The position numbers and the translations under genes are program-made. Below, one piece after another: positions 1 through 64,000 of a stretch of 64,000 bases of DNA. This stretch comes from Streptomyces sp. TRM49041 (GTDB lineage: Bacteria; Actinomycetota; Actinomycetes; Streptomycetales; Streptomycetaceae). The notes beneath the pieces were generated by a model that saw nothing but the letters and a program-made list of their open reading frames with translations, was not told where the DNA came from and did no database searches. Within the stretch, counting starts at the first letter, position 1. Each line of letters opens with the position of its first letter. The stretch lies in contig NZ_VSRY01000138.1 of the NCBI RefSeq assembly GCF_008271805.1, positions 1 to 64,000 on the forward strand, given 5' to 3'.

Positions 1-484
1 GGCGGTCGGCGGTGCGGGACGGGCGGCACCGCGGCGGGCGCGGCGCGGCCGGGAGACGTACGGCGCCGAGCGGCGGCCGCAGCGGTACGAAGGCGGTGCG
101 GGCCAGCCGGCAGAACGCCGACTCGCCGCGGGCCAGCCACAGGGCGCAGACCGCCGCCGCGGCGAGGTGCGCCGCGAGCATCCCGCCCGTGGGCAGCGAG
201 GAGGCCATGCCGCCGTGGCCGTGGTGGTGGTCCCGGACGCCCGCGAACGTCATATGCAGGACTGCCTGTACGGCGGCCAGGCCCGTACCCGTGAACAGCG
301 TCCCTCGATGACGGCCCCCGGCGGCCCAGGCCATGGCCCCGGTCACACCGAAGGCGAACACGAGCGAGCCCAACGGCACATGGTGCCCGGACTGGAACGC
401 GTGCCCCGTCGCGGACAGCACCACGCACACCGCGGCGAAGAGCGCGGCGCGCAGGGCGCGGATCGGCGAGCGGGAGTCGGTCAT
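1..484 (-). CDS. Truncated gene: membrane protein of unknown function
   Basis: The frame starts at the ATG whose complement ends at 484 and stays open to base 1, so only about 160 N-terminal residues are visible and the C-terminus lies outside the window. The first residues are MTDSRSPIRALRAALFAAV. At least three hydrophobic segments can be seen (about residues 10-27, 38-55 and 65-80), followed by a His-rich loop (DHHHGHGG) and a further hydrophobic segment. The tail is rich in Arg and Pro. This is the usual look of a small Streptomyces polytopic membrane protein. The His-rich loop could bind metal, but that is inference, and I do not recognise a named family. It is transcribed divergently from the epimerase gene at 588. 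Confidence 0.6.
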   Translation of the reverse strand, partial: MTDSRSPIRALRAALFAAVCVVLSATGHAFQSGHHVPLGSLVFAFGVTGAMAWAAGGRHRGTLFTGTGLAAVQAVLHMTFAGVRDHHHGHGGMASSLPTGGMLAAHLAAAAVCALWLARGESAFCRLARTAFVPLRPPLGAVRLPAAPRPPRCRPSRTADR

Positions 485-587
485 GGCCGAACATGGTGCC
501 ATCCCGGTCCGGAGGTTCCGCTTCCGGCTGTTCCTCCGGTAGCGGAAGCGCTGGGCGGTTCGGGACGCGCGCGGCAGAGTCGGGGAC

Positions 588-1583
588 ATGAGGCTTCTGA
601 TCCTGGGTGGTACGGAGTTCGTGGGGCGGGCCGTGGCCGAGGCGGCGCTCGCCCGTGGCGCGGAGGTGACGGTGTTCAACCGGGGGCGGCACGAACCGCC
701 CGCCGATGCGGTGGCGCTGCGCGGCGATCGGACGGCGCCGGACGGCACAGGGCTCGCCGCGCTGCGCGAGGGCACCTGGGACGTGGTCGTCGACACCTGG
801 TCGGGCGCGCCCTGCGCTGTGCGGGACGCGGCCCGGCTGCTCGCCGGGCGGGCGGGGCGGTACGTGTACGTGTCGAGCTGCTCCGTGTACGAGTGGCCGC
901 TGGTGGCCGCGCTGCGCGAGGACAAGCCGGTTGTGGAGGCGTCCCCGGACGACGGGGACGACGTGCCGTACGCGCGGGCCAAGCGGGGCGGCGAGCTGGC
1001 GGCGGTAGAGGCGTTCGGGCCGGAGCGGACGCTCATGGCCCGGGCGGGGCTGATCCTCGGCCCGTGGGAGAACGTGGGCCGTCTGCCGTGGTGGCTCAAC
1101 CGGATCGCGCGTGGCGGCCCGGTCCTGGCGCCCGGTCCCAGGGACCTGCCGCTCCAGTACATCGACGTGCGGGACCTGGCCGGGTGGCTGCTGGACGCGG
1201 CGGAGGCCGGGCTTGCGGGACCGTTCGACGTGGTGAGCCGGCCGGGGCACACCACCATGGGTGAACTCCTGGACGCCTGTGTGCGCGTGACGGGCTCGGA
1301 CGCCGAACTCCGCTGGACCGCGCCCGAGAAAATCCTCGACGCGGGCATCGAGCCGTGGACGGGCCTGCCCGTGTGGATCCCGCCGGGCGAGGCGCACGAC
1401 GCGCTGCACGGCGCCGACGTGTCCAAGGCGCTCGCCGCGGGCCTGCGCTGCCGGCCGGTCGGGGAGACGGTCGCCGATACCTGGGCGTGGCTGCGCGGCC
1501 TCGGCGGGCGGGCCCCGCAGCGGCCGGACCGGACCGCTGTGGGTATCGGCCCGGAGCTGGAGGCGAGGGTCTTGGAGGCTTAG
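588..1583 (+). CDS. NAD-dependent epimerase/dehydratase family protein
   Basis: This 331-residue protein is an extended short-chain dehydrogenase with a Rossmann fold. The N-terminus MRLLILGGTEFVG carries the glycine-rich dinucleotide loop at residues 7-13. A Ser-rich strand (YVYVSSCSVYEW, about residues 90-101) and a YARAK motif near residues 127-131 supply the expected Ser, Tyr and Lys. Its length fits the family. The substrate cannot be read from the sequence; a nucleotide-sugar or an isoprenoid-like carbonyl compound is equally possible. The ATG follows a GGGG tract that can act as a ribosome-binding site. It stands alone, with a hairpin shortly after the stop. Confidence 0.85.
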   Translation: MRLLILGGTEFVGRAVAEAALARGAEVTVFNRGRHEPPADAVALRGDRTAPDGTGLAALREGTWDVVVDTWSGAPCAVRDAARLLAGRAGRYVYVSSCSVYEWPLVAALREDKPVVEASPDDGDDVPYARAKRGGELAAVEAFGPERTLMARAGLILGPWENVGRLPWWLNRIARGGPVLAPGPRDLPLQYIDVRDLAGWLLDAAEAGLAGPFDVVSRPGHTTMGELLDACVRVTGSDAELRWTAPEKILDAGIEPWTGLPVWIPPGEAHDALHGADVSKALAAGLRCRPVGETVADTWAWLRGLGGRAPQRPDRTAVGIGPELEARVLEA

Positions 1584-1626
1584 CCGCCCGAGGTGGTGTC
1601 AGGCACACCGGCCGGCAGACGCCGGT

Positions 1627-1648
1627 CCGGGCCCGGTCCGGGGCCCGG
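1627..1648 (+). terminator. Hairpin downstream of the epimerase gene
   Basis: An 8-bp perfect inverted repeat (CCGGGCCC/GGGCCCGG) with a 6-nt loop starts 44 nt after the epimerase stop codon. There is no U tract, which is usual for Streptomyces terminators. A second, longer-loop inverted repeat (CGCCCGCCG at 1749 and CGGCGGGCG at 1780) follows. Both lie in the 269-bp gap before the DUF1996 gene. Confidence 0.45.
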
Positions 1649-1852
1649 CGCCGTGAACTGCGGTGCGCCGCGGACCGGTTCGTCTCCGCGGTACGGCCGT
1701 GGCGGCCTGCGGTACGGCGACGGACCCGCCGGTGATCTCCTGTGCGCCCGCCCGCCGACCGCCGGCGGGAGCTGTTTCCCGGCGGGCGTTGAACGCCTCA
1801 CGCGCCCCATCCGTATGGAACGGAGCTATTCCCCTGCCGGGATTGGAGTTCC

Positions 1853-3343
1853 ATGGGACGCACACGAAAACGCTCGACGCTGGCCAACCGCGCCATCGCC
1901 GCATCGGCCGCCCTGATCCTGGGCGGGGGCGGACTGCTCGCCGTGAATGTCTACGCATCCGCGGGCGAAGGCTGGTCCGGCTCCGGTGACCAGCGGGAGC
2001 GGCAGGAGCAGCAGCAGGTCAGAAACGCCAGTAGCGGGATGTCCACCATCGACTGCCCCGAGGTCGCCGACGGGCTGCCCGAGGACATGCCCGACCGGGC
2101 ACGCGGTGAAGTGGACCTGGAGCTGGCGAGGATCGACAACCGGGTCACCGACGCGTATCAGCGGCTCGCCCAGTCGCGGGAACAGATCGCGCAGGACCCG
2201 TCCTTCGCCGAGAACGTCATCCTCGGTCCGCTGAAGGACGAGCGCCTGGCGAGTATCCAGCGGATCGCCGTCGCCATCGGCCGCATCGCCGAACGCCCCC
2301 AGGGCATGGAGAGCCTGGCGCCCTGCACCCTGCGCGGCGACGAGAACCAGAACCAGGACGGAGACCAGAACCAGGACCAGAACGGAGACCAGAACCAGGA
2401 CCAGGACCAGAACGGAGACCAGGACCAAGGGCAGGGGCGTGGCCAGGGCCAGGCCGGTAACGGGCCCGTAGCCAACGACTTCGTCGACATCCGCACGGTG
2501 CAGCCCAACGTCGACAACCCGCGCAACCAGCGCGGTGCCTCCACCGGCTCCTTCACCAGCGACTGCGGCCGCAACGAGAACAAGAAGTTCAACCCGGACA
2601 ACGTCATCGTGGCGCCCGGTGTGCGCAACGGCGCCCACCACATGCACGACTACGTCGGCAACCAGGCCACGGACGCCTTCTCCGACAACAGGACCCTGGC
2701 CCGGGGCGGCACGAGCTGCCGCAACCAGGGCGACCGGTCCACGTACTACTGGCCGGTGCTGCGCGTGCAGAACGGCCAGAACGACAACGACCTCAACGAG
2801 GACGGGGGCGGAAAGGACCAGAACGTAGGAAAGATCCAGACCCCGGCGCAGGTGACCATGGACTTCGTGGGCAGCCCGGTGTCCAAGGTCACCGCGATGC
2901 CCAGGTTCCTGCGCATCATCACGGGTGACGCCAAGGCGTTCACCAACGGTGACGCGAACGCCAACGCGTCGTGGAGCTGCACCGGGTTCGAGGACCGGCA
3001 GCTGAAGGACAAGTACCCGCTCTGCCCGCCGGGCAGCAAGGTGGTGCGGACCTTCAAGTTCCAGAGCTGCTGGGACGGCCGGAACACGGACAGCGCCAAC
3101 CACCGGACGCATGTGGACTTCGCCGACGAGGACGGGCGGTGCAAGGACGGTTTCCGTGCGATCCCGCAGCTGGTGCAGCGGATCGTCTACAACGTGTCCC
3201 CGCAGGCCAACTTCGCCGTGGACTCCTTCCCGGAGCAGCTCCACAAGCCGATCACCGACCACGGTGACTTCATCAACGTGTTCGACAGGGGCCTGATGGA
3301 CCAGATGGTGGCCTGCATCAACACCGGCCGCCGCTGCGCCTGA
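1853..3343 (+). CDS. Secreted or membrane-anchored DUF1996 protein
   Basis: The 496-residue product has a basic N-terminus and one hydrophobic segment (about residues 15-35, ending NVYASAGEG), so it is exported or signal-anchored. Residues 50-160 are a charged, probably helical region. Residues 163-200 are a low-complexity N/Q/D/G linker built from repeats. The DUF1996 domain fills about residues 210-490; its hallmark His cluster is seen as [11 protein letters not shown] near residue 260, with conserved Trp and Cys residues later ([23 protein letters not shown]). DUF1996 is common in fungi and actinobacteria and its function is unknown. GGAG lies just before the ATG. The gene is followed by a C-rich stretch and a convergent lipoprotein gene. 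Confidence 0.85.
2344..2430 (+). repeat. In-frame tandem repeat coding for an N/Q/D/G linker
   Basis: Degenerate 6-bp units (CAGAAC, CAGGAC) joined by GGAGAC blocks form higher-order units of about 18-24 bp. They encode NQDQNGDQ-type peptide repeats between the N-terminal helical region and the DUF1996 domain. Unit length is a multiple of three, so copy-number change would keep the frame and simply alter linker length. Confidence 0.8.
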
Positions 3344-3488
3344 CCCCCGCCGGACCGGATTCACCGACCCGACAACCCCCACACACCCCTACCCACCCAC
3401 CCACCCCTACTCCCCCCACAACACCCCAACAACACCCCTACTCCCCCCACATCCCCCCGTCCCCCCACCCCCCCCACCCGCTGCGCGG
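3344..3488. other. C-rich low-complexity intergenic stretch
   Basis: Between two convergent stop codons lies about 145 bp that is nearly free of G on the plus strand from about 3372 to 3478. It consists of runs of C broken by A or T (units such as CCCACC, CCCCTACT and CAACAC). I see no gene and no hairpin. The minus strand would be a G-rich transcript able to form G-quadruplexes. Confidence 0.75.
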
Positions 3489-3941
3489 TCAGCTCCCGTG
3501 GTGCCCCGAGGTCCCTTCCCCGCCCCCCGACTGGTGCGGAGCGGCGGTCTCGACCTCACCACCGAGCCGGCCGCGCAGCGCTGTGATCACCTCGGGTTCG
3601 GCGACCGCCACCCACTTCCGGCCGACGAGGTAGCTGCCCCCGTAGTCCTTCGCGCTGTTGATCCACTCACGCTGGCCGCGGTCGGTGGAGAAGGTGGCCA
3701 GCACATACCGGCCGTACTTCGTCGAGCAGTTGGCCTGCCGCAGCTCCTCCGCCTCCGTCTGGATGTCCGGGGTGCACTCCGCGCGCTCCGCCAGCTGTTC
3801 CAGGGTCCCGCTCGCCGCCGAGGGGACGGCGTGGCCCGGCCGGTCGTCGTGTCCTCCGCCGTCCGCCGTGCACGAGGTCAGGGCGGCGACAGCCACGAGA
3901 ACCACAGCGGACCCGGTCATACGATTTCGCTCCGTACGCAT
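3489..3941 (-). CDS. Lipoprotein of unknown function
   Basis: Starting from ATG at 3941 the protein has 150 residues: a short basic n-region (MRTERNRM), a hydrophobic core and a lipobox ALTSC, so it should be lipid-anchored outside the cell. The mature part begins with a Gly/Asp/His-rich spacer and has a compact domain with two further Cys (AECTPD, ANCSTKYG) that could pair. An internal ATG at 3920 has a better ribosome-binding site (GGAG, 9 nt upstream), but that start would lack the basic residues. The remaining frame upstream to 4133 has no support. It is divergent from the 664-residue membrane protein starting at 4060. I do not recognise the family. Confidence 0.7.
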   Translation of the reverse strand: MRTERNRMTGSAVVLVAVAALTSCTADGGGHDDRPGHAVPSAASGTLEQLAERAECTPDIQTEAEELRQANCSTKYGRYVLATFSTDRGQREWINSAKDYGGSYLVGRKWVAVAEPEVITALRGRLGGEVETAAPHQSGGGEGTSGHHGS

Positions 3942-4059
3942 CTGGCCATGGTGCCGTTTCGCACCCCTGTTCCGGGCTCGAACCGGAGTAATGGCCGATG
4001 CCGACAACGAGGTGACGGCCGGGAGGTGACCATCCTCGCCATCGCTCGTTCTGCTGAAC

Positions 4060-6054
4060 GTGAGCACCCAGGAAGCCCAGCACACCCGTACAGCCGCGGA
4101 GTCGGGCGTCGCGGCCTCCGCCGTCACACCCATCGATGTGGAGCGGGCCGAGGCGGCGCTCGTCGAGCACTATCCCCGGCTCGTCCGCATCGCCTATCTG
4201 GTGTTGCCGCCCGCTCTCGGCCGCAACCGGCGTGTCCTCACCGCGCACTCGCTGGTCCAGCGGTCACTGCCCGGACGCCGGAAGTCGGCGGGCGACGGGT
4301 CGGCGATGCCGGTGCAGCGGCGGCGCCCGGAGGACGCCGTGGACCCCGGGTACGGGTATGTGCGCGGGCGGGTGCTGCGGCAGGCCCTGGAGGCCGGCCT
4401 GCCGCTGAGGCGCAGGGCGTGGCCGAAGCGGGCGCAGCTGCCGCCGCTGCTGCCACAGGTGTGGGGGCTGCGGCTGTTCCCGCGCTCGGGCGGTGCCGAC
4501 GAACTGGCGCTGGACCAAAGGCTGTCGGCCCTGTCGGGTCCGGGCCGGGCCGCCTACGTGCTGCGCGGACTGGAGCGGCAGGGGGACGCCGAGGTGCGGC
4601 GGTTGCTGGCCGCGGCCGGCGTGGAGGACCCGAAGGCGGCGCTCGCCGAGGCCGACCAGGTGGAGTCGCCGGGCGGGGTGGGCGGCGGCTCGCTGCTGGA
4701 GTCCACGGAGTTCGACCCCTGTTCGCTGCAGGCCCGGCCGACGGACCTGATGCGGCGCCGCCAGCACACGAAGGCGGCGCTGGCGGCGGGTGCGGCGGCG
4801 GTGGTGTGCGGGGCGCTGCTCGCCCTGCCGGGTGACGGCTGGGGGCCCGACGGGGCCGCGGCGCCGCCGTACGCGCGCAATCCGGCGGCGGAGGCGGCGC
4901 TGGACCCGGCGAAGCTGCGGCGGATCGCGCCGGCCGGGTGGCAGCGTTCGTCCCGTACGGACTTCTCGGCGTGGCCCGCGCGCGGTGGTCTGGTCAAGGA
5001 CGAGGCGCTGCTGCGGCGGGCGCTGGCGGTGTGGGCGCGGCCCGGTTCGAAGGTGCAGGCGTCGGCGACGCCCGGCACGCTTCCGGGGCCGCCGATGGGC
5101 CCGCCGCAGCTGCTGTTCGCGGGCGAGGTGGACGGTGCGCGCGTGGTGCTGTTCCACGACGGGCTGCGGGCGGTGCGGTACGCGGAGCCCAGGGACGGCA
5201 CGGATGTGGCGGCGCTGGACTTCGCCCGTACGGACGGTGCGGACACGGCGTCGTCGGCGGCGCTGGTGGTGGGACGTACGCATGCGAACGTGCGGTATCT
5301 GACGGCGCCCTGGGTGCGCGGCGTGGCCGTGCGGGACCTGCTGGTGCCGGGCGGCGAGGCGCGGCCGCTGGCGCGGGACGCGGACGGGGTGACCGCGCCG
5401 GTGCAGAGCCCGGCGGCGGCGAGCGACTGCCGGTCGTGGGACGTGCTGGAGGTGCGGGACGGGGTGTCGACCCGGGTGCTGACCGACCTGGGCGAGCTGG
5501 CCCCTGCGCGGCTCACCTCGGGGCCGCCGTCGGCGCCGGTGGACGTGGCGGGCGCGGCCGCGCGGACCGAGTGGGCGCGTACGGCGTGTCTGCTGCCGTC
5601 GATGCGGGCGCTGGGCGTGCGGTCGGTGAACTCGTGGCGGTTCGCAGAGCAGAAGCTGCCCGGCTCCGGGAGCGGTACGGCGGCATGGCTGTGCACGCGC
5701 GCGGAGACCTGGCGGGGGCCGGGCAGCAGGGTTCTGGCGCAGTTCCAGGCGCCCGTCGCGCAGGCCGCGGCGGGGGCGCCGGTCACCCCGGGTTCGGTCG
5801 CTGCGAAGGCCGAGGACTCGCCTGCCTGCGGGACGCGCGAGCCGAACGTGCTGGCCGGGGTGTTGTGGAAGGACCCGGGCGACCAGTGGTACGTACTGGC
5901 GGCGGGCAGTCCGCAGGTCGCGTCGCTGGCCACGTCGGGCGGTGTGAAGGGCAGTGCGGACGGGCGGCTGCTGGCGGTCGAGGCGGAGAAGGGGGCGCGG
6001 GCGGAGCTGTCCGGGAAGCTGAAGGACGGCACCAAGATCGACGCGCTGCGCTGA
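4060..6054 (+). CDS. Membrane protein with a sigma-factor-like cytoplasmic region and a large outer domain
   Basis: This is a 664-residue protein with a GTG start. Residues about 25-65 (ALVEHYPRLVRIAYLVLPPA, then AHSLVQRSLP) look like region 2 of an ECF sigma factor. Residues about 148-195 (LDQRLSALSGPGRAAYVLRG, then DAEVRRLLAAAGV) look like region 4, including a helix-turn-helix-like stretch. A single hydrophobic segment follows at about 233-255. The remaining 400 residues would face outside and contain four Cys (SDCRS, TACLL, WLCTR, PACGT), enough for two disulfides. The layout suggests a membrane-tethered, degenerate sigma-like protein with an external sensor, but this is inference; key DNA-contact residues are not obvious. 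No strong ribosome-binding site is seen. It is divergent from a lipoprotein gene. Confidence 0.75.
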   Translation: MSTQEAQHTRTAAESGVAASAVTPIDVERAEAALVEHYPRLVRIAYLVLPPALGRNRRVLTAHSLVQRSLPGRRKSAGDGSAMPVQRRRPEDAVDPGYGYVRGRVLRQALEAGLPLRRRAWPKRAQLPPLLPQVWGLRLFPRSGGADELALDQRLSALSGPGRAAYVLRGLERQGDAEVRRLLAAAGVEDPKAALAEADQVESPGGVGGGSLLESTEFDPCSLQARPTDLMRRRQHTKAALAAGAAAVVCGALLALPGDGWGPDGAAAPPYARNPAAEAALDPAKLRRIAPAGWQRSSRTDFSAWPARGGLVKDEALLRRALAVWARPGSKVQASATPGTLPGPPMGPPQLLFAGEVDGARVVLFHDGLRAVRYAEPRDGTDVAALDFARTDGADTASSAALVVGRTHANVRYLTAPWVRGVAVRDLLVPGGEARPLARDADGVTAPVQSPAAASDCRSWDVLEVRDGVSTRVLTDLGELAPARLTSGPPSAPVDVAGAAARTEWARTACLLPSMRALGVRSVNSWRFAEQKLPGSGSGTAAWLCTRAETWRGPGSRVLAQFQAPVAQAAAGAPVTPGSVAAKAEDSPACGTREPNVLAGVLWKDPGDQWYVLAAGSPQVASLATSGGVKGSADGRLLAVEAEKGARAELSGKLKDGTKIDALR

Positions 6055-6072
6055 GCACCGCTGACGGCTCCC

Positions 6073-6142
6073 CGACGGCGGCTCCCCGACGGCGGGTCCT
6101 CGACGGCGGGTCCTCGACGGCGGGTCCTCGACGGGGGGTTCT
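6073..6142. repeat. 14-bp tandem repeat, five copies
   Basis: The unit CGACGGCGGGTCCT occurs three times exactly (6087-6128), flanked by a diverged copy on each side (6073-6086 and 6129-6142). It starts 19 nt after the stop codon of the 664-residue membrane protein. No gene is seen between 6055 and 6256. Confidence 0.85.
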
Positions 6143-6244
6143 GGCGGCACTCCCCGGCGGCGGGTCCTGGCGGCCCGTCACGCCGTTGCTGACGTCCACG
6201 TAAATAACCGGTGCACGCCTCTGTCGCCCCGGCGTACCCATCAG

Positions 6245-6250
6245 TACATT
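6245..6250 (+). promoter_or_regulatory. Leaderless-type -10 box for the hydrolase/reductase operon
   Basis: TACATT ends 6 nt before the ATG at 6257, so transcription would begin at or next to the start codon. There is no ribosome-binding site in this gap, which fits a leaderless mRNA. A recognisable -35 box is weak. Confidence 0.45.
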
Positions 6251-6256
6251 GACGCC

Positions 6257-7141
6257 ATGTCTAATACGCAGCCGGCGGAGATGTCGTCGGAGCGCATCGA
6301 GCTCAAGGCCCGGAAGGTCTCCTTCGACTGGGAGGAGACCCCGCTCCACTGGGTTCCCGGCGACCCGTTCACCAGCCACACCATCAATGTGCTCCATCTG
6401 CTCCTGCCCGCGGGCGAGCGGTGGTTCGTCCACGTCTACCGGCAGGTGCTCCCCTACATCCGGGACGACCGGCTGCGCGAGGACGTCATCGGGTTCATCG
6501 GCCAGGAGGCGGTGCACTCCCAGGCCCACGACGACGTGCTCCCGCACCTCAAGAAGCTCGGTCTGGACCCGACGCCGTACACCGCGCAGGTCGACTGGTT
6601 CTTCGAGAAGCTCCTGGCCGACCGGACGCTGCCGCCCGGCAGGGCGCGCCGGTGGTGGCTGATGGAGCGGGTCGCGCTGATCGCGGCCATCGAGCACTAC
6701 ACGGCGTTCCTCGGCGACTGGGTGCTCAACGCCGAGGAGCTGGACCGGCGCGGCGCCGATCCGATGATGCTGGACCTGCTGCGCTGGCACGGCGCGGAGG
6801 AGGTCGAGCACCGGTCGGTGGCGTTCGAGCTGTTCATGCATGTCGACGGGGGATACCGGCGCCGGGTGCGGACCTGGGCGACGGCGTTCTCCGCGCTCGT
6901 CTTCCTGTGGCAGCGCGGGGTGCGGTTCTTCATGGCGAACGACCCGACGCTGCTCGCGGGCAGGCCGAGCGTGTCCCAGCTCGTCCGCAAGGGGCGGGAG
7001 GGCGTGCTGCCGTCGACCCCGGACATGCTGCGGTCCGTCCCCCGGTATCTGAGCCGCGCCTACCACCCGTCGCAGGAGGGCAGTACGGCCCAGGCCGCCG
7101 CCTATCTGGCCTCGTCCCCCGGCGCACGTGGAGGTGCCTGA
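6257..7141 (+). CDS. Predicted metal-dependent hydrolase (PF10118 family)
   Basis: The 294-residue protein matches the predicted metal-dependent hydrolase family COG3687. It has the family's two Glu/His motifs on predicted helices: EAVHSQAH near residues 84-91 and HGAEEVEHRSVAFELF near residues 178-192. Together they resemble a ferritin-like di-metal site. The opening aromatic block (VSFDWEETPLHWVPGDPF) is also typical. It is followed after 3 nt by a ferredoxin-reductase gene, so the two are one operon. This pairing suggests that the protein is really a di-iron oxygenase or desaturase-like enzyme fed with electrons by its partner. That is inference; the substrate is unknown. Confidence 0.85.
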   Translation: MSNTQPAEMSSERIELKARKVSFDWEETPLHWVPGDPFTSHTINVLHLLLPAGERWFVHVYRQVLPYIRDDRLREDVIGFIGQEAVHSQAHDDVLPHLKKLGLDPTPYTAQVDWFFEKLLADRTLPPGRARRWWLMERVALIAAIEHYTAFLGDWVLNAEELDRRGADPMMLDLLRWHGAEEVEHRSVAFELFMHVDGGYRRRVRTWATAFSALVFLWQRGVRFFMANDPTLLAGRPSVSQLVRKGREGVLPSTPDMLRSVPRYLSRAYHPSQEGSTAQAAAYLASSPGARGGA

Positions 7142-7144
7142 GCC

Positions 7145-8224
7145 ATGCCCCGACCCCGAATCCGACCCCGAATCCGGCTCCGTACGGCCGTGCTGGGCGC
7201 CGGGGCGGCCGTCCTCGTCCGGCGGGCCGTGCGCCGCCGCATCCAGGCGGCGCCCCTGTGGCCGATGCCGACGCTGGAGGAGCCCGTGTCCGGGCAGGGC
7301 CGCCGGGCGTCCACGACACCGCGCCGCGTCCTGGTCACCGAGCGCACCACGCCCGCCGAGGGCGTCGTCCAGCTCCGCCTGGAGGGCACCGGGCTGCCGG
7401 CCTGGTCGCCGGGCGCCCACCTCGACCTGGTCCTCCCGTCGGGCCTCGTACGGCAGTACTCGCTCTGCGGCGACCCGGCCGAGACCGACACGTACACCGT
7501 CGCCGCGCGGGTCCTGGAGGACGGGCGCGGCGGCTCGCTGGAGGTGCGCGAACAGCTCCATGAGGGCACCGAGTTGGAGATCCGCGGCCCGCGCAACCGG
7601 TTCCCGCTCGTCGACGCGCCGGCGTACGCGTTCGTCGCCGGCGGCATCGGGATCACCCCGGTCCTCCCCATGGTCCGCGCGGCCCACGCGGCGGGCGCCG
7701 ACTGGCGGTTGCTGTACTGCGGGCGGAGCAGGGCGGCGATGCCGTTCCTCGACGAGCTGGAGAAGCTCGGCGCCGACGGCGACCGTGTGACGGTCGTGGC
7801 GGAGGACACCGACGGGCTGCCGGGCCTCGGATTCCTGACGGGGCTTCCGGAGGGGACGGAGGTCTACTGCTGCGGCCCCGACGGGCTGATGGCCGCCGTG
7901 ACCACCGCCCTGGGCGGCGAGCCGCGCCTGGAGCGCTTCACGGCGGCGCCACGCGAGGGCGGCGGCGCCTTCGAGGTCGAGCTGCGCCGCTCCGGCGTCG
8001 CTGTGCGGGTCGCGGCGGACCGGTCGGTGCTGGCCGCGGTACGGGAGGAGGTGCCGCATGTGTCGTACTCGTGCGAGCAGGGCTTCTGCGGCACCTGCCG
8101 ACAGCGCGTCCTGGACGGGGAGATCGACCACCGCGACGAGCTGCTCACGGACGACGAACGGCACGACTCGATGCTGATCTGTGTCTCCCGCTGCCGCGGC
8201 GAGCGGCTGGTCCTCGATCTGTAG
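7145..8224 (+). CDS. PDR/VanB-type ferredoxin-NAD(P) oxidoreductase
   Basis: The 359-residue protein has an Arg-rich N-terminus with a short hydrophobic stretch, then a phthalate-dioxygenase-reductase architecture. The flavin-binding RQYSLCGDP lies near residue 100, the NAD-binding GGIGITPVLP near 165, and a C-terminal plant-type [2Fe-2S] domain carries Cys at CEQGFCGTC (about 310-318) and a last Cys at MLICVSRC near 348. It would pass electrons from NAD(P)H through flavin and the iron-sulfur cluster to an oxygenase. GGAGG precedes the ATG. The stop of the upstream hydrolase gene lies 3 nt away, so the hydrolase is the likely partner. Confidence 0.88.
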   Translation: MPRPRIRPRIRLRTAVLGAGAAVLVRRAVRRRIQAAPLWPMPTLEEPVSGQGRRASTTPRRVLVTERTTPAEGVVQLRLEGTGLPAWSPGAHLDLVLPSGLVRQYSLCGDPAETDTYTVAARVLEDGRGGSLEVREQLHEGTELEIRGPRNRFPLVDAPAYAFVAGGIGITPVLPMVRAAHAAGADWRLLYCGRSRAAMPFLDELEKLGADGDRVTVVAEDTDGLPGLGFLTGLPEGTEVYCCGPDGLMAAVTTALGGEPRLERFTAAPREGGGAFEVELRRSGVAVRVAADRSVLAAVREEVPHVSYSCEQGFCGTCRQRVLDGEIDHRDELLTDDERHDSMLICVSRCRGERLVLDL

Positions 8225-8248
8225 GCCCCTCCGGCCCCGGGCGGCGCC

Positions 8249-8284
8249 CGGTGGCCCCTGCGGTGGCCCCTGCGGCGGCCCCTG
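8249..8284. repeat. 12-bp tandem repeat, three copies
   Basis: CGGTGGCCCCTG is present twice exactly and once with a single change (CGGCGGCCCCTG). It begins 24 nt after the stop codon of the oxidoreductase gene and lies just before the convergent end of the small membrane protein gene. Confidence 0.8.
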
Positions 8285-8297
8285 CGGCCTACGGCCT

Positions 8298-8630
8298 CTA
8301 CGGCAGGAGCAGCCAGTCGGCGGCGAGGGCGGCGAGCAGTCCGCCGCCGAGGAGCCAGGTGCCCAGGCGGGTGCGTCCGTGGCGGCTGAGCTCGATGACG
8401 ACACCGCAGAGGATCATGGCCAGGCCGTACACGCCGACCACGAGGACGGACGTACGGCTGGCCAGGCGGAGTGCCAGGACCACCGCGAGGGTGACCAGGA
8501 GAACGGTGGCGACGGCGACCCGGAGTCGCCGAGCCTGCCGGGGAGTGAGCCCGTCGCGGGCCTCTGCCTCGGGGGCTTCCGGGTTGATCGGGGGGGCCGG
8601 GGTGTCGTGGTCCTGGTCCGCTGTGGTCAT
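8298..8630 (-). CDS. Small membrane protein of unknown function
   Basis: From the ATG at 8630 the product has 110 residues: an acidic, Pro-rich N-terminus (MTTADQDHDTPAPPINPEAP), a basic stretch, and three hydrophobic segments at about residues 42-60, 64-80 and 92-108. The frame upstream of this ATG runs across the TetR gene and has no support. It is divergent from the TetR gene, with 63 bp between the start codons, so the regulator could control both. No named family is recognised. Confidence 0.7.
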   Translation of the reverse strand: MTTADQDHDTPAPPINPEAPEAEARDGLTPRQARRLRVAVATVLLVTLAVVLALRLASRTSVLVVGVYGLAMILCGVVIELSRHGRTRLGTWLLGGGLLAALAADWLLLP

Positions 8631-8681
8631 GACCGGGAGCGTAACCGACCGCGCGGCCGCCGCCGTTCGAAGGTCGCCGGT

Positions 8682-8687
8682 TAGGCT
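8682..8687 (+). promoter_or_regulatory. Leaderless-type -10 box of the TetR gene
   Basis: TAGGCT ends 6 nt before the ATG at 8694. This matches the Streptomyces -10 pattern and the spacing expected for transcription starting at the A of the start codon. No ribosome-binding site is present between them. Confidence 0.5.
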
Positions 8688-8693
8688 GTTCGC

Positions 8694-9422
8694 ATGACGA
8701 CCGGGGTGCGCAGACGGATGGGCGTCGAGGAGCGCAAGCAGCAGTTGATCGGGGTCGCGCTGGAGTTGTTCAGCCACCGCTCCCCCGAAGAGGTGTCGAT
8801 CGACGAGATCGCCGCCGCGGCGGGCATCTCCCGGCCGCTCGTCTACCACTACTTCCCCGGCAAGCAGAGCCTGTACGAGGCCGCCCTGCGGCGCGCTGCG
8901 GACGAGCTGGCGACCCGGTTCGTGGAGCCGCGCGAGGGACCGCTGGGCGCGCGGCTGCTGCGCGTGATGGGGCGGTTCTTCGACTTCGTCGAGGAGCACG
9001 GGCCCGGTTTCTCGGCGCTGATGCGCGGCGGTCCGGCCGTGGGGTCCTCGACGGCGCACGCGATGATCGACGGCGTACGGCAGGCCGCGTACGAGCAGAT
9101 CATCGACCACCTCGGGGTGCGGAAGCCGCCGCCCGCCCGGCTGAACCTGGTCGTGCGGTCCTGGGTGGCGCTGGCCGAGTCCACGGCGCTGATCTGGCTG
9201 GACGGGCGCCGCATCCCGCGTGGCGAGCTGGAGTCGCAGCTCGTGCACGACTTCGCGGCGCTGGCGGCGGTGAGCGCCGCGTACGACGACGAGATGGCCG
9301 GCATCGTGGTCGGCATGCTCGCGGACGAGCCCGCCGACGGGCCGTTCGGCGACCTCGTCGGGCGGATCAGGACGCTGGTGGCGGCGGTGCCCGCCGCCGA
9401 GCCGGCTCAGGCCTTGCGGTAG
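8694..9422 (+). CDS. TetR/AcrR-family transcriptional regulator
   Basis: The protein has 242 residues. A TetR helix-turn-helix occupies about residues 14-60 (KQQLIGVALELF, then SIDEIAAAAGISRPLVYHYF and PGKQSLYEAAL), and a ligand-binding domain forms the rest, ending in an Ala-rich tail. It is likely to repress its own promoter and possibly the divergent small membrane protein gene. The ligand is unknown. The last 16 bp overlap the end of the convergent tautomerase-like gene. Confidence 0.9.
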   Translation: MTTGVRRRMGVEERKQQLIGVALELFSHRSPEEVSIDEIAAAAGISRPLVYHYFPGKQSLYEAALRRAADELATRFVEPREGPLGARLLRVMGRFFDFVEEHGPGFSALMRGGPAVGSSTAHAMIDGVRQAAYEQIIDHLGVRKPPPARLNLVVRSWVALAESTALIWLDGRRIPRGELESQLVHDFAALAAVSAAYDDEMAGIVVGMLADEPADGPFGDLVGRIRTLVAAVPAAEPAQALR

Positions 9423-9757
9423 GACGCGTCGAGGTCCCGTACCTCCGCGGAGATGTGCACGGTGAGCCCGTCGACGGGCTTCAGGAAGTCCCGTACGAGC
9501 GCTGCCGCCGCCTCACCGAGGCGCCCCTTGGCCTCGTCGGTGCGGCCGGCGAGCAGGGCGATCTCCACATGGACGACGGCGTCCCGGCCCGTACCGGCGC
9601 CGACCGTGAAGTCGTCGACCCGGCGGGTGCGGGTCTTGCACGCCTCGGTGGCGGCGGCGACGGTCTCGACGACCACCGGGTGCAGGGCCTTGGCGTAGCC
9701 CTGCCGGTCGAAGGCGTTGTCGAGGGTGGCGGAGTAGTCGACGGTGATCTGCGGCAT
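9407..9757 (-). CDS. 5-carboxymethyl-2-hydroxymuconate isomerase-like (tautomerase superfamily)
   Basis: From the ATG at 9757 the protein has 116 residues and begins MPQITVDYSATLDNAFDR. Pro2 would become the N-terminal catalytic proline after Met removal, the hallmark of the tautomerase superfamily, and the length fits the CHMI family. The ATG gives exactly this Pro-first N-terminus, which decides the start; the upstream frame adds an unlikely extension. There are no aromatic-degradation neighbours, so a true role in homoprotocatechuate breakdown is doubtful, and a general tautomerase is just as possible. It is convergent with the TetR gene and overlaps it by 16 bp. Confidence 0.8.
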   Translation of the reverse strand: MPQITVDYSATLDNAFDRQGYAKALHPVVVETVAAATEACKTRTRRVDDFTVGAGTGRDAVVHVEIALLAGRTDEAKGRLGEAAAALVRDFLKPVDGLTVHISAEVRDLDASYRKA

Positions 9758-9824
9758 GCCCCTACCTTCGCCCGGCCCGTGGCATCGCACAAGCGGCGAC
9801 CGGATACCGAAACGGGACGGCACG

Positions 9825-9854
9825 GCGCCCCGCTCCGGACGGGGAGCGGGGCGC
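9825..9854 (-). terminator. Strong hairpin downstream of the amylase-pullulanase gene
   Basis: This is a perfect 12-bp inverted repeat, GCGCCCCGCTCC and GGAGCGGGGCGC, with a 6-nt loop. Read on the minus strand it lies 115-145 nt past the pullulanase stop codon, after a block of 14-bp repeats. It is the likely terminator of that gene and insulates the tautomerase gene beyond it. Confidence 0.7.
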
Positions 9855-9866
9855 TGTGGTGTGTTC

Positions 9867-9950
9867 GGTGCGTGGTGCTCGGTGCGTGGTGCTCGGTGCG
9901 TGGTGCTCGGTGCGTGGTGCTCGGTGCGTGGTGCTCGGTGCGTGGTGCCT
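9867..9950. repeat. 14-bp tandem repeat, six copies
   Basis: GGTGCGTGGTGCTC is repeated five times exactly from 9867 to 9936, and a sixth copy differs near its end. The array lies between the pullulanase stop codon (9969, minus strand) and its terminator hairpin, so it should be transcribed into the 3' untranslated region. There are no spacers, so it is not CRISPR. Confidence 0.9.
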
Positions 9951-9968
9951 GGGTGCCGGCGCGGGGCG

Positions 9969-12900
9969 TCAGCGGGTGGTGAAGACCGCCACCGTGCGGG
10001 CCGGGACCGTGAAGGTGCCCGAGGCCGCCTCGTACGCGGACGACTTCACCGTGGTGTCCGCCCCTCCCGCCTGGACCGGGTGCAGGGCGTAGCCCTTGCC
10101 GGAGAGGGCGGGGACGGTCTGCTCCTGCCGCTCGGGGGTGGCGTTGAAGACCACGACCAGGTCACCGAGGCGCATGGTGATCACACCGGCTGTCTCGTCC
10201 TTCCCGGACAGCGGGAAGGAGAGGGCCGACTGGACCTGGTCCGCCGTGGACAGGCTGAAGGACTTCTCCGTCGTACGGATCTTCAGCAGGTCCCGGTACG
10301 CGGCGGACGCGCCGTCGATCTGCGGGCAGCCGACCGTCAGCGACGGGTTCGACAACAGCGGCTTTGCGTAGGACCACTTGTCCTGGTTGTCGGCGGCGGG
10401 CGGCAGGCCGCGCCCGAAGCCGTTGCCGAGGCGGCAGTCCCAGTGGATCGGGTTGAACCAGTCGCCGCTGTCGTAGGAGTTGCGGTCCAGGGACTTGGAG
10501 CGCAGCAGGTCCGAGCCGGCCTGCGACAGGGCGGGGCCCTGCGAGAGCGCGGCGGTCGCCATGGCGAGCACCTGCATCCTGGCCCGGTCGCCGGGGGACG
10601 TGCCGGCCGGGAGCTTGAAGGCCAGCGTGTCGTACAGGGTCTCGTTGTCGTGGGCGTCGGCGTAGGCGAGGGCCTCCCCGGGGGCCGCCGCGTACCCGGC
10701 GGGCTGGCCGTTGTAGTCGACGTCGGCGCCCTTGACCCGCTTGCCGGACGTGTCCGTGAACGTGAAGCCGGACAGGTTGCCGGAGAGGCCGACCTTGATC
10801 AGGTCCTGGTAGTGCAGCAGACGGGCCTTCTGCTCGGCCGGGGTGCCGTTGGCGGCCGAGCCGTTGGGCTCGGTGTACAGGCCGGAGGCGAAGCCCTGGA
10901 CGCCGGGGTCGGTGTCGAAGGGGCCGCCGCCGCGCACCGCGTCACGGGCCCGGTCGGAGAACGTCGCGATGCCGGTGCCGGCCATGTTCTTCTGCGTGGC
11001 CTGGACGAACCGTGCGTCGTCGGCGACCTCGCCGAAGTTCCAGCCCTCCCCGTACAGGATGATCTTCTTGCCGTCGACGCCGTCCTTCTCGAGGGTGAGG
11101 GAGTCGAGCGCCTTGCGGACGGCGAGGATGTTGTCCTTGGGGTGGTGGCCCATCAGGTCGAACCGGAAGCCGTCGACCTTGTAGTCCCTGGCCCAGGTGA
11201 CGATCGAGTCCACGACGAGCTTGCCCATCATGGTGTTCTCGGGCGCGGTGTTGGCGCAGCAGGTGGAGGTGGCCACGGAGCCGTCGTCGAGGAGTCGCTG
11301 GTAGTAGCCGGGCACGATCCGGTCGAGTACCGACTTGTCGTCCTGGCCGCCGGCCACGGTGTGGTTGTAGACCACGTCCATGACGGTGCGCAGTCCGGCG
11401 CCGTTGAGGGACTGGACCATCTGCCGGAACTCGACCGTGCGGCGGGTGCCTTCGGGGTCGGAGGCGTACGAGCCCTCCGGCACGGTGTAGTGCAGCGGGT
11501 CGTAGCCCCAGTTGAAGGCGTCCTTCCCGGCCGCCTCGGCGACGCACTTCTGCTGCGCGTCGGAGTCGGGGGCGTAGGACTTCAGGTCGCAGTCGGGGGC
11601 GGTCTGGTCGGACTTCTTCTCGGGGATGGTGCCGATGTCGAAGGCCGGGAGCAGGTGCACATACGAGGTGCCGTTCCGCCCGAGCGACGTGAGGTGCTTC
11701 ATGCCGTCCGACTCGCGGTCGGTGAAGGCGAGGTAGCCGCCCGGGTGCTTCGAGGTCGGGTCGGCGATCGAGAAGTCGCGGACGTGCAGCTCCTGGATCT
11801 GCGCGTCGCGCAGCGGGACGGCGGCCGGCTTCTTCAGTGTGGACCAGCCCTTGGGGGCGAGCTTCGGGTCGGTGAGGTCGACGACGAGGCTGCGGGCCGA
11901 GTCGGTGGTGAGGGCGGTGGAGTACGGGTCGGTGACCTTGTTGGTGACGACCTTCCCGACCGTGGGGGCCCAGACCTTCACGATGTAACGGTAGGGCTTG
12001 CCGGTCCACTTCTTGCTGCCCTTGACCGACCATACGCCGGTGGCGGCGTCGCGCTTCATACGGACGGGGCGGCCGTCGAGTTCGAGGGCCACGGACTTGG
12101 CGGTGGGCGCCCACACGGAGAGGGTGGGGGTGCCCTTGCGGAAGACCGGGCCGAGGGCCTTGGTCCTGGCCTTCTCGCCGTACAGGTCGTCGAGGACGCC
12201 CGCGATCTGCACGCCGGTCGCGGTGAGCAGGGCGCCGTTGGCGGCCCGCTGGGTGGCGACGAGCTGGCCGCGCAGGGCGGTGCGGACGCGGTCGCGGTCA
12301 CGCGGGTCGACCGAGTACGCGGTGTACGCGGCCAGATGCGGGAACTTCCGCTTCTGCGCGTCGGTCAGCGCCGTCTTGTTCAGGCGGAGCCAGTGCGCGC
12401 GGTCCTCGCCGGTGAGGGCGCCGCCCTCGACGGCGAGTGACCCGGTGGGCGAGTACACGAGCTGGCTGGACGCGGCGGTGCCGGAGGCGTTCCAGGCGAC
12501 CGTCGTGCCGTCGATCCAGACGGCGGTGGACTTGGCGAGGTCCAGGGCCGCGCCGCCGCCCTTGGGCTGCGGGAGCAGGTACTTCTCCTGGCCGTTCAGC
12601 AGCCACACCTCGTGGCCGAGCGCGGCCAGGTCGAGGGACTGGTCGGCGGGCAGGTCCTTCTCGTCGCCCTTGTGGAGGATGTAGCTGAGGGACGTGGCGC
12701 CCTCGGCGAGCGGCACCTCGTAGACCGCGCCGTAGGCGTCGGTACGGACCGGGGTGAGCGGCTTGGACCAGTCCGTGGGCTGTGCGGCGCCCGCCCAGAC
12801 GTGCAGGCCCCAGCCGTCGTAGTTCCCGTCGGCGCGCTTGTAGTGCAGTACGGCCTTGGTGGTGTCCTGCGGCGGGTAGGCACCGTCGGGCGCCTGGTTC

Positions 12901-15395
12901 AGGGCCTCTTCCCTGCCCTGTTCGACCCACACCTCACCGGTCTTGGACAGGTCGATGGTGCGGTCGGCGGCGACGTCCTTGTTGCCGTCCTTGTCGATGA
13001 CGAGGTAGCCGACACTGGAGGCGCCGGGCTTCAGCTTGACGTACGCGAAGGCGCCGTAGGCGTCGCGGCCGGTGAAGGCGTGCCCCTGGGGCCACTCGGT
13101 GGCCTCGCCGTCGGCGATGTCGCCCCAGGCGTAGAGACGCCAGTCGCTGTAGTCGCCGTCGGGGCGCTTGTAGTGGACGATCGCGTAGTCCCGCTGGGTC
13201 GCGGTCGGGACCTCGGGGGCCGGGGCCCGGCCCGCGGTGGTGGTGGCGAGGTCGCTCGCGGTGCGGCCCCTCGTGTCGACGGCCACGGCCTTGTAGCGGA
13301 CCGGGGTGCCGGACGGGACGGTGATCTTGTGGTTCACCTTGTACGGGGCGTGGTCGGCCGAGCCGAGGACCTGCCACTTGCCGTTGCCCTGCTGGGCGGC
13401 GAAGACGACCCGGTTCAGCTGTCCGCCGTCGACGTCCGCGGTGACCTCGACGGTGCCGGTGGCGCCAGCGGCGGGGGCCTTCAGATCGATGGTGGGCGCG
13501 GCGGCGGGGGCGGCGAGCGGCCCGTCGGCCTTGAGCACGACGGAGGACAGCGCGGGGACGGTGACGTCGATCTTCCTGTCGTCGCCGCTGCCGACCGTTC
13601 CGCTGCCGCCGTAGATCGTACGGAAGGCGGTGCCGGCCGACTCCGTGGTCAGCTCGACGGTCTTCGCCTCGGTGGCGTTGTTGACGGCGACGACGTACTC
13701 GGTCCGCGCGCTCGCGTCGATGCGGGAGAACGCGTACACGCCCGCGCCGTCGGCCGCGTACCGCTCGATCTGGACGCCGTCCGCGAGACCCGGGTGTGCC
13801 TTGCGGAGCCCGGCGAGCGCGGCGATCTTCCGGTACAGCGGGTGGGTGGTGTCGTACGCGTCGTCGGCGTGGGTGCGGTCCGTGCCGAGCTGGTCGTCGT
13901 CGAGGTAGTCGGGGGTCTGCGACGCGAAGAGGGTCTGGCGCGCGTCCTTGTCGCCCCCGGGGCCGGTGAAGCCCTGCTCGTCGCCGTAGTAGACGACGGG
14001 GTTGCCGCGGCTGAGGAACATCAGCTCGTTGGCGAGGCCGTACCGCTTGACGAGTTCGGCGTCGCTCGCCTTGGCGTTGTCCTGCTTGAGGAATGTGCCG
14101 AAGCGGCCCATGTCGTGGTTGCCGAGGAAGTTGACCGATTCGTAGGCGTTGGCCTTGTCGGTCGCGTACTTGTAGTCGTCGGCGAAGAGCCCCTTCAGCC
14201 TGGCCGCCGAGCCGCCCTGGGAGGCGAAGCCGCGGGCCGCGTCCTGGAAGGGGAAGTCGAGGGTGGCGTCGAGGCGGCCCTCTCGGACGTAGTGGGAGGT
14301 GATGGACGTGTCCGCGGAGTAGACCTCGCCGAACATGAAGAAGTCGGGGCGGCCGCGCTTCTTCGCGTAGGCGTCGAGGGCCGTGGCCCACTGGGTCCAG
14401 AACTCGGTGTTGACGTGCTTGACGGTGTCGATGCGGAATCCGTCGATGCCGAAGTCGCGCACCCACCGCTGGTAGATCCTCGTCATCCCCTCGACGACCT
14501 CGGGACGCTCGGTCCACAGGTCGTCGAGGCCGACGAAGTCGCCGTGCGTGGAGGACTCGCCGGCGAAGGTGGAGTCGCCCCGGTTGTGGTACATCGACGG
14601 GTCGTTCAGCCAGGCCGGGACCTTGAGGTCCTTCTTGCCTTCGGGGACGACGGGTGTGCGCGGGAACGAGTCGAGGTCGGTCCTCGGGAAGCGGCGTGTG
14701 CCGTCGGCGTAGTCGGCGTCGTCGAAGGGCCTGCCGTCCTTGGTCAGGTAGGGGAAGGCGCCCTTGGAGAGGTAGTCGTAGGACTTCTCCTTGTAGTCGA
14801 CGACGTCGGCGGTGTGGTTGGTGATGACGTCGAAGAAGACCTTCATACCCTTGGCGTGGGCCCGGTCGATGAGCTTCTTGAGGTCGTCGTTGGTGCCGAA
14901 GTGCGGGTCGACCTGGGTGAAGTCGGTGATCCAGTAGCCGTGGTAGCCGGCCGAGGCGTTGTCGCCCTCGCCCTGCACGGGCTGGTTCTTGAAGATCGGT
15001 GCGAGCCAGATGGCGGTTGTGCCGAGGCCCTTGATGTAGTCGAGCCGCTCGGTGAGGCCCTTGAGGTCCCCGCCCTGGTAGAAGCCCTTGTCGGTGGGGT
15101 CGTAGCCGTGTGCGAGGCGGGTGCCGGTCAGTCCGCCGCGGTCGTTGCCCTTGTCGCCGTTGGCGAACCGGTCGGGCAGGACGAAGTAGAACTGCTCGCG
15201 CGTCAGGTCGTGCCGGGCGGGCTCGGCGGCCAGCTGCCGGTCGGACGGGGGCGCGGGCGGCCTGGGCGCGGCGTTCGCCGCGACGACGACGGCCGGGGCG
15301 ACGAGCGCGGTGGCCGTGGCCGCGGCGAGGGCGGCGGCCGATCTGCGCGTCAGGCGTCGCCGCCGGTGGCGCGGGGCGAGGCGGGGACGTATCAA
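9969..15395 (-). CDS. Secreted two-headed alpha-amylase/pullulanase
   Basis: This 1808-residue extracellular starch-debranching enzyme starts at TTG (15395) with GAGGAG 8 nt upstream. A twin-Arg-containing signal peptide (residues 1-44) precedes a first GH13 domain with catalytic motifs GFRIDTVKH (about 318), MFGEVYS (about 356) and GNHDMGRF (about 428). Next come a beta domain, two CBM41-type starch-binding repeats from about 735 to 940 (both with VLHYKR/IVHYKR and a conserved W), and a pullulanase N-domain plus CBM48 (to about 1200). A second GH13 domain of pullulanase type has [12 protein letters not shown] (about 1408), YGEGWNFG (about 1448) and AHDNETLYD (about 1581). Both catalytic triads look intact, so it should cut alpha-1,4 and alpha-1,6 bonds. 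I see no CTTGC/GCAAG operator in front of it. Confidence 0.93.
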
Positions 15396-15456
15396 GGCGG
15401 TTTCTCCTCGGTGAGGGTTCTACGAGGGTCTGAGAAGGGTCGTACGGGAAAGTGGC

Positions 15457-15482
15457 CCCCGCACCCGGTGGCGGGTGCGGGG
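15457..15482 (-). terminator. Hairpin downstream of the alpha-amylase gene
   Basis: A perfect 10-bp inverted repeat (CCCCGCACCC/GGGTGCGGGG) with a 6-nt loop starts 16 nt after the amylase stop codon on the minus strand. It separates the amylase from the pullulanase gene, although the 103-bp gap must also hold any pullulanase promoter. Confidence 0.6.
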
Positions 15483-15498
15483 CCCGGCGGGACGGGGG

Positions 15499-17202
15499 TC
15501 AGTTGCGCCAGGTGTCGTTGAGCGTGACCGTGCCGGAGGACGGGACGGTGGTGACGCGGTTGGCGCCGCTCTCCCAGGTGACGTTTCCGGCCTCGTCCTT
15601 GCGGATGTACTTGTATTCGAAGGTCGTGCCCGCAGGGAGTTCCGCGTCCAGCTTCCAGACGGGGTACGCGGCCGGGTCGAGCTTGAGCGCGCTGCCGGTG
15701 TTCCAGTTGCCGAGCTCGGACCGGTTGCCGGTGACGTAGATGTTCTCGCCCCAGCGGGTGGTGGCCTCGACGTTGAAGGAGGCGCCGGCGGTGCTGCTGG
15801 GCGGCGGCGGGTTGGTGGTGCCGCAGTCCTTGGCACCGACGTGCAGGGCGAGGGCGGTGTCGGCACCGAGGGCGGCGGTGAACCGCCCGGCGGAGTCGAC
15901 GGTGACGGAGTCGCCGCTCTGCACGTCGCAGTAGGTACCGGCGGCCAGCGAGGTCTGGAAGGACTGGCTGATGGTCCCGCCCTCGTGGTTGATGGCGACG
16001 AAGGCCTTGTCACCGCGCCCGAAGGCGATGGCGTTGTTGCCGTTGTCCCACCAGTCCGTGACGCCCTGCCCGCGGGCCACGTTCCGCAGGGCGACCATGG
16101 ACTTGATCTCGCGCCAGTCGTGCTGGCACTTCCAGCCGTCGGTGTAGCAGGCGTTCACGTGTCCGCCGTTGGGCGGCCCGGCGTCCTTGTCGGACCACTC
16201 GTAGCCGGAGTGGACGTCCGGCGACCCGTAGGGCCACGCCAGCATGAACACACTGGCGAGTGTGTACGAGGCCCCGTTCTTGTAGTTGAGGGTGTCGCCG
16301 ACGCGCTCGGTGTCGTGGTTGTCGACGAAGACACCGGACCGGCCGGAGGACATGAAGCCCCAGCCCTCACCGAAGTTCTGCAGGTGGGCGAGCTTGTCGC
16401 CCCCGGCGAAGGCCTGCTTGAGCCCCCGGGCGTACCGGAACTCCTGCACGTCGCCGTTGCCGAGGTACTCGCCCGGGTCGACGGCCTCCCCGGCCCCGTG
16501 GATGGCCTCCTGCTTCCAGTAGACGTCGGGGTCGGTCAGCCTGCCCTTGATGGCGGCGAGGTCATCGGCGGGCATGTGCTTGGCCGCGTCGATGCGGAAG
16601 CCGTCGACTCCGAGCGACAGCAGGTCGTTCATGTAGGCGGCGATGCGCTGCCGGGGCCAGTCCTCCTGGGTGTCCAGGTCGGCGAGCCCGACGAGCTCGC
16701 ACTGCTGGACGTTCCAGCGGTCCTGGTAGTTGTTCACCTCGGTGGTGCAGTTGTCGAAGTCGCCGGAGGAGTAGACGCCGGGGTAGTCGTGTTTGGTGTA
16801 CGACGACCCACCGGTCCCGACACCGTCACCGGCGGCCATGTGGTTGATGACGGTGTCGGCGACGACCTTGACGCCTGCCGCGTGACAGGTGTCGATCATG
16901 TTCTTGAAGGCGGTGCGGTCGCCGAGACGTCCGGCGATCCGGTAGCTGACGGGCTGGTACGAGGTCCACCACTGGGAGCCCTGTATGTGCTCCTGGGGCG
17001 GCGAGACCTGCACGTAGCCGTACCCGGCGGGCCCGATCGTGTCGGTGCACGCCTTCGCCACCGAGTCGAATTTCCACTCGAACATCACGGCGGTGACGTC
17101 CTTGTCGCCGGGCGCGGCGGCCTGGGCCTGACTGGGCGCCGTGACGCCGGCTGCGGCTCCCGCCACAAGGGCGAGCGCGGCGGCCACGGTTCTTCTGGCC
17201 AT
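15499..17202 (-). CDS. Secreted alpha-amylase with C-terminal CBM20 starch-binding domain
   Basis: From the ATG at 17202 (AGGAGG 5 nt upstream) the protein has 567 residues. The signal peptide [19 protein letters not shown] ends at an AQA-type cleavage site near residue 29. The GH13 catalytic domain covers about residues 35-395 with [19 protein letters not shown] (nucleophile Asp), EAIHGAGEA (general acid Glu) and [12 protein letters not shown] beta domain follows, then a Pro/Thr-rich linker (NPPPPSST) and a CBM20 at about 470-567 ([19 protein letters not shown]). It is a classic Streptomyces secreted amylase that yields maltose and maltodextrins. The upstream region contains MalR-operator-like repeats, so maltose induction is likely. 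The longer frame to 17364 lacks a signal at its start. Confidence 0.93.
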
Positions 17203-17288
17203 GCTTCCTCCTGGGGAAGGGAGGTGCGGATGCGTGGGGGCAGCCTCGTACGGCAACGCGCCATGCCCGCAAGGCCGGTTGAATCTTC

Positions 17289-17308
17289 TTGCTGCAAGAA
17301 AGCAGCAA
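17289..17308 (-). promoter_or_regulatory. Putative MalR operator of the alpha-amylase gene
   Basis: A perfect 7-bp inverted repeat, TTGCTGC-N6-GCAGCAA, lies 87 nt upstream of the amylase start codon. The CTTGC and GCAAG elements in and around it match repeats before malE and the second aglA, and LacI-type MalR/Reg1 control of Streptomyces amylases by such repeats is established. It is the best operator candidate in the 571-bp gap between amylase and the symporter. Confidence 0.6.
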
Positions 17309-17414
17309 CAGTTTTCGGACGTGACCGTACGAGCCCGCTCCCGCAAGGTCAACCCCTGCGACACACTCCACTCACTTCCATGTCACACCCCGGAAATCCA
17401 TGACACTCAGCCAG

Positions 17415-17441
17415 TGCAAGCTCTTTCGCAAGAGATTGCAG
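17415..17441. promoter_or_regulatory. Second cluster of GCAAG/TTGCAG elements
   Basis: Two GCAAG elements 12 bp apart (17416 and 17428) and a TTGCAG at 17436 surround a small palindrome CTCTT-N4-AAGAG (17421-17434). The element spacing recalls the repeats before malE. It lies between the amylase (start 17202) and the symporter (start 17774), so it could act on either. Apart from this and the operator at 17289, the gap shows no gene. Confidence 0.4.
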
Positions 17442-17773
17442 TGATGCTACGTTCAACAAGACTCCGGTCCGGTCGGCCGGGGGTTCCGGCCGGGCGAACC
17501 GCCCACCGCCGTGGACTCCACGCGCCCGGACGGCCGGACCGGTCACCGGACGCCGGGCCGGGGCTCGAGGGAGCCCCCGCCGCACCGTCACTCCTCCGCC
17601 CGGACGCCCCCGTTCGCGCGCGCGCAAAGATTCCGATTCGACAACCGATGAAACAGTCGGTTGCGAACCCCTCGCCCTCGCGCGCCGCGGAGTCCTAAAC
17701 TCCGCCCCTCCGGCTCCAGAATCGCCAATGCGCTTGACATATGGCTGGGTCCGGTGTCGCAGAGGAGTGATAC

Positions 17774-19339
17774 ATGATCGCGCTGACCGTCCCAGTGATG
17801 ATCACCTTCGGAGTCTTCTTGATCGCAATGGTCATGATCGGGATCATGGCCCATGGGGAGACGACCACGTTCGAGGAGTTCACGATGGGCGGCCGTCGGC
17901 TCACCGCCCCGGTGGCCGCGCTCTCCGCCGGAGCCAGCGACATGTCCGGCTGGCTGTTCCTGGGTCTGCCCGGCGCCGTGTACATGGCCGGGATCGGCGC
18001 CACCTGGATCGCCGTCGGCCTGATCATCGGCACTTATCTCAACTGGCGGCTCGTCGCCCCTCGTCTGCGCACCTACACCGAACTGGCCGGCAACTCCGTG
18101 ACCCTCTCCTCGTACCTGGAGGAACGCTTCGAGGACAGGAGCCGGATGCTCCGGCTCCTGTCGGCCATCGTCACGGTTGTCTTCTTCACCGTCTATGTCG
18201 CCAGCGGGCTCATCGCCGGCGGCCTTCTCCTCGACGAGATCTTCGGCGCCGGCTTCAAGTTCGGGCTCACCGTCTTCGCCGTGGTGATCGTTGTCTACAC
18301 CATCCTCGGCGGCTTCCGGGCCGTGAGCATCACACACTCCATACAGGGCACCCTGATGTTCCTCGCGGCCATCACCCTTTCCGGGATCGCGCTCTGGCAG
18401 CTCGGCGGCTTCGGCGCACTGCACGACGCGCTCACCGACAAGACCCCCTCCCTGCTCGACCCGGGAGCCGAGGCGTCCTTCGCCGCCAAGACGTGGACGG
18501 CCGGCGAGCCGCTCGGTACCGTCGCGATGATCTCGCTGTTCGCCTGGGGGCTCGGCTACTTCGGCCAGCCCCACATCCTGAGCCGCTTCATGGGTGTCCG
18601 CAGCACCCGGGACATACCGGCGGCCCGCCGTCTGGGTGTGGGCTGGGCCGTCGTCGTACTGAGCGGCGCCTCGTTCATCGGACTCGCCGGGATCGCCCTG
18701 CTCGACGAGCCGCTCACGAACCCGGAGACGGTCTTCATCGCACTGTCCACACAGCTGGTCAGCCCCTGGGTCGCCGCGGTCCTGCTGCTGGCGGTGCTGG
18801 CCGCGATCAAGTCCACGGTGGACAGCCAGCTGCTGGTCTCTGCCACATCCCTCACCGAGGACCTCTACGCGGCGTTCGTCGACCGGAGGGGCTCCGACTC
18901 GTCGCTGCTGCTGGTCGGACGTCTGAGTGTGGTGGCCGTGGCACTGGTCGCCTATGTGATCGCGCTGAGCGGCGGCGCCGTTCTCGACATCGCCGCGCAC
19001 GCCTGGGCGGGATTCGGCGCGGCCTTCGGCCCGGTGATCCTCCTGTCGCTGTACTGGCCGAGGATGACAGCGGCCGGGGCGAAGGCCGGCATGGTGGCCG
19101 GTGCGCTCACCGTGTTCCTGTGGGACGAGATCGACCCGCTCCTCGGGCCGCTCCAGACGGGCGTCTACGAGATGGTGCCCGGCGTACTCGTCGCCACCGC
19201 GGCGGCACTGCTCTTCGGCAGGTACGTCGGAAGTCCCCCGGAGCGCGCCTGGGTCGGCACGATGGAACACGCCACGGAGGCGTACCACCCGACGGAGCAC
19301 GGAACGACGGACTACGGCCCGACTGTGGCGGGGCGGTGA
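17774..19339 (+). CDS. putP: Sodium/proline symporter (PutP-type, SSS family)
   Basis: The 521-residue protein has about 13 hydrophobic segments. Family features are clear: GGRRLTAPVAALSAGASDMSGW in the second segment region (Na+-binding), ELAGNSVTLSSYLEERFEDRS, and the long SSS-type helices FFTVYVASGLIAGG and TILGGFRAV. It imports proline, or possibly a related solute, driven by Na+. GAGGAG lies 7 nt before the ATG. It sits inside the maltose locus between the amylase and LacI genes but on the opposite strand, with no evident functional link. The acidic/His-rich C-terminal tail (about 35 residues) is cytoplasmic. Confidence 0.88.
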   Translation: MIALTVPVMITFGVFLIAMVMIGIMAHGETTTFEEFTMGGRRLTAPVAALSAGASDMSGWLFLGLPGAVYMAGIGATWIAVGLIIGTYLNWRLVAPRLRTYTELAGNSVTLSSYLEERFEDRSRMLRLLSAIVTVVFFTVYVASGLIAGGLLLDEIFGAGFKFGLTVFAVVIVVYTILGGFRAVSITHSIQGTLMFLAAITLSGIALWQLGGFGALHDALTDKTPSLLDPGAEASFAAKTWTAGEPLGTVAMISLFAWGLGYFGQPHILSRFMGVRSTRDIPAARRLGVGWAVVVLSGASFIGLAGIALLDEPLTNPETVFIALSTQLVSPWVAAVLLLAVLAAIKSTVDSQLLVSATSLTEDLYAAFVDRRGSDSSLLLVGRLSVVAVALVAYVIALSGGAVLDIAAHAWAGFGAAFGPVILLSLYWPRMTAAGAKAGMVAGALTVFLWDEIDPLLGPLQTGVYEMVPGVLVATAAALLFGRYVGSPPERAWVGTMEHATEAYHPTEHGTTDYGPTVAGR

Positions 19340-19353
19340 TCGCCGCGTCGGCG

Positions 19354-20418
19354 CTACGGAGGCGGGGCCGACGTCGAGCCGCGGACCACCAGCTCCGGCT
19401 GGAAGACGAACTCGGTGCGCTGTACCGGGTTTCCGTCGATCTCCTCGAGGAGCGCGTCCACCGCCGCTGTCGCCATCGCCCGGACCGGCTGGCGGACCGT
19501 GGTCAGGGGTGGGTCCGTGAAGGGGATGAGGGGAGAGTCGTCGAAGCCCACCACCGAGATGTCGGTCGGGACGTCCAGACCTCTCGCGCGGACCGCGCGG
19601 ACAGCTCCGAGTGCCATCAGGTCGCTTCCGCACACGATGCCCGTGCAGCCCTGGTCCAGCAGGACGCTCGCCGCCGCGTGGCCGCCCTCCACGCCGAACA
19701 GGGTGGGCCGGACGTACTGCTGGGCCTCTTCGCGCGGCAGCCCCAGGAGTCGGTGCAGCGCCGACGCGAAGCCCTCGGCCTTGCGGCGGGCCGGCACGTA
19801 CCGGGTGGGGCCGATGGCGAGGCCGACGCGCTCGTGACCCAGCTCGACCAGGTGACCGACCGCCATGCGCGCGGCCGCGCGGTCGTCGGGTGAGACGAAG
19901 TGCGCGTCGATCCGCTCGTTGAAGCCGTTGATGAGGACGAACGGGACACCGCGGGCGGCCAGTCGCTCGTAGCGGGAGGGGTCGGCGCTCGTGTCCGCGT
20001 GCAGGCCCGACAGGAACACGATGCCCGTCACGCCGCGCTCCTCCAGCTGCTCGACCAGCTCGTCCTCGGTGGCGCCGCCCGGCATCTGGGTGCACAGCAC
20101 CGGCGTGTAGCCGTGGCCGGCCAGGGTCTGCTCGATGACCTGGGCGAACGCCGGGAAGATGGGGTTGGTCAGCTCCGGGATCACCAGCCCCACCAGTCCT
20201 GCGCTGCGCTGCTTCAGGCGTACGGGGCGCTCGTAGCCCAGCACGTCGAGCGCGGCCAGCACCCGATGGCGGGTCGGTCCCGCGACACCCGCCTTGCCGT
20301 TGAGCACCCGGCTGACCGTGGCCTCGCTGACGCCCGCCTGGGCCGCGATGTCCGCGAGCCGCGGAGCGGCGCCGGCGGTCAGGTCGCCGGCGCCGCCCCG
20401 CGGCGGGGGGATGGTCAC
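19354..20418 (-). CDS. malR: LacI-family regulator, MalR-like (copy 1)
   Basis: The start is GTG at 20418, overlapping the aglA stop as GTGA, so the two are translationally coupled. The protein has 354 residues. The first 20 are a Pro/Gly-rich extension, followed by the LacI helix-turn-helix RLADIAAQAGVSEATVSRVL and hinge, then a periplasmic-binding-protein-like sensor domain (LVGLVIPELTNPIFPAFAQV, PFVLINGFNERI, SVVGFDDSPLIPFTDPPLTT). It is very similar throughout to the second LacI protein at 27580, with an almost identical recognition helix. It probably represses maltose genes and is released by maltodextrin. It is the last gene of malE-malF-malG-aglA-malR. It ends 14 bp from the convergent symporter gene. 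Confidence 0.9.
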   Translation of the reverse strand: MTIPPPRGGAGDLTAGAAPRLADIAAQAGVSEATVSRVLNGKAGVAGPTRHRVLAALDVLGYERPVRLKQRSAGLVGLVIPELTNPIFPAFAQVIEQTLAGHGYTPVLCTQMPGGATEDELVEQLEERGVTGIVFLSGLHADTSADPSRYERLAARGVPFVLINGFNERIDAHFVSPDDRAAARMAVGHLVELGHERVGLAIGPTRYVPARRKAEGFASALHRLLGLPREEAQQYVRPTLFGVEGGHAAASVLLDQGCTGIVCGSDLMALGAVRAVRARGLDVPTDISVVGFDDSPLIPFTDPPLTTVRQPVRAMATAAVDALLEEIDGNPVQRTEFVFQPELVVRGSTSAPPP

Positions 20419-22067
20419 ACCGCCCACCAGACGGTGGTGTCGGCGGGCAGTTCCGCCGTGCCGTCCACGCTCGTCCGGACCTGCTCGTTGGCCAGCAGCA
20501 TCCGGCCCGGCACCTCTATACGGACCGGCTCCCCGGTGGTGTTGGCCGTGCAGACGAAGCCTTCGCGGCGGAACATCAGCACTCCCTCCGGAGCCTCCAG
20601 CCACTCCACCGCCTCACCCGCGCCCAGCCCCGGCTCCTCGCGGCGGACGCGCAGAGCGGCGCGGTACAGCTCCAGGGTGGAGCCGGCCACTCCGGTCTGG
20701 GCCTCGACACTCAGGGCGCCCCATGTGGTGGGCTGGGGCAGCCAGCTGCCGCCGGCGCCGAAGCCGTACGACGGGCCCTCCACCGCCCAGGGGATCGGCA
20801 CGCGGCAGCCGTCCCGGAAGCCGTCCTGGCCGGTGGCGCGGAAGAACGACGGGTCCTGGCGCACCTCGTCCGGCAGGTCGGTGACGTCCGGCAGGCCGAG
20901 CTCCTCGCCCTGGTAGACGTACGCGGAGCCGGGCAGGGCCAGCATCAGCAGGGTCGCGGCGCGGGCGCGGCGCAGGCCGAGTTCGCGGTCGCCGGCCTCG
21001 CGCAGCTGGGTGCCGAGCCCGGCGGGGTTGGCGAACCGGGTCGCGTGACGGGTCACGTCGTGGTTGGACAGCACCCATGTCGTCGGCGCGCCGACCGGGC
21101 GCATCGCCTCCAGCGACGCGTCGATGACCTTGCGCAGCTCCGCCGCGTCCCAGTGCGTGCCCAGGTACTGGAAGTTGAACGCCTGGTGCATCTCGTCGGG
21201 GCGGACGTAGTTCGCGGTGCGGTCGACCGTCGGGGTCCACGCCTCGGCGACGAGGACGCGCTCGCCGTCGTACTCCTCCAGGACCTGGCGCCAGCTGCGG
21301 TAGATCTCGTGGACGCCGTCCTGGTCGAAGAACGGCATCACGTCGTTGCCGAGGAGCTTCAGCTGCTCGTGGGAGCCGATGTCGGGCAGCCCGGGCGCCT
21401 TGACGAGGCCGTGGGCGACATCGACGCGGAAGCCGTCGACGCCCATGTCGAGCCAGAAGCGCAGGATGGAGCGGAACTCGTCGCGTACGGCGGGGTGTTC
21501 CCAGTTGAAGTCGGGCTGCTCGGGGGCGAACAGGTGGAGGTACCACTCACCGTCCTCGACACGTGTCCAGGCCGGGCCGCCGAAGATGGACTCCCAGTCG
21601 TTCGGAGGGAGTGCGCCGTCCGGGCCCTTGCCGGGGCGGAAGTGATAGCGCTCGCGCAGCGGCGACCCGGGGCCCTCGCGCAGGGCGCGCTGGAACCACT
21701 CGTGCTGGTCGGAGGAGTGGTTGGGGACCAGGTCGACGATGATGCGCAGGCCGAGCTCATGGGCCTCGCGGACGAGCGCGTCGGCGTCCAGCAGGTTGCC
21801 GAACATGGGGTCGATGGCCCGGTAGTCGGCGACGTCGTAGCCGGCGTCGGCCTGCGGGGAGGCGTAGAAGGGGCTGAGCCAGACGGCGTCGACGCCGAGG
21901 TCCCTGAGGTACGGGAGGCGGCTGCGGATGCCCTCGAGGTCGCCCATGCCGTCGCCGTTGCCGTCGGCGAAGCTGCGCGGATAGACCTGGTAGATCACCG
22001 CCTCTCTCCACCAGCCGGAGTCCGTGCCGGTGGTCGGGGCGGCGGGGGCGGCGAGGTGCTGGGTCAT
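20415..22067 (-). CDS. aglA: Cytoplasmic alpha-glucosidase, GH13 (copy 1)
   Basis: The 550-residue enzyme has no signal peptide. GH13 oligo-1,6/alpha-glucosidase motifs are complete: DLVPNHSSDQH, GVDGFRVDVAHG (nucleophile Asp about 215), VLVAEAWTP (acid/base Glu) and LSNHDVTRH. It hydrolyses imported maltodextrins to glucose. It follows malG on the same strand after a 127-bp gap containing an imperfect hairpin, and overlaps the malR copy 1 start by 4 bp. This fits co-transcription with the transporter. A paralogue of the same enzyme is encoded at 25791 on the other strand. The paralogue lacks the segment after NHDVTRHATRFANPAG seen here and carries an insertion before its catalytic Glu. Confidence 0.92.
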   Translation of the reverse strand: MTQHLAAPAAPTTGTDSGWWREAVIYQVYPRSFADGNGDGMGDLEGIRSRLPYLRDLGVDAVWLSPFYASPQADAGYDVADYRAIDPMFGNLLDADALVREAHELGLRIIVDLVPNHSSDQHEWFQRALREGPGSPLRERYHFRPGKGPDGALPPNDWESIFGGPAWTRVEDGEWYLHLFAPEQPDFNWEHPAVRDEFRSILRFWLDMGVDGFRVDVAHGLVKAPGLPDIGSHEQLKLLGNDVMPFFDQDGVHEIYRSWRQVLEEYDGERVLVAEAWTPTVDRTANYVRPDEMHQAFNFQYLGTHWDAAELRKVIDASLEAMRPVGAPTTWVLSNHDVTRHATRFANPAGLGTQLREAGDRELGLRRARAATLLMLALPGSAYVYQGEELGLPDVTDLPDEVRQDPSFFRATGQDGFRDGCRVPIPWAVEGPSYGFGAGGSWLPQPTTWGALSVEAQTGVAGSTLELYRAALRVRREEPGLGAGEAVEWLEAPEGVLMFRREGFVCTANTTGEPVRIEVPGRMLLANEQVRTSVDGTAELPADTTVWWAV

Positions 22068-22096
22068 GTCTTCCCTGGGTGGAGGAGTGGAATGGG

Positions 22097-22146
22097 GGCG
22101 GCGCCGGGTCCGCGCCCGAACGCTGTCGGACCGGACCGGCGCCGCC
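22097..22146 (-). terminator. Imperfect hairpin between malG and aglA
   Basis: GGCGGCGCCGG (22097) pairs with CCGGCGCCGCC (22136) over 11 bp, with a partly paired 28-nt loop. It lies in the 127-bp malG-aglA gap. It could lower read-through from malEFG into aglA-malR or protect the upstream mRNA; the sequence does not tell which. Confidence 0.45.
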
Positions 22147-22194
22147 GTCTTGAGCGCGTGACGCGCGGCGTGCGGGACGGGGCGGGGCGGGAGC

Positions 22195-23136
22195 TCAGCC
22201 CTTGGTGCCGCCCGCGGTGAGGCCGGCGACCAGGTTGCGCTGGACCAGGAGGAACACCAGGCCCGCCGGAACCGTGATGATCACCGCACAGGCGGTCAGA
22301 TAGCCCCACTCGGCCTTGTGCTGGCCGATGAAGCTCTGCAGGCCGACGGAGAGGGTGAGCATCGAGTCGCTGGACAGGAAGGCGCGGGCGAAGGCGACCT
22401 CGCTCCACGCGGTGAGGAAGGAGTAGAACGCCGTGACCGCGAGGCCGGGCTTGGCCAGCGGCAGGATCAGCCGGTAGAAGGTGCCGAACGGGGTGAGCCC
22501 GTCGACCCGGCCGGCCTCGTCGATCTCGTGCGGGATGGTGTCGAAGTAGCCCTTCATCATCCACGCGCAGAACGGCACGGACACGGAGCAGTACGTGAGG
22601 ATCAGGCCCATGTACGAGTCGAGCAGGCCCATGCCGCCGAGGATGTTGTAGAGGGCGACGATCAGCACCGCCACCGGGAACATCTGCGTGACGAGCAGCA
22701 CCCACATCAGCGACCTGTGGCCGGGGAAGCGCATCCGGGAGATGGCGTAGCCGGTGGAGGCCGCGACGAACACCCCGATGAGCGTGGTGCCGCCCGCGAC
22801 GACCACCGAGTTGGCGAACCAGCGCGGGAACTCGGTCTCCGCCAGGACGTACGTGTAGTTGCTGATCTCCAGGCCGCCCTCGGCGCTGGTCGGCTTCGTC
22901 CAGCCGTCCCGGCCGCGCAGCGAGATGAACATCATGTACACGATGGGGAAGACCGCCACCAGACTGGCGGCGACCAGTGCCGCGTGGAGTCCGGCGGAGG
23001 CGAGCGGGGAGCGCTCGTCACGGCCGCGGACCTTGCGCCGCCGGGTACCACGGGTACCACGGGCGCCGGCGGTCGCGGCGGAGTCGCCGGCGCGCGCCGG
23101 CACGGAGTTCTTCCGCGGTTCGGTCACCGTGCTCAT
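22195..23136 (-). CDS. malG: Maltose/maltodextrin ABC transporter permease MalG
   Basis: The 313-residue inner-membrane subunit has a cytoplasmic N-terminus of about 45 residues, then six hydrophobic segments. The EAA-loop that docks with the ATPase is visible as DEAGRVDGLTPFGTFYRLIL. The start ATG at 23136 overlaps the malF stop as ATGA and has AGGAG 9 nt upstream. With MalF it forms the channel for maltodextrins delivered by MalE. No ATPase gene is present in the locus. In Streptomyces the shared ATPase MsiK, encoded elsewhere, energises such sugar importers (established knowledge). Confidence 0.93.
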   Translation of the reverse strand: MSTVTEPRKNSVPARAGDSAATAGARGTRGTRRRKVRGRDERSPLASAGLHAALVAASLVAVFPIVYMMFISLRGRDGWTKPTSAEGGLEISNYTYVLAETEFPRWFANSVVVAGGTTLIGVFVAASTGYAISRMRFPGHRSLMWVLLVTQMFPVAVLIVALYNILGGMGLLDSYMGLILTYCSVSVPFCAWMMKGYFDTIPHEIDEAGRVDGLTPFGTFYRLILPLAKPGLAVTAFYSFLTAWSEVAFARAFLSSDSMLTLSVGLQSFIGQHKAEWGYLTACAVIITVPAGLVFLLVQRNLVAGLTAGGTKG

Positions 23137-24119
23137 CGGACGGTCTCCTGACGGTTGAGCAGCCGCCGGTAGAAGACGGCGAAGACGAGGAGCATGGAGA
23201 GGATGAGGATGCCGTACGTGGCGGCGCCCGCGTAGTCGCGGACGGAGCCGAACGCCAGCCGGTAGGCGTAGGTCACGAGGATCTCGCTGTGCAGGGCGTT
23301 GGCCTCACCGAGCATCAGATAGATGATCGGGAACATGTTGAACGTCCAGATGGTGCCGAGCAGGATCACCGTGGCGCTGACGGGGCGCAGCCCCGGCAGG
23401 GTGACGTGGCGGAACCGCTGCCAGGCGTTCGCGCCGTCCATCTCGGCGGCTTCGTACTGCTCGCCGGCGATGGACTGGAGGCCGCCGAGCACGGCGACCA
23501 TCATGAACGGCACACCGAGCCAGACGTTGACGCCGATGACGGCGACCTTCTGCATGAAGGTGTCGCCGAGCCAGTCGACCGGGCCGAGGCCCAACTGTCC
23601 CAGGATGGCGTTGAAGACACCGGACTCGGAGTTGTACATCATGCGCCAGATGTAGGTGGCGACGAAGGCCGGTACCGCCCACGGCAGGATGAGCAGGACG
23701 CGGTACAGGGAGCGGCCCCTGACCTTGCGGTTGAGCAGCAGGGCCAGGCCGAGGCCGATCGTGTAGTGGAAGAACACGCAGGACGCGGTCCACACCACGG
23801 TCCACGCCAGCTTGGGGTAGAACTCGCCGTCGGCGCCGGACAGCACCCGCCAGTAGTTGTCGAGGCCGACGAACTGGTAGGTGGCGGGGATCTCGGTGGC
23901 GCCGAGCTGCTTGGAGACGTTGAGCTCGTTGGCGTCGGTGAACGACAGGTAGATGCCACGGCCCAGGGGGTAGGCGACGAGGACGCCGATGACCAGCACC
24001 ACCGGCAGCACCATGGCCCAGGCGTACCAGTTCCGGTCGTAGGAGCGCTTCATACGGGTGAGCAGCCCGGCCCGGGCAGGCCGCGCGGCCGTGGCGGGAT
24101 CTGCGCTGGCTGTCTTCAT
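23133..24119 (-). CDS. malF: Maltose/maltodextrin ABC transporter permease MalF
   Basis: The 328-residue polytopic protein has a short cytoplasmic N-terminus and about six hydrophobic segments. The EAA motif is YEAAEMDGANAWQRFRHVTL. A periplasmic-like loop (NELNVSKQLGATEIPATYQFVG) precedes the core, as in other binding-protein-dependent MalF-type permeases, though it is far smaller than in E. coli MalF. It overlaps malG by 4 bp. It is separated from malE by 84 bp that hold a strong hairpin. Confidence 0.93.
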   Translation of the reverse strand: MKTASADPATAARPARAGLLTRMKRSYDRNWYAWAMVLPVVLVIGVLVAYPLGRGIYLSFTDANELNVSKQLGATEIPATYQFVGLDNYWRVLSGADGEFYPKLAWTVVWTASCVFFHYTIGLGLALLLNRKVRGRSLYRVLLILPWAVPAFVATYIWRMMYNSESGVFNAILGQLGLGPVDWLGDTFMQKVAVIGVNVWLGVPFMMVAVLGGLQSIAGEQYEAAEMDGANAWQRFRHVTLPGLRPVSATVILLGTIWTFNMFPIIYLMLGEANALHSEILVTYAYRLAFGSVRDYAGAATYGILILSMLLVFAVFYRRLLNRQETVR

Positions 24120-24151
24120 GGAAGTTCTTTTCCCTCAGTGCGTACGGGTCC

Positions 24152-24195
24152 GGCCCGGTCCGGCAGCCCTGTCAGGGGGGCTGCCGGACCGGGCC
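24152..24195 (-). terminator. Perfect 17-bp hairpin between malE and malF
   Basis: GGCCCGGTCCGGCAGCC at 24152 and its exact complement at 24179 form a 17-bp stem with a 10-nt loop in the 84-bp malE-malF gap. Read on the minus strand it starts 9 nt after the malE stop codon. Such intercistronic structures commonly stabilise the binding-protein mRNA and reduce permease expression. Confidence 0.75.
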
Positions 24196-24203
24196 GCGGG
24201 GGC

Positions 24204-25481
24204 TCAGTCGACCGAGTACTCCTTGAGGGAGTTGATGTTGGTCTTCCACTTGTCGGCGGTGGTGTCGAGGCCCTTCTCGACGGTGGTGTTGCCCTTGAGG
24301 ATCTCGATGTACTGCTTGGTCCACTCGGCGAACATGTCGCTGACGCCGGCGACGGCGGGACGCGCGGTGGAGTCGGCCAGCACGTTCTTGAAGGAGGCGC
24401 GGATCGGGTCGGCGACGACCTTGACGGTGTACGCGTCGTCACGGGTCGGCAGGACGCCGGTCTCGGTGGCGGCGAACTCCTGCGACTTGGCGGAGGTCAT
24501 GAACGCCACGAACTTCTGGGCGGCTTCCTTGTGGGGGGCGTCCGAGCCGTTGTAGACGACCAGGTTGTGGCCGCCGGTGGGCGTGCCGGCCTTGCCACCG
24601 GAGCCGGCCGGGACCGGGGCGACACCGAGGTTGTCCTTGTTCTTGAACGCCTTGCCGCTCAGGTCGTCGGCCGTGGACCACGGGCCGTTGATGACCATGG
24701 CGACCCTGCCGTCCTTGAAGGCGGCCTGCATGTTGTTGTAGCCGTCGGTGTAGTCCGGCTTGACCGCGACGCCGTCCTTGATCATGTCGACGACGGTCTG
24801 GACGGCCTTCTTGCCGGCCTCGTCGTTGACGGTGATCTTCTTGGTCTCGGTGTCGACCATCAGGCCGCCCTCGCCGTACAGGAACGGCAGGGCGAAGTAG
24901 CTGTCCGGGTTGAGGTAGATGCCGTCGACGCCGGTCTTGGTCTTGATGCTCTTGGCGGCCGTGGAGAGCTCGGCCCAGGTCGTCGGCGGCTGGACGCCGG
25001 CCTTCGCGAAGATCTCCTTGTTGTAGAGGAGCGCGAGGGCGTCGGTGACCTGCGGGACGCCGTACAGCTTGCCGTCGACCTTGGCGCCGTCGACGAGGCC
25101 CTGGTTGAAGGAGTCGATCTCCTTGGTGGCGGGCGTGCCGTCGAGCGGGGCGAGGTACTGGTTCTCGGCGAGGCCGGCGGTCCAGCCGACGTCGGCACGG
25201 AGGACGTCGGGGGCGTTGCCGGCCTGGGCGGCCGTCTTGTACTTCTGCTCGGCCTCGGCGAACGGGACGTTCTGGTACTTGACCTTGATGTCCTTGTTGG
25301 CCGCTTCGAACTGCTCGATCAGCTTCTTGTAGGCCGGGGCCTCGTTCGTGGCATCCGAGGTGTCCCACCAGGTGATGGTCACCGGACCGCCGGTCGCCTT
25401 GTCCCCACTGTCGCCGCCGCAGGCCGTCGCCGCGAGGGCCAGGCTCGCGACCAGCGCGGTGGCCGCTATGCCACGCCGCAT
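24204..25481 (-). CDS. malE: Maltose/maltodextrin-binding lipoprotein MalE
   Basis: From the ATG at 25481 (AAGGAG upstream) the protein has 425 residues. The lipoprotein signal MRRGIAATALVASLALAATAC places the lipidated Cys at residue 21. The mature protein is a family 1 solute-binding protein (ITWWDTSD, NKDIKVKYQNVPFAEAEQKY, VAMVINGPWS, TPTGGHNLVVYNGS). It captures maltodextrins outside the membrane for MalFG. It is the first gene of the operon. A CTTGC-N11-GCAAG operator lies about 100 nt upstream. The remaining frame to 25622 is unsupported. Confidence 0.93.
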   Translation of the reverse strand: MRRGIAATALVASLALAATACGGDSGDKATGGPVTITWWDTSDATNEAPAYKKLIEQFEAANKDIKVKYQNVPFAEAEQKYKTAAQAGNAPDVLRADVGWTAGLAENQYLAPLDGTPATKEIDSFNQGLVDGAKVDGKLYGVPQVTDALALLYNKEIFAKAGVQPPTTWAELSTAAKSIKTKTGVDGIYLNPDSYFALPFLYGEGGLMVDTETKKITVNDEAGKKAVQTVVDMIKDGVAVKPDYTDGYNNMQAAFKDGRVAMVINGPWSTADDLSGKAFKNKDNLGVAPVPAGSGGKAGTPTGGHNLVVYNGSDAPHKEAAQKFVAFMTSAKSQEFAATETGVLPTRDDAYTVKVVADPIRASFKNVLADSTARPAVAGVSDMFAEWTKQYIEILKGNTTVEKGLDTTADKWKTNINSLKEYSVD

Positions 25482-25579
25482 GTGAACTCCTTCGAACGAT
25501 CCCGGTTGATGCAGACCGCTCTTTCGCGGGGCGCCGGGGTTGCCAGGAACGTAACAGGGATGAAAACGCGCCGAAAGAG

Positions 25580-25600
25580 CTTGCGGCAAATTTCTGCAAG
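25580..25600 (-). promoter_or_regulatory. Putative MalR operator of the malE operon
   Basis: CTTGC (25580-25584) and GCAAG (25596-25600) form an inverted repeat with an 11-bp spacer, 99 nt upstream of the malE start codon. The same half-sites occur before the second aglA and around the amylase promoter. LacI-type MalR repression of malEFG in Streptomyces is established; this exact site is inferred. Confidence 0.65.
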
Positions 25601-25705
25601 GCCGGGGGATCGTTACATCCACGTGTCCCTACAGTTGCCGCCGCATCGCTTGACACACCAGGCACAAGGCGCCCTCGCACCCACCCGTGCGCCCCTCTGC
25701 CGGGC

Positions 25706-25754
25706 CTTGCGGGGCACCTGAAGGCTCTGCAAGCCTTTTCACAACGCCTTGCAG
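25706..25754 (+). promoter_or_regulatory. Putative MalR operators upstream of the second aglA
   Basis: CTTGC at 25706, GCAAG at 25729 and CTTGCAG at 25748 lie within the 85 bp before the ATG at 25791. They are the same half-sites as in front of malE, about 100 bp away on the other strand. The divergent malE and aglA promoters are therefore probably controlled by the same repressors. Confidence 0.6.
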
Positions 25755-25790
25755 GAGGTGTTGAATCCGGACCGAGAGGCACCCGCGCAC

Positions 25791-27554
25791 ATGGCCCACG
25801 AGCTGACCTCGCCCGTACCGGCGCCGCAGGGACGACGCCCCGCCCCACCAGCCCGTCCCGGGTGGTGGCGGGACGCCGTCATCTATCAGGTGTACATCCG
25901 TTCCTTCGCCGACAGCGACGGTGACGGCATCGGCGATCTGCGCGGGGCCCGGGAACGGCTGTCGCATCTGACGCGGCTGGGCGCGGACGCGGTGTGGCTG
26001 ACCCCGTTCTATGCCTCGCCGCAGGCCGACGGCGGCTACGACGTCGCCGACTACCGCGCGGTCGACCCGGTCTTCGGGGACCTGCCGGACGCGGACGACC
26101 TCGTCCGCACCGCGCACGAACTGGGCCTGCGGGTGATCATCGACATCGTCCCCAACCACACCTCCGACCGGCACCCCTGGTTCCAGGAGGCGCTCGCGGG
26201 CACCGGCCGTGACCGGTACCACTTCCGCCCCGGCAGGGGCCCGGACGGCGCGCTGCCGCCCAACGACTGGGAGTCCGTCTTCGGCGGCCCCGCCTGGACG
26301 AGGGTCGCCGACGGCCAGTGGTACCTGCACCTTTTCGCGCCCGAGCAGCCCGACCTCAACTGGGAGAACGACGCGGTGCGGGCCGAGTTCGAGTCCGTGC
26401 TGCGGTTCTGGCTGGACCTGGGCGTCGACGGGTTCCGGATCGATGTGGCGCACGGCATGGTCAAGGCCGCCGGGCTGCCCGACATCGGCCGTCCCGAGCA
26501 GGTCCGGCTGATCGGCTCCCAGCAGCTGCCGTTCTTCGACCAGGACGGCGTCCACGAGATCCACCGCGGCTGGCGGCGGCTCCTCGACACGTACTCCCCC
26601 AGGCTCTCCGAGCAGGGGGCACTCCCAAGTCAGCGCATCGCGGTCGCCGAGGCGTGGGCGCCGTCCCCGGAGCGGCTCGCCCTCTATGTACGCCCCGACG
26701 AACTGCACCAGGCGTTCAACTTCCAGTACCTCCAGTGCCCCTGGGAGGCCCGGGCACTGCACAGGGTGATCGACGAGTCGCTCAGGGCGACCACATCGGT
26801 GGGCGCGCCCACCACCTGGGTGCTCTCCAACCACGACGTCGTCCGGCACACCACGCGCTACGGCAGCCTGCGCAGGGCCAGGGCGGCGGCGCTGCTCATG
26901 CTGGCGCTGCCGGGCTCCGCCTATCTGTACCAGGGCGAGGAGCTGGGGCTGCCCGAGGTGACGGAACTCCCCGACGAGGTGCGCCAGGACCCGGCGTTCC
27001 ACCGCGGCGAGGGCCAGGACGGGCTGAGGGACGGCTGCCGGGTGCCGATCCCGTGGGCCGAGGAGGGCCCCTCGTACGGGTTCGGCCCAGGCGACAGCTG
27101 GCTGCCGCAGCCCGCGGGGTGGGGCCGGCTGTCCGTCGAGGCCCAGACCGGCGACCCTGCGTCGACCCTGGAGCTCTACCGCACGGCCCTGGACCTGCGC
27201 CGTGCGCACCCGGCGCTCGGCGCGGGCGGCCTCGTCGACTGGCTGCCCGCACCGGAGGGCGTGCTGGCCTTCCGCCGCCGCGGGGAGGACGGCGCCGGCC
27301 TGGTGTGCGTCACCAACACCACGGACCGCCCGGTCGAGATCCACCGCCCCGGCGGCCGGGACGGCCGGGTGCTGCTGTCCAGCGTGGCGGGGGCGGCGGT
27401 CGGGCAGGGTGGGCCCGACAACCCGGGAGCGGCCGCCTCCGACGCTTCCGGTGGCGGCGGGGACAGCCGTCCGGGCGGCGCCCGGGAGGGCACGGCGAGC
27501 GCACCCGCGCTCGCGGTGCTCCCCGCCGACTCCTGCACGTGGTGGGCAATCTGA
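25791..27554 (+). CDS. aglA: Cytoplasmic alpha-glucosidase, GH13 (copy 2)
   Basis: From ATG 25791 the protein has 587 residues. An upstream in-frame TTG at 25749 overlaps the operator repeat and the AGGAGG, so I prefer the ATG. GH13 motifs are intact: [31 protein letters not shown] and LSNHDVVRH. It is a close paralogue of the enzyme at 20415. Differences are a 10-residue insertion (RLSEQGALPS) just before the catalytic Glu, encoded by a palindromic repeat; a deletion of roughly 17 residues after NHDVVRHTTRYG; and a Gly/Ala-rich C-terminal insertion (about 45 residues, DASGGGGDSRPGG) before the final CTWWAI. It is followed by the second LacI gene. Confidence 0.9.
   Translation: MAHELTSPVPAPQGRRPAPPARPGWWRDAVIYQVYIRSFADSDGDGIGDLRGARERLSHLTRLGADAVWLTPFYASPQADGGYDVADYRAVDPVFGDLPDADDLVRTAHELGLRVIIDIVPNHTSDRHPWFQEALAGTGRDRYHFRPGRGPDGALPPNDWESVFGGPAWTRVADGQWYLHLFAPEQPDLNWENDAVRAEFESVLRFWLDLGVDGFRIDVAHGMVKAAGLPDIGRPEQVRLIGSQQLPFFDQDGVHEIHRGWRRLLDTYSPRLSEQGALPSQRIAVAEAWAPSPERLALYVRPDELHQAFNFQYLQCPWEARALHRVIDESLRATTSVGAPTTWVLSNHDVVRHTTRYGSLRRARAAALLMLALPGSAYLYQGEELGLPEVTELPDEVRQDPAFHRGEGQDGLRDGCRVPIPWAEEGPSYGFGPGDSWLPQPAGWGRLSVEAQTGDPASTLELYRTALDLRRAHPALGAGGLVDWLPAPEGVLAFRRRGEDGAGLVCVTNTTDRPVEIHRPGGRDGRVLLSSVAGAAVGQGGPDNPGAAASDASGGGGDSRPGGAREGTASAPALAVLPADSCTWWAI
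26591..26630 (+). repeat. Palindromic repeat inserted in frame in aglA copy 2
   Basis: The core at 26596-26619 can fold as CCCCC-A-GGCTC with GAGC-A-GGGGG around a 3-nt loop. It codes for SPRLSEQGALPSQ, exactly where AglA copy 1 has just DGE. Flanking residues align closely in both paralogues, so the element was added to copy 2. It resembles short palindromes dispersed through Streptomyces genomes (recollection, not searched). Confidence 0.6.
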
Positions 27555-27565
27555 CGTGCGCCCGG

Positions 27566-27571
27566 TAAGGT
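27566..27571 (+). promoter_or_regulatory. -10 box close to the second malR start
   Basis: TAAGGT ends 8 nt before the ATG at 27580, inside the 25-bp gap after aglA copy 2. It would give a leaderless or nearly leaderless malR transcript besides read-through from aglA. There is no clear ribosome-binding site for malR. Confidence 0.4.
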
Positions 27572-27579
27572 CGCACCAC

Positions 27580-28650
27580 ATGACCGCGCGGCTTGCCGAC
27601 ATCGCAGCCCAGGCGGGGGTCAGCGAAGCCACAGTCAGCCGCGTGCTCAACGGCAAGCCCGGCGTGGCCGCGGCCACCCGTCAGTCCGTCCTTGCCGCGC
27701 TGGACGTGCTCGGTTACGAGCGTCCCGTACGGCTGCGGCAGCGCAGCGCCGGTCTCGTCGGGCTCATCACCCCCGAGCTGGACAACCCCATCTTCCCGGC
27801 GCTGGCCCAGGTCATCGGCCAGGGCCTGACGCGCCAGGGCTACACGCCCGTCCTCGCCACCCAGACCCCGGGCGGATCCACCGAGGACGAGCTGACCGAG
27901 ATGCTCGTCGAACGCGGCGTCTCCGGAATCATCTTCGTGTCCGGTCTGCACGCCGACACCACCGCCGACACCCAGCGCTACGACCAGCTGCGCGGCAAGG
28001 GTGTCCCGTTCGTCCTGATCAACGGCTTCTCGCCGCACATCCAGGCGCCGTTCGTCTCCCCCGACGACCGGGCCGCGATGAGGCTCGCCGTCACCCACCT
28101 CGCATCCCTCGGGCACACCCGTATCGGTCTCGCCGTCGGCCCGAAGCGGTTCGTTCCCGTCCTGCGCAAGATAGAGGGCTTCCGGATCGGTATGCGGGAG
28201 CGGCTCGGGCTCTCCCCCGAGGAGGCCGAGAAGCTGATCCAGCACTCCCTGTACACGCTCGAAGGCGGACAGGCAGCGGCGGCCGCCCTCATCCAGCGCG
28301 GCTGTACGGCGATCGTCTGCGCCAGCGACATGATGGCGCTCGGCGCCATCCGCGCGGCCCGCCAGCAGGGGCTGCACGTACCCCGGGACATCTCCGTCGT
28401 CGGCTTCGACGACTCCCCGCTCATAGCCTTCACGGACCCGCCGCTGACCACCATCCGTCAGCCTGTGCAGGCGATGGGGCAGGCGGCGGTGCGGGCACTG
28501 CTCGAGGAGATCGGCGGTACGCCCGCCCCCCACAGCGAGTTCGTCTTCATGCCGGAACTGGTCGTTCGCGGTTCAACAGCCTCGGGGCCCCAGGGGCAGA
28601 GGTCCTCCGAAAGGTGGACCGATGGCGGAGAGAATCCGTTTGAAGGATGA
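27580..28650 (+). CDS. malR: LacI-family maltose regulator MalR/Reg1-like (copy 2)
   Basis: The protein has 356 residues and begins MTARLADIAAQAGVSEATVS, which is the N-terminus I recall for S. coelicolor MalR and S. lividans Reg1. The helix-turn-helix is followed by the hinge and a sugar-sensing domain (LVGLITPELDNPIFPALAQV, PFVLINGFSPHI, SVVGFDDSPLIAFTDPPLTT). The C-terminus has a polar tail of about 20 residues. It likely represses malEFG, aglA and amylase until maltodextrin binds. It lies 25 bp after aglA copy 2 and is transcribed away from malE. Copy 1 at 19354 has an almost identical DNA-reading helix. Confidence 0.92.
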   Translation: MTARLADIAAQAGVSEATVSRVLNGKPGVAAATRQSVLAALDVLGYERPVRLRQRSAGLVGLITPELDNPIFPALAQVIGQGLTRQGYTPVLATQTPGGSTEDELTEMLVERGVSGIIFVSGLHADTTADTQRYDQLRGKGVPFVLINGFSPHIQAPFVSPDDRAAMRLAVTHLASLGHTRIGLAVGPKRFVPVLRKIEGFRIGMRERLGLSPEEAEKLIQHSLYTLEGGQAAAAALIQRGCTAIVCASDMMALGAIRAARQQGLHVPRDISVVGFDDSPLIAFTDPPLTTIRQPVQAMGQAAVRALLEEIGGTPAPHSEFVFMPELVVRGSTASGPQGQRSSERWTDGGENPFEG

Positions 28651-28686
28651 TCGACCTGAAGGACCTTTCTGGCAGACTCATCGCTC

Positions 28687-29655
28687 ATGGGTGACAGGAC
28701 TTTGACCACGTTGGAAGGCCGTTCGGCGGCCCGGCCGACACCGCCGCCGACGCCTGCACCTCTCGTCGAAGGACGGCCGGACCGCCCGGCGGAACACCGG
28801 ACCGCGTGGCAGCGGCTGCGTGCTCCCCGGCACCCCCGTATCTGGTTCGAGATCCTGCTCATCGCGGCCAGCTACGGCGTCTATTCGCTCATCCGTAACG
28901 CCGTTCCGGAACAGAAGGCTCAGGCGCTGCGCAACGCGGACTGGATCTGGCGCGCGGAGGAGAGCCTGGGTCTCGCCTTCGAGAAGACGGTCAACCACGC
29001 GGTGGACTCGGTCAGCTGGCTCATCGTGACGATGAACTACTACTACGCGACGCTGCACTTCGTGGTCACCATCGGTGTGCTGGTCTGGCTCTACCGCTGG
29101 CATCCGGGCCGTTACGCGGCGATCCGCATGGTGCTGTTCTCGACCACGGCCGTCGCCCTGCTCGGCTACTATCTGTATCCGCTCGCGCCGCCCCGGCTCA
29201 TGGAGAGCCAGAACTTCATCGACACGGTGCTGGTCCACCAGACATGGGGCTCCATGGCCTCGGGCGACCTGAAGCACATGTCGAACCAGTACGCAGCGAT
29301 GCCGTCCATGCACATCGGGTGGTCGCTCTGGTGCGGGCTCGCCGTCTTCGCCCTCGCCAAGGCTCCATGGGCCAGGATCCTGGGGCTGCTGTACCCGGTG
29401 GCCACGCTCGTCGTCATCGTCGCCACAGCCAACCACTTCTGGATGGACGCCCTCGGCGGCATCCTCTGCCTGGCCTTCGGCATCGGCCTGGTGTGCGCGT
29501 GGTACGGCAGCCCGCCGCACCGGCTGCCCCGGTACGTCACGGCGGCACCGCCGGCCGAGGCGGAGCGCCCGCCGCCCGAGGCGGAGCGACCGGTGGCCGC
29601 CGCGGAGCGACCGGTGGCCGCGGCGCCCGCCGCCGGAGCCGTTCAGGCGCCGTAG
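28687..29655 (+). CDS. PAP2-superfamily membrane phosphatase
   Basis: The 322-residue protein has a Pro-rich cytoplasmic N-terminus (about 45 residues), then five to six hydrophobic segments. Motifs of the PAP2/inositolphosphotransferase-like group are present: AAMPSMHIGWS (SxxH-type, about residues 202-212) and ANHFWMDALGG (about 248-258), which carry the catalytic and supporting His and Asp. It probably removes phosphate from a lipid or transfers a head group at the membrane. The C-terminus carries short Ala/Pro/Glu repeats (AERPVAA, PPEAERP). The last 13 bp overlap the convergent glnE gene. A -10-like CAGACT lies 8 nt before the ATG. Confidence 0.85.
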   Translation: MGDRTLTTLEGRSAARPTPPPTPAPLVEGRPDRPAEHRTAWQRLRAPRHPRIWFEILLIAASYGVYSLIRNAVPEQKAQALRNADWIWRAEESLGLAFEKTVNHAVDSVSWLIVTMNYYYATLHFVVTIGVLVWLYRWHPGRYAAIRMVLFSTTAVALLGYYLYPLAPPRLMESQNFIDTVLVHQTWGSMASGDLKHMSNQYAAMPSMHIGWSLWCGLAVFALAKAPWARILGLLYPVATLVVIVATANHFWMDALGGILCLAFGIGLVCAWYGSPPHRLPRYVTAAPPAEAERPPPEAERPVAAAERPVAAAPAAGAVQAP

Positions 29656-32633
29656 AACAGCTCGTCCACCACGGCCCGGGCGCGGCGCGTCGTACGGCGG
29701 TAGTCCTCGACCATCTCGCCGACGTGCCCCGGGCCGTACCCCAGGTAACGGGCCACGGCGGCCAGTTCGCGCCCGTCCGAGGGGAACGTGTCGCCGGCCC
29801 GGCCCCGCACCAGCATCACGCCGTTGCGCACCCGGGTCGCCAGCACCCACGCCTCGTCCAGGGTCCGCGCGTACCGCTCGCTGACCAGGCCCGCGTCGCG
29901 GGCCGCGGCGAGTGCCTCGCGGGTGCTGGTGGTGCGCAGGCCCGGCACCTCGTGGGCGTGCCGCATCTGCACGAGCTGGACCGTCCACTCGACGTCCGAC
30001 AGGCCGCCCCGGCCGAGCTTCGTGTGGAGCGTCGGGTCCGCGCCGCGCGGCAGGCGCTCCGTCTCCATCCGGGCCTTCAGGCGCCGGATCTCCCGCGCCG
30101 CGGCGTCGTCGAGGCCCTTCACCGGGTGGCGGAGCGGGTTGACCAGTTCGATGAAGCGGCGGCCCAGGTCCGGGTCGCCCGCCATCGGCTCGGCGCGCAG
30201 CAGCGCCTGGCTCTCCCACCCCAGCGACCAGCGCCGGTAGTACGCCTCGTACGACTTGAGCGTACGGACCAGGGGGCCGCTGCGGCCCTCCGGGCGCAGA
30301 TCCGCGTCGACCAGCAAGGGCGGGTCGGCGGTCGGAAGTTGCAGGAGCCGGCGCATCTCGGCGACGACCCGGTTCGCGGCGCGGGCGGCCTCCTGCTCGT
30401 CCACGCCGTCGCGCGGCTCGTGCACGAACAGCACGTCCGCGTCGGAGCCGTAGCCCAGCTCGTGGCCGCCGAAGCGGCCCATGCCGATGACGGCGAAGCG
30501 GGTGGGGAGCGTCTCGCCCCACTCCGCGCGTACGGCGGCGCGCAGGGCGCCCGCGATCGTGGCGGCGTTCAGGTCGGTGACGGCCCGGCCGACCCGGTCG
30601 ACGAGCGCGCCCGCGTCCGCGTGCGCGGGGACCTCCTCGGTGCCGTACGACGCGATGATGTCGGCCGCGGCCGTACGGAACAGCTCTCTGCGGCGTACGC
30701 CACGGGCCGCCGCCACCGCCTGCTCGGCGTTGTCGGCCCGGCCCGCAGCCGCGAGGATCTCCGGCTCCAGGTGGTTGCGGCCGCGCGGTTCGAGGCCCTC
30801 CGGCGCGCCGAGGATCGCCACCGCCTCGGGGGCCCGCAGCAGCAGGTCCGGGGCGAGGCGGCCGGCCGACAGGACACGGGCCAGGTTCTCGGCCGCGGCG
30901 CCCTCGTCGCGGAGGAGCCGCAGGTACCAGGGGGTCTTGCCGAGCGCGTCCGACACCTTGCGGAAGCCGAGCAGGCCCGCGTCGGGGTCGGCCGAGTCGG
31001 CGAACCAGCCGAGGAGGACCGGGAGCAGCGTGCGCTGGATCGCCGCCTTGCGGGTCACCCCGGCGGACAGTGCCTCCAGGTGTCGCAGCGCGGCGGCGGG
31101 ATCGGCGTACCCGAGCGCTTCGAGCCGTTCGCCGGCCGCCTCGGCGCTGAGGCGGGTCTCGCCGGGGGCGAGCTGGGCGACGGCGTCGAGCAGAGGCCGG
31201 TAGAACAGCTTCTCGTGGAGGCGGCGGACCACCGAGGCGTGCCGCCGCCACTCCCGGTTGAGCTCCGCGACCGGGTCCGTGCGCAGGCCGAGCGAGCGGC
31301 CCAGGCGGCGCAGGTCGGCCTCGCCTTCCGGGACGAGGTGCGTGCGGCGGAGCCGGTACAGCTGGATACGGTGCTCCATGGCGCGCAGGAACCGGTACGC
31401 GTCGTCGAGCTGCGCGGCATCGGCCCGGCCCACGTAGCCGCCGGCCGCGAGCGCCGCCAGGGCGTCCAGCGTCTTGCCGCTGCGGAGCGTGGCGTCGCTG
31501 CGGCCGTGCACGAGCTGGAGGAGCTGCACCGCGAACTCGACGTCCCGGAGGCCGCCGGGCCCGAGCTTCAGCTCGCGCTCGAGGTGCGCGGCCGGGATGT
31601 TGTCGACGACCCGGCGCCGCATCTTCTGCACGTCGGTGACGAAGTTCTCGCGCTCGGCCGCCTCCCAGACGAGCGGCGCCAGCGCCTCGATGTACTCGGT
31701 GCCCAGCTCTATGTCACCGGCCACCGGGCGGGCCTTGAGCAGCGCCTGGAACTCCCAGGTCTTCGCCCAGCGCTGGTAGTAGGCGAGGTGGGAGGAGAGC
31801 GTACGGACCAGCGGCCCGTTGCGGCCCTCGGGACGGAGGTTCGCGTCGACGGGCCAGATCGTGCCCTCGACGGTCGTCTCCGAGCAGATCCGCATGAGGT
31901 GCGAGGCGAGGCGGGTCGCCGCCTGGAGCGCCGCACGCTCGTCGGCGCCCTCGACGGCCTCCCCCACGAAGATCACGTCCACGTCGGAGACGTAGTTCAG
32001 CTCATGGCCGCCGCACTTGCCCATCGCGATGACCGCCAGGCGGCACAGCGCGGCGTCCGCGGGCGCGGCCGAGCGGGCGATCGCCAGCGCCGCGCGGAGC
32101 GTCGCCGTCGCGAGGTCGGCCAGCTCGGCGGCGGCCTCCGACACGTCCGTGGTGCCGCACACGTCGCGGGCCGCTATGGCCAGGAGGCTGCGGCGGTAGG
32201 CGACACGGAGGGAGACCGGGTCCGTGGCGGCGGCCAGGTCCTGCTCGAACTCGGCGACGCCCGGGTGCAGGTCGGTCGGCTCGTATGTGACGAGCGCCTG
32301 CCAGTCGAGGGGGTGCCGTGCCAGGTGGTCCCCGAGCGCCTCCGACGCGCCCAGCACGCCGAGCAGCCGGTCGCGGAGCGGCTTGGCGCTGACCAGCGTC
32401 GCCGTCAGCGCCTGCGGCCCCTCCCCGGGCTGCGCCTCGGCCAGCCGCACGAGGCCGCGCAGCGCGAGATCCGGATCGGCGGTGGCACCGAGCGCGTCCA
32501 GGAGAACGGGATCGGCCCGGACGGCGGCCAGCGCGGGGCTGTCCAGCAGGCGCTCGGCGGCGGCCGCGTCGATGAAGCCGTGCCGCAGCAGCCGAGTGAA
32601 GGTGCTGCTCCTACGCCCCGGCGCCGTCGTCAT
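29643..32633 (-). CDS. glnE: Bifunctional glutamine synthetase adenylyltransferase/deadenylylase GlnE
   Basis: From the ATG at 32633 (GGAGGGAG upstream) the protein has 996 residues, a normal length. It has two nucleotidyltransferase halves: an N-terminal deadenylylating half with VSDVDVIFVGEA (about residue 218) and a C-terminal adenylylating half with GSDADVLFVHEP (about residue 728). Each keeps the GSD-x-D-type metal-binding Asp pair, and each is followed by helical bundles (GGLRDVEFAVQL, GGLSDVEWTVQL). It modifies GlnA on a Tyr according to nitrogen status. The frame upstream of 32633 runs across the divergent VOC gene and is not used. A GlnA-type synthetase gene is 1.3 kb away. Confidence 0.95.
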   Translation of the reverse strand: MTTAPGRRSSTFTRLLRHGFIDAAAAERLLDSPALAAVRADPVLLDALGATADPDLALRGLVRLAEAQPGEGPQALTATLVSAKPLRDRLLGVLGASEALGDHLARHPLDWQALVTYEPTDLHPGVAEFEQDLAAATDPVSLRVAYRRSLLAIAARDVCGTTDVSEAAAELADLATATLRAALAIARSAAPADAALCRLAVIAMGKCGGHELNYVSDVDVIFVGEAVEGADERAALQAATRLASHLMRICSETTVEGTIWPVDANLRPEGRNGPLVRTLSSHLAYYQRWAKTWEFQALLKARPVAGDIELGTEYIEALAPLVWEAAERENFVTDVQKMRRRVVDNIPAAHLERELKLGPGGLRDVEFAVQLLQLVHGRSDATLRSGKTLDALAALAAGGYVGRADAAQLDDAYRFLRAMEHRIQLYRLRRTHLVPEGEADLRRLGRSLGLRTDPVAELNREWRRHASVVRRLHEKLFYRPLLDAVAQLAPGETRLSAEAAGERLEALGYADPAAALRHLEALSAGVTRKAAIQRTLLPVLLGWFADSADPDAGLLGFRKVSDALGKTPWYLRLLRDEGAAAENLARVLSAGRLAPDLLLRAPEAVAILGAPEGLEPRGRNHLEPEILAAAGRADNAEQAVAAARGVRRRELFRTAAADIIASYGTEEVPAHADAGALVDRVGRAVTDLNAATIAGALRAAVRAEWGETLPTRFAVIGMGRFGGHELGYGSDADVLFVHEPRDGVDEQEAARAANRVVAEMRRLLQLPTADPPLLVDADLRPEGRSGPLVRTLKSYEAYYRRWSLGWESQALLRAEPMAGDPDLGRRFIELVNPLRHPVKGLDDAAAREIRRLKARMETERLPRGADPTLHTKLGRGGLSDVEWTVQLVQMRHAHEVPGLRTTSTREALAAARDAGLVSERYARTLDEAWVLATRVRNGVMLVRGRAGDTFPSDGRELAAVARYLGYGPGHVGEMVEDYRRTTRRARAVVDELFYGA

Positions 32634-32738
32634 CCAGCCACTCCCTCCACGAACACCCGCTCCCCCGAGCCTATCGGTCCGCGTCGCACCCGGTACGCCT
32701 GGTGGACGGCCGTCGGCCGACCGCCCAGACTCGGGCCC

Positions 32739-33182
32739 ATGAGCATGAACATGAACTGGACACTGGAAGTGGTCCCCGTCCCGGTGACGGATCTCGACCG
32801 GGCCAAGGAGTTCTACGGCGACAAGTGCGGCTTCAAGGTGGACCTCGACTCCGAGGTGGCCCCGGGGGTGCGCATCATCCAGCTCACCCCGCCCGGCTCG
32901 CGCTGCTCGATCGCCCTGGAGAACGGCCTTCCGACGGCACCCGGACAGAAGCAGATGGCCCCGGGCACCCTGCACGGGCTCCAGGTGTGCGTGCTGGACA
33001 TCGCGGCTGCCCGTGACGAACTGGTGTCGCGGGGCGTGGAGGTGAGCGCCGTCCACCATGTGGGTCCCCGGGGGTGGACCGAGGGCAGGGGTGAGACCTG
33101 GAACTCGTTCATGTTCTTCCAGGACCCGGACGGCAACGGCTGGACCGTTCAGGAGGCCCCTTCGGAGCTGTCCGAGCGCTAG
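32739..33182 (+). CDS. VOC-superfamily (glyoxalase/bleomycin-resistance-like) protein
   Basis: The 147-residue protein fits one VOC module with two beta-alpha-beta-beta-beta units. The first opens VVPVPVTDLDRAKEFYGDKCGF and the second LQVCVLDIAAARDELVSRGV, ending in FMFFQDPDGNGWTVQE with the metal-ligand-like Glu. It could bind or modify a small metabolite; the substrate is unknown. Three closely spaced ATGs (32739, 32745, 32751) could start it; the first is chosen because CAGACT ends 7 nt upstream, as in leaderless promoters. It is divergent from glnE. Confidence 0.85.
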   Translation: MSMNMNWTLEVVPVPVTDLDRAKEFYGDKCGFKVDLDSEVAPGVRIIQLTPPGSRCSIALENGLPTAPGQKQMAPGTLHGLQVCVLDIAAARDELVSRGVEVSAVHHVGPRGWTEGRGETWNSFMFFQDPDGNGWTVQEAPSELSER

Positions 33183-33275
33183 GTCGTGTCCGGCGGATCA
33201 TGCCTGGGCCGCGGGGCCCGGCACCGAAAGGGCGCCCGGCCCCGATGCCGCCGTGCCCCGCCGGACACTCCCTGC

Positions 33276-33896
33276 TCAGCGCACGACGGTGTAGCGCAGA
33301 TGGGTGACGGCGGGGGCGTCGACCACCCGGTCCACCTCCAGCGTGAGGTCCGGGTCGACGCCGTCGAACAGCCGGATGCCGTCCCCCAGCAGCAGCGGCG
33401 CCAGGTGGATCTCCAGCTCGTCGAGGAGCCCCGCGTTGAGGTACTGCCGTACGGTGTGCGCCCCGCCGGAGATCTGCACGTCCTTGTCCCCGGCAACGGC
33501 ACGGGCCTCTTCGAGTGCGGCCTCGATGCCGTCGGTGACGTATGTGAAGACGGTGCCCTGCCGGACCCACGCGTCGCGGGCGCTGGTCGTCAGGACGAAC
33601 ACCGGCGCCTGGAAGGGCGGCGGATCGGGCCAGGCGCGCTCGCCCTCGTCGAACATGCGGCGCCCCATGACGTACGCCCCCGCCCGGTCGAAGTTCTCGG
33701 CGACCACCAGCCCGGAACGGCTCGTCTCCCCGCCGGTCATCCCATGCCGCTCCCGCCACGCCTCCACGCCGTACATCCACTGGTGGATGCGCGCCCCGCC
33801 GTCCCCGAGCGGATTCCCGGGGCCGGCGTGTGGTCCGGCGATGAAGCCGTCGAGGGACATGCCGAGGCTCGCGAAGACCTTGTCCATGCTCCTCAT
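33276..33896 (-). CDS. RibD C-terminal/dihydrofolate-reductase-like protein
   Basis: With the ATG at 33896 the protein has 206 residues (an internal ATG at 33887 is the alternative). It belongs to the RibD-C/DHFR-like family: KVFASLGMSLDGFIAGP at the start, YVMGRRMFDEGERAW, FVLTTSARD and VQISGGAHTVRQYL (NADPH-loop-like), then LDELEIHLAPLLLGDGIRLF. These proteins are NADPH-dependent reductases of uncertain substrate in Streptomyces. It follows the GlnA2-type gene on the same strand after 69 bp, but the VOC gene at its other end is convergent. No functional link to nitrogen is evident. Confidence 0.88.
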   Translation of the reverse strand: MRSMDKVFASLGMSLDGFIAGPHAGPGNPLGDGGARIHQWMYGVEAWRERHGMTGGETSRSGLVVAENFDRAGAYVMGRRMFDEGERAWPDPPPFQAPVFVLTTSARDAWVRQGTVFTYVTDGIEAALEEARAVAGDKDVQISGGAHTVRQYLNAGLLDELEIHLAPLLLGDGIRLFDGVDPDLTLEVDRVVDAPAVTHLRYTVVR

Positions 33897-33965
33897 GCTG
33901 ACCCGCACGCCCGCGCGGCGCACCGCGGAAGCGGTACGCCGGGGCGCGCCCGGGCGTCCGGCCCG

Positions 33966-35339
33966 TTACAGAACCGGGAGGTTCTTCTTCAGCTCGAAGG
34001 CCGTGACCTCGGAGCGGTACTCCTCCCACTCCTGCTTCTTGTTGCGGAGGAAGAAGTCGAAGACGTGCTCGCCGAGGGTCTCGGCGACCAGTTCGCTGCG
34101 CTCCATGAGGGAGATGGCCTCGCCCAGGTTCTGCGGGAGCGGCTCGATGCCCATGGCGCGGCGTTCCGCGTCGGAGAGGGCCCACACGTCGTCGTCGGCG
34201 CCGGCCGGGAGTTCGTAGCCCTCCTCGATGCCCTTCAGGCCGGCGGCCAGGAGGACGGCGTACGTCAGGTAGGGGTTGGCGCCAGAGTCGATGGAGCGGA
34301 CCTCGACGCGGGACGAGCCGGTCTTGCCGGGCTTGTACATGGGGACGCGGATCAGCGCGGAGCGGTTGTTGTGGCCCCAGCAGATGTACGAGGGGGCCTC
34401 GCCGCCCGAGCCGGCCGTGCGGGTGGAGCCGCCCCAGATGCGCTTGTAGGAGTTGACCCACTGGTTGGTGACCGCGGAGATCTCGGCGGCGTGCTTCAGG
34501 AGGCCCGCGATGAAGGAGCGGCCCACCTTGGAGAGCTGGTACTCCGCGCCCGACTCGTAGAAGGCGTTGCGGTCGCCCTCGAAGAGGGACAGGTGGGTGT
34601 GCATGCCCGAGCCGGGGTACTCCGAGAACGGCTTGGGCATGAACGTCGCCTGTACGCCCTGCTCCAGGGCGACCTGCTTCATGACCAGGCGGAACGTCAT
34701 GATGTTGTCGGCCGTCGACAGCGCGTCGGCGTAGCGGAGGTCGATCTCCTGCTGGCCCGGCGCGCCCTCGTGGTGGGAGAACTCCACCGAGATGCCCATC
34801 GACTCCAGCATCGTGATCGCCTGGCGGCGGAAGTCCATGCCGACGTTCTGCGGGGTGTGGTCGAAGTAGCCGGAGCTGTCGGCGGGGGTCGGGCGGGTGC
34901 CGTCGACCGGCTTGTCCTTCAGCAGGAAGAACTCGATCTCGGGGTGGGTGTAGAAGGTGAACCCGAGGTCGGAGGTCTTCGCCAGGATGCGCTTCAGGAC
35001 GTAACGGGGGTCCGCGAAGGACGGGGAGCCGTCGGGCATGAGGATGTCGCAGAACATCCGGGCCGTGCCCGGGGCCTCGGCCCGCCACGGCAGGATCTGG
35101 AACGTCGCCGGATCCGGCTTGGCGATCATGTCGGACTCGTACACACGCGCGAAACCCTCGATCGCGGAGCCGTCGAAGCCGATGCCCTCGTCGAAGGCCT
35201 GCTCCAGTTCGGCGGGGGCCACGGCGACCGACTTGAGGAAGCCGAGCACGTCGGTGAACCACAGGCGCACGAAGCGGATGTCGCGCTCCTCCAGGGTTCG
35301 GAGCACAAATTCCTGCTGCTTGTCCATTTCCACACCCAT
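33966..35339 (-). CDS. glnA2: GlnA2-type glutamine synthetase-like enzyme
   Basis: The 457-residue type I glutamine-synthetase fold has a beta-grasp N-domain, then catalytic motifs GFDGSAIEGF, FYTHPEIEFFLL, SHHEGAPGQQEIDLRY, GMHTHLSLF, NNRSALIRVP and SSRVEVRSIDSGANPY. Metal-binding Glu and His residues look intact. The C-terminus reads GYELPAGADDDVW and HVFDFFLRNKKQEWEEYRSEV, like mycobacterial and Streptomyces GlnA2, not GlnA. S. coelicolor GlnA2 has been reported to gamma-glutamylate polyamines, so the substrate here may be a polyamine and not ammonia. The start may instead be the ATG at 35327 (MDKQQEF), which is the usual N-terminus of this group. Confidence 0.9.
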   Translation of the reverse strand: MGVEMDKQQEFVLRTLEERDIRFVRLWFTDVLGFLKSVAVAPAELEQAFDEGIGFDGSAIEGFARVYESDMIAKPDPATFQILPWRAEAPGTARMFCDILMPDGSPSFADPRYVLKRILAKTSDLGFTFYTHPEIEFFLLKDKPVDGTRPTPADSSGYFDHTPQNVGMDFRRQAITMLESMGISVEFSHHEGAPGQQEIDLRYADALSTADNIMTFRLVMKQVALEQGVQATFMPKPFSEYPGSGMHTHLSLFEGDRNAFYESGAEYQLSKVGRSFIAGLLKHAAEISAVTNQWVNSYKRIWGGSTRTAGSGGEAPSYICWGHNNRSALIRVPMYKPGKTGSSRVEVRSIDSGANPYLTYAVLLAAGLKGIEEGYELPAGADDDVWALSDAERRAMGIEPLPQNLGEAISLMERSELVAETLGEHVFDFFLRNKKQEWEEYRSEVTAFELKKNLPVL

Positions 35340-35474
35340 CCTCGCTGATCAGGGCCAGCATGCCACCACACGGTTTCGTGCACGTTGCGATCCCATAGTG
35401 CCTGGCAAGGTGTGGTGCGGGTAACGCGAGGTGCGTGGCGGGCGGCGGCCGGAGGGTTCGCGCAGACTGGGGAA

Positions 35475-36563
35475 ATGGACCGTGCCGCACGGAACCTGCC
35501 GGGCGTCCGGCCGCAGGGACGGCTGCGCATGCTGCCCTGGTTGCTGCTGCTGGCGGTGCTCGTCGCCCAGCTGGCCATGCCCGAGACCGTGCAGCTGGGC
35601 TTCGCGTTCGCCGTGGTGGCCCCGCTGACGTCCCTGGTGTACGGGGTGCTGGGGACCTCCATGGTGGCCGCCGTCATGACGGGAGTGCTGCTGGTGCCGG
35701 AGGTGCGGGCCGAGCATGTGAGCAGCGGCGACATCCTGGCCTTCGCTCTCATCGGGGCGGTCAGCGCGTTCCTCGCGTGGGTACGGTCCCGGCGGGACGA
35801 CCAGCTGGTGTCGGTGCGCACGGTCGCGGAGGCCGCGCAGCTCGCCGTGCTGCCGCCACTGCCCGCGCGGGTGGATCGGGTGCGGTGCGGGGCCCTGTAC
35901 CGGGCGGCGGAGCGGGCCGCGCTCGTGGGCGGGGATCTGTACGACGTACAGCAGGGGCCGTACGGGGTACGGGCGGTGGTCGCCGATGTGCAGGGGCACG
36001 GGCTGTCGGCGGTGGCGACGGTGGCGGCGCTGCTGGGAACCTTCCGGGAGGCGGTGCTGGACGAGCCGGAGCTGGAGGGGGTCGCGACGCGGCTGGACCG
36101 GCGGCTGGTGGTGGACTCGGCGCGGCAGGAGGACGCGGAGCTGTTCGCGACGGCCGTACTGGTGGAGTTCCCCGGGGCGGGAGGGGAGGGTGACGGCGGC
36201 CAGGCGGTGGTACGAGTGCTGAGCTGCGGGCATCCGCCGCCCGTGCTGGTGACGCGGGGCGGTGCGCGGGAGGTCATGCTGGAGCCGGGGCTGCCGCTGG
36301 GGCTCGATCTGGGCGACGGCTTCCGGGCGCCCGCACCCGTCTCCGTACCGCTGGGGCCGTCTGACGTGCTGCTCGCGTACACCGACGGGGTGACGGAGGC
36401 GCGGGACTCGGAGGGCGCCTTCTATCCACTGGTGGCGCGGATCCGGCCCGACCGGGACCCGGCGGCTCTGGTGCGGTCGGTGTGGCGCGATCTGTCCTCG
36501 TACGCGGGTGAGGTCCCCGACGATGTGGCACTGCTCGCGCTCCGGCTGTCTCCCGGCGACTGA
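35475..36563 (+). CDS. Membrane-anchored PP2C/SpoIIE-type serine phosphatase
   Basis: With the ATG at 35475 (GGGGA upstream) the protein has 362 residues. Two to three hydrophobic segments fill about residues 15-100 (MLPWLLLLAVLVAQLAM, then VVAPLTSLVYGVLGTS and LAFALIGAVSAFLAWV). The phosphatase domain covers about 140-360 with ALVGGDLYDV (metal Asp), VADVQGHGLSAVATV, SCGHPPPVL and LLAYTDGVTEARD plus PDDVALL. These are the SpoIIE metal-binding motifs. It probably dephosphorylates an anti-anti-sigma factor in a partner-switching pathway, but no anti-sigma gene is adjacent. The divergent neighbour is the GlnA2-type gene. Confidence 0.88.
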   Translation: MDRAARNLPGVRPQGRLRMLPWLLLLAVLVAQLAMPETVQLGFAFAVVAPLTSLVYGVLGTSMVAAVMTGVLLVPEVRAEHVSSGDILAFALIGAVSAFLAWVRSRRDDQLVSVRTVAEAAQLAVLPPLPARVDRVRCGALYRAAERAALVGGDLYDVQQGPYGVRAVVADVQGHGLSAVATVAALLGTFREAVLDEPELEGVATRLDRRLVVDSARQEDAELFATAVLVEFPGAGGEGDGGQAVVRVLSCGHPPPVLVTRGGAREVMLEPGLPLGLDLGDGFRAPAPVSVPLGPSDVLLAYTDGVTEARDSEGAFYPLVARIRPDRDPAALVRSVWRDLSSYAGEVPDDVALLALRLSPGD

Positions 36564-36594
36564 GGGTTTCCGTCCTCCGGGTCTCGGTCCTCCG

Positions 36595-36674
36595 GTCTGC
36601 CCGTCTGCCCGTCTGCCGGTCCGCCCGTCTGCCCGTCCGCCCGTCTGCCGGTCCGCCCGTCTGCCGGTCTTCCG
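36595..36674. repeat. 8-bp tandem repeat, ten copies
   Basis: Ten consecutive 8-bp units run from 36595 to 36674, all variants of GTCTGCCC (GTCTGCCG, GTCCGCCC and a last GTCTTCCG). The array starts 31 nt after the stop codon of the SpoIIE-type gene and ends about 45 nt before the next start codon. Eight is not a multiple of three, so it is unlikely to code. Confidence 0.9.
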
Positions 36675-36719
36675 GTCCCTCTGGCGTACGGAGGGGGGTC
36701 GCCCATTACCATCACGCCC

Positions 36720-37139
36720 ATGGAGGGCCTGCGGCTCATACGCATCGCGCGCCGCGCGCGAGTCACGCGTCCCATGGCCCTGTTGGGTGCCGTGGCGACG
36801 CTCCTCGCCGCGCTCTTCATCTGTTTCGGCCCGGCGCGGCACGCCGACCGCGTGGACGCGGACCGGCGCGTGGCCGCTGTCCGTGCGGTGGCCGACCCCA
36901 CGTCGCCGTTCGGCGCGGTGGTGTCGCCGAGCCACGCCAGCTGTCCGTACGACGACCGCGAGTGCGGGCTGTTCCCCTCCCTCACCCCGGCCGTCCTCAC
37001 CGTGCCGCCGCTGGACCCGCCGCTGTACGCGGACGGGCTCGCCCCGTTCGGGCCGGCGCCCGACGTGGCCCGGCCGGACGGTGTGCAGGCCCTGCCGCGA
37101 GCTCCCGACCTGCATGTCCTTCAGGTGCTCCGGACCTGA
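36720..37139 (+). CDS. Small single-pass membrane or exported protein, unknown
   Basis: The 139-residue product starts MEGLRLIRIARRARVTRPMA, a basic n-region, followed by a hydrophobic stretch (ALLGAVATLLAALFICFG, about residues 20-37). The rest is polar, Pro-rich and has a Cys pair (SCPYDDRECG) that could form a disulfide outside the cell. No catalytic motif or family is recognised. It is followed after 127 bp by the DUF3105-DUF305 pair on the same strand and may be co-transcribed. The codon usage is strongly GC3-biased, which supports a real gene. Confidence 0.6.
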   Translation: MEGLRLIRIARRARVTRPMALLGAVATLLAALFICFGPARHADRVDADRRVAAVRAVADPTSPFGAVVSPSHASCPYDDRECGLFPSLTPAVLTVPPLDPPLYADGLAPFGPAPDVARPDGVQALPRAPDLHVLQVLRT

Positions 37140-37266
37140 TCGGGCCGTGTGACGCGGGCCTTCGGGGCCCTGTTCATCCCGCCCCGTCCGCGTCGCGTGC
37201 AGTCCAGTCGCAGGATTCCCCCCTCGCTCTCTCGAGTGAGCTTTCGCAGAAGGACACCGAATCATC

Positions 37267-37926
37267 ATGGCCGCCAACCGTTCCTCGTCCGCCGACCGCC
37301 GGGCCCGAATAGAGCAGATGCGCAAGGCCGAGCGGAGCCGTGAGCGCCGCAACCGCATCATCACGCTGACCGTGAGCGGCGCCGTGGTCGCCGGGCTCGT
37401 CGGCTTCGGCGCGTACGTACTGAACGAGGAGTCGAAGGAGAAGCAGCGGCAGGAGGCCGCCGCCAAGGCCCCCATCAAGGACGAGAAGTCCTGGGACGCG
37501 GCGAAGCTGGGCCGCAACCACGTCAAGACAGCCGTCTCGTATCCGATGAAGCCGCCGGTCGGCGGTGACCACCACCAGGTGTGGATGGACTGTGACGGCA
37601 CCGTCTACAAGGAGCCGATCCCCGAGGTGAACGCCGTCCACTCGCTGGAGCACGGCGCGGTGTGGGTGACGTACAACGACAAGGCACCGGCGGACGCGGT
37701 GAAGACGCTGGAGGAGAAGGTCGCCAAGACGCCGTACACGATGATCAGCCCGGTCAAGGACCAGGCCGGCGCGATCATGCTGTCGGCGTGGGGCAAGCAG
37801 GTCACCATCGACAGCGCCGACGACCCGCGCGTGAACCAGTTCTTCGCCAAGTACGTGCAGGGCCCGCAGACGCCCGAGCCGGGCGCTGCGTGCACGGGCG
37901 GCCAGACCGGGATGGTCAAGCAGTGA
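37267..37926 (+). CDS. DUF3105 membrane-anchored protein
   Basis: The 219-residue protein has a strongly basic cytoplasmic N-terminus (about 30 residues), one transmembrane segment (IITLTVSGAVVAGLVGFGAYV, about 35-55), a charged helix, and a DUF3105 domain at about 80-215 outside the membrane. Conserved DUF3105 features are YPMKPPVGGDHHQVWMDCDGTVY, VHSLEHGAVWVTY and CTGGQTG at the end, with two Cys that could pair and His that could bind metal. DUF3105 has no known function. It is translationally coupled (GTGA) to the following DUF305 gene, so the two likely act together. Confidence 0.85.
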   Translation: MAANRSSSADRRARIEQMRKAERSRERRNRIITLTVSGAVVAGLVGFGAYVLNEESKEKQRQEAAAKAPIKDEKSWDAAKLGRNHVKTAVSYPMKPPVGGDHHQVWMDCDGTVYKEPIPEVNAVHSLEHGAVWVTYNDKAPADAVKTLEEKVAKTPYTMISPVKDQAGAIMLSAWGKQVTIDSADDPRVNQFFAKYVQGPQTPEPGAACTGGQTGMVKQ

Positions 37927-38618
37927 CCCGCACGGGCCTGAGCCGTACCACCTGGCTGGCGGCCGGGGCGGTGCTGCTGGCGCTGGTCTTCGCGGGCTGG
38001 GCCACGGTCACCGCGCTGGGCCGCGACACCGGGCCGACGGCCGCCGCCGTGCCGGGCGACGACTCGGCGGACGCCGGGTTCGCGCGGGACATGTCGGTGC
38101 ACCACCAGCAGGCGGTGGAGATGTCGTTCATCGTGCGGGACCGCACGCAGGACGAGGAGGTGCGCCGGCTGGCGTACGACATCGCCAACACCCAGGCCAA
38201 CCAGCGCGGCATGATGCTGGGCTGGCTGGACATGTGGGGGCTGACGAAGTCGGCGCCGGACCGGGAGCCGATGTCCTGGATGGCCGGGGGGCACGGTGGT
38301 GCCCACGGCTCCGGCCACGGCTCCGGCCAGGGTGGCTCCGCCCAGCAGGCCCGTGCCGGTGCCCTCATGCCGGGCATGGCCACCAAGGCGGAGCTGGAGC
38401 AGCTGCGCACGGCGAGCGGCGAGCAGGCCGAGGTGCTGTACCTCCAGCTGATGATCGACCACCACAAGGGCGGCGTCGACATGGCCCAGGGCTGTGTCGA
38501 CCAGTGCCGGGTCGGCCTGGAGAAGCGGCTCGCACAGGGCATGGTCGACGGGCAGGAGTCCGAGATCGCGCTGATGACGGATCTCCTGGCGAAGCGCGGC
38601 GCCGAGCCGCGCGTCTGA
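37923..38618 (+). CDS. DUF305 exported His-rich protein
   Basis: The GTG start overlaps the DUF3105 stop by 4 bp. The 231-residue product has an N-terminal signal or anchor (WLAAGAVLLALVFAGWATV) and the two His-rich DUF305 motifs, MSVHHQQAVEMS (about 58-69) and MIDHHKGGVDMA (about 178-189), separated by a Gly/His/Ser linker (GGHGGAHGSGHGSGQGG). Met and His patterns of this kind are found in ferritin-like DUF305 proteins, often next to copper-handling genes. A periplasm-like copper or metal-binding role is therefore plausible but unproven. A 12-bp terminator hairpin follows. Confidence 0.87.
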   Translation: MTRTGLSRTTWLAAGAVLLALVFAGWATVTALGRDTGPTAAAVPGDDSADAGFARDMSVHHQQAVEMSFIVRDRTQDEEVRRLAYDIANTQANQRGMMLGWLDMWGLTKSAPDREPMSWMAGGHGGAHGSGHGSGQGGSAQQARAGALMPGMATKAELEQLRTASGEQAEVLYLQLMIDHHKGGVDMAQGCVDQCRVGLEKRLAQGMVDGQESEIALMTDLLAKRGAEPRV

Positions 38619-38636
38619 GGTCCAGGTCGGCGTCCT

Positions 38637-38673
38637 GACCGCTGCGGCTCGCCGTTCGGCGGCCGCAGCGGTC
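38637..38673 (+). terminator. Terminator of the DUF3105-DUF305 operon
   Basis: A perfect 12-bp stem (GACCGCTGCGGC/GCCGCAGCGGTC) around a 13-nt loop, itself partly self-complementary, starts 18 nt after the DUF305 stop codon. Confidence 0.7.
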
Positions 38674-38752
38674 GCGAGGGGCGGTGGGGGCGTCCAGAAT
38701 GGAGGGGCTCGGGGACGACGACGTATGGCCTTCTACGGAGGTACGCACCCTC

Positions 38753-39172
38753 ATGACCACCGCCCGAGACATCATGCACCGGGGGGCCAATTGGATCCCC
38801 GCGACCGAGACCCTGGACCGTGCCGCGCAGCAGATGCGTGAGCTCAATGTGGGCGCACTGCCCATCGCCGATACGAACGAGCGGCTCTGCGGCATCGTCA
38901 CCGACCGCGACATCGTGGTGAAGTGCGTGGCGGCGGGCCATGACCCGTCGCGTGTGACCTGCGGCGACATCGCCGAGGGCACACCCCGCTGGATCGATGC
39001 GAACGCGGATGTGAGCGAGGTCCTGCGGGAGATGGAGGGCCACCAGATCAAGCGGTTGCCGGTGATCGAGAACAAGCGGCTCGTCGGGATCATCAGTGAG
39101 GCGGACCTGGCGCGGAACCTCACCGACGAGCAGGTCGCCGAGTTCGCCGCGAAGGTGTACGCGAGGGCCTGA
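38753..39172 (+). CDS. CBS-domain-pair protein
   Basis: From ATG 38753 (GGAGG upstream) the protein has 139 residues and consists of two CBS domains with little else: TTARDIMHRGANWIPATETL to IVTDRDIVVKCVA, and CGDIAEGTPRWIDANADVSE to IISEADLARNLTD. The paired module binds adenine nucleotides and would act as a stand-alone energy or redox sensor. The partner is unknown. The longer frame from 38684 has no ribosome-binding site. Streptomyces genomes carry many such small CBS proteins. Confidence 0.9.
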   Translation: MTTARDIMHRGANWIPATETLDRAAQQMRELNVGALPIADTNERLCGIVTDRDIVVKCVAAGHDPSRVTCGDIAEGTPRWIDANADVSEVLREMEGHQIKRLPVIENKRLVGIISEADLARNLTDEQVAEFAAKVYARA

Positions 39173-39236
39173 CGCGCCTGACGGCACCCACTCGGGGCGG
39201 GGCCCCGGGCCCGGGTGCCGCCCCACGCTCGTACGC

Positions 39237-39264
39237 GGGGGCCCGGTCCGTGGGCCGGGCCCCC
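39237..39264. terminator. Bidirectional terminator between CBS and hydrolase genes
   Basis: A perfect 10-bp stem (GGGGGCCCGG/CCGGGCCCCC) with an 8-nt loop lies midway between two convergent stop codons (39172 and 39300), so it can serve both genes. Confidence 0.65.
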
Positions 39265-39299
39265 TCGCCCTCGGCGTTGCCCGACTGCGGGCCAGGGCC

Positions 39300-40124
39300 T
39301 CACGGGTGGAGGACCGCCCCCGCGATCGTGTCCGGGCGGTCCAGCATCATGAGGTGGCCTGTGGCCGGGACCGGGGTGAAGTGGGCGTTCAGGGTGGTGG
39401 CGAGGGCGCGTTGGCGGGTGGACCAGGGGGGCTCGGGGGTGGCCAGGACTCTTACCGGGAGGTGCGGGGGGAGGGGGTGCCGGGGGCGGAGGCTCAGGAG
39501 CTCGGCGGCGACCGACATGTAGTGCGCGTTCTCCAGGAGTGCGCCGTCCAGGACCCGGCGGGTCCGGTAGCAGCGGCGTACGAGGGCCGTGGGCGCCGGG
39601 TCCGGCGCGTGGCCCGCGCGGGAGAGCCGGACCATCATGCGGCGGGCGAGGGGGCCCAGCGCGGCGGGGGCGCCCACGGCGGCCAGGGCGGTGCCCAGCG
39701 AGCGGGCCGTGGCGGTGTGCAGGGCGGGCAACAGGGGTGGGCGCGCCCGCTCCTCGACCGACGAGTCGACCAGGACCAGGCCCGCCGTACGCGCCGGGTA
39801 CAGCCGCGCGAACGCCTCCGCGTGGAATCCGGCGAGGGAGTGGCCGACCGCCGTGACCCGCTCGGTGCCCATGCCGAGCGCGTCCAGGACGGCCGCGATC
39901 CGGTGTGCCTCGCCCGCCGCGGTGGGGGCGGCCGTCGCCGGACCGCTCAGGCCGTGCCCCGGACGGTCGAAGCGGACGACCGTGCGATGCGGGGCGAGCA
40001 GCGGGACGACCGGCTCCCAGTCGAACCAGCACATCGCGAGGCCGGCGCTCAGTACGCAGACGGGCCCGGCGCCCTCGACGGTCACGTGGTGGGGGACGCC
40101 CCCGATCCGTACGAACCCGGTCAC
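39300..40124 (-). CDS. Alpha/beta hydrolase
   Basis: The GTG start at 40124 overlaps the stop of the DUF998 gene as GTGA. The 274-residue protein has the alpha/beta-hydrolase core: LSAGLAMCWFDWEPVVPLL (oxyanion region), RFDRPGHGLS, the nucleophile elbow AVGHSLAGFHAE (Ser about residue 99), and a C-terminal His in ATGHLMMLDRPD. Substrate unknown; esterase or haloperoxidase-like enzymes are equally possible. Translational coupling to a DUF998 membrane protein suggests the two work together. Confidence 0.88.
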   Translation of the reverse strand: MTGFVRIGGVPHHVTVEGAGPVCVLSAGLAMCWFDWEPVVPLLAPHRTVVRFDRPGHGLSGPATAAPTAAGEAHRIAAVLDALGMGTERVTAVGHSLAGFHAEAFARLYPARTAGLVLVDSSVEERARPPLLPALHTATARSLGTALAAVGAPAALGPLARRMMVRLSRAGHAPDPAPTALVRRCYRTRRVLDGALLENAHYMSVAAELLSLRPRHPLPPHLPVRVLATPEPPWSTRQRALATTLNAHFTPVPATGHLMMLDRPDTIAGAVLHP

Positions 40125-40960
40125 CGGCGCCGCCCCTCGGCGCCGCGCGCCAGCGACCGGGCCAGTACCAGCAGCCACACCGCGACCAGCAGGAGCTGCG
40201 CGCGCTGGGCAGCGCCCAGCGCCCAGTGGCCGCGCTCCGCCTCGAACGCGGCGACGGCCACCAGTGTCCAGGCCGTGGCGGCCAGCTCCAGCGCGACGAG
40301 GACGGGCCCCGTGCGGGCCAGGGGCGGCCACCAGCCGTAACGACGGGCGGCGACCGTGAGCGCGACGACCGCCGTGACGGCACCGGCCATGGCCAGGCTG
40401 GAGCTGACGGCGTGCGCGACATGCGTACCCGGGACCAGCCCGGCGTCCTCGCGGGCCACACACTCGGCGTCGGCCGTCGGCGCGCAGCTGAGCGGCAGCC
40501 GCGAGTCCACGGCGGTGGCGGCGCCGAACACCGCCAGGGCCACCCAGCCGGTCACCGCCCAGAAACGGCGCTCCAGCGTGCCGAGCGCGATCAGCGCGGC
40601 GGCCAGTACCAGGGCACCGGCGACCAGGTCGGTCGTGCGGAAGAAGCCGCTCAGGCGCTGGTCGGTGGCGGCGAGCTCGCTGACGTACGACTGCACCGGG
40701 TCGAGGCCGGTGTCGAGGGGCAGTTCGAGGAGCCAGGCGCTGTAGGCGAGCGTCCCGAGGACGAGAAGGACACAGAGGACACGGAGGACAAGGAGGGCTG
40801 GGAGAAGGGGGAGGGCGGGGAGAACGGGGAGAACGGGGAAGGCGGCGACGGACCGGCGCCGGGGAGACCGGCGGGAGTGCGTCCGATGCGTGGGCCCGTG
40901 ATCGGCGCGCGCCGCGCCTGCCTCAGGCCCGGTACCCCGAGGGGGTAGGCTGCGCACCAT
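40121..40960 (-). CDS. DUF998 integral membrane protein
   Basis: The 279-residue product has a basic N-terminus of about 40 residues and seven to eight hydrophobic segments (for example LLPALLVLRVLCVLLVLGTL, DLVAGALVLAAALIAL and AWTLVAVAAF). The sequence PVQSYVSELAATDQRLSGFFRTTD is typical for DUF998. The ATG at 40960 shares two bases with the ATG of the divergent DUF6153 gene; no ribosome-binding site precedes it. The true start might therefore be different, but I see no better one before the first membrane segment. The function is unknown. Confidence 0.82.
   Translation of the reverse strand: MVRSLPPRGTGPEAGAARADHGPTHRTHSRRSPRRRSVAAFPVLPVLPALPLLPALLVLRVLCVLLVLGTLAYSAWLLELPLDTGLDPVQSYVSELAATDQRLSGFFRTTDLVAGALVLAAALIALGTLERRFWAVTGWVALAVFGAATAVDSRLPLSCAPTADAECVAREDAGLVPGTHVAHAVSSSLAMAGAVTAVVALTVAARRYGWWPPLARTGPVLVALELAATAWTLVAVAAFEAERGHWALGAAQRAQLLLVAVWLLVLARSLARGAEGRRR
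40946..40951 (+). promoter_or_regulatory. Leaderless-type -10 box of the DUF6153 gene
   Basis: TAGGCT ends 7 nt before the ATG at 40959. The box lies within the first codons of the oppositely oriented DUF998 gene, so transcription of one gene would cross the start of the other. Confidence 0.4.
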
Positions 40961-41405
40961 GGGCGCCAGGGTGAGACGGCGGTGCGCGACGCGCGGCGCG
41001 TCGTGGTGCGGGCGGCTGCTGCTGCTCGCGGCGCTTCTGCTCGGCATCATCACGATGCACACGTGGGGCCATCCTTCGGAGCATGCGGACGCGCAGTCGG
41101 CGGCGGCGCCCGCTCACGGCTCGGCGTACTCGGAGCACCTGGCCGCACACGGCGCCCCGGCGCATGACGCCCCTGAAGACGCGCCGCGGGGCGGTATGGA
41201 TGCAGCCGCGGCCTGTTTCGCCCTGATCGGCTCCGCCGGTGCGGGTCTGGCCGGGTTCGCCGCACTCCGTCTGCTGCGGCGGGTACCTCGCACAGAGGCC
41301 CTCCGGTCCGGCCTGACCGGTCCCCGGAGGCCGCTGCGCCCGCAGTGGCCCCAGCCGCCGCCCCGGCGCGTGGCCCTCGCGGAACTCTCGGTGTTGCGGA
41401 TCTAG
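40959..41405 (+). CDS. DUF6153-like small membrane protein
   Basis: The 148-residue product has a very basic N-terminus (MGARVRRRCATRG), a transmembrane segment (LLLLAALLLGIITMHTWGHP, about residues 20-40) ending in the MHTxGHP signature typical of DUF6153, a His/Ala-rich outer region, and a second hydrophobic segment (AACFALIGSAGAGLAGFAAL, about 84-103). The C-terminus is Pro-rich and basic. The function is unknown. The following multicopper oxidase is on the same strand 84 bp later, a pairing that suggests copper handling. Confidence 0.8.
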   Translation: MGARVRRRCATRGASWCGRLLLLAALLLGIITMHTWGHPSEHADAQSAAAPAHGSAYSEHLAAHGAPAHDAPEDAPRGGMDAAAACFALIGSAGAGLAGFAALRLLRRVPRTEALRSGLTGPRRPLRPQWPQPPPRRVALAELSVLRI

Positions 41406-41489
41406 GAACGGGCGCGCTCGGCCGCGCGCGGCCGGCGTTCCCCCGTTCTCCGTTCTCACCGAAATACACCCATACGAGGTGACTTGACC

Positions 41490-43160
41490 ATGCGTTCTTT
41501 CCGTACGTCCCCCTCGCGCCGCGCCGTCCTCGGCGCCGGCCTCGCCGTCGCCGGCACGGCGGCGCTCTCCGCCTGCACGGGCTCCGGGTCCGGGTCCGGG
41601 TCCGGGCACTCCGGGCACGGCTCGTCCGCCGGCCCCGCCTCGGCGGGCTTCGTCGCACCGGACGGCCCCGAGGTCGCCGCCGCCGAGGCCGCGCGCGGCT
41701 CCGGCCCCGTCCGCACCGTCCGCCTCACCGCCACGGCCACCACGCTCGACCTGGGCGCCGGCCGCACCGTGAAGTCCTGGGCGTACGGCGACGAGCTGCC
41801 CGGCAAGGAGGTGCGGGTCACGGCGGGCGACACCCTGGCGCTCACCCTCGCCAACAACCTGCCGCAGGCCACGTCCCTGCACTGGCACGGACTCGCCCTG
41901 CGCAACGACATGGACGGCGTGCCCGGCCTGACGCAGCAGGACATCAAGCCCAGCGGCGAGTTCGCCTACCGCTTCGCGGTGCCGCACCCGGGCACGTACT
42001 GGTTCCACCCGCACTCGGGCCCCCAGCTCGACCGGGGCCTGTACGCACCGCTGATCGTCGAGGACCCGAAGGAGCCGCTGGCCTACGACAAGGAGTGGGT
42101 CGTCGTCCTGGACGACTGGGTCGACGGCGTGGACGGCTCGACGCCCGACGCGGTGCTGGCCGAGCTGCGCCGGGGCATGGGGGACATGGACCACGGTTCG
42201 ACCGGCGGCGGGGGCCACGAGGGCCACGGGGCGGTCGCGGGCGAGGCAGATGCACAGGCCGCCGCACAGGCCGAGGCCCGGGCCTCCGAAGGGACCACGT
42301 CACCGAGCCCGGGCGCGTCCGGCCCGTCCCGGATGATGATGGGCGCGAACAGCGACCTGCTCGGCGGTGACGCGGGCGATGTGGCCTACCCGTACTACCT
42401 GGTCAACGGGCGGACGGCGGAGGCTCCTTCGGAGTTCCGCGCCAAGCCGGGTGACCGGGTCCGGCTGCGGATCATCAACGCGGGCGGCGACACCGCGTTC
42501 CGCGTCGCGCTCGGCGGCCACCGGCTGACCGTGACGCACACGGACGGCTTCCCGGTACGGCACGCCGAGACGGACGCGCTGCTGATCGGCATGGGCGAGC
42601 GGTACGACGTACTGGTCACGGCGGGCGACGGCGTCTTCCCGCTGGTCGCCGCGGCCGAGGGCAAGAAGGCGGCCGCGCTCGCCGTGCTGCGGACCGGCGC
42701 GGGCGCGGCGCCCGCCGCCACCGTACGGCCGAAGGAGCTGACGAGCGGGCGGGTCATGACCGCCGACCGGCTGAAGGCGGCCGAGTCCGTGGCGCTGCCC
42801 GCCCGCACCCCGGACCGGACGATCAAGATCCGGCTGACCGGCGGGATGGCGAAGTACGACTGGGCGTTCGACGGCAAGCCGTACACCGCCGACCAGCGGC
42901 ACGCCGTGAAGGCGGGCGAGCGGGTCCGGCTGGTCTTCCGCAACGAGACCACCATGTGGCACCCGCTGCATCTGCACGGCCACACCTTCGCCCTGGCGAA
43001 CGTGGCGGGCGGTTCGCGGAAGGACACTGCGGTGATCCTGCCGAACGGGGCGCTCACGGTGGACTTCGACGCGGACAACCCGGGCCTGTGGATGCTCCAC
43101 TGCCACAACGTCTACCACGCGGAGGCGGGGATGATGACGGTGCTCGGCTACCGCCGCTGA
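41490..43160 (+). CDS. Tat-exported multicopper oxidase lipoprotein
   Basis: From ATG 41490 (GAGGTGA 7 nt upstream) the protein has 556 residues. The signal has twin Arg (SRRAVLG, residues 9-15) and a lipobox LSAC with Cys29, so it is folded before export and then lipid-anchored. All four copper-binding blocks are seen: SLHWHGLA, YWFHPHSG, MWHPLHLHGHTF and the C-terminal LHCHNVYHAEAGMM. A Met/His/Gly insertion (GMGDMDHGSTGGGGHEGHG) lies between the first two cupredoxin domains, like Met-rich inserts in copper-oxidising CueO-like enzymes. The likely role is cuprous oxidation or phenol oxidation. A strong hairpin follows. Confidence 0.92.
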   Translation: MRSFRTSPSRRAVLGAGLAVAGTAALSACTGSGSGSGSGHSGHGSSAGPASAGFVAPDGPEVAAAEAARGSGPVRTVRLTATATTLDLGAGRTVKSWAYGDELPGKEVRVTAGDTLALTLANNLPQATSLHWHGLALRNDMDGVPGLTQQDIKPSGEFAYRFAVPHPGTYWFHPHSGPQLDRGLYAPLIVEDPKEPLAYDKEWVVVLDDWVDGVDGSTPDAVLAELRRGMGDMDHGSTGGGGHEGHGAVAGEADAQAAAQAEARASEGTTSPSPGASGPSRMMMGANSDLLGGDAGDVAYPYYLVNGRTAEAPSEFRAKPGDRVRLRIINAGGDTAFRVALGGHRLTVTHTDGFPVRHAETDALLIGMGERYDVLVTAGDGVFPLVAAAEGKKAAALAVLRTGAGAAPAATVRPKELTSGRVMTADRLKAAESVALPARTPDRTIKIRLTGGMAKYDWAFDGKPYTADQRHAVKAGERVRLVFRNETTMWHPLHLHGHTFALANVAGGSRKDTAVILPNGALTVDFDADNPGLWMLHCHNVYHAEAGMMTVLGYRR

Positions 43161-43179
43161 CCGCCTGCCCGGGGCGGCC

Positions 43180-43215
43180 CCTGCCCGGGCCCGGCGGCTG
43201 CCGGACCCGGGCAGG
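43180..43215 (+). terminator. Strong terminator after the multicopper oxidase
   Basis: A 16-bp stem with one mismatch (CCTGCCCGGGCCCGGC at 43180 and GCCGGACCCGGGCAGG at 43200) closes a 4-nt loop. An outer stem, GGGGCGGCCC at 43171 and GGGCCGCCCC at 43220, extends it. It starts 20 nt after the stop codon. Confidence 0.8.
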
Positions 43216-43266
43216 ACGTGGGCCGCCCCACACCTGCCCTCCAGGACATCGCGTCGGTCTGACGAT

Positions 43267-43272
43267 TACACT
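43267..43272 (+). promoter_or_regulatory. Leaderless-type -10 box of nadE
   Basis: TACACT ends 7 nt before the GTG at 43280. A possible -35 (AGGACA, 43243-43248) has an 18-bp spacing. No ribosome-binding site lies between the box and the start. Confidence 0.5.
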
Positions 43273-43279
43273 GGGCGGC

Positions 43280-45043
43280 GTGCCTCAACTACGCCTCGCC
43301 CTGAATCAGATCGACTCGACCGTCGGCGACCTCTCCGGAAACGCCGAGGCGATCGTGCACTGGACCCGGCACGCCGCCGAACAGGGGGCGCATCTCGTCG
43401 CGTTCCCCGAGATGGCGCTGACCGGCTACCCCGTCGAGGACCTGGCCCTGCGGTCGTCCTTCGTGGATGCCTCGCGCGCCACGCTGCGCGGACTCGCCGC
43501 GCGGCTCGCCGCCGAGGGCCTCGGGGAGCTGCCGGTGATCGTCGGCTATCTGGACCGCTCGGAGCGGGCCCAGCCGAAGTACGGGCAGCCCGCCGGTGCG
43601 CCGCAGAACGCGGCCGCCGTGCTGCACCGCGGGGAGGTGGCACTCACGTTCGCCAAGCACCACCTGCCGAACTACGGCGTCTTCGACGAGTTCCGCTACT
43701 TCGTCCCGGGCGACACGCTCCCGGTGATCCGGGTGCACGGCGTGGACGTGGCGCTGGCGATCTGCGAGGACCTGTGGCAGGACGGCGGGCGCGTCCCGGC
43801 CACCCGGGCCGCGGGCGCCGGACTGCTGGTGTCGGTCAACGCCTCGCCGTACGAGCGGAACAAGGACGACGTCCGCCTGGAGCTGGTGCGCAAGCGCGCC
43901 CAGGAGGCCGGGTGCACCACCGCGTACCTGGCGATGATCGGCGGCCAGGACGAGCTGGTCTTCGACGGCGACTCGATCGTCGTGGACGCGAACGGCGAGG
44001 TCGTCGCCCGGGCGCCGCAGTTCGCCGAGGGCAGCGTGGTCCTGGACCTCGATCTGCCGGCCGCGGCGGCCGAACCGGTGACCGGCCTCCTGGACGACGG
44101 GCTCCGCGTCGAGCGGGTCGTGCTGTCCGAGGAGCCGCTGCCCGCGTACGAGCCCGAGCTGACCGGCGGCTACGCGGACCGTCTCGACGACGACGAGGAG
44201 GTGTACACCGCACTGGTCGTGGGGCTGCGCGCGTACGCCGCGAAGAACGGTTTCCGGTCCGTGCTGATCGGCCTGTCGGGCGGCATCGACTCGGCACTGG
44301 TCGCCGCCATCGCCTGCGACGCGCTGGGCGCGCAGAACGTGTACGGCGTGTCGATGCCGTCGAAGTACTCGTCGGAGCACTCCAAGGGCGACGCGGCCGA
44401 GCTGGCCCGTCGTACCGGGCTGAACTTCCGCACCGTACCCATCGAGCCGATGTTCGACGCGTACATGGGGTCGCTGGGCCTGACCGGCCTTGCCGAGGAG
44501 AACCTCCAGTCGCGGCTGCGCGGCACGCTGCTGATGGCGATCTCCAACCAGGAGGGCCACATCGTCCTCGCGCCGGGCAACAAGTCCGAGCTGGCGGTGG
44601 GCTACTCGACGCTGTACGGCGACTCGGTCGGCGCGTACGGGCCGATCAAGGACGTGTACAAGACGACGGTCTTCCGGCTGGCGAAGTGGCGCAACCGGGC
44701 GGCGGAGGAGCGCGGCCAGACCCCGCCGATCCCCGAGAGCTCCATCACCAAGCCGCCGAGCGCCGAGCTCCGCCCCGGCCAGGTCGACACCGACTCGCTG
44801 CCGGACTACGACGTCCTCGACCGGATCCTCGAACTGTACGTCGACCGCGACCAGGGCAAGGACGCGATCGTCGCGGCGGGCTTCGACGTGGAACTGGTCG
44901 CGAAGACACTGCGGCTGGTGGACACGGCGGAGTACAAGCGGCGCCAGTACCCGCCGGGCACGAAGATCTCCGCGAAGGGCTTCGGCAAGGACCGGCGCCT
45001 GCCGATCACGAACCGCTGGCGGGAGACCCCCCTCAGCGGCTGA
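43280..45043 (+). CDS. nadE: Glutamine-hydrolysing NAD+ synthetase
   Basis: The 587-residue enzyme starts at GTG (VPQLRLALNQ). The N-terminal nitrilase-type glutaminase has its catalytic triad as FPEMALTGYP (Glu), FAKHHLPNYGVFDE (Lys) and LAICEDLW (Cys). The C-terminal synthetase domain begins about residue 310 with the PP-loop SGGIDSALVAA near 332, followed by SMPSKYSSEHSKGDA, LAPGNKSELAVGYST and KPPSAELRPGQ. It makes NAD+ from nicotinate adenine dinucleotide, ATP and glutamine-derived ammonia. The frame upstream to 42956 lies inside the oxidase gene and is a shadow. The start lies directly behind a -10 box, consistent with a leaderless mRNA. Confidence 0.95.
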   Translation: MPQLRLALNQIDSTVGDLSGNAEAIVHWTRHAAEQGAHLVAFPEMALTGYPVEDLALRSSFVDASRATLRGLAARLAAEGLGELPVIVGYLDRSERAQPKYGQPAGAPQNAAAVLHRGEVALTFAKHHLPNYGVFDEFRYFVPGDTLPVIRVHGVDVALAICEDLWQDGGRVPATRAAGAGLLVSVNASPYERNKDDVRLELVRKRAQEAGCTTAYLAMIGGQDELVFDGDSIVVDANGEVVARAPQFAEGSVVLDLDLPAAAAEPVTGLLDDGLRVERVVLSEEPLPAYEPELTGGYADRLDDDEEVYTALVVGLRAYAAKNGFRSVLIGLSGGIDSALVAAIACDALGAQNVYGVSMPSKYSSEHSKGDAAELARRTGLNFRTVPIEPMFDAYMGSLGLTGLAEENLQSRLRGTLLMAISNQEGHIVLAPGNKSELAVGYSTLYGDSVGAYGPIKDVYKTTVFRLAKWRNRAAEERGQTPPIPESSITKPPSAELRPGQVDTDSLPDYDVLDRILELYVDRDQGKDAIVAAGFDVELVAKTLRLVDTAEYKRRQYPPGTKISAKGFGKDRRLPITNRWRETPLSG

Positions 45044-45065
45044 ACCGCCGCCGCGCCGGCGACGC

Positions 45066-46031
45066 TCAGAGCTTCACCGACGCGGCGATCGGCAGATGGT
45101 CGCTGTCGGTGCGGGGCAGGGACCAGGAGGCGACCGGTTCGACGCCCTTCACCAGGACCTGGTCGATACGGGCCATCGGGAACGCGGCCGGCCAGCTGAA
45201 GCCCATGCCGTCGCCGGCCGCGCCCTGGGTGGAGCGCATCTGGGAGGTGACGGCGTTCAGCGAGCGGTCGTTCATGGTGCCGTTGAGGTCGCCGAGGAGG
45301 ATCACCTTGTTGTTGGGCTCGTCGGCGATGGCCTCGCCGAGCTGGTCGGCGCTGCGGTCTCGCTGGTTGGCGGTGAAGCCGGCCTTCAGCTTGACCCGTA
45401 CGGACGGGAGATGGGCCACATAGACGGCGACGGCGCCTTCGGGCGCGGTCACGGTGGCGCGCATCGCACGGGTCCAGCCGAGGCGGATGTCGACCGGGCG
45501 GCTGTCGGTGAGCGGGTACTTGCTCCACAGGCCGACCGTGCCGCGTACGGAGTGGTACGCGTACGTGTCTGCCAGCGCCTCCTCGTACCTGGGCACGGCC
45601 GCGGCCTTGAGCTCCACCAGCGCCACGACGTCCGCCTCGGTTTCGGCGATCGTGCGGGCGGTGCCCTCGGGGTCGGGGTTGTCGGCGTTGACGTTGTGCG
45701 AGACGACCACGAGGTCGCCGCCGGTGCCGGTCCGGTCGAAGGCGAGGCCGCCGAAGAGGTTCGCCCAGACGATCGCCGGGGCGAGCACGGCGATCAGGGC
45801 GGTCGCCGAGCGGCGCAGCACGGCGAGGCCCACGAGCACCGGGACGAAGAGGCCGAACCAGGGGAGGAACGTCTCGACGAGACTGCCCAGATTGCCGATG
45901 TCGTTGGGGATGTGACGGTGCAGCACCATCAGGAGGGCGAGCAGGACCGCGCACACGGCGAGCACGGTGCCGCGGCGCCAGATGCCGGGATCGTTCCGCC
46001 AGCGGTCCGTCACGTCGTCCACCTGCACCAT
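45066..46031 (-). CDS. Membrane-anchored endonuclease/exonuclease/phosphatase-family protein
   Basis: The 321-residue protein has an N-terminal membrane part with three hydrophobic segments (about residues 20-40, 50-72 and 76-95), then an EEP domain at about 105-321. Catalytic-type motifs are SHNVNAD (Asn), VVALVELKA (Glu), LLGDLNGTMND (Asp/Asn) and DSDHLPIAASV (Asp/His). The domain faces outside if the topology follows the usual pattern. Substrates of this group include nucleic acids, phospholipids and phosphoinositides; none can be chosen here. It is convergent with nadE (22-bp gap). Confidence 0.87.
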   Translation of the reverse strand: MVQVDDVTDRWRNDPGIWRRGTVLAVCAVLLALLMVLHRHIPNDIGNLGSLVETFLPWFGLFVPVLVGLAVLRRSATALIAVLAPAIVWANLFGGLAFDRTGTGGDLVVVSHNVNADNPDPEGTARTIAETEADVVALVELKAAAVPRYEEALADTYAYHSVRGTVGLWSKYPLTDSRPVDIRLGWTRAMRATVTAPEGAVAVYVAHLPSVRVKLKAGFTANQRDRSADQLGEAIADEPNNKVILLGDLNGTMNDRSLNAVTSQMRSTQGAAGDGMGFSWPAAFPMARIDQVLVKGVEPVASWSLPRTDSDHLPIAASVKL

Positions 46032-46204
46032 TCCGTCGTCCTCACGTGCTGCTCGGTTTCCTTGCTCCGTACCGGATCACGACCCTAGGCGATCACGGAA
46101 CGGCCCTACTGCCTGGATGACGGCCCCCCTGGTGGCGGGGGTTCCTGGGGTTGTGGGCAGGGCGCCGACTGTGACAGAACGCGCACACTTCTGGCCAGAG
46201 GTTG

Positions 46205-46963
46205 CTACGCGGGGTGAGGTGGCGGGGGCGTCGCCGCCGCACCGGCCAGGACGGTGTCCACGATCCGCGCCGGGAGGTCCTCGTCGAGGTCGGCGTCCGG
46301 GGTGATGACGGTGCGCAGCAGGACGGGGCCGCTGAACAGGTCGCCGAGAAGGTCGAGGTCGACGTCGGGGCGGATCTCACCGGTCGCGACGCCGCGCCGC
46401 AGCACGTCGAGGGTGGCGCGGCGGTGCGGCCGGATCACGGCGCGGTGGTAGGCGTCCCGGAGCGCGGGGTAGCCGCGGAGCTGGGCGAAGAGGGTGTGGA
46501 GGACGGCGGAGGAGCGCTTGGCGACGCCGCGCCGGCGCAGGATCTCCAGGAGCGCGACCAGGTCGTCGCGCACGGAGGTGCCGGGCAGCTCGGGCTCCGG
46601 GGGCTCGATGGACCGCATGACCTCGACGAGCAGCTCCTCCTTGCCGGGCCAGCGGCGGTAGATGGTGGCCTTGCCGACGCCGGCGGTGCGGGCGATCCGC
46701 TCGATGGACACCTCGGGCAGGGGGACGCCGTCCTCCAGGAGCCGGACGACCGCGTCGAGGATCGCCCGCTCCACCACTTCGCTGCGCGGCCTGCCCCGGC
46801 GCGCGGCGGGCGGCGGGCCGTCGGCGGGCGGCGGGCCGTCAGCGGGCGGCGGGCCGTCAGCGGGCGGCGGGCCGTCGGCGGGCTGGGCCGAGGACGGGGC
46901 CGAGGACGTGGCGGGGCGACCGACGTCCATGGGGTCGCGGTCGTGGGGTTCCGGTCGGGCCAC
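46205..46963 (-). CDS. TetR-family regulator with a Pro-rich N-terminal repeat
   Basis: The GTG start at 46963 has GAGAGG 10 nt upstream; the protein has 252 residues. Residues 29-52 are four copies of ADGPPP, a low-complexity extension not usual in the family. The TetR helix-turn-helix follows at about 65-108 (ERAILDAVVRLLEDG, IERIARTAGVGKATIYRRWP), then the TetR_C-type ligand domain. It lies 27 bp after the DHA2 exporter on the same strand, so it probably represses the exporter operon through the palindrome at 48632 and is released by an exported drug. Confidence 0.88.
   Translation of the reverse strand: MARPEPHDRDPMDVGRPATSSAPSSAQPADGPPPADGPPPADGPPPADGPPPAARRGRPRSEVVERAILDAVVRLLEDGVPLPEVSIERIARTAGVGKATIYRRWPGKEELLVEVMRSIEPPEPELPGTSVRDDLVALLEILRRRGVAKRSSAVLHTLFAQLRGYPALRDAYHRAVIRPHRRATLDVLRRGVATGEIRPDVDLDLLGDLFSGPVLLRTVITPDADLDEDLPARIVDTVLAGAAATPPPPHPA
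46815..46886 (-). repeat. 18-bp in-frame tandem repeat in the TetR gene
   Basis: About four copies of an 18-bp unit (GGGCCGTCGGCGGGCGGC with single changes) encode ADGPPP repeats before the DNA-binding domain. Because the unit is a multiple of three, copy-number changes keep the frame. Confidence 0.8.
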
Positions 46964-46990
46964 CGGGTCCGCCTCTCGTCGCGTACGGGT

Positions 46991-48607
46991 TCAGCGCGGC
47001 AGCGATTCTCGCCGGTCGTCCTCTCCCGTAGGGAACCGGTCGCCCTGCTCCGGACCGCGGCCCGGGAGGAAGGCGGCCATCACCACCGCGCCCAGGGCCG
47101 CGACGGTGGCCGAGCAGAGGGCGGTGACGTGCATGGCGTTCAGGAAGGCGGTGTGGGCGGGGCCGACAAGGGCCTCGCCCGCCGGGCCCAGCCGCTGGGC
47201 GGCGGCCAGGGTGCCCTCCACCGACTCGCCCGCCGCGTCCCGGACGCCCGGCGGGACCGGGCCGAGGTGCTGTTCGATCCCGCGCCGATAGGCGGCGGAC
47301 AGCAGCGAGCCGAGGACGGCCACGCCGAGGGCCCCGCCGATCTGCCGGAACGTGTTGTTGATCGCGGAGGCCGAGCCGGCCTTCTCCCGGGGCAGCGACT
47401 GCATGACCGCGACCGTCACGGGCGGCATGACGTGCGCCATTCCCGTGCCCTGGGCGAAGAGGACCAGCTCGATGGCCCATACGGGTGTGGCCGCGTCGAA
47501 CGCGGCGAACGCGGCCATGCACGCGGCGACCAGGAGCAGCCCCGCCGTGCAGACCGTACGCGCGCCGAACCGCCGCACCACCAGCCGGGACCGCGCCGCG
47601 AACAGCAGCTGCGGGGCCGCGAGCGGCAGGAGCAGCAGACCCGCCTGGAGCGCACTGAAGCCGCGGACGGTCTGCAGATAGAACACCGAGACGAAGGTCA
47701 CACCCATCAGGGCGAAGAAGACCAGCGCGATCCCGCCGACGGCCGCCGAGAACGCCGGCTTGCGGAAGTACGCCATGTCGATGGCCGGATGGGCGGTGCG
47801 CCTCTCGTGGGCGACGAACCCGACGAGGACGAGCAGCCCGGCCACGACGGGCAGCAGGACCGACCAGTGCGTCGCGTCGGACAGCTCGCCGCCCCGGATG
47901 ATCCCGGACACCAGCAGGACGAGCCCGACGATCGACAGCGCGGCCCCGCCCGGGTCGAGCCGCCCGGGCGCCGGGTCCCTGGACTCGGGTACCAGCGCCA
48001 GCACCGCGATCAGCGAGACGATCACGACGGGCACGTTGACCAGGAAGATGGAGCCCCACCAGAAATGCTCCAGGAGCAGCCCGCCGGTGACCGGGCCCAC
48101 GGCGATGGCCACCCCCACGGCGGTCACCCACATGCCGATCGCGCGCGGCTGTTCCTCGCGCTCGAAGACGTTCATCAGGATCGCGAGGGTCGCCGGGAGC
48201 ACGAACGCCGCCCCGAGCCCCATCACCGCGCGCTGGACGACCAGCTCGACGGCCGAGTCGGCGAGCGCGGCCAGCGCGGAGGCGATCCCGAAGACGACGG
48301 TGCCGAACAGCAGCGTCCTGCGCCGTCCGAGCCGGTCGCCGAGCAGACCCGCGGTGAACAGCAGGCCCGCGAAGACCAGGGCGTACGCGTTGATCGCCCA
48401 CTCCAGCTGGCTCTGTGTCGCGCCGATGCCGATGGGCGGCGGGCTTGCGATGGTCTTGACCGCCACGTTCAGGATCGAGTTGTCCAGGACCACGATGAGC
48501 AGGCTGAGCATCAGCACGGCGAGGATCACCCAGCGCCGGCGGTGGACCTCCTCCGGGATGTCGCGGACGGGCCGGCGGGCGTGTGGCGTGCGTGGGGGCT
48601 GGGCCAT
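46991..48607 (-). CDS. DHA2-family (EmrB/QacA-like) MFS drug exporter
   Basis: The 538-residue protein has a cytoplasmic N-terminus of about 28 residues and about 14 hydrophobic segments. DHA2 signatures are seen: [13 protein letters not shown] (motif D1-like), [13 protein letters not shown] (motif A) and [16 protein letters not shown] (motif C, antiporter). It expels drugs or secondary metabolites with proton influx. The ATG lies 6 nt behind a TACGGT -10 box on the minus strand, so it is probably leaderless, with a palindrome overlapping the promoter. It forms an operon with the TetR gene. Confidence 0.9.
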
Positions 48608-48613
48608 GGGCCC

Positions 48614-48650
48614 ACCGTAAGGCGAATTCCGATACGGCGCCGTTTCGTAT
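48614..48650 (-). promoter_or_regulatory. Promoter and probable TetR operator of the exporter operon
   Basis: On the minus strand TACGGT (48614-48619) ends 6 nt before the exporter ATG. Upstream lies ATACG-N9-CGTAT (48632-48650) with the perfect inner palindrome ACGGCGCCGT; it covers the expected -35 region. Palindromes of this type are usual TetR-family operators. Binding by the regulator at 46205 is inferred from the operon arrangement. Confidence 0.6.
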
Positions 48651-48840
48651 TACTCCGCTCTCCGGCCACTCCGCCTCTCCGCCTCTCCGACTCCTCCGCC
48701 TCCTCAACCTCTCCTGCCACTCCCCTCCCCGCCTCACTCCCCCTCCCCGCATCACTCCGCTTCCCGGCTCACTCCGCTCCTTCCCGCCTTCTCCCCCGCT
48801 CGGTGTTCCGCCCCACTTCCCCCCGCGCGGCACGAAGTGC
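48651..48840. other. Pyrimidine-rich intergenic tract
   Basis: About 180 bp upstream of panB consist on the plus strand of C/T-rich units such as CGCCTCTC, CACTCCCC and TCACTCCGC. No gene or clear hairpin is visible. Together with the palindrome described separately, this fills the 296-bp gap between the exporter and panB starts. Confidence 0.7.
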
Positions 48841-48903
48841 CACCATGGACGTGGTCCGGGGACGCCGTCAGGGCGCCTCGAGATGACGAAGGAGTCGTTT
48901 CAC

Positions 48904-49791
48904 ATGACGCTTCAGCCTGCCCCGAAACAGTCCGGCGACAGCAGCGGGGAGCCCGCGAACAAGCACCCCAAGGCGCTGTACGGCGGAAAGGGCACGCGCC
49001 GTATCACCGTCCACGACATCGCCGCCGCCAAGGAGCGCGGCGAGAAGTGGCCCATGCTCACCGCCTACGACGCGATGACCGCGTCCGTCTTCGACGAGGC
49101 CGGCATCCCGGTTCTGCTCGTCGGCGACTCCATGGGCAACTGCCACCTCGGCTACGACACCACCGTGCCCGTCACGCTGGACGAGATGGCCATCCTGTCC
49201 GCCGCCGTCGTACGGGGCACCAAGCGCGCCCTCGTCGTCGGCGACCTGCCGTTCGGCTCGTACCAGGAGGGCCCGGTCCACGCCCTGCGGTCGGCGACGC
49301 GGCTGGTCAAGGAGGCAGGCGTCGGCGCGGTCAAGCTGGAGGGCGGCGAGCGCTCGCTGCCCCAGACGGAGATGCTGGTGCAGTCCGGCATCCCCGTGAT
49401 GTCCCACCTCGGTCTGACCCCGCAGTCCGTGAACACCATGGGCTACCGGGTGCAGGGTCGCGCCGACGAGGACGCGCACCGGATGCTGCGGGACGCGAAG
49501 GCGGCGCAGGACGCGGGGGCGTTCGCGGTCGTCCTGGAGCTCGTACCGGCCGATCTCGCCGCCGAGGTCACCCGGTCCCTGCACATCCCGACCATCGGCA
49601 TCGGCGCGGGCCCCGACACGGACGCCCAGGTCCTGGTGTGGACGGACATGGCGGGGCTGACCGGCGGCAAGGTTCCGCGGTTCACCAAGCAGTACGCGGA
49701 CCTCCGCCGGACGCTGGGCGACGCGGCCCAGGCGTTCGCGGACGACGTCGCCGGCGGGGCGTTCCCCACCGAGGAGCACACCTTCCACTAG
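48904..49791 (+). CDS. panB: 3-methyl-2-oxobutanoate hydroxymethyltransferase
   Basis: From ATG 48904 (AAGGAG upstream) the protein has 295 residues, the normal length for PanB, with a short actinobacterial N-terminal extension. It makes ketopantoate from 2-oxoisovalerate and methylenetetrahydrofolate, the first step of pantothenate synthesis. The TIM-barrel motifs are clear: LTAYDAMTASVFDEAGI, VGDSMGN (metal-binding Asp), VVGDLPFGSYQ, KLEGGE, PVMSHLGLTPQSV (catalytic region) and IGIGAGPDTDAQVLVWTDMAGL. The longer frame to 48583 crosses the pyrimidine tract and is not real. A terminator follows. Confidence 0.95.
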   Translation: MTLQPAPKQSGDSSGEPANKHPKALYGGKGTRRITVHDIAAAKERGEKWPMLTAYDAMTASVFDEAGIPVLLVGDSMGNCHLGYDTTVPVTLDEMAILSAAVVRGTKRALVVGDLPFGSYQEGPVHALRSATRLVKEAGVGAVKLEGGERSLPQTEMLVQSGIPVMSHLGLTPQSVNTMGYRVQGRADEDAHRMLRDAKAAQDAGAFAVVLELVPADLAAEVTRSLHIPTIGIGAGPDTDAQVLVWTDMAGLTGGKVPRFTKQYADLRRTLGDAAQAFADDVAGGAFPTEEHTFH

Positions 49792-49810
49792 CCACTGCGG
49801 CACGGACGAC

Positions 49811-49839
49811 AGCCCGCCGACTTCCCCCATCGGCGGGCT
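49811..49839 (+). terminator. Terminator of panB
   Basis: A perfect 10-bp stem (AGCCCGCCGA/TCGGCGGGCT) with a 9-nt loop starts 20 nt after the panB stop codon. Confidence 0.7.
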
Positions 49840-49870
49840 GTCGGATGTCCGCGGCCGATCCACAGGTGAT

Positions 49871-49914
49871 CTGTCGGCGGTCTGTCGGCGGGCTGTCGGC
49901 GGGCTGTCGGCGGG
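49871..49914. repeat. 11-bp tandem repeat, four copies
   Basis: CTGTCGGCGGG occurs three times exactly, preceded by one copy ending in T. The unit shares the TCGGCGGG sequence with the right arm of the panB terminator about 35 bp upstream, which suggests that it arose by slippage or duplication from that arm. It ends 11 bp before the next start codon. Confidence 0.85.
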
Positions 49915-49924
49915 CACTGGTCCC

Positions 49925-50926
49925 ATGGGGGACATGACACGATCCGACACCAACGCCGTCGAGGTACGGGGCCTCGTGAAGCACTACGGCGAGACGAAGG
50001 CGCTGGACGGAGTGGACCTCGACGTACGCGAGGGCACCGTCCTCGGCGTACTCGGGCCGAACGGCGCCGGCAAGACCACCCTCGTCCGCTGCCTGTCCAC
50101 CCTGATCGTCCCGGACGCCGGGACCGCCACCGTCGCCGGGTACGACGTACTGCGCCAGCCCCGGCAACTGCGCCGCGCCATCGGGCTGACCGGTCAGTAC
50201 GCCTCCGTGGACGAGAAGCTCTCCGGCTGGGAGAACCTCTACATGATCGGTCGGCTGCTCGACCTGTCCCGCCGGGACGCCCGGTCCCGCGCGGACGCGC
50301 TGCTGGAGCGGTTCTCGCTCACCGAGGCCGCCAAGCGGCCCGTCCTGCAGTACTCGGGCGGCATGCGGCGCCGCCTCGACCTGGCCGCCTCCATGATCGG
50401 CCGGCCTGCCGTGCTGTACCTGGACGAACCCACCACCGGCCTTGACCCGCGCACCCGCAACGAGGTCTGGGACGAGGTGAAGCGCATGGTCGCGGACGGT
50501 ACGACCGTGCTGCTCACCACGCAGTACATGGAGGAGGCCGAGCAGTTGGCGAGCGAGCTGACCGTCGTCGACCGGGGCAGGGTCATCGCCCGGGGCGGGG
50601 TCGACGAGCTGAAGGCGAAGGTCGGCGGCCGCACCCTCCAGGTCCGCCCCGTCGACCGGGCCGAACTGCCCGCGATGGCACGGGCGCTGACCGAGTCCGG
50701 GCTGGCCGGCCTCGCGGGCGCCACGGTCGTCCCGGACGAGGGCGTGCTGTACGTACCCATCCTCAGCGACGAGCAACTGACCGCCGTCGTGGGCCTGCTG
50801 GGCGCCCGCGGGCACGCCATCTCCCACATCGGCACGAATCTGCCGAGCCTGGACGAGGTGTTCCTGGCCATCACCGGTGAGCGACTGCCGGTGTCCGACG
50901 AGAGCCCGAAGGAGGAGGCCGCGTGA
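49925..50926 (+). CDS. DrrA-type ABC exporter ATP-binding protein
   Basis: The 333-residue ATPase has Walker A GPNGAGKTT, Q-loop LTGQYASVDEKLSGWENL, signature YSGGMRRRLDLA, Walker B AVLYLDEPTTGLDPRTR and a switch His replaced by Gln (LLTTQYMEEAEQL), as is usual in the daunorubicin-resistance DrrA group. The C-terminal domain ends VSDESPKEEAA. It is coupled to the permease by a GTGA overlap, so the two form one exporter for a hydrophobic drug or lipid. The start may be 49925 or the ATG at 49934; neither has an ideal ribosome-binding site, and an 11-bp repeat array sits directly before it. Confidence 0.92.
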   Translation: MGDMTRSDTNAVEVRGLVKHYGETKALDGVDLDVREGTVLGVLGPNGAGKTTLVRCLSTLIVPDAGTATVAGYDVLRQPRQLRRAIGLTGQYASVDEKLSGWENLYMIGRLLDLSRRDARSRADALLERFSLTEAAKRPVLQYSGGMRRRLDLAASMIGRPAVLYLDEPTTGLDPRTRNEVWDEVKRMVADGTTVLLTTQYMEEAEQLASELTVVDRGRVIARGGVDELKAKVGGRTLQVRPVDRAELPAMARALTESGLAGLAGATVVPDEGVLYVPILSDEQLTAVVGLLGARGHAISHIGTNLPSLDEVFLAITGERLPVSDESPKEEAA

Positions 50927-51798
50927 GCACCGTGACCACCGAGTCGGCCGCCGGTCCCACACTCGTCCGGGAGGGCGGCGACGGCGCCCCGCGGCCGCAC
51001 GGCCCGGTGGCGCCCGTCGAGGGGCGGATCACCCCGCGCGCCCATCTGCGCCACATCGGCGCGCTGACCCGCCGTAACGCCCTCCAGATCAAGCAGAACC
51101 CGGAGGCGATGGTCGACGCGCTGCTGATGCCGGTCGTCTTCACACTGCTGTTCGTGTACGTCTTCGGCGGCGCGATCTCCGGGCATGGCAACCAGCAGGA
51201 CTACGTCAACTATCTGGTCCCGGGCCTCATGGCGATGATGGGCCTCAACATCGCCATGGCCGTCGGCACCGGGGTCAACGACGATGTGAAGAAGGGCGTC
51301 ATGGACCGGTTCCGGTCCCTTCCGATCGCCCGGTCGTCGATCCTCATAGCGAAGATCGTCGTCGAGATCGGCCGGATGATGGTGGCCACCACCATCCTGC
51401 TCACCATGGGGTTCCTGCTGGGCCTCGAGGTCAGGACGTCGGTGCTCCATCTGGCGGGGGCCGTCGCGCTGTCGCTGGCCTTCGGCGCCTCACTGATGTG
51501 GATCTTCGTGCTGCTGGGCCTGAGCCTCAACACGGCGCAGGCGGTGCAGGGGGTGGCCATGCTGGTGCTGATGCCGCTGCAGTTCGGGTCGTCGATCTTC
51601 GCGCCGCCGGAGTCGATGCCGGCCTGGCTGCGGACGTTCACCGAGTACAACCCGCTGTCGAATCTGGCGGACGCGGCGCGGAACCTGCTCAACGGCGGGC
51701 CGGTCGCCGAGGCGGTGTGGATGACGCTCGGCTGGGCGGCGGTCATCACGCTGGTGACGGCGCCGCTGGCGGTGGCGAGGTTCCGCAAGCGGACCTGA
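50923..51798 (+). CDS. DrrB-type ABC-2 permease
   Basis: The GTG start overlaps the ATPase stop. The 291-residue protein has a cytoplasmic N-terminus of about 50 residues, then six hydrophobic segments of ABC-2 type: ALLMPVVFTLLFVYVFGGAI, LVPGLMAMMGLNIAMAVG, the cytoplasmic GVMDRFRSLPIARSSI loop, and LSLAFGASLMWIFVLLG, ending near VITLVTAPLAVARF. It forms the membrane channel of the exporter with the preceding ATPase. Its stop codon is only 2 bp from the stop of the convergent AfsR-like regulator. Confidence 0.92.
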   Translation: MSTVTTESAAGPTLVREGGDGAPRPHGPVAPVEGRITPRAHLRHIGALTRRNALQIKQNPEAMVDALLMPVVFTLLFVYVFGGAISGHGNQQDYVNYLVPGLMAMMGLNIAMAVGTGVNDDVKKGVMDRFRSLPIARSSILIAKIVVEIGRMMVATTILLTMGFLLGLEVRTSVLHLAGAVALSLAFGASLMWIFVLLGLSLNTAQAVQGVAMLVLMPLQFGSSIFAPPESMPAWLRTFTEYNPLSNLADAARNLLNGGPVAEAVWMTLGWAAVITLVTAPLAVARFRKRT

Positions 51799-51800
51799 CG

Positions 51801-54800
51801 TCAGGGGTGTTCGAGCAGGGCGGCGGCCTCCTCCATGGTGAGGCCGCCGCCCTCGGCGTACGCCACGTCGAAGGCGGTGTCGCCGAGCGCGGCGCGCGCC
51901 GCCGCCACCGCCGCCGTGAGGTTCTCCCGCTCCACCGGGGACCGGACATGGCCCTCCGGCAGTTGCTTCTCCTGGGCGCCGAGCAGGACCGCGGCCGTGC
52001 GGGCGCGGCCGCCGAGGCCGGTCATCGCCCGTGCGGCGGTGACGAGATGGAGCGCGGTCAGCTGCGGCGCGAGCATCATGGACAGCGGGTCCCGGGACCG
52101 GTGCAGCGCCTGGGCTGAGAGGCGGAGGGCGCTGTCGTGGTGGCCGTCGAGGTTGTCGAGCCACGCCAGGCAGCCGAGGGTGAAGCCGTCGAAGAGGGAG
52201 AGCGTCTCGGAGCGGAAGTCGTCGCGGAGCCGGCGGAGCAGGTCACGGGCCTCGGCGGTGCGGCCGGTGCGGCCCAGTTGGAGGGAGAGGTGGAGCCGGG
52301 CCAGCGGGTGCGCCTCGTGTCCGGCGCCGCAGCCCTCGGCCAGGACGGCGCGGAGGATGGCCTCCGCCTCGTCGGCGCGGCCCAGTTCGGGGAGCACGGC
52401 GGCGTACCGGGTGCGGAGCAGGGACACCTGGGCCTGGGCGTCGAGGCGTTCGGCGTGTGCGACGGCGGCCTGGTAGTCGGCGGCGGCGCCCGCGTACTCG
52501 CCGCGGTTCTCGCGGGCCTCGCCGCGGGCGGAGAGGGCTTCGGCGGCGCCCCAGGAGTCGCCGAGGCGACTGAAGATGTCCAGGCTCTCGTCGGCGTCCC
52601 GGCAGGCCGCGGCGGCCTGGCTGCTGCGGTTGGCGAGGATGTTGGCGCGCCACAGGAGAGCGTGGGCGAGGTCCCAGTCGTAGCCGAGCGCGCGGCCCGT
52701 GTCGACGGTGGTGTCGAGGAGGGTGTGCAGCTGGTCGCCGTCCCCGGAGAGGAGTACAGCGAGGATCCAGAGGATGCCGGGCATGCGGCAGGTCTGCGGG
52801 AGTCCCGGCCGGTACGCCTGGGAGAAGCGGTCCAGGAGGACACGGCCCTCGGTGGTCCAGTCGGCCATCTCGTGGTCCATGTTGACCGTCCGGACGAGCC
52901 GGATCTCGCGCCTGGCCTCCCACAGCAGGTCGTCGCGCATCGGGGGCGGCGCGTCGGTGCACCGCTCGGTCAGCGGCGGCGCGGGGGTGACGGGCGGGGC
53001 GAACGGGTCGGGGCCCAGCGCGGCGGCGGCGTCGGACCAGTGCCGGGCGTCGGTGCGCAGGTCGCGCATCTGCCAGTACCAGGTCAGCGACAGGACGAGG
53101 CAGAGCGCCTCGTGCTCGTCGCGGGCGGCGACGGCGCGGCGCAGGGCGGCGCGCAGGTTCTCGTACTCGCGCTGGAGCAGCCCGAGCGCGGCGCGCTGCC
53201 GGGCGCCGCGGAGCAGGGGGTCGGAGGTGCGGGCGAGTTCGCGGTAGTGGACGAGGTGGCGGCCCTCGGTGGCACGGCGCTCACCGGCCTGGTCGAGCCG
53301 CTCGCCCGCGTACTCGCCGACGGTCTCCAGGAGCCGGAAGCGCATGGCCCCTTCGTCGCCCGGTGAGGCGACGACCAGCGACTTGTCGACCAGGGAACCG
53401 AGTACGTCGAACGTGTCGGCGCCGACGTCGCAGACGGCTTCGGCGGCATCCAGGTCACACCCCCCGGAGAACACGGAGAGCCGCCGCAGCACAGCACGCT
53501 CCTGGTCGTCGAGCAGGTCCCAGGACCAGTCGACGACGGCGCGCAGGGTCTGCTGGCGGGGCAGGACGGTGCGGCTGCCGCTGGTGAGAAGGCGGAAGCG
53601 GTCGTCGAGCCGGTCGGCGATCTGGCGCGGGGTGAGGGCACGGAGGCGGGCCGCGGCGAGCTCGATGGCCAGGGGCAGGCCGTCGAGCCGACGGCAGATC
53701 TCGGCACAGGCGTCGGGGTCGTCGTGGACGACGAACCCGGCCCGGGCGGCAGCGCCACGCTCGCCGAGCAGTCTCAGCGCCATGGGATCGGGCAGCGGCT
53801 CGACGGGCCGCACCACCTCGCCGCCGACGGCGAGGGGTTCGCGGCTGGTGGCCAGGACGGTGAGGCCGGGGCAGTGCTCCAGGAGGTGCTCGGCGAGGCG
53901 GGCGGCGGCGGTGACGACGTGCTCGCAGTTGTCCAGCAGCAGGAGCATGCGGCGGGCCGCGCAGTGTTCGGTGAGCCGGACGAGGGGGTCGTTGCCGCGC
54001 GGTTCGGCGGCGCGCAGCTCCTCCGCCCCGGCGCCCCGCAGCACGGTCTCGCGCGCCCCGAGCGCGGTGAGCACGGCCTCGGTTACGGCGTCGGGGTCGG
54101 CCACCGGCGCGAGTTCCGCCACCCACACCCCGTCGGGCCACCGCGCGGCCCCCCGCTCGGCCACCTCCTGCGACAACCGCGTCTTCCCGGCCCCACCGGC
54201 CCCGAGCAACGTCACAAGCCGCGCCTGCCCGAGGTCCCCGAGGATGACCCCGATGTCCTCCCCCCGGCCGACGAAACTGGTCAGCCGGGCACGGAGGTTC
54301 CCCTGGCGGGGGGCGGGTGAGGCGGGGGCGGAGCCCCAGGGTGCGGGCCCCGCGGGGACAGGCGCGCCGGGCACGGCAGCACCGGAACCGGGCGTCGCGG
54401 AGACCGGTCCGGCGGGCTCGGGAGCCGCGGAGACGGGGCCCACGGGGCCGGATTCGCCGGACGGAGCAGCATCGGGGCCAGGAGGCGTGGTGGCCGGCGC
54501 CGCAGGTGTCGCGGGCCCGGCGGCGGGAAACGCAGGACCGGCCGCCCCGGGCACGGCGGCAGGCGTCACCGGCGCGGCGGCGTCAGGGCCCGGCGGCGCC
54601 CAGACCGGCGACGCCCCCGGTGCGGGAGCCCCGGAGGCACGGGGCGCAGGGGCGGGGGCCTCGGGTGCGGCGGTCGCGGGGGCGGTCGGCGTCCGGGGCG
54701 GTGTGCCGGGTGCGATCGCGGGGGGCGTGGCCGGCGCGGACGGTGGTGGGGGCGGGGGCGGGGGCGGGGTGGTGGGCGAGGGGGGCCCGGGCGTCGGGGC

Positions 54801-55514
54801 GAGGAGTTCCGTGTGGAGGGCGCGGAGTTGCGGGCCCGGGTCGGTGCCCAGTCGGGCGGCCAGGTGGCGGCGGACCGCCTCGTACGCGGCGAGGGCCTCG
54901 GCGGGGCGGCCCGCCGCGCGGAGGGCTTTGATGCGCAGGGCGTGGAGGGGTTCGTCGAGGGGGGCGGTGTCGCACAGGGCGGCCAGTTCGGGGAGGGCGT
55001 CCTCGGGGCGGCCGAGGGCCAGTACGGCCGTGAGGCGGGAGCGGAGGGCGCCGTGCCGACGGGTCTCCCAGCGGGCCGCCTCCGCCGTCCGGTCGGGCAG
55101 GTCGGCCAGCACCGGGTCACGCCAGAGCGCCAGCGCCTCGTCCAGCAGGCGCAGGGCCTTGGCCGGTTCGCCCGCCTCCAGGGACCGTACGCCCTCCCCC
55201 GCGAGCCGCTCGAACCGGTGCGCGTCCACATCGTCCGGGGCGGCGTCCAGCCGGTATCCGCCGGGCGCCGACACGACCGCCCCGGGGCCGAGAGCGCGGC
55301 GCAGCCGCCCGACCAGCGCCTGGAGGGCGGCGACCGCGTCGGCGGGCGGCGCGTCGCCGTTCCACACCTCGTCGACGAGGAGCCCGACCGGGACGGTGCG
55401 CCCGGGGCGCAGCGCGAGTGCGGTGAGCAGCGCGCGCAGCCGCGCGCCGCCCACCGGGACGGGGGTGCCGTCCGGGCGGTGGACCTGCGTCGGGCCGAGT
55501 ACGGATATCTGCAC
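51801..55514 (-). CDS. AfsR/SARP-type regulator (BTAD, NB-ARC, TPR)
   Basis: The GTG start at 55514 gives 1237 residues. In order: an OmpR-type winged helix at about 1-90 (QISVLGPTQVHRPDG, LRALLTALALRPGRTVPVGLLV), a BTAD domain at about 95-245 (HRFERLAGEGVRS, LHALRIKALRAAGRPAEALAAY), a Pro/Ala/Gly-rich linker of about 160 residues, an NB-ARC ATPase at about 410-720 with P-loop GAGGAGKTRL and Walker B MLLLLDNCEHV, then a C-terminal TPR-like helical region of some 450 residues. Such proteins switch on secondary metabolism when ATP-bound. It lacks an adjacent biosynthetic cluster; the neighbouring DrrAB-type exporter is a possible target. The frame upstream of 55514 covers the protease gene and is a shadow. 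Confidence 0.93.
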   Translation of the reverse strand: MQISVLGPTQVHRPDGTPVPVGGARLRALLTALALRPGRTVPVGLLVDEVWNGDAPPADAVAALQALVGRLRRALGPGAVVSAPGGYRLDAAPDDVDAHRFERLAGEGVRSLEAGEPAKALRLLDEALALWRDPVLADLPDRTAEAARWETRRHGALRSRLTAVLALGRPEDALPELAALCDTAPLDEPLHALRIKALRAAGRPAEALAAYEAVRRHLAARLGTDPGPQLRALHTELLAPTPGPPSPTTPPPPPPPPPSAPATPPAIAPGTPPRTPTAPATAAPEAPAPAPRASGAPAPGASPVWAPPGPDAAAPVTPAAVPGAAGPAFPAAGPATPAAPATTPPGPDAAPSGESGPVGPVSAAPEPAGPVSATPGSGAAVPGAPVPAGPAPWGSAPASPAPRQGNLRARLTSFVGRGEDIGVILGDLGQARLVTLLGAGGAGKTRLSQEVAERGAARWPDGVWVAELAPVADPDAVTEAVLTALGARETVLRGAGAEELRAAEPRGNDPLVRLTEHCAARRMLLLLDNCEHVVTAAARLAEHLLEHCPGLTVLATSREPLAVGGEVVRPVEPLPDPMALRLLGERGAAARAGFVVHDDPDACAEICRRLDGLPLAIELAAARLRALTPRQIADRLDDRFRLLTSGSRTVLPRQQTLRAVVDWSWDLLDDQERAVLRRLSVFSGGCDLDAAEAVCDVGADTFDVLGSLVDKSLVVASPGDEGAMRFRLLETVGEYAGERLDQAGERRATEGRHLVHYRELARTSDPLLRGARQRAALGLLQREYENLRAALRRAVAARDEHEALCLVLSLTWYWQMRDLRTDARHWSDAAAALGPDPFAPPVTPAPPLTERCTDAPPPMRDDLLWEARREIRLVRTVNMDHEMADWTTEGRVLLDRFSQAYRPGLPQTCRMPGILWILAVLLSGDGDQLHTLLDTTVDTGRALGYDWDLAHALLWRANILANRSSQAAAACRDADESLDIFSRLGDSWGAAEALSARGEARENRGEYAGAAADYQAAVAHAERLDAQAQVSLLRTRYAAVLPELGRADEAEAILRAVLAEGCGAGHEAHPLARLHLSLQLGRTGRTAEARDLLRRLRDDFRSETLSLFDGFTLGCLAWLDNLDGHHDSALRLSAQALHRSRDPLSMMLAPQLTALHLVTAARAMTGLGGRARTAAVLLGAQEKQLPEGHVRSPVERENLTAAVAAARAALGDTAFDVAYAEGGGLTMEEAAALLEHP

Positions 55515-55571
55515 GTGCCCATTCTCCGTGACGCGGCGGTACGGTCGTTGTCCCGACCGAGGAGGGCCCCG

Positions 55572-56399
55572 ATGCCGACCGCCGCCGCCGACCGCCGCCG
55601 TGGTGGCGACCGCCGGATCAGCCCCGTCTTCCTGGGCATCGCCGCCGTCACGGCCGCGGCGGGGTGGGCGGTGTGGGCGGGCGCCGCCTCCGGCGTGGGG
55701 CGTGGCCTGGCCCTCTTCCTCTTCGTCACGTCCGCGTGGGTCGTCTCTCTGTGTCTGCACGAGTACGCGCACGCCCGCACCGCGCTGCACAGCGGCGACC
55801 TGTCCGTGGCCGCGAAGGGCTATCTGACGCTCAATCCGCTGAAGTACACGCACGCCGTGCTCAGCATCCTGCTGCCGCTGCTGTTCCTCGTCATGGGCGG
55901 GATCGGGCTGCCGGGCGGTGCCGTGTTCATCGAACGGCACCGTATCCGGGGGCGGCTGCGGCACAGCCTGATCTCGGCGGCGGGCCCGCTCACCAACGTC
56001 CTGTTCGCCGCCGTCTGCACGGCGCCGTTCTGGCTGGACGCCCTGGACGGCGTCCCCGTGGCGTTCCGCTTCGCGCTGGGCTTCGTGGCCCTGCTCCAGG
56101 TGACGGCGGCCATCCTGAACTTCCTGCCGGTGCCGGGCCTGGACGGCTACGGGGTGCTGGAGCCGTGGCTGTCCGAGCGGGTCAGGCGGCAGATCGAGCC
56201 GTTCGCGCCGTACGGGCTGCTCGCGGTGTTCGCGCTGCTGTTCGCGCCGGAGGTGAACCAGGCGTTCTTCGGCCTGGTCGACGGGGTGCTGGGGACGCTC
56301 GGCGTCACCGAGGTGGAGTCGTACTGCGGGCGGGACCTCTACCGCTTCTGGCAGGAGACCAACCCGAACTGCGAGTTCCTGCTGGACGTCACTCGGTGA
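55572..56399 (+). CDS. Site-2-protease (M50) family membrane metalloprotease
   Basis: From ATG 55572 (GGAGG upstream) the protein has 275 residues with about five to six hydrophobic segments. The zinc-binding HEYAH is at residues 63-67 within a membrane helix, and the third ligand motif NFLPVPGLDGYG (NxxPxPxxDG type) lies near residue 185. These define an M50B-type intramembrane protease like rhomboid-independent S2P homologues and lack a PDZ domain. It could process membrane-bound regulators; the target is unknown. It is divergent from the AfsR-like gene (57-bp gap). Confidence 0.9.
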   Translation: MPTAAADRRRGGDRRISPVFLGIAAVTAAAGWAVWAGAASGVGRGLALFLFVTSAWVVSLCLHEYAHARTALHSGDLSVAAKGYLTLNPLKYTHAVLSILLPLLFLVMGGIGLPGGAVFIERHRIRGRLRHSLISAAGPLTNVLFAAVCTAPFWLDALDGVPVAFRFALGFVALLQVTAAILNFLPVPGLDGYGVLEPWLSERVRRQIEPFAPYGLLAVFALLFAPEVNQAFFGLVDGVLGTLGVTEVESYCGRDLYRFWQETNPNCEFLLDVTR

Positions 56400-56586
56400 C
56401 GTGCGACGCCGCGCCGGCGGCGGCCTGGTGGCGGCCACGGCGCCAGTAGTACCACGTCATGTTGGACGAGACGCCGGCCAGCAGCACCCACACGATGCCG
56501 AGCCAGGTGCCCTGGACGAACGAGACCACCGCCGCGACGGCTGAGAGGACGCAGACGGCGAGGGTGTAGAGCGCGAGGCGGGGCAT
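56389..56586 (-). CDS. Tiny two-helix membrane protein
   Basis: From the ATG at 56586 (AGGAG, 8 nt upstream) the product has only 65 residues: MPRLALYTLAVCVLSAVAAV and VQGTWLGIVWVLLAGVSSNM form two hydrophobic helices, followed by WYYWRRGRHQ and a short polar tail. The ribosome-binding site decides this start over the longer frame from 56670. The last 11 bp overlap the convergent protease gene. The function is unknown. Confidence 0.7.
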   Translation of the reverse strand: MPRLALYTLAVCVLSAVAAVVSFVQGTWLGIVWVLLAGVSSNMTWYYWRRGRHQAAAGAASHVTE

Positions 56587-56680
56587 GGGGGTCGGCTCCT
56601 GTCCGATGGTGGTGACGTGCCCGTCCAGTGTCCCCCATCCGTCCCCGTGCCCTCCTCGCGGCTCTCCCACGGCGCCCGGC

Positions 56681-57394
56681 TCAGCTCGCGGACGTGTCCT
56701 GGACGTCCGTGACGCGCAGGCCCGCGTGGGCCTTGTAGCGGCGGTTGACCGAGATCAGATTGGCCACCAGCGACTCGACCTGGTGGGCGTTGCGGAGGCG
56801 GCCCGCGAAGACGCCGCGCATGCCGGGGATGCGGGCGGCGAGCGCCTGGACGACGTCGGTGTCGGCGCGCTTCTCGCCGAGGACCATCACGTCCGTGTCG
56901 ATCTCGTCGATCGTCTCGTCCTGGAGCAGCACCGCCGACAGGTGGTGGAACGCGGCGGTCACCCGCGAGTCCGGCAGCAGGGCCGCGGCCTGCTGGGCGG
57001 CGCTGCCCTCCTCGGGCTTGAGCGCGTAGGCGCCCTGCTTGTCGAAGCCGAGGGGGTTCACGCAGTCGACGACGAGCTTGCCGCGGAGCTCCTCGCGGAG
57101 GGCCTGAAGCGTCGCGGCATGGCCGTCCCACGGCACGGCGACGATCACGATGTCGCTGCGGCGGGCGCACTCGGCGTTGTCGGCGCCCTCGACGCCGAGG
57201 CCCAGCTCGGCGGCGGCCGCGCGGGCGCGTTCGGCGGCGCGCGAGCCGATGATCACCTTCTGGCCGGCGCGGGCCAGCCGGTAGGCGAGGCCGCGGCCCT
57301 GGTCGCCGGTGCCGCCGAGGACGCCGACGACGAGTCCGGACACGTCGGGCAGGTCCCACGGATCGCGGGTCTTCTTGGTCTCCGTCTCAGTCAT
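56681..57394 (-). CDS. npdG: NADPH-dependent F420 reductase
   Basis: The 237-residue protein (ATG at 57394) is of the NpdG/Fno family: an acidic N-terminus, then the NADPH-binding loop VGVLGGTGDQGRGLAYRLA with the following GSR (2'-phosphate-binding) and VIVAVPWDGHAATL, LVVDCVNPLGFDKQGAY and VTAAFHHLSAVLL. It transfers hydride between NADPH and cofactor F420 and so supplies reduced F420. F420 is typical of actinomycetes and used in antibiotic pathways. It is divergent from the 57486 gene; no F420-dependent enzyme is adjacent. Confidence 0.92.
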   Translation of the reverse strand: MTETETKKTRDPWDLPDVSGLVVGVLGGTGDQGRGLAYRLARAGQKVIIGSRAAERARAAAAELGLGVEGADNAECARRSDIVIVAVPWDGHAATLQALREELRGKLVVDCVNPLGFDKQGAYALKPEEGSAAQQAAALLPDSRVTAAFHHLSAVLLQDETIDEIDTDVMVLGEKRADTDVVQALAARIPGMRGVFAGRLRNAHQVESLVANLISVNRRYKAHAGLRVTDVQDTSAS

Positions 57395-57485
57395 GGTGGT
57401 GACACTACGTGCCACGCTCCCCGTACGGGTGACAGGGCGGCGAAGGCCCGCGCGGCCGACACCCGCGGGGGCAGGATGCGGCGCC

Positions 57486-58094
57486 ATGGACGCCGTACGA
57501 GTCGCCCTGCTCCGTGAAGTGCTCGCCGGGACCGAGTGGCCCGCGGCCGCTCGGTCCTTCGCGGGGGCGCTGCGGTCGTCGGTCGTGCCGCAGGGCGGTG
57601 GGCTGCTGCTGGTGGGCACGCCGGAGTACGAGCCGTGGCATCTGGCCGCGCACCTGGTGGACGAGGCCATGTGGTCGGGGCAGCCGGAACTCGCACCGAC
57701 CCTCGTACGCCACCGGGCGCGGGCGGCGGACCCGGCGCACCTGGCCGTCGGTCTCGGCCGCCTGGAGGCCGCCGGGCGGGGCGCCACACTGCTGGTCGTC
57801 GCCCCGGACAGCCCGGGCGTCGGCCTCCTGGAGCGGGTCCACGACGCCCGGCGCGCGGGCGCGACGGTCCTGTCCCTGGACGGCGGGGACCCTGAGGTGC
57901 ACGGCCTCGCACACGAGGCCCTCACGGTCGCCCCGGAGCGGGCCGAGGGCGTCGGCCTGGACACGGTGCAGCACCTGGTGAGCGCGGCGGCCGGCGAGAA
58001 CAGCCTCCCGGGCCCGCGCGGCCGCACCCGCTTCCGCGACCGCCTCTCACGACTGGCCGACCATCTGACGTCCCCACCCCCGACGCGCTGGTAG
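57486..58094 (+). CDS. Conserved actinobacterial protein, unknown
   Basis: The 202-residue product has no signal or membrane segment. It contains alternating hydrophobic strands and helices (GGGLLLVGTPEYEPWHLAAHL, GATLLVVAPDSPGVGLLERVHDA, GATVLSLDGGDPEVHGLA), which suggest a small Rossmann-like fold resembling SIS/NAD-binding modules, but there is no clear binding loop. The C-terminus is basic. It is divergent from npdG. I do not recognise the family; strong GC3 bias supports coding. Confidence 0.7.
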   Translation: MDAVRVALLREVLAGTEWPAAARSFAGALRSSVVPQGGGLLLVGTPEYEPWHLAAHLVDEAMWSGQPELAPTLVRHRARAADPAHLAVGLGRLEAAGRGATLLVVAPDSPGVGLLERVHDARRAGATVLSLDGGDPEVHGLAHEALTVAPERAEGVGLDTVQHLVSAAAGENSLPGPRGRTRFRDRLSRLADHLTSPPPTRW

Positions 58095-58363
58095 CGCGCC
58101 CGCGGCGACGCGGCCGGGTGGGGCGGCACGGGCTGAGCGGGCTGGGCCGGGCCGGTCCACGATCTGGAACCGGACGATCCCGGACGCACCGCGGGGGCGG
58201 CCGGCGGGCGTCGAGGTCTGTCGTACGGCGCGGGGCCGCGGCCGGCGGCGTTCTGGGGCGGGGGGCTCGCCTGTGTGGCGGCGGCCGGGCTCCCGGCGGC
58301 CGCGCCGCCGAAGCCGATCACGTACGACGTCGCTGTGGAGCCGCCCGCCCGGTGCGTCGCCGG

Positions 58364-58603
58364 TCAGGACTCCGGGGGCCGCCCTGGCTCGCTTCCGGGG
58401 GTGTCGTGCCAGCGGGGGTCGTTCTCCCACTGGAGATTGCGGTCGCGGGCCGTCTCCATCGCGTGCGCCGCCTCCTCTCGGTCGGGATACGGGCCGAAGC
58501 GGTCCTTGGCCGGGCACTCCGGCCCCTCCTCGACCTTCTTGTGCTGCAGGCAGTAGTACCATTCACCCGGTTTGCCCACCGTGCGCTTCTTGAACAGGGC
58601 CAT
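58364..58603 (-). CDS. Small conserved protein with a Cys/His pattern
   Basis: From the ATG at 58603 (AAGGAG upstream) the protein has 79 residues. The N-terminal half contains [20 protein letters not shown], a CxxH-x8-C pattern that might bind metal, followed by [22 protein letters not shown] (an amphipathic helix) and a disordered Pro/Glu-rich tail. Upstream it is divergent from map (58-bp gap). A competing longer frame (58047-58562) on the same strand lies in another phase and has no support. The function is unknown. The 269 bp beyond its stop contain no gene that I can support. Confidence 0.75.
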
Positions 58604-58648
58604 GTCCGGCTCCTTCCTCTGTCGCCATGGTGCCCCTCGCGCGCTGGT

Positions 58649-58654
58649 TAGACT
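58649..58654 (+). promoter_or_regulatory. Leaderless-type -10 box of map
   Basis: TAGACT ends 7 nt before the ATG at 58662. No ribosome-binding site is present in the short gap, consistent with a leaderless message. Confidence 0.5.
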
Positions 58655-58661
58655 CGCTGAC

Positions 58662-59519
58662 ATGTCTGGCCAGTCGCTGCTCGTACCAGGGGATCTCTCC
58701 CCCATCCGTTCCGTTCCCGGTTCCATCCGCCGCCCCGAGTACGTCGGGAAGCCGGCGCCGAAGCCGTACGCCGGCCCCGAGGTGCAGGACTCCGACACCA
58801 TCGAGCGCATGCGTATCGCGGGCCGCATCGCCGCGCAGGCGATGGAGGAGGCCGCGAAGCTCATCGCGCCTGGCGTCACCACCGACGAACTCGACCGCGT
58901 CGCCCACACCTACATGTGCGACCACGGGGCCTACCCGTCGACCCTCGGCTACCGGGGCTTCCCCAAGTCGCTCTGCGCGTCGATCAACGAGGTCATCTGC
59001 CACGGCATCCCCGACTCCACGGTCCTCCGGGACGGCGACATCGTGAACCTGGATGTCACGGCGTACATCAACGGCGTCCACGGCGACAACAACGCCACAT
59101 ACCTCTGCGGGGACGTGGACGAGGAGTCGCGGCTGCTCGTCGAGCGGACCCGGGAGTCGCTGAACCGGGCCATCAAGGCCGTCAGGCCGGGCCGCCAGAT
59201 CAATGTCATCGGGCGGGTCATCGAGTCGTACGCCAAGCGCTTCGGCTACGGCGTCGTGCGGGACTTCACCGGGCACGGGATCAACTCCTCGTTCCACTCC
59301 GGGCTGATCATCCCGCACTACGACTCGCCGCACGCCACCACCGTCATGCAGCCCGGTATGACCTTCACGATCGAGCCGATGCTGACGCTCGGGACGCACG
59401 AGTACGACATGTGGGACGACGGCTGGACGGTCGTGACGAAGGACCGGAAGCGGACCGCGCAGTTCGAGCACACCCTGGTGGTGACCGGGACCGGGGCGGA
59501 GATCCTCACGTTGCCGTGA
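58662..59519 (+). CDS. map: Type I methionine aminopeptidase
   Basis: From ATG 58662 the protein has 285 residues, including an actinobacterial N-terminal extension of about 35 residues ([18 protein letters not shown]). The pita-bread catalytic domain has the ligand set: His in EVICHGIPD, Asp in [15 protein letters not shown], His in [11 protein letters not shown], Glu in FTIEPMLT and Glu in AQFEHTLVV. It removes the initiator Met of new proteins. The upstream in-frame ATGs (58572 etc.) lack support because of the -10 box. Confidence 0.95.
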
Positions 59520-59567
59520 CGCCGTCGAGGGGTACGGTTTTACCGACAGGTCGTCGGAAAGCAGTTG

Positions 59568-59585
59568 ACTTAGGTAAGCCTAAGT
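59568..59585 (+). promoter_or_regulatory. Iron box (DmdR/IdeR-type) upstream of heme oxygenase
   Basis: ACTTAGG-TAAG-CCTAAGT is a perfect 7-bp inverted repeat and matches the known actinobacterial iron-box pattern (TTAGGTTAGGCTCACCTAA). It overlaps a TTGACT -35-like hexamer at 59565. Repression by an iron-loaded DtxR-family protein is therefore very likely. Confidence 0.8.
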
Positions 59586-59707
59586 AGGAGGATCGGGTCG
59601 GTGGCGCCCGGCACACACGCGCACCGCGGCGCCGCGCGTCCGGCCGTCACCGCCCGCTCCGTCCGTCACGCCGACGTTCCGCACCCACCGGTCCCCGGAG
59701 GCCCGCC

Positions 59708-60379
59708 TTGGACGCACGCGCCACCGCCACCGTCACCCCGTTCTCGACGCTCATCCGCACCGCCTCCCACGAGGCGCACACCGAGGCGGAGACGTCGACC
59801 TTCATGAGCGACATGCTCGGCGGCCGGCTGGGCGTGAACGCCTTCGCCCGCTACACCGAGCAGCTGTGGTTCGTGTACCGGGCCCTCGAGGAGGCCGCCG
59901 ACGGGCTGCGGGACGACCCCGTCGCGGGGCCCTTCGTGCAGCCCTCACTGTTCCGGACACCCGAGCTGGAGCGCGACCTCGCCCATCTGCGCGGGCCCGG
60001 CTGGCGCGCCGCCGCGACCCCGCTGCCGGCCACGGCCGCGTACGCGGCCCGCGTCGAGGAGTGCGCCCGCACCTGGCCCGCGGGATACGTCGCCCACCAC
60101 TACACCCGGTACCTCGGCGACCTGTCCGGCGGGCAGATCATCCGAGACAAGGCGGAGCGCACGTGGGGCTTCGCCCGCAAGGGTGACGGCGTCCGCTTCT
60201 ACGTCTTCGAGGGGATCACGAACCCCGCCGCCTTCAAGCGCGCCTACCGCGAGCTGCTGGACGGGGTGAACGCGGACGATCTGGAGAAGCAGCGCATCGT
60301 CGACGAGTGCAAGCGCGCCTTCGCCTTCAACACCGCCGTCTTCCGCGAGCTGGGCGAGGAGTTCCCGCTCAGCGCCTGA
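59708..60379 (+). CDS. Biliverdin-producing heme oxygenase
   Basis: The TTG start at 59708 has GGAGG 8 nt upstream. The 223-residue protein is a heme oxygenase: the proximal heme His is in TASHEAHTEAETSTFM and the flexible distal helix is YLGDLSGGQII. It opens heme to biliverdin, CO and Fe2+, a way to obtain iron from host or environmental heme. An iron box lies about 125 bp upstream, so it should be induced by iron starvation. A short overlapping frame with its own AGGAGG and GTG start (59601) precedes it. The last 11 bp overlap the convergent phzF-like gene. Confidence 0.93.
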   Translation: MDARATATVTPFSTLIRTASHEAHTEAETSTFMSDMLGGRLGVNAFARYTEQLWFVYRALEEAADGLRDDPVAGPFVQPSLFRTPELERDLAHLRGPGWRAAATPLPATAAYAARVEECARTWPAGYVAHHYTRYLGDLSGGQIIRDKAERTWGFARKGDGVRFYVFEGITNPAAFKRAYRELLDGVNADDLEKQRIVDECKRAFAFNTAVFRELGEEFPLSA

Positions 60380-61040
60380 GCGGGAGCGGTCCGGGGTCGA
60401 TACGGCGGACCCGTCCGCCCAGTTCGATCACGCCGTCCGGGCCCGGGGCCGTCATGATCTGCGAGCCCCGGCCCTGTGTGATGTTCAGCGCGCGGCCCAG
60501 CCGAGCGGTCAGCAGCAGGGCCGCCGTGCCCGACGCCTCCTCCTCGTCGACGGCGTCACCACGCCCCGGGAAGGCCCGCGCCCGTAGCCGGCCCGCCGCC
60601 TCGTCCTCCCACGCCCAGGCGTAGACGCCGCCTCCCGCCGACGGCACCTCCAGCGCCTCCACCTCGGCGGCCGAGCCGTACCGGCGCAGCGTGCACGGCG
60701 GCGCCCACTCGGCGTGGGCCTCGATCCAGGTGAACTCGCCGTCGTGACGCGCCCACACCTCGCCCACGGGAAGGTCGAGCACCTCCAGGTCGAGCAGCCA
60801 GGCGGCGCCCACGACCGGGTGGCCCGCGAACGGCACGCGCAGGCCGGGCGTGTAGAGGTCGACCACGCCGCGCTCGGGATCGTCGACGAACACCGTCTCA
60901 CTGAAGCCGAGTTCCTTGGCGAGCGCCTGCCGGGACGCCTCGTCGGGGCAGGCGCGGCCGTCACGTACGACGCCGAGCCGGTTGCCGTGCCGTCCGTCGG
61001 CGCCGCAGAAGACGGCCAGGACGTCGTGTGCAACGTTCAT
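60369..61040 (-). CDS. PhzF-family isomerase-like protein
   Basis: From the ATG at 61040 the protein has 223 residues, shorter than the usual 260-300. PhzF-fold motifs are present: HGNRLGVVRDG, ELGFSETVFVDD (with the catalytic-type Glu), YTPGLRVPFAGHPVVGAAWLL and SGTAALLLTARLG. There are no phenazine genes nearby, so the role is a general isomerase of unknown substrate. Upstream frame to 61427 lies in the FTR1 gene and is not used. It is convergent with heme oxygenase and divergent from the FTR1 gene. Confidence 0.87.
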   Translation of the reverse strand: MNVAHDVLAVFCGADGRHGNRLGVVRDGRACPDEASRQALAKELGFSETVFVDDPERGVVDLYTPGLRVPFAGHPVVGAAWLLDLEVLDLPVGEVWARHDGEFTWIEAHAEWAPPCTLRRYGSAAEVEALEVPSAGGGVYAWAWEDEAAGRLRARAFPGRGDAVDEEEASGTAALLLTARLGRALNITQGRGSQIMTAPGPDGVIELGGRVRRIDPGPLPLRR

Positions 61041-61174
61041 CCCGGCATTCAAACACGGCGTCAGAACGTACGGCGGAGTACGCGGGGGACGGCCTCGGAG
61101 GCCATGCGCACACCGATTCGGTCGCCCGTACCGCCGTACACTGCCCAGTCGATCGAACGAAAGGCCGTTCCCAC

Positions 61175-62128
61175 GTGCTTGGTTCCCACCTGATGGCGCT
61201 GCGCGGCAGCCTCGAAGCCGCTCTGGTTCTGGGGCTGCTCGCCGCCTGGCTCGTGCGGGCCGGGCGGCGCGACCGCCAAAGGCCGCTGTGGGGCGGAGCC
61301 GGCGTGGCCGCGGTGCTGGCGCTGGCGGTCGGCGCCGGGTTCGAGTTCGGGACGCGGGAGTTGACGGCCGAGGCGGCGAAGGCGCTCTCCGGGAGCCTGT
61401 CCGTGTCGGCCGCCGGGTGCGTCGCATGGGCGGTGTTCCGGGCGCCGGGCGCCGGGTTCGTCGCCGTCACCGGGTTCCTGGTAGTGGCCCGGGAGGGGCT
61501 GGGGACCGCGCTGCTCCTGTGGGCGACGGTGTCCGCCGCGCGGGACGAGGCGGGTTCGGCCGGGCCGCCGGGCATGGTGGCGCTGGGTGTCGCGGTCGCG
61601 GCGGTGCTGGGGTGGCTGGTCCACCGGGGCGTACTGCGGGTCCGGCAGGGCCCGTTCACCGCCTGGGCGGGCGGGGCGCTGGTGGTCGTCGCGGCCGGGG
61701 TGGTGGCGCAGGGCGTCCGCGACCTCCAGGACGCGGGCCCGGAGGGCGGGGTGCTCGCGGGGCGGGCGTTCGACCTGGGCGGGGCCGTGTCGCCGGACCG
61801 CTGGCACGGGGCGCTCCTGGAGGGCGTGCTGAACGTGCGGCCGGACCCGACGGTGCTCCAGGTCACGGTGTGGGCGCTGTATCTGGTCCCGGCGCTCGCG
61901 CTCGGGCTGTCCCCGGTAGGGTTCGGTCGGTCAGTGCCGGTCGGGGTCGAGGAGCAGAAGAATACCGATGCGAGGGCTGGTGAAGGGGCTGGGCAGCCGG
62001 CCGCCGGGCCGACGGGGTACGAGGCCGCTGGCGGCGTTCGCGGCGGTGACGGCGCTGACGCTCACGGCGAGCGGGTGCGTGACCGTGCACGGCGAGTCGG
62101 CGGTCGTGCCGACGGCGACGCGTTCTGA
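61175..62128 (+). CDS. FTR1/EfeU-like permease with altered REGLE motifs
   Basis: The GTG start gives 317 residues with seven hydrophobic segments (LEAALVLGLLAAWLV and GFVAVTGFLVV at the start and middle, VTVWALYLVPALALGL at the end). This is the FTR1 iron-permease layout, and the start (VLGSHLMALRGSLEA) aligns with the usual N-terminus. However the two iron-motif copies differ from REGLE: the first is RGSLE (first Glu missing) and the second REGLG (last Glu missing). Iron transport is therefore doubtful. A TACACT -10 box lies at 61137. The hydrophilic C-terminal tail overlaps the next gene by 161 bp. Confidence 0.8.
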   Translation: MLGSHLMALRGSLEAALVLGLLAAWLVRAGRRDRQRPLWGGAGVAAVLALAVGAGFEFGTRELTAEAAKALSGSLSVSAAGCVAWAVFRAPGAGFVAVTGFLVVAREGLGTALLLWATVSAARDEAGSAGPPGMVALGVAVAAVLGWLVHRGVLRVRQGPFTAWAGGALVVVAAGVVAQGVRDLQDAGPEGGVLAGRAFDLGGAVSPDRWHGALLEGVLNVRPDPTVLQVTVWALYLVPALALGLSPVGFGRSVPVGVEEQKNTDARAGEGAGQPAAGPTGYEAAGGVRGGDGADAHGERVRDRARRVGGRADGDAF

Positions 62129-62996
62129 GGCCGAACAGGCGCTCAAGGACTTCACCGACGCGTACAACGCGGCCGACAAGGAGTACGACCCGTCCCTCGA
62201 CGCGCACCGGGTGACCGGCTCGCTCGGGGCGATTCATCAGGCGGGGCTCAAGGCGCGGTCCGTGACCCACCCGGACGGCAACCCGAGCCACAGGCCGCTG
62301 GAGCTGAACGACACCAAGTTCGTCATCCCGAAGAACGCCGGCTGGCCACGCTGGTTCGTCGTGGACGCCGACTCCAACCGGGACACGGACCAGGGCGCGG
62401 GTGACAACCGCTGGGTGCTGCTCTTCATACGCGGCGGCCCCGACGAGATGTGGGAGGCGTCGCACCTGGCGGTGCTCGCGCCGGCGGAGATCCCCGTGTT
62501 CCGTACGGACGCGGACGGCTGGGCGGAGCCCGCCCCGGCGGACGGGGCGTCGCTGGCCGCGGCGCCCGCGGAGCTGAGCGAGGACTACGCCGGGTACCTG
62601 AAGACGGGGCAGCCCGAGAAGTTCGCGGCGGGCCCGCACACCTCGGTGCTGAGGGAGCAGCGCGACAAGATCGCCAACCGGCCGGGGCTCGCCGTCCAGT
62701 TCGCCGACCAGGCCCTGGACACTGGGGCGTTCGCGCCGGTGGGGCTGGTCACCGAGGACGGCGGGGCGCTGGTGTTCTTCTCGACGCGCTTCTACGAGCG
62801 GCGCACGGCGGCGCAGGGCTACCGGCCGAAGGTGTCGCCGGAGGAGAAGCCGCTGCTGACGGGCGACGTGCGCAACACCCTCACCAAGGAGTGGGTGGCG
62901 AGCCTGACGGCCCTGGTGCGCCCGGGCGGGACGGACACGGACCAGGTGACGATCGTGAACCGGCTCCAGGGCGTGACGGCGGTCAAGGGTTCCTGA
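61968..62996 (+). CDS. Lipoprotein of unknown function
   Basis: The 342-residue protein has a basic n-region, a hydrophobic core and lipobox TASGC with Cys37. The mature part contains DFTDAYNAADKEYDPSLDAH (a helical, acidic start), KNAGWPRWFVVDADSN, WVLLFIRGGPDEMWEASHLAVL and a C-terminal VTKEW-like segment (TLTKEWVASLTALV). This is a common Streptomyces extracellular lipoprotein type without known function. GAGGAG lies 13 nt before the ATG. It begins inside the FTR1 gene (161-bp overlap), which suggests coupling to that permease. A hairpin follows the stop. Confidence 0.8.
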   Translation: MRGLVKGLGSRPPGRRGTRPLAAFAAVTALTLTASGCVTVHGESAVVPTATRSEAEQALKDFTDAYNAADKEYDPSLDAHRVTGSLGAIHQAGLKARSVTHPDGNPSHRPLELNDTKFVIPKNAGWPRWFVVDADSNRDTDQGAGDNRWVLLFIRGGPDEMWEASHLAVLAPAEIPVFRTDADGWAEPAPADGASLAAAPAELSEDYAGYLKTGQPEKFAAGPHTSVLREQRDKIANRPGLAVQFADQALDTGAFAPVGLVTEDGGALVFFSTRFYERRTAAQGYRPKVSPEEKPLLTGDVRNTLTKEWVASLTALVRPGGTDTDQVTIVNRLQGVTAVKGS

Positions 62997-63006
62997 CCGC
63001 GGCTCA

Positions 63007-63041
63007 CGGGCCCGCGCGGCCGCGGAGACGCGGCGGGCCCG
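63007..63041 (+). terminator. Hairpin downstream of the lipoprotein gene
   Basis: CGGGCCCGC at 63007 pairs with GCGGGCCCG at 63033 over 9 bp with a 17-nt GC-rich loop, 11 nt after the stop codon. Confidence 0.55.
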
Positions 63042-63110
63042 CGGGGCCGGGGGCGACCTGGGCCCCGCGCCCCGGCGACCCGACGTCCCCGCGCCCCGGC
63101 GGCCGGAAGC

Positions 63111-63150
63111 GCTCAGCGACTCACCGGCTCAGCGGCTCAGCGGCTCAGCG
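63111..63150. repeat. 8-bp tandem repeat over the Prim-Pol stop codon
   Basis: GCTCAGCG occurs three times exactly at 63127-63150; a degenerate unit (ACTCACCG) and another exact unit extend the array to 63111. The stop codon of the convergent primase gene (63137-63139) and its last four codons lie within the repeat. Confidence 0.8.
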
Positions 63151-63892
63151 GCCACGCCACCGCGTGGTGGTCGCCGTGCTCGTCGTCGGCGTAGCGGTCG
63201 GCGTGCCGGGCGCAGGCGTCGGTGAGGGTCTCCAGCAGCGTCAGGGGGTCCGGCAGCGGGTGCTCGGGGCCCCGTACCCACTCGACCATGTGGTCACCGG
63301 GCAGCCGTGCCGGCGGTACGAGGACATAGCTGCCGCGGCAGTGCCAGCGCAGCCCCGGGTGCTCGTCCATGGTCTCGGGGTGGCAGTCCAGCTCGCACGG
63401 CCACCACTCGTCCTCGTCCTCGGGCGTGCCACGCGTGGCGGTGAAGAACAGCACGCGGCCACCGCCGAGCGAGTCACCGGCCTCGGCGACCGGGCCGACC
63501 TCGACCCCCTCCGCGAGCAGCCGCTCCAACGCGGCGCGACCGGCCTCCAACGGAACGTCCAGGACGTCGTGGACCATGCCGGTCGCGGTGATGAAGTTGG
63601 CCTGCGGCTGGCCGAGCGCCCACCGCTCGATCTGCCCGGGGTCGGTGGCGCACTGCGTCTGCCAGGCGAAGGAGACGGGATGCCGGGCGGGCGTGGGACA
63701 GCCGACGCGCTCGCAGGAACATCGGTAGCCGACGGGATACGCGGCGGGGGCGAGCGGCAGTCCGGCGGCGGCCGTGGCCAGGAGCAGGTCCTCCCGGCTC
63801 GGGGTGTCGGCGGCGGATTTCCTCGGGCGGCGACGCAGCCAGTGCGCGATCCTGCTCTCCGTGCCGCGGTAGCGGCCGATACCGTCGCCCAT
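63137..63892 (-). CDS. Bifunctional DNA primase/polymerase (Prim-Pol)-like protein
   Basis: The 251-residue protein begins at ATG 63892, with GAGGGGA upstream. It matches the N-terminal Prim-Pol family seen in Streptomyces: a Cys-rich block YRCSCERVGCPTPARHPVSF near residues 55-75 (zinc-like), QTQCATDPGQIERWALGQPQANFITATGM, and GGGRVLFFTATR. The acidic pair DVLDVPLEAG could be part of the catalytic site. It lacks a helicase part, so a role in priming or DNA-repair synthesis, or an inactive protein, is open. Its final residues (PLSR) are encoded by the tandem repeat at the stop codon. Confidence 0.8.
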   Translation of the reverse strand: MGDGIGRYRGTESRIAHWLRRRPRKSAADTPSREDLLLATAAAGLPLAPAAYPVGYRCSCERVGCPTPARHPVSFAWQTQCATDPGQIERWALGQPQANFITATGMVHDVLDVPLEAGRAALERLLAEGVEVGPVAEAGDSLGGGRVLFFTATRGTPEDEDEWWPCELDCHPETMDEHPGLRWHCRGSYVLVPPARLPGDHMVEWVRGPEHPLPDPLTLLETLTDACARHADRYADDEHGDHHAVAWPLSR

Positions 63893-64000
63893 CTATCCCC
63901 TCACACCTGACGCAAGCCCCTGTGGTCCCTGCCATGGTCCCATCATCCTGCGGCGCAGGTGACAGGACTCCTCAACCGAGGTACGGCGGTCGATTCGGAG

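Follow-up and report, generated by a model that had tools for sequence, protein, structure and literature searches.

The window (the whole stretch of 64,000 nucleotides that was analysed) contains two alpha-glucosidase genes in divergent orientation, which flank putative ABC transporter genes. One of them, AglA copy 2, carries a short palindromic segment within its reading frame that is absent from the other, AglA copy 1. The question raised by this locus is where such a segment has come from, how it is accommodated in an enzyme gene and whether it alters the enzyme. The features concerned are listed below; the three ORFs lying between the two copies bear presumptive family names.

20415..22067, minus strand: AglA copy 1, the paralogue without the insertion (LEEYDGERVLVAEAW), from its ORF and site comparison
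22195..25622, minus strand: two presumed ABC permease ORFs and one presumed solute-binding-protein ORF between both aglA copies, from ORF translations
25749..27554, plus strand: AglA copy 2, a GH13 alpha-glucosidase with the insertion, from a 601-codon ORF, Pfam and a structure match
26595..26627, plus strand: PAL element TCCCCCAGGCTCTCCGAGCAGGGGGCACTCCCA, 33 bp, 29/33 to its sub-family consensus, one of six near copies in its own genome
26595..26633, plus strand: 13 codons, SPRLSEQGALPSQ, residues 283-295, against 3 codons (xGx) in the nearest relatives, from site comparison
26596..26619, plus strand: hairpin, CCCCC (26596-26600) pairing with GGGGG (26615-26619) and GCTC (26603-26606) with GAGC (26610-26613), loop TCC, from folding
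26646..26657, plus strand: AEAW motif, residues 300-303, from translation

AglA copy 2, whose true start is probably the ATG at codon 15, contains a GH13 catalytic domain (Pfam PF00128 Alpha-amylase, 2.6e-99). Its best match among solved structures is the GH13_30 alpha-glucosidase CmmB (8yie; Z 28.0, rmsd 3.6, 46% identity over 488 aligned residues), and a second structure of CmmB, 8yif, gives Z 27.4. Residues A300, E301, A302 and W303 of the AEAW motif are invariant in a 37-row alignment, and Glu301 corresponds to the acid/base residue of the GH13 family.

An in-frame insert in AglA copy 2

Positions 26592-26636 read TAC, TCCCCCAGGCTCTCCGAGCAGGGGGCACTCCCA, AGTCAG and CGC, in frame within the ORF of AglA copy 2. 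At the protein level copy 2 has Y-SPRLSEQGALPSQ-RIAVAEAW where copy 1 has Y-DGE-RVLVAEAW, that is 13 codons against 3, a net gain of 10 residues and 30 bp in frame. This agrees with the original prediction of about 10 extra residues relative to the paralogue. The palindrome which had been placed at 26591-26630 is also real, but its borders shift to 26595-26627 for the element and to 26595-26633 for the altered codons. Likewise, the insertion lies close upstream of AEAW, although not directly before it as had been proposed, because four residues (R-I-A-V) intervene.

The segment folds into a hairpin as described earlier, with a DNA folding energy of -8.1 kcal/mol. However, this energy is equalled by 8 of 200 dinucleotide shuffles, and with the hairpin folded as RNA 25 of 200 shuffles fold equally well. 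The repeat finder, at the settings used, reported no inverted pair at the insert, and no Rfam match was found in 26400-26800 up to E 1. The hairpin alone is weak evidence, its strength being not unusual for such composition. The insert stands above chance because it belongs to a dispersed repeat family, here named PAL. Our analysis suggests that the 33-bp segment is very probably a copy of PAL which has been inserted in aglA and kept in a tolerant loop, the same site having been reused by PAL and by a second palindrome, REP2.

PAL is a dispersed repeat of Streptomyces

PAL is a dispersed palindromic repeat of Streptomyces, about 29-35 bp in length and roughly of the form CT-CCCCCA-stem/loop-GGGGG-NN-CCCCCA. 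The element in copy 2 agrees with the consensus of its PAL sub-family at 29 of 33 positions, whereas the highest score against the consensus among 90 aglA genes without an insert, their site codons cut out, is 22 of 33. A search with a 24-base core at up to 3 mismatches reveals six copies in its own genome (7.49 Mb, the aglA copy included) and none with the reversed control, and one pattern for the PAL family has 1 match in the window against 0.03 expected. A wider pattern (CCCCCAG, 4-16 bases, GGGGGNACNCCC) matches 28 of 31 chosen genomes, with 125 copies in genome G061 and a single control match over all 31 genomes (in G062). The sub-family CCCCCAAGC...GCAGGGGG is present in four of 17 chosen genomes (17 copies in G138, two in the own genome, two in G062 and one in G243; two control matches in all). 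Thus the insert does have dispersed copies elsewhere, and its suspected likeness to short intergenic repeats of Streptomyces is explained, as the element is an inserted copy of the dispersed, mostly intergenic PAL.

In the own genome the wider pattern matches the aglA copy only and a looser pattern has 3 matches against 5 in its control, so this genome is poor in PAL copies; the exact element at 3 mismatches finds only itself there. No dispersed donor was seen in G003 and G243, where the patterns used matched the aglA copy only. PAL-like DNA is also present in 7 of 72,556 plasmid records, all of Streptomyces (E 0.002 to 0.09), and six of the seven matches have no listed gene beneath them in a gene table which is incomplete. 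Some copies are part of larger arrangements. Just downstream of one own-genome PAL-like copy (L178), GACGGGCA-like units form a short tandem array, and the variants at L137 and L124 are extended by a further arm (CCCAGCGGTRGCTGGGG), giving a longer palindrome with more arms.

PAL recurs at one codon of aglA

A scan of genome contigs for aglA yielded at least 79 distinct loci, and 60 of 61 genomes searched with the AglA protein gave a match. In a 140-row DNA tree of aglA the copy-2 clade comprises 36 rows, namely the own gene with PAL, 8 rows with other extras and 27 with none. PAL is absent from the other 35 rows of this clade, and the nearest relatives among the sampled loci (L002, L003, L004 and L082) have xGx at the site. 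The segment is therefore not common to all orthologues of copy 2 while homologous repeats are dispersed outside the gene, and comparison of the orthologues brings filled and empty near relatives side by side. One contig in the tree, L039, is titled Microtetraspora glauca NRRL B-3735 but its aglA falls tightly inside Streptomyces, which points to a mislabelled strain or a transfer.

In 13 of 392 genomes of the genus, the codons for LDxY and R(I/V)xVAEA are separated by 12-42 bases; the reversed control gave two matches (G117 and G128). Six of the 13 carry PAL (G000, G003, G138, G243, G364 and G410; G410 and G061 are apparently one assembly), six carry short non-palindromic extras and G377 carries a palindrome which is not a member of the family. 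All six PAL in aglA begin at the base after TAC (Tyr), in one orientation and one frame, with a net gain of 24, 27 or 30 bp. On the 140-row DNA tree the six PAL rows require five changes, which may be losses or gains, 49 of its 137 inner branches having support below 80. If only well-supported branches are considered, the protein tree forces 3 changes and the DNA tree 5, counted against other labelled rows only and with L155 then still labelled PAL.

The PAL rows are best read as repeated gains at the same codon. The PAL stems in aglA differ between lineages, and in G061 and G138 the aglA copy matches the sub-family that is scattered through that genome, with 0/30 and 2/33 mismatches, respectively. 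The own element shares 88% identity with that of G138, against 70% for the 300 bases around it, which favours separate arrival of the element over gene transfer; other pairs of PAL rows, such as L150/L154 (element 88%, flanks 88%) and L096/L147 (87% and 94%), agree with either history. In the aglA copies of the GCTC type (L001 and L154, from the own genome and G138) the triplet TCC (Ser) is found, whereas the dispersed copies of G138 have TTC in 10 of 17 and TAC in 5 of 17. The own-genome copy L177, outside aglA, likewise has TCC.

A very different account would be that the loop is simply variable in length and that its palindrome arose by chance in GC-rich coding DNA or through local slippage. 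Non-palindromic extras do occur at this loop in 11 of the 140 rows as first labelled; of these L060 was later moved to REP2, while L155 and L239 were added to the group. Moreover, the palindrome of L155, with 11/33 mismatches, fits PAL no better than the best chance match and was rejected as a member, and the hairpin alone is equalled by the 8 of 200 shuffles mentioned above. However, the 29/33 family match against a best of 22/33 in the empty genes, and the repeated presence of this family at one codon, make this account very improbable. The match to the PAL family largely refutes a chance hairpin, though the folding energy alone does not.

A second palindrome, REP2, occupies the same loop

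When 110 loci were first read, 18 of the entries listed had anchors more than 31 residues apart (among them L001 and L081, which are the same gene), and L012 gave no match. Seven of these 18 long entries share about 54 bp around GGGGCCCGAAGGGCCTTCCGCGGAAGGGC, the element REP2, two of them in diverged form. Among 393 genomes of the genus (at least 99% complete), 43-73 bases at the site were found in 32, of which 31 resemble REP2 by eye and one, G424, does not. L239, labelled REP2 at first by rule, was reassigned to other extras. Distribution of REP2 is patchy, its 32 rows requiring 20 changes on the 140-row tree, and even sister rows differ (L062 is REP2-filled, L073 is empty). In 477 of 496 pairs the identity of the REP2 element exceeds the third-position identity of the flanks, the element mean being taken over all codon positions.

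No REP2 is present in the own genome at up to 3 mismatches. When 14 chosen genomes, seven of them picked for carrying REP2 in aglA, were searched with a REP2 pattern, 8 of them contained 11 matches in total, against one match in the control (G009). By position six of the 11 are in aglA; three are in frame in anthranilate-synthase-like genes, one is in frame and reversed in a tricorn-protease gene and one lies outside any recognisable frame. At the anthranilate-synthase site, 33 loci divide into 6 filled (from four genomes, two of them read twice, and one eroded), 18 with a single residue between the anchors, 1 with none and 8 where the pattern does not match. The anthranilate-synthase-like gene of G138 (L226:877-2949) has REP2 in its chorismate-binding part and PAL in its amidotransferase part, and L043 has a reversed REP2 at a different loop of AglA copy 2.

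The distribution of the elements could also result from one or a few old insertions followed by many losses, or from recombination that carried a filled aglA allele from one species to another. The identity of base, frame and orientation each time, the 20 changes required by REP2 and the difference between near sisters such as L062 and L073 would all agree with this. In addition, on our reading the empty xGE codons could not be restored by simple deletion, which points to allele exchange. However, the PAL stems vary among lineages and the own element is closer to that of G138 than its flanks are (88% against 70%), and we consider this history unlikely, though still a serious contender. We infer that most of the PAL and REP2 occurrences in aglA are separate insertions, but REP2 may have spread either by insertion or by exchange of aglA alleles.

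PAL copies are mostly found between genes

The location of PAL copies relative to reading frames was assigned with a codon model trained on aglA itself. In G061, 40 stretches of the 125 copies divide into 36 non-coding, 3 at a gene edge and 1 in frame; of the 15 copies examined among the 17 of G138, one is in frame and 14 are non-coding. The in-frame copy of each genome is in aglA, at the same codon as in copy 2. For the two genomes together, 53 of the 55 copies examined (of 142) are thus not read in frame within a gene. A set of 53 pattern-search loci, which includes the 15 from G138, comprises 27 non-coding, 13 edge, 6 in-frame and 1 partial case, and 6 loci without a position from the pattern used. 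The six in-frame cases are four in aglA, one in an aldo/keto reductase gene (L130) and a weak one (L127).

Two of the six copies in the own genome are in frame, namely the one in aglA and a reversed copy in L179; L160, L177 and L178 are not in frame and L157 is ambiguous. The gene at L179:524-2380 encodes a metallophosphoesterase fused to a radical-SAM domain, and the reversed PAL encodes part of the linker. Near-full-length homologues of this protein were found in 3 of 40 other genomes searched. The PAL residues are missing from the homologues L262 and L263, and L264 shows 11 gap positions in the part of the alignment covered.

By eye, most PAL copies of G061 are nested in a different intergenic repeat (CGCGCAGTTCC^GCGCCCC), which also exists in empty form in that genome. 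Comparison of filled and empty host repeats reveals that about 30 bp replaces about 2 bp, with no visible duplication. Neither a target duplication nor an exact border of PAL was definable, because the ends are C-rich. Hairpin loops were also considered as the insertion target; in folds of two host repeats and two aglA sites, all of them empty, the site was not consistently in a loop and this rule was rejected.

The best reading of these data is that PAL and REP2 are non-autonomous palindromic repeats which occasionally enter genes and survive where the protein tolerates them. A PAL copy would have entered aglA just behind the codon for Tyr282 in exchange for a few bases, and would have been retained as the length change is a multiple of three and the loop accepts extra residues. 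PAL would have landed at the same codon in several lineages and the unrelated REP2 in the same loop, while insertions elsewhere in coding DNA would be purged. Tolerance of the loop would then act as a filter on insertions. The elements probably also have some target preference, because base, orientation and frame recur each time. Identical base, orientation and frame in six PAL is more than tolerance alone would give, and allele exchange or site-specific insertion could contribute.

Location of the insert in the predicted fold

The AlphaFold model of AglA copy 2, made with 37 rows, has a mean pLDDT of 65.4 and a pTM of 0.71, with 194 of 601 residues below 50. This model places the insert, which has pLDDT <50 at 285-293, after helix 265-282 and before strand 297-300, in the loop joining helix alpha-4 to strand beta-5 of the GH13 barrel. 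Glu301 follows the C-terminal end of strand 297-300, at the opposite end from the insert. The sequence alignment with 8yif, made with copy 1, has no insert at the site. In the TIM barrel of GH13 enzymes, helix-to-strand loops are located on the face opposite the active site, and nearness to Glu301 in sequence would therefore not be nearness in space.

Because of its proximity to the catalytic Glu, the insertion had been suggested to alter substrate choice and to form part of an active-site loop. Modelling does place the insert, but in a loop that is expected to lie off the active-site face. With the loop expected on the barrel face away from the catalytic Glu, an altered substrate choice appears unlikely from the model. 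The inserted peptide is probably disordered and its effect on the enzyme would be small, although it may affect AglA indirectly.

Recurrence at one loop of one gene could also be taken as a sign that the insertion is adaptive: the peptide might change how stable the enzyme is, how it oligomerises or which substrates it prefers, or the hairpin in the mRNA might tune expression. The TCC (Ser) of the GCTC-type aglA copies, where the dispersed G138 copies have TTC or TAC, looks as if adjusted to a protein surface. However, L177 has TCC outside aglA as well, most genomes are without an insert (12-42 bases in 13/392, 43-73 bases in 32/393), and in the model the insert has very low confidence and is expected on the face away from the active site. 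We regard adaptation as improbable, and caution that a peptide inserted in a Streptomyces enzyme should be tested before it is interpreted as a catalytic adaptation.

The loop occupied by PAL and REP2 is not the sole indel-prone loop of the protein, a possibility that was considered and rejected. In 111 proteins, insertions of at least 4 residues number 17 and 7 entries at the two consensus positions adjoining the loop, 15 near 396-397 and 27 at 487. Since other sites also take extras, tolerance alone does not single out the insert loop. The 11 longer printed insertions at 396-397 look like tandem extensions, unlike PAL and REP2. A long stretch rich in Gly, Ser and Ala is also present near the C-terminus of AglA copy 2 (window 27390-27540); it exceeds the majority columns at that site by 26 residues and by eye is neither a PAL nor a REP2 palindrome.

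Comparison with known palindromic elements

Protein-coding palindromes have been described chiefly in Rickettsia, and REPs inside genes are reported for some other phyla (PMC10969869, PMC3733652). RPE and intragenic REPs are the closest known kinds to PAL and REP2. As excerpted from PMC10969869, RPE are short palindromic repeats found in frame in unrelated protein genes and tolerated by the protein, and RPE-4 and RPE-6 are equated with REP-sized units in a part of PMC3733652. PAL and REP2 appear to behave likewise, being in frame in aglA, anthranilate-synthase-like, tricorn and aldo/keto reductase genes, so that the likeness drawn earlier to the Rickettsia palindromes holds as an analogy, with no claim of membership in the RPE family. 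They differ in length (about 150 bp for RPE, about 29-35 bp for PAL and about 54 bp for REP2), in hosts from a different phylum, in the mostly intergenic location of PAL and in the recurrence at one codon of one gene.

It is possible, and we offer it tentatively, that Streptomyces has at least two families of protein-coding palindromes and that the AglA alpha-4/beta-5 loop is a site-specific hotspot for both, an actinobacterial counterpart of RPE. If so, a single gene would be a repeated landing site and would allow a direct comparison of loop extensions of independent origin. PAL and REP2 in Streptomyces offer filled and empty alleles in close relatives and one loop reoccupied repeatedly, and the natural versions of AglA with different inserts at one position amount to an experiment on mobile repeats adding peptides.

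Prokaryotic MITEs are described in PMC10969869 as small dispersed elements that are not autonomous, bear inverted repeats and may become fused to genes in frame. PAL and REP2 appear to share these properties, and no target-site duplication was visible for PAL at the host repeats of G061. In S. coelicolor and E. coli, palindromic sequences that give short transcripts are mentioned in PMC4681348, in passages which do not describe the PAL family. No prior description of PAL or REP2 in Streptomyces was recognised from titles and abstract openings in a search that covered mainly openly accessible journals.

REP elements tagged GTAG or CGTC are presented in part of PMC3733652 as dispersed palindromes of 20-40 bp, mostly intergenic and sometimes in ORFs; its main text has no words beginning with 'Streptomyces' or 'actino'. 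PAL falls within this size range (20-40 bp) and has many intergenic copies (125 copies in G061). However, neither tag is seen by eye at the ends of PAL in 92 distinct pattern matches with flanks. In the same comparison of tags, the 3' arm of REP2 contains GACG.
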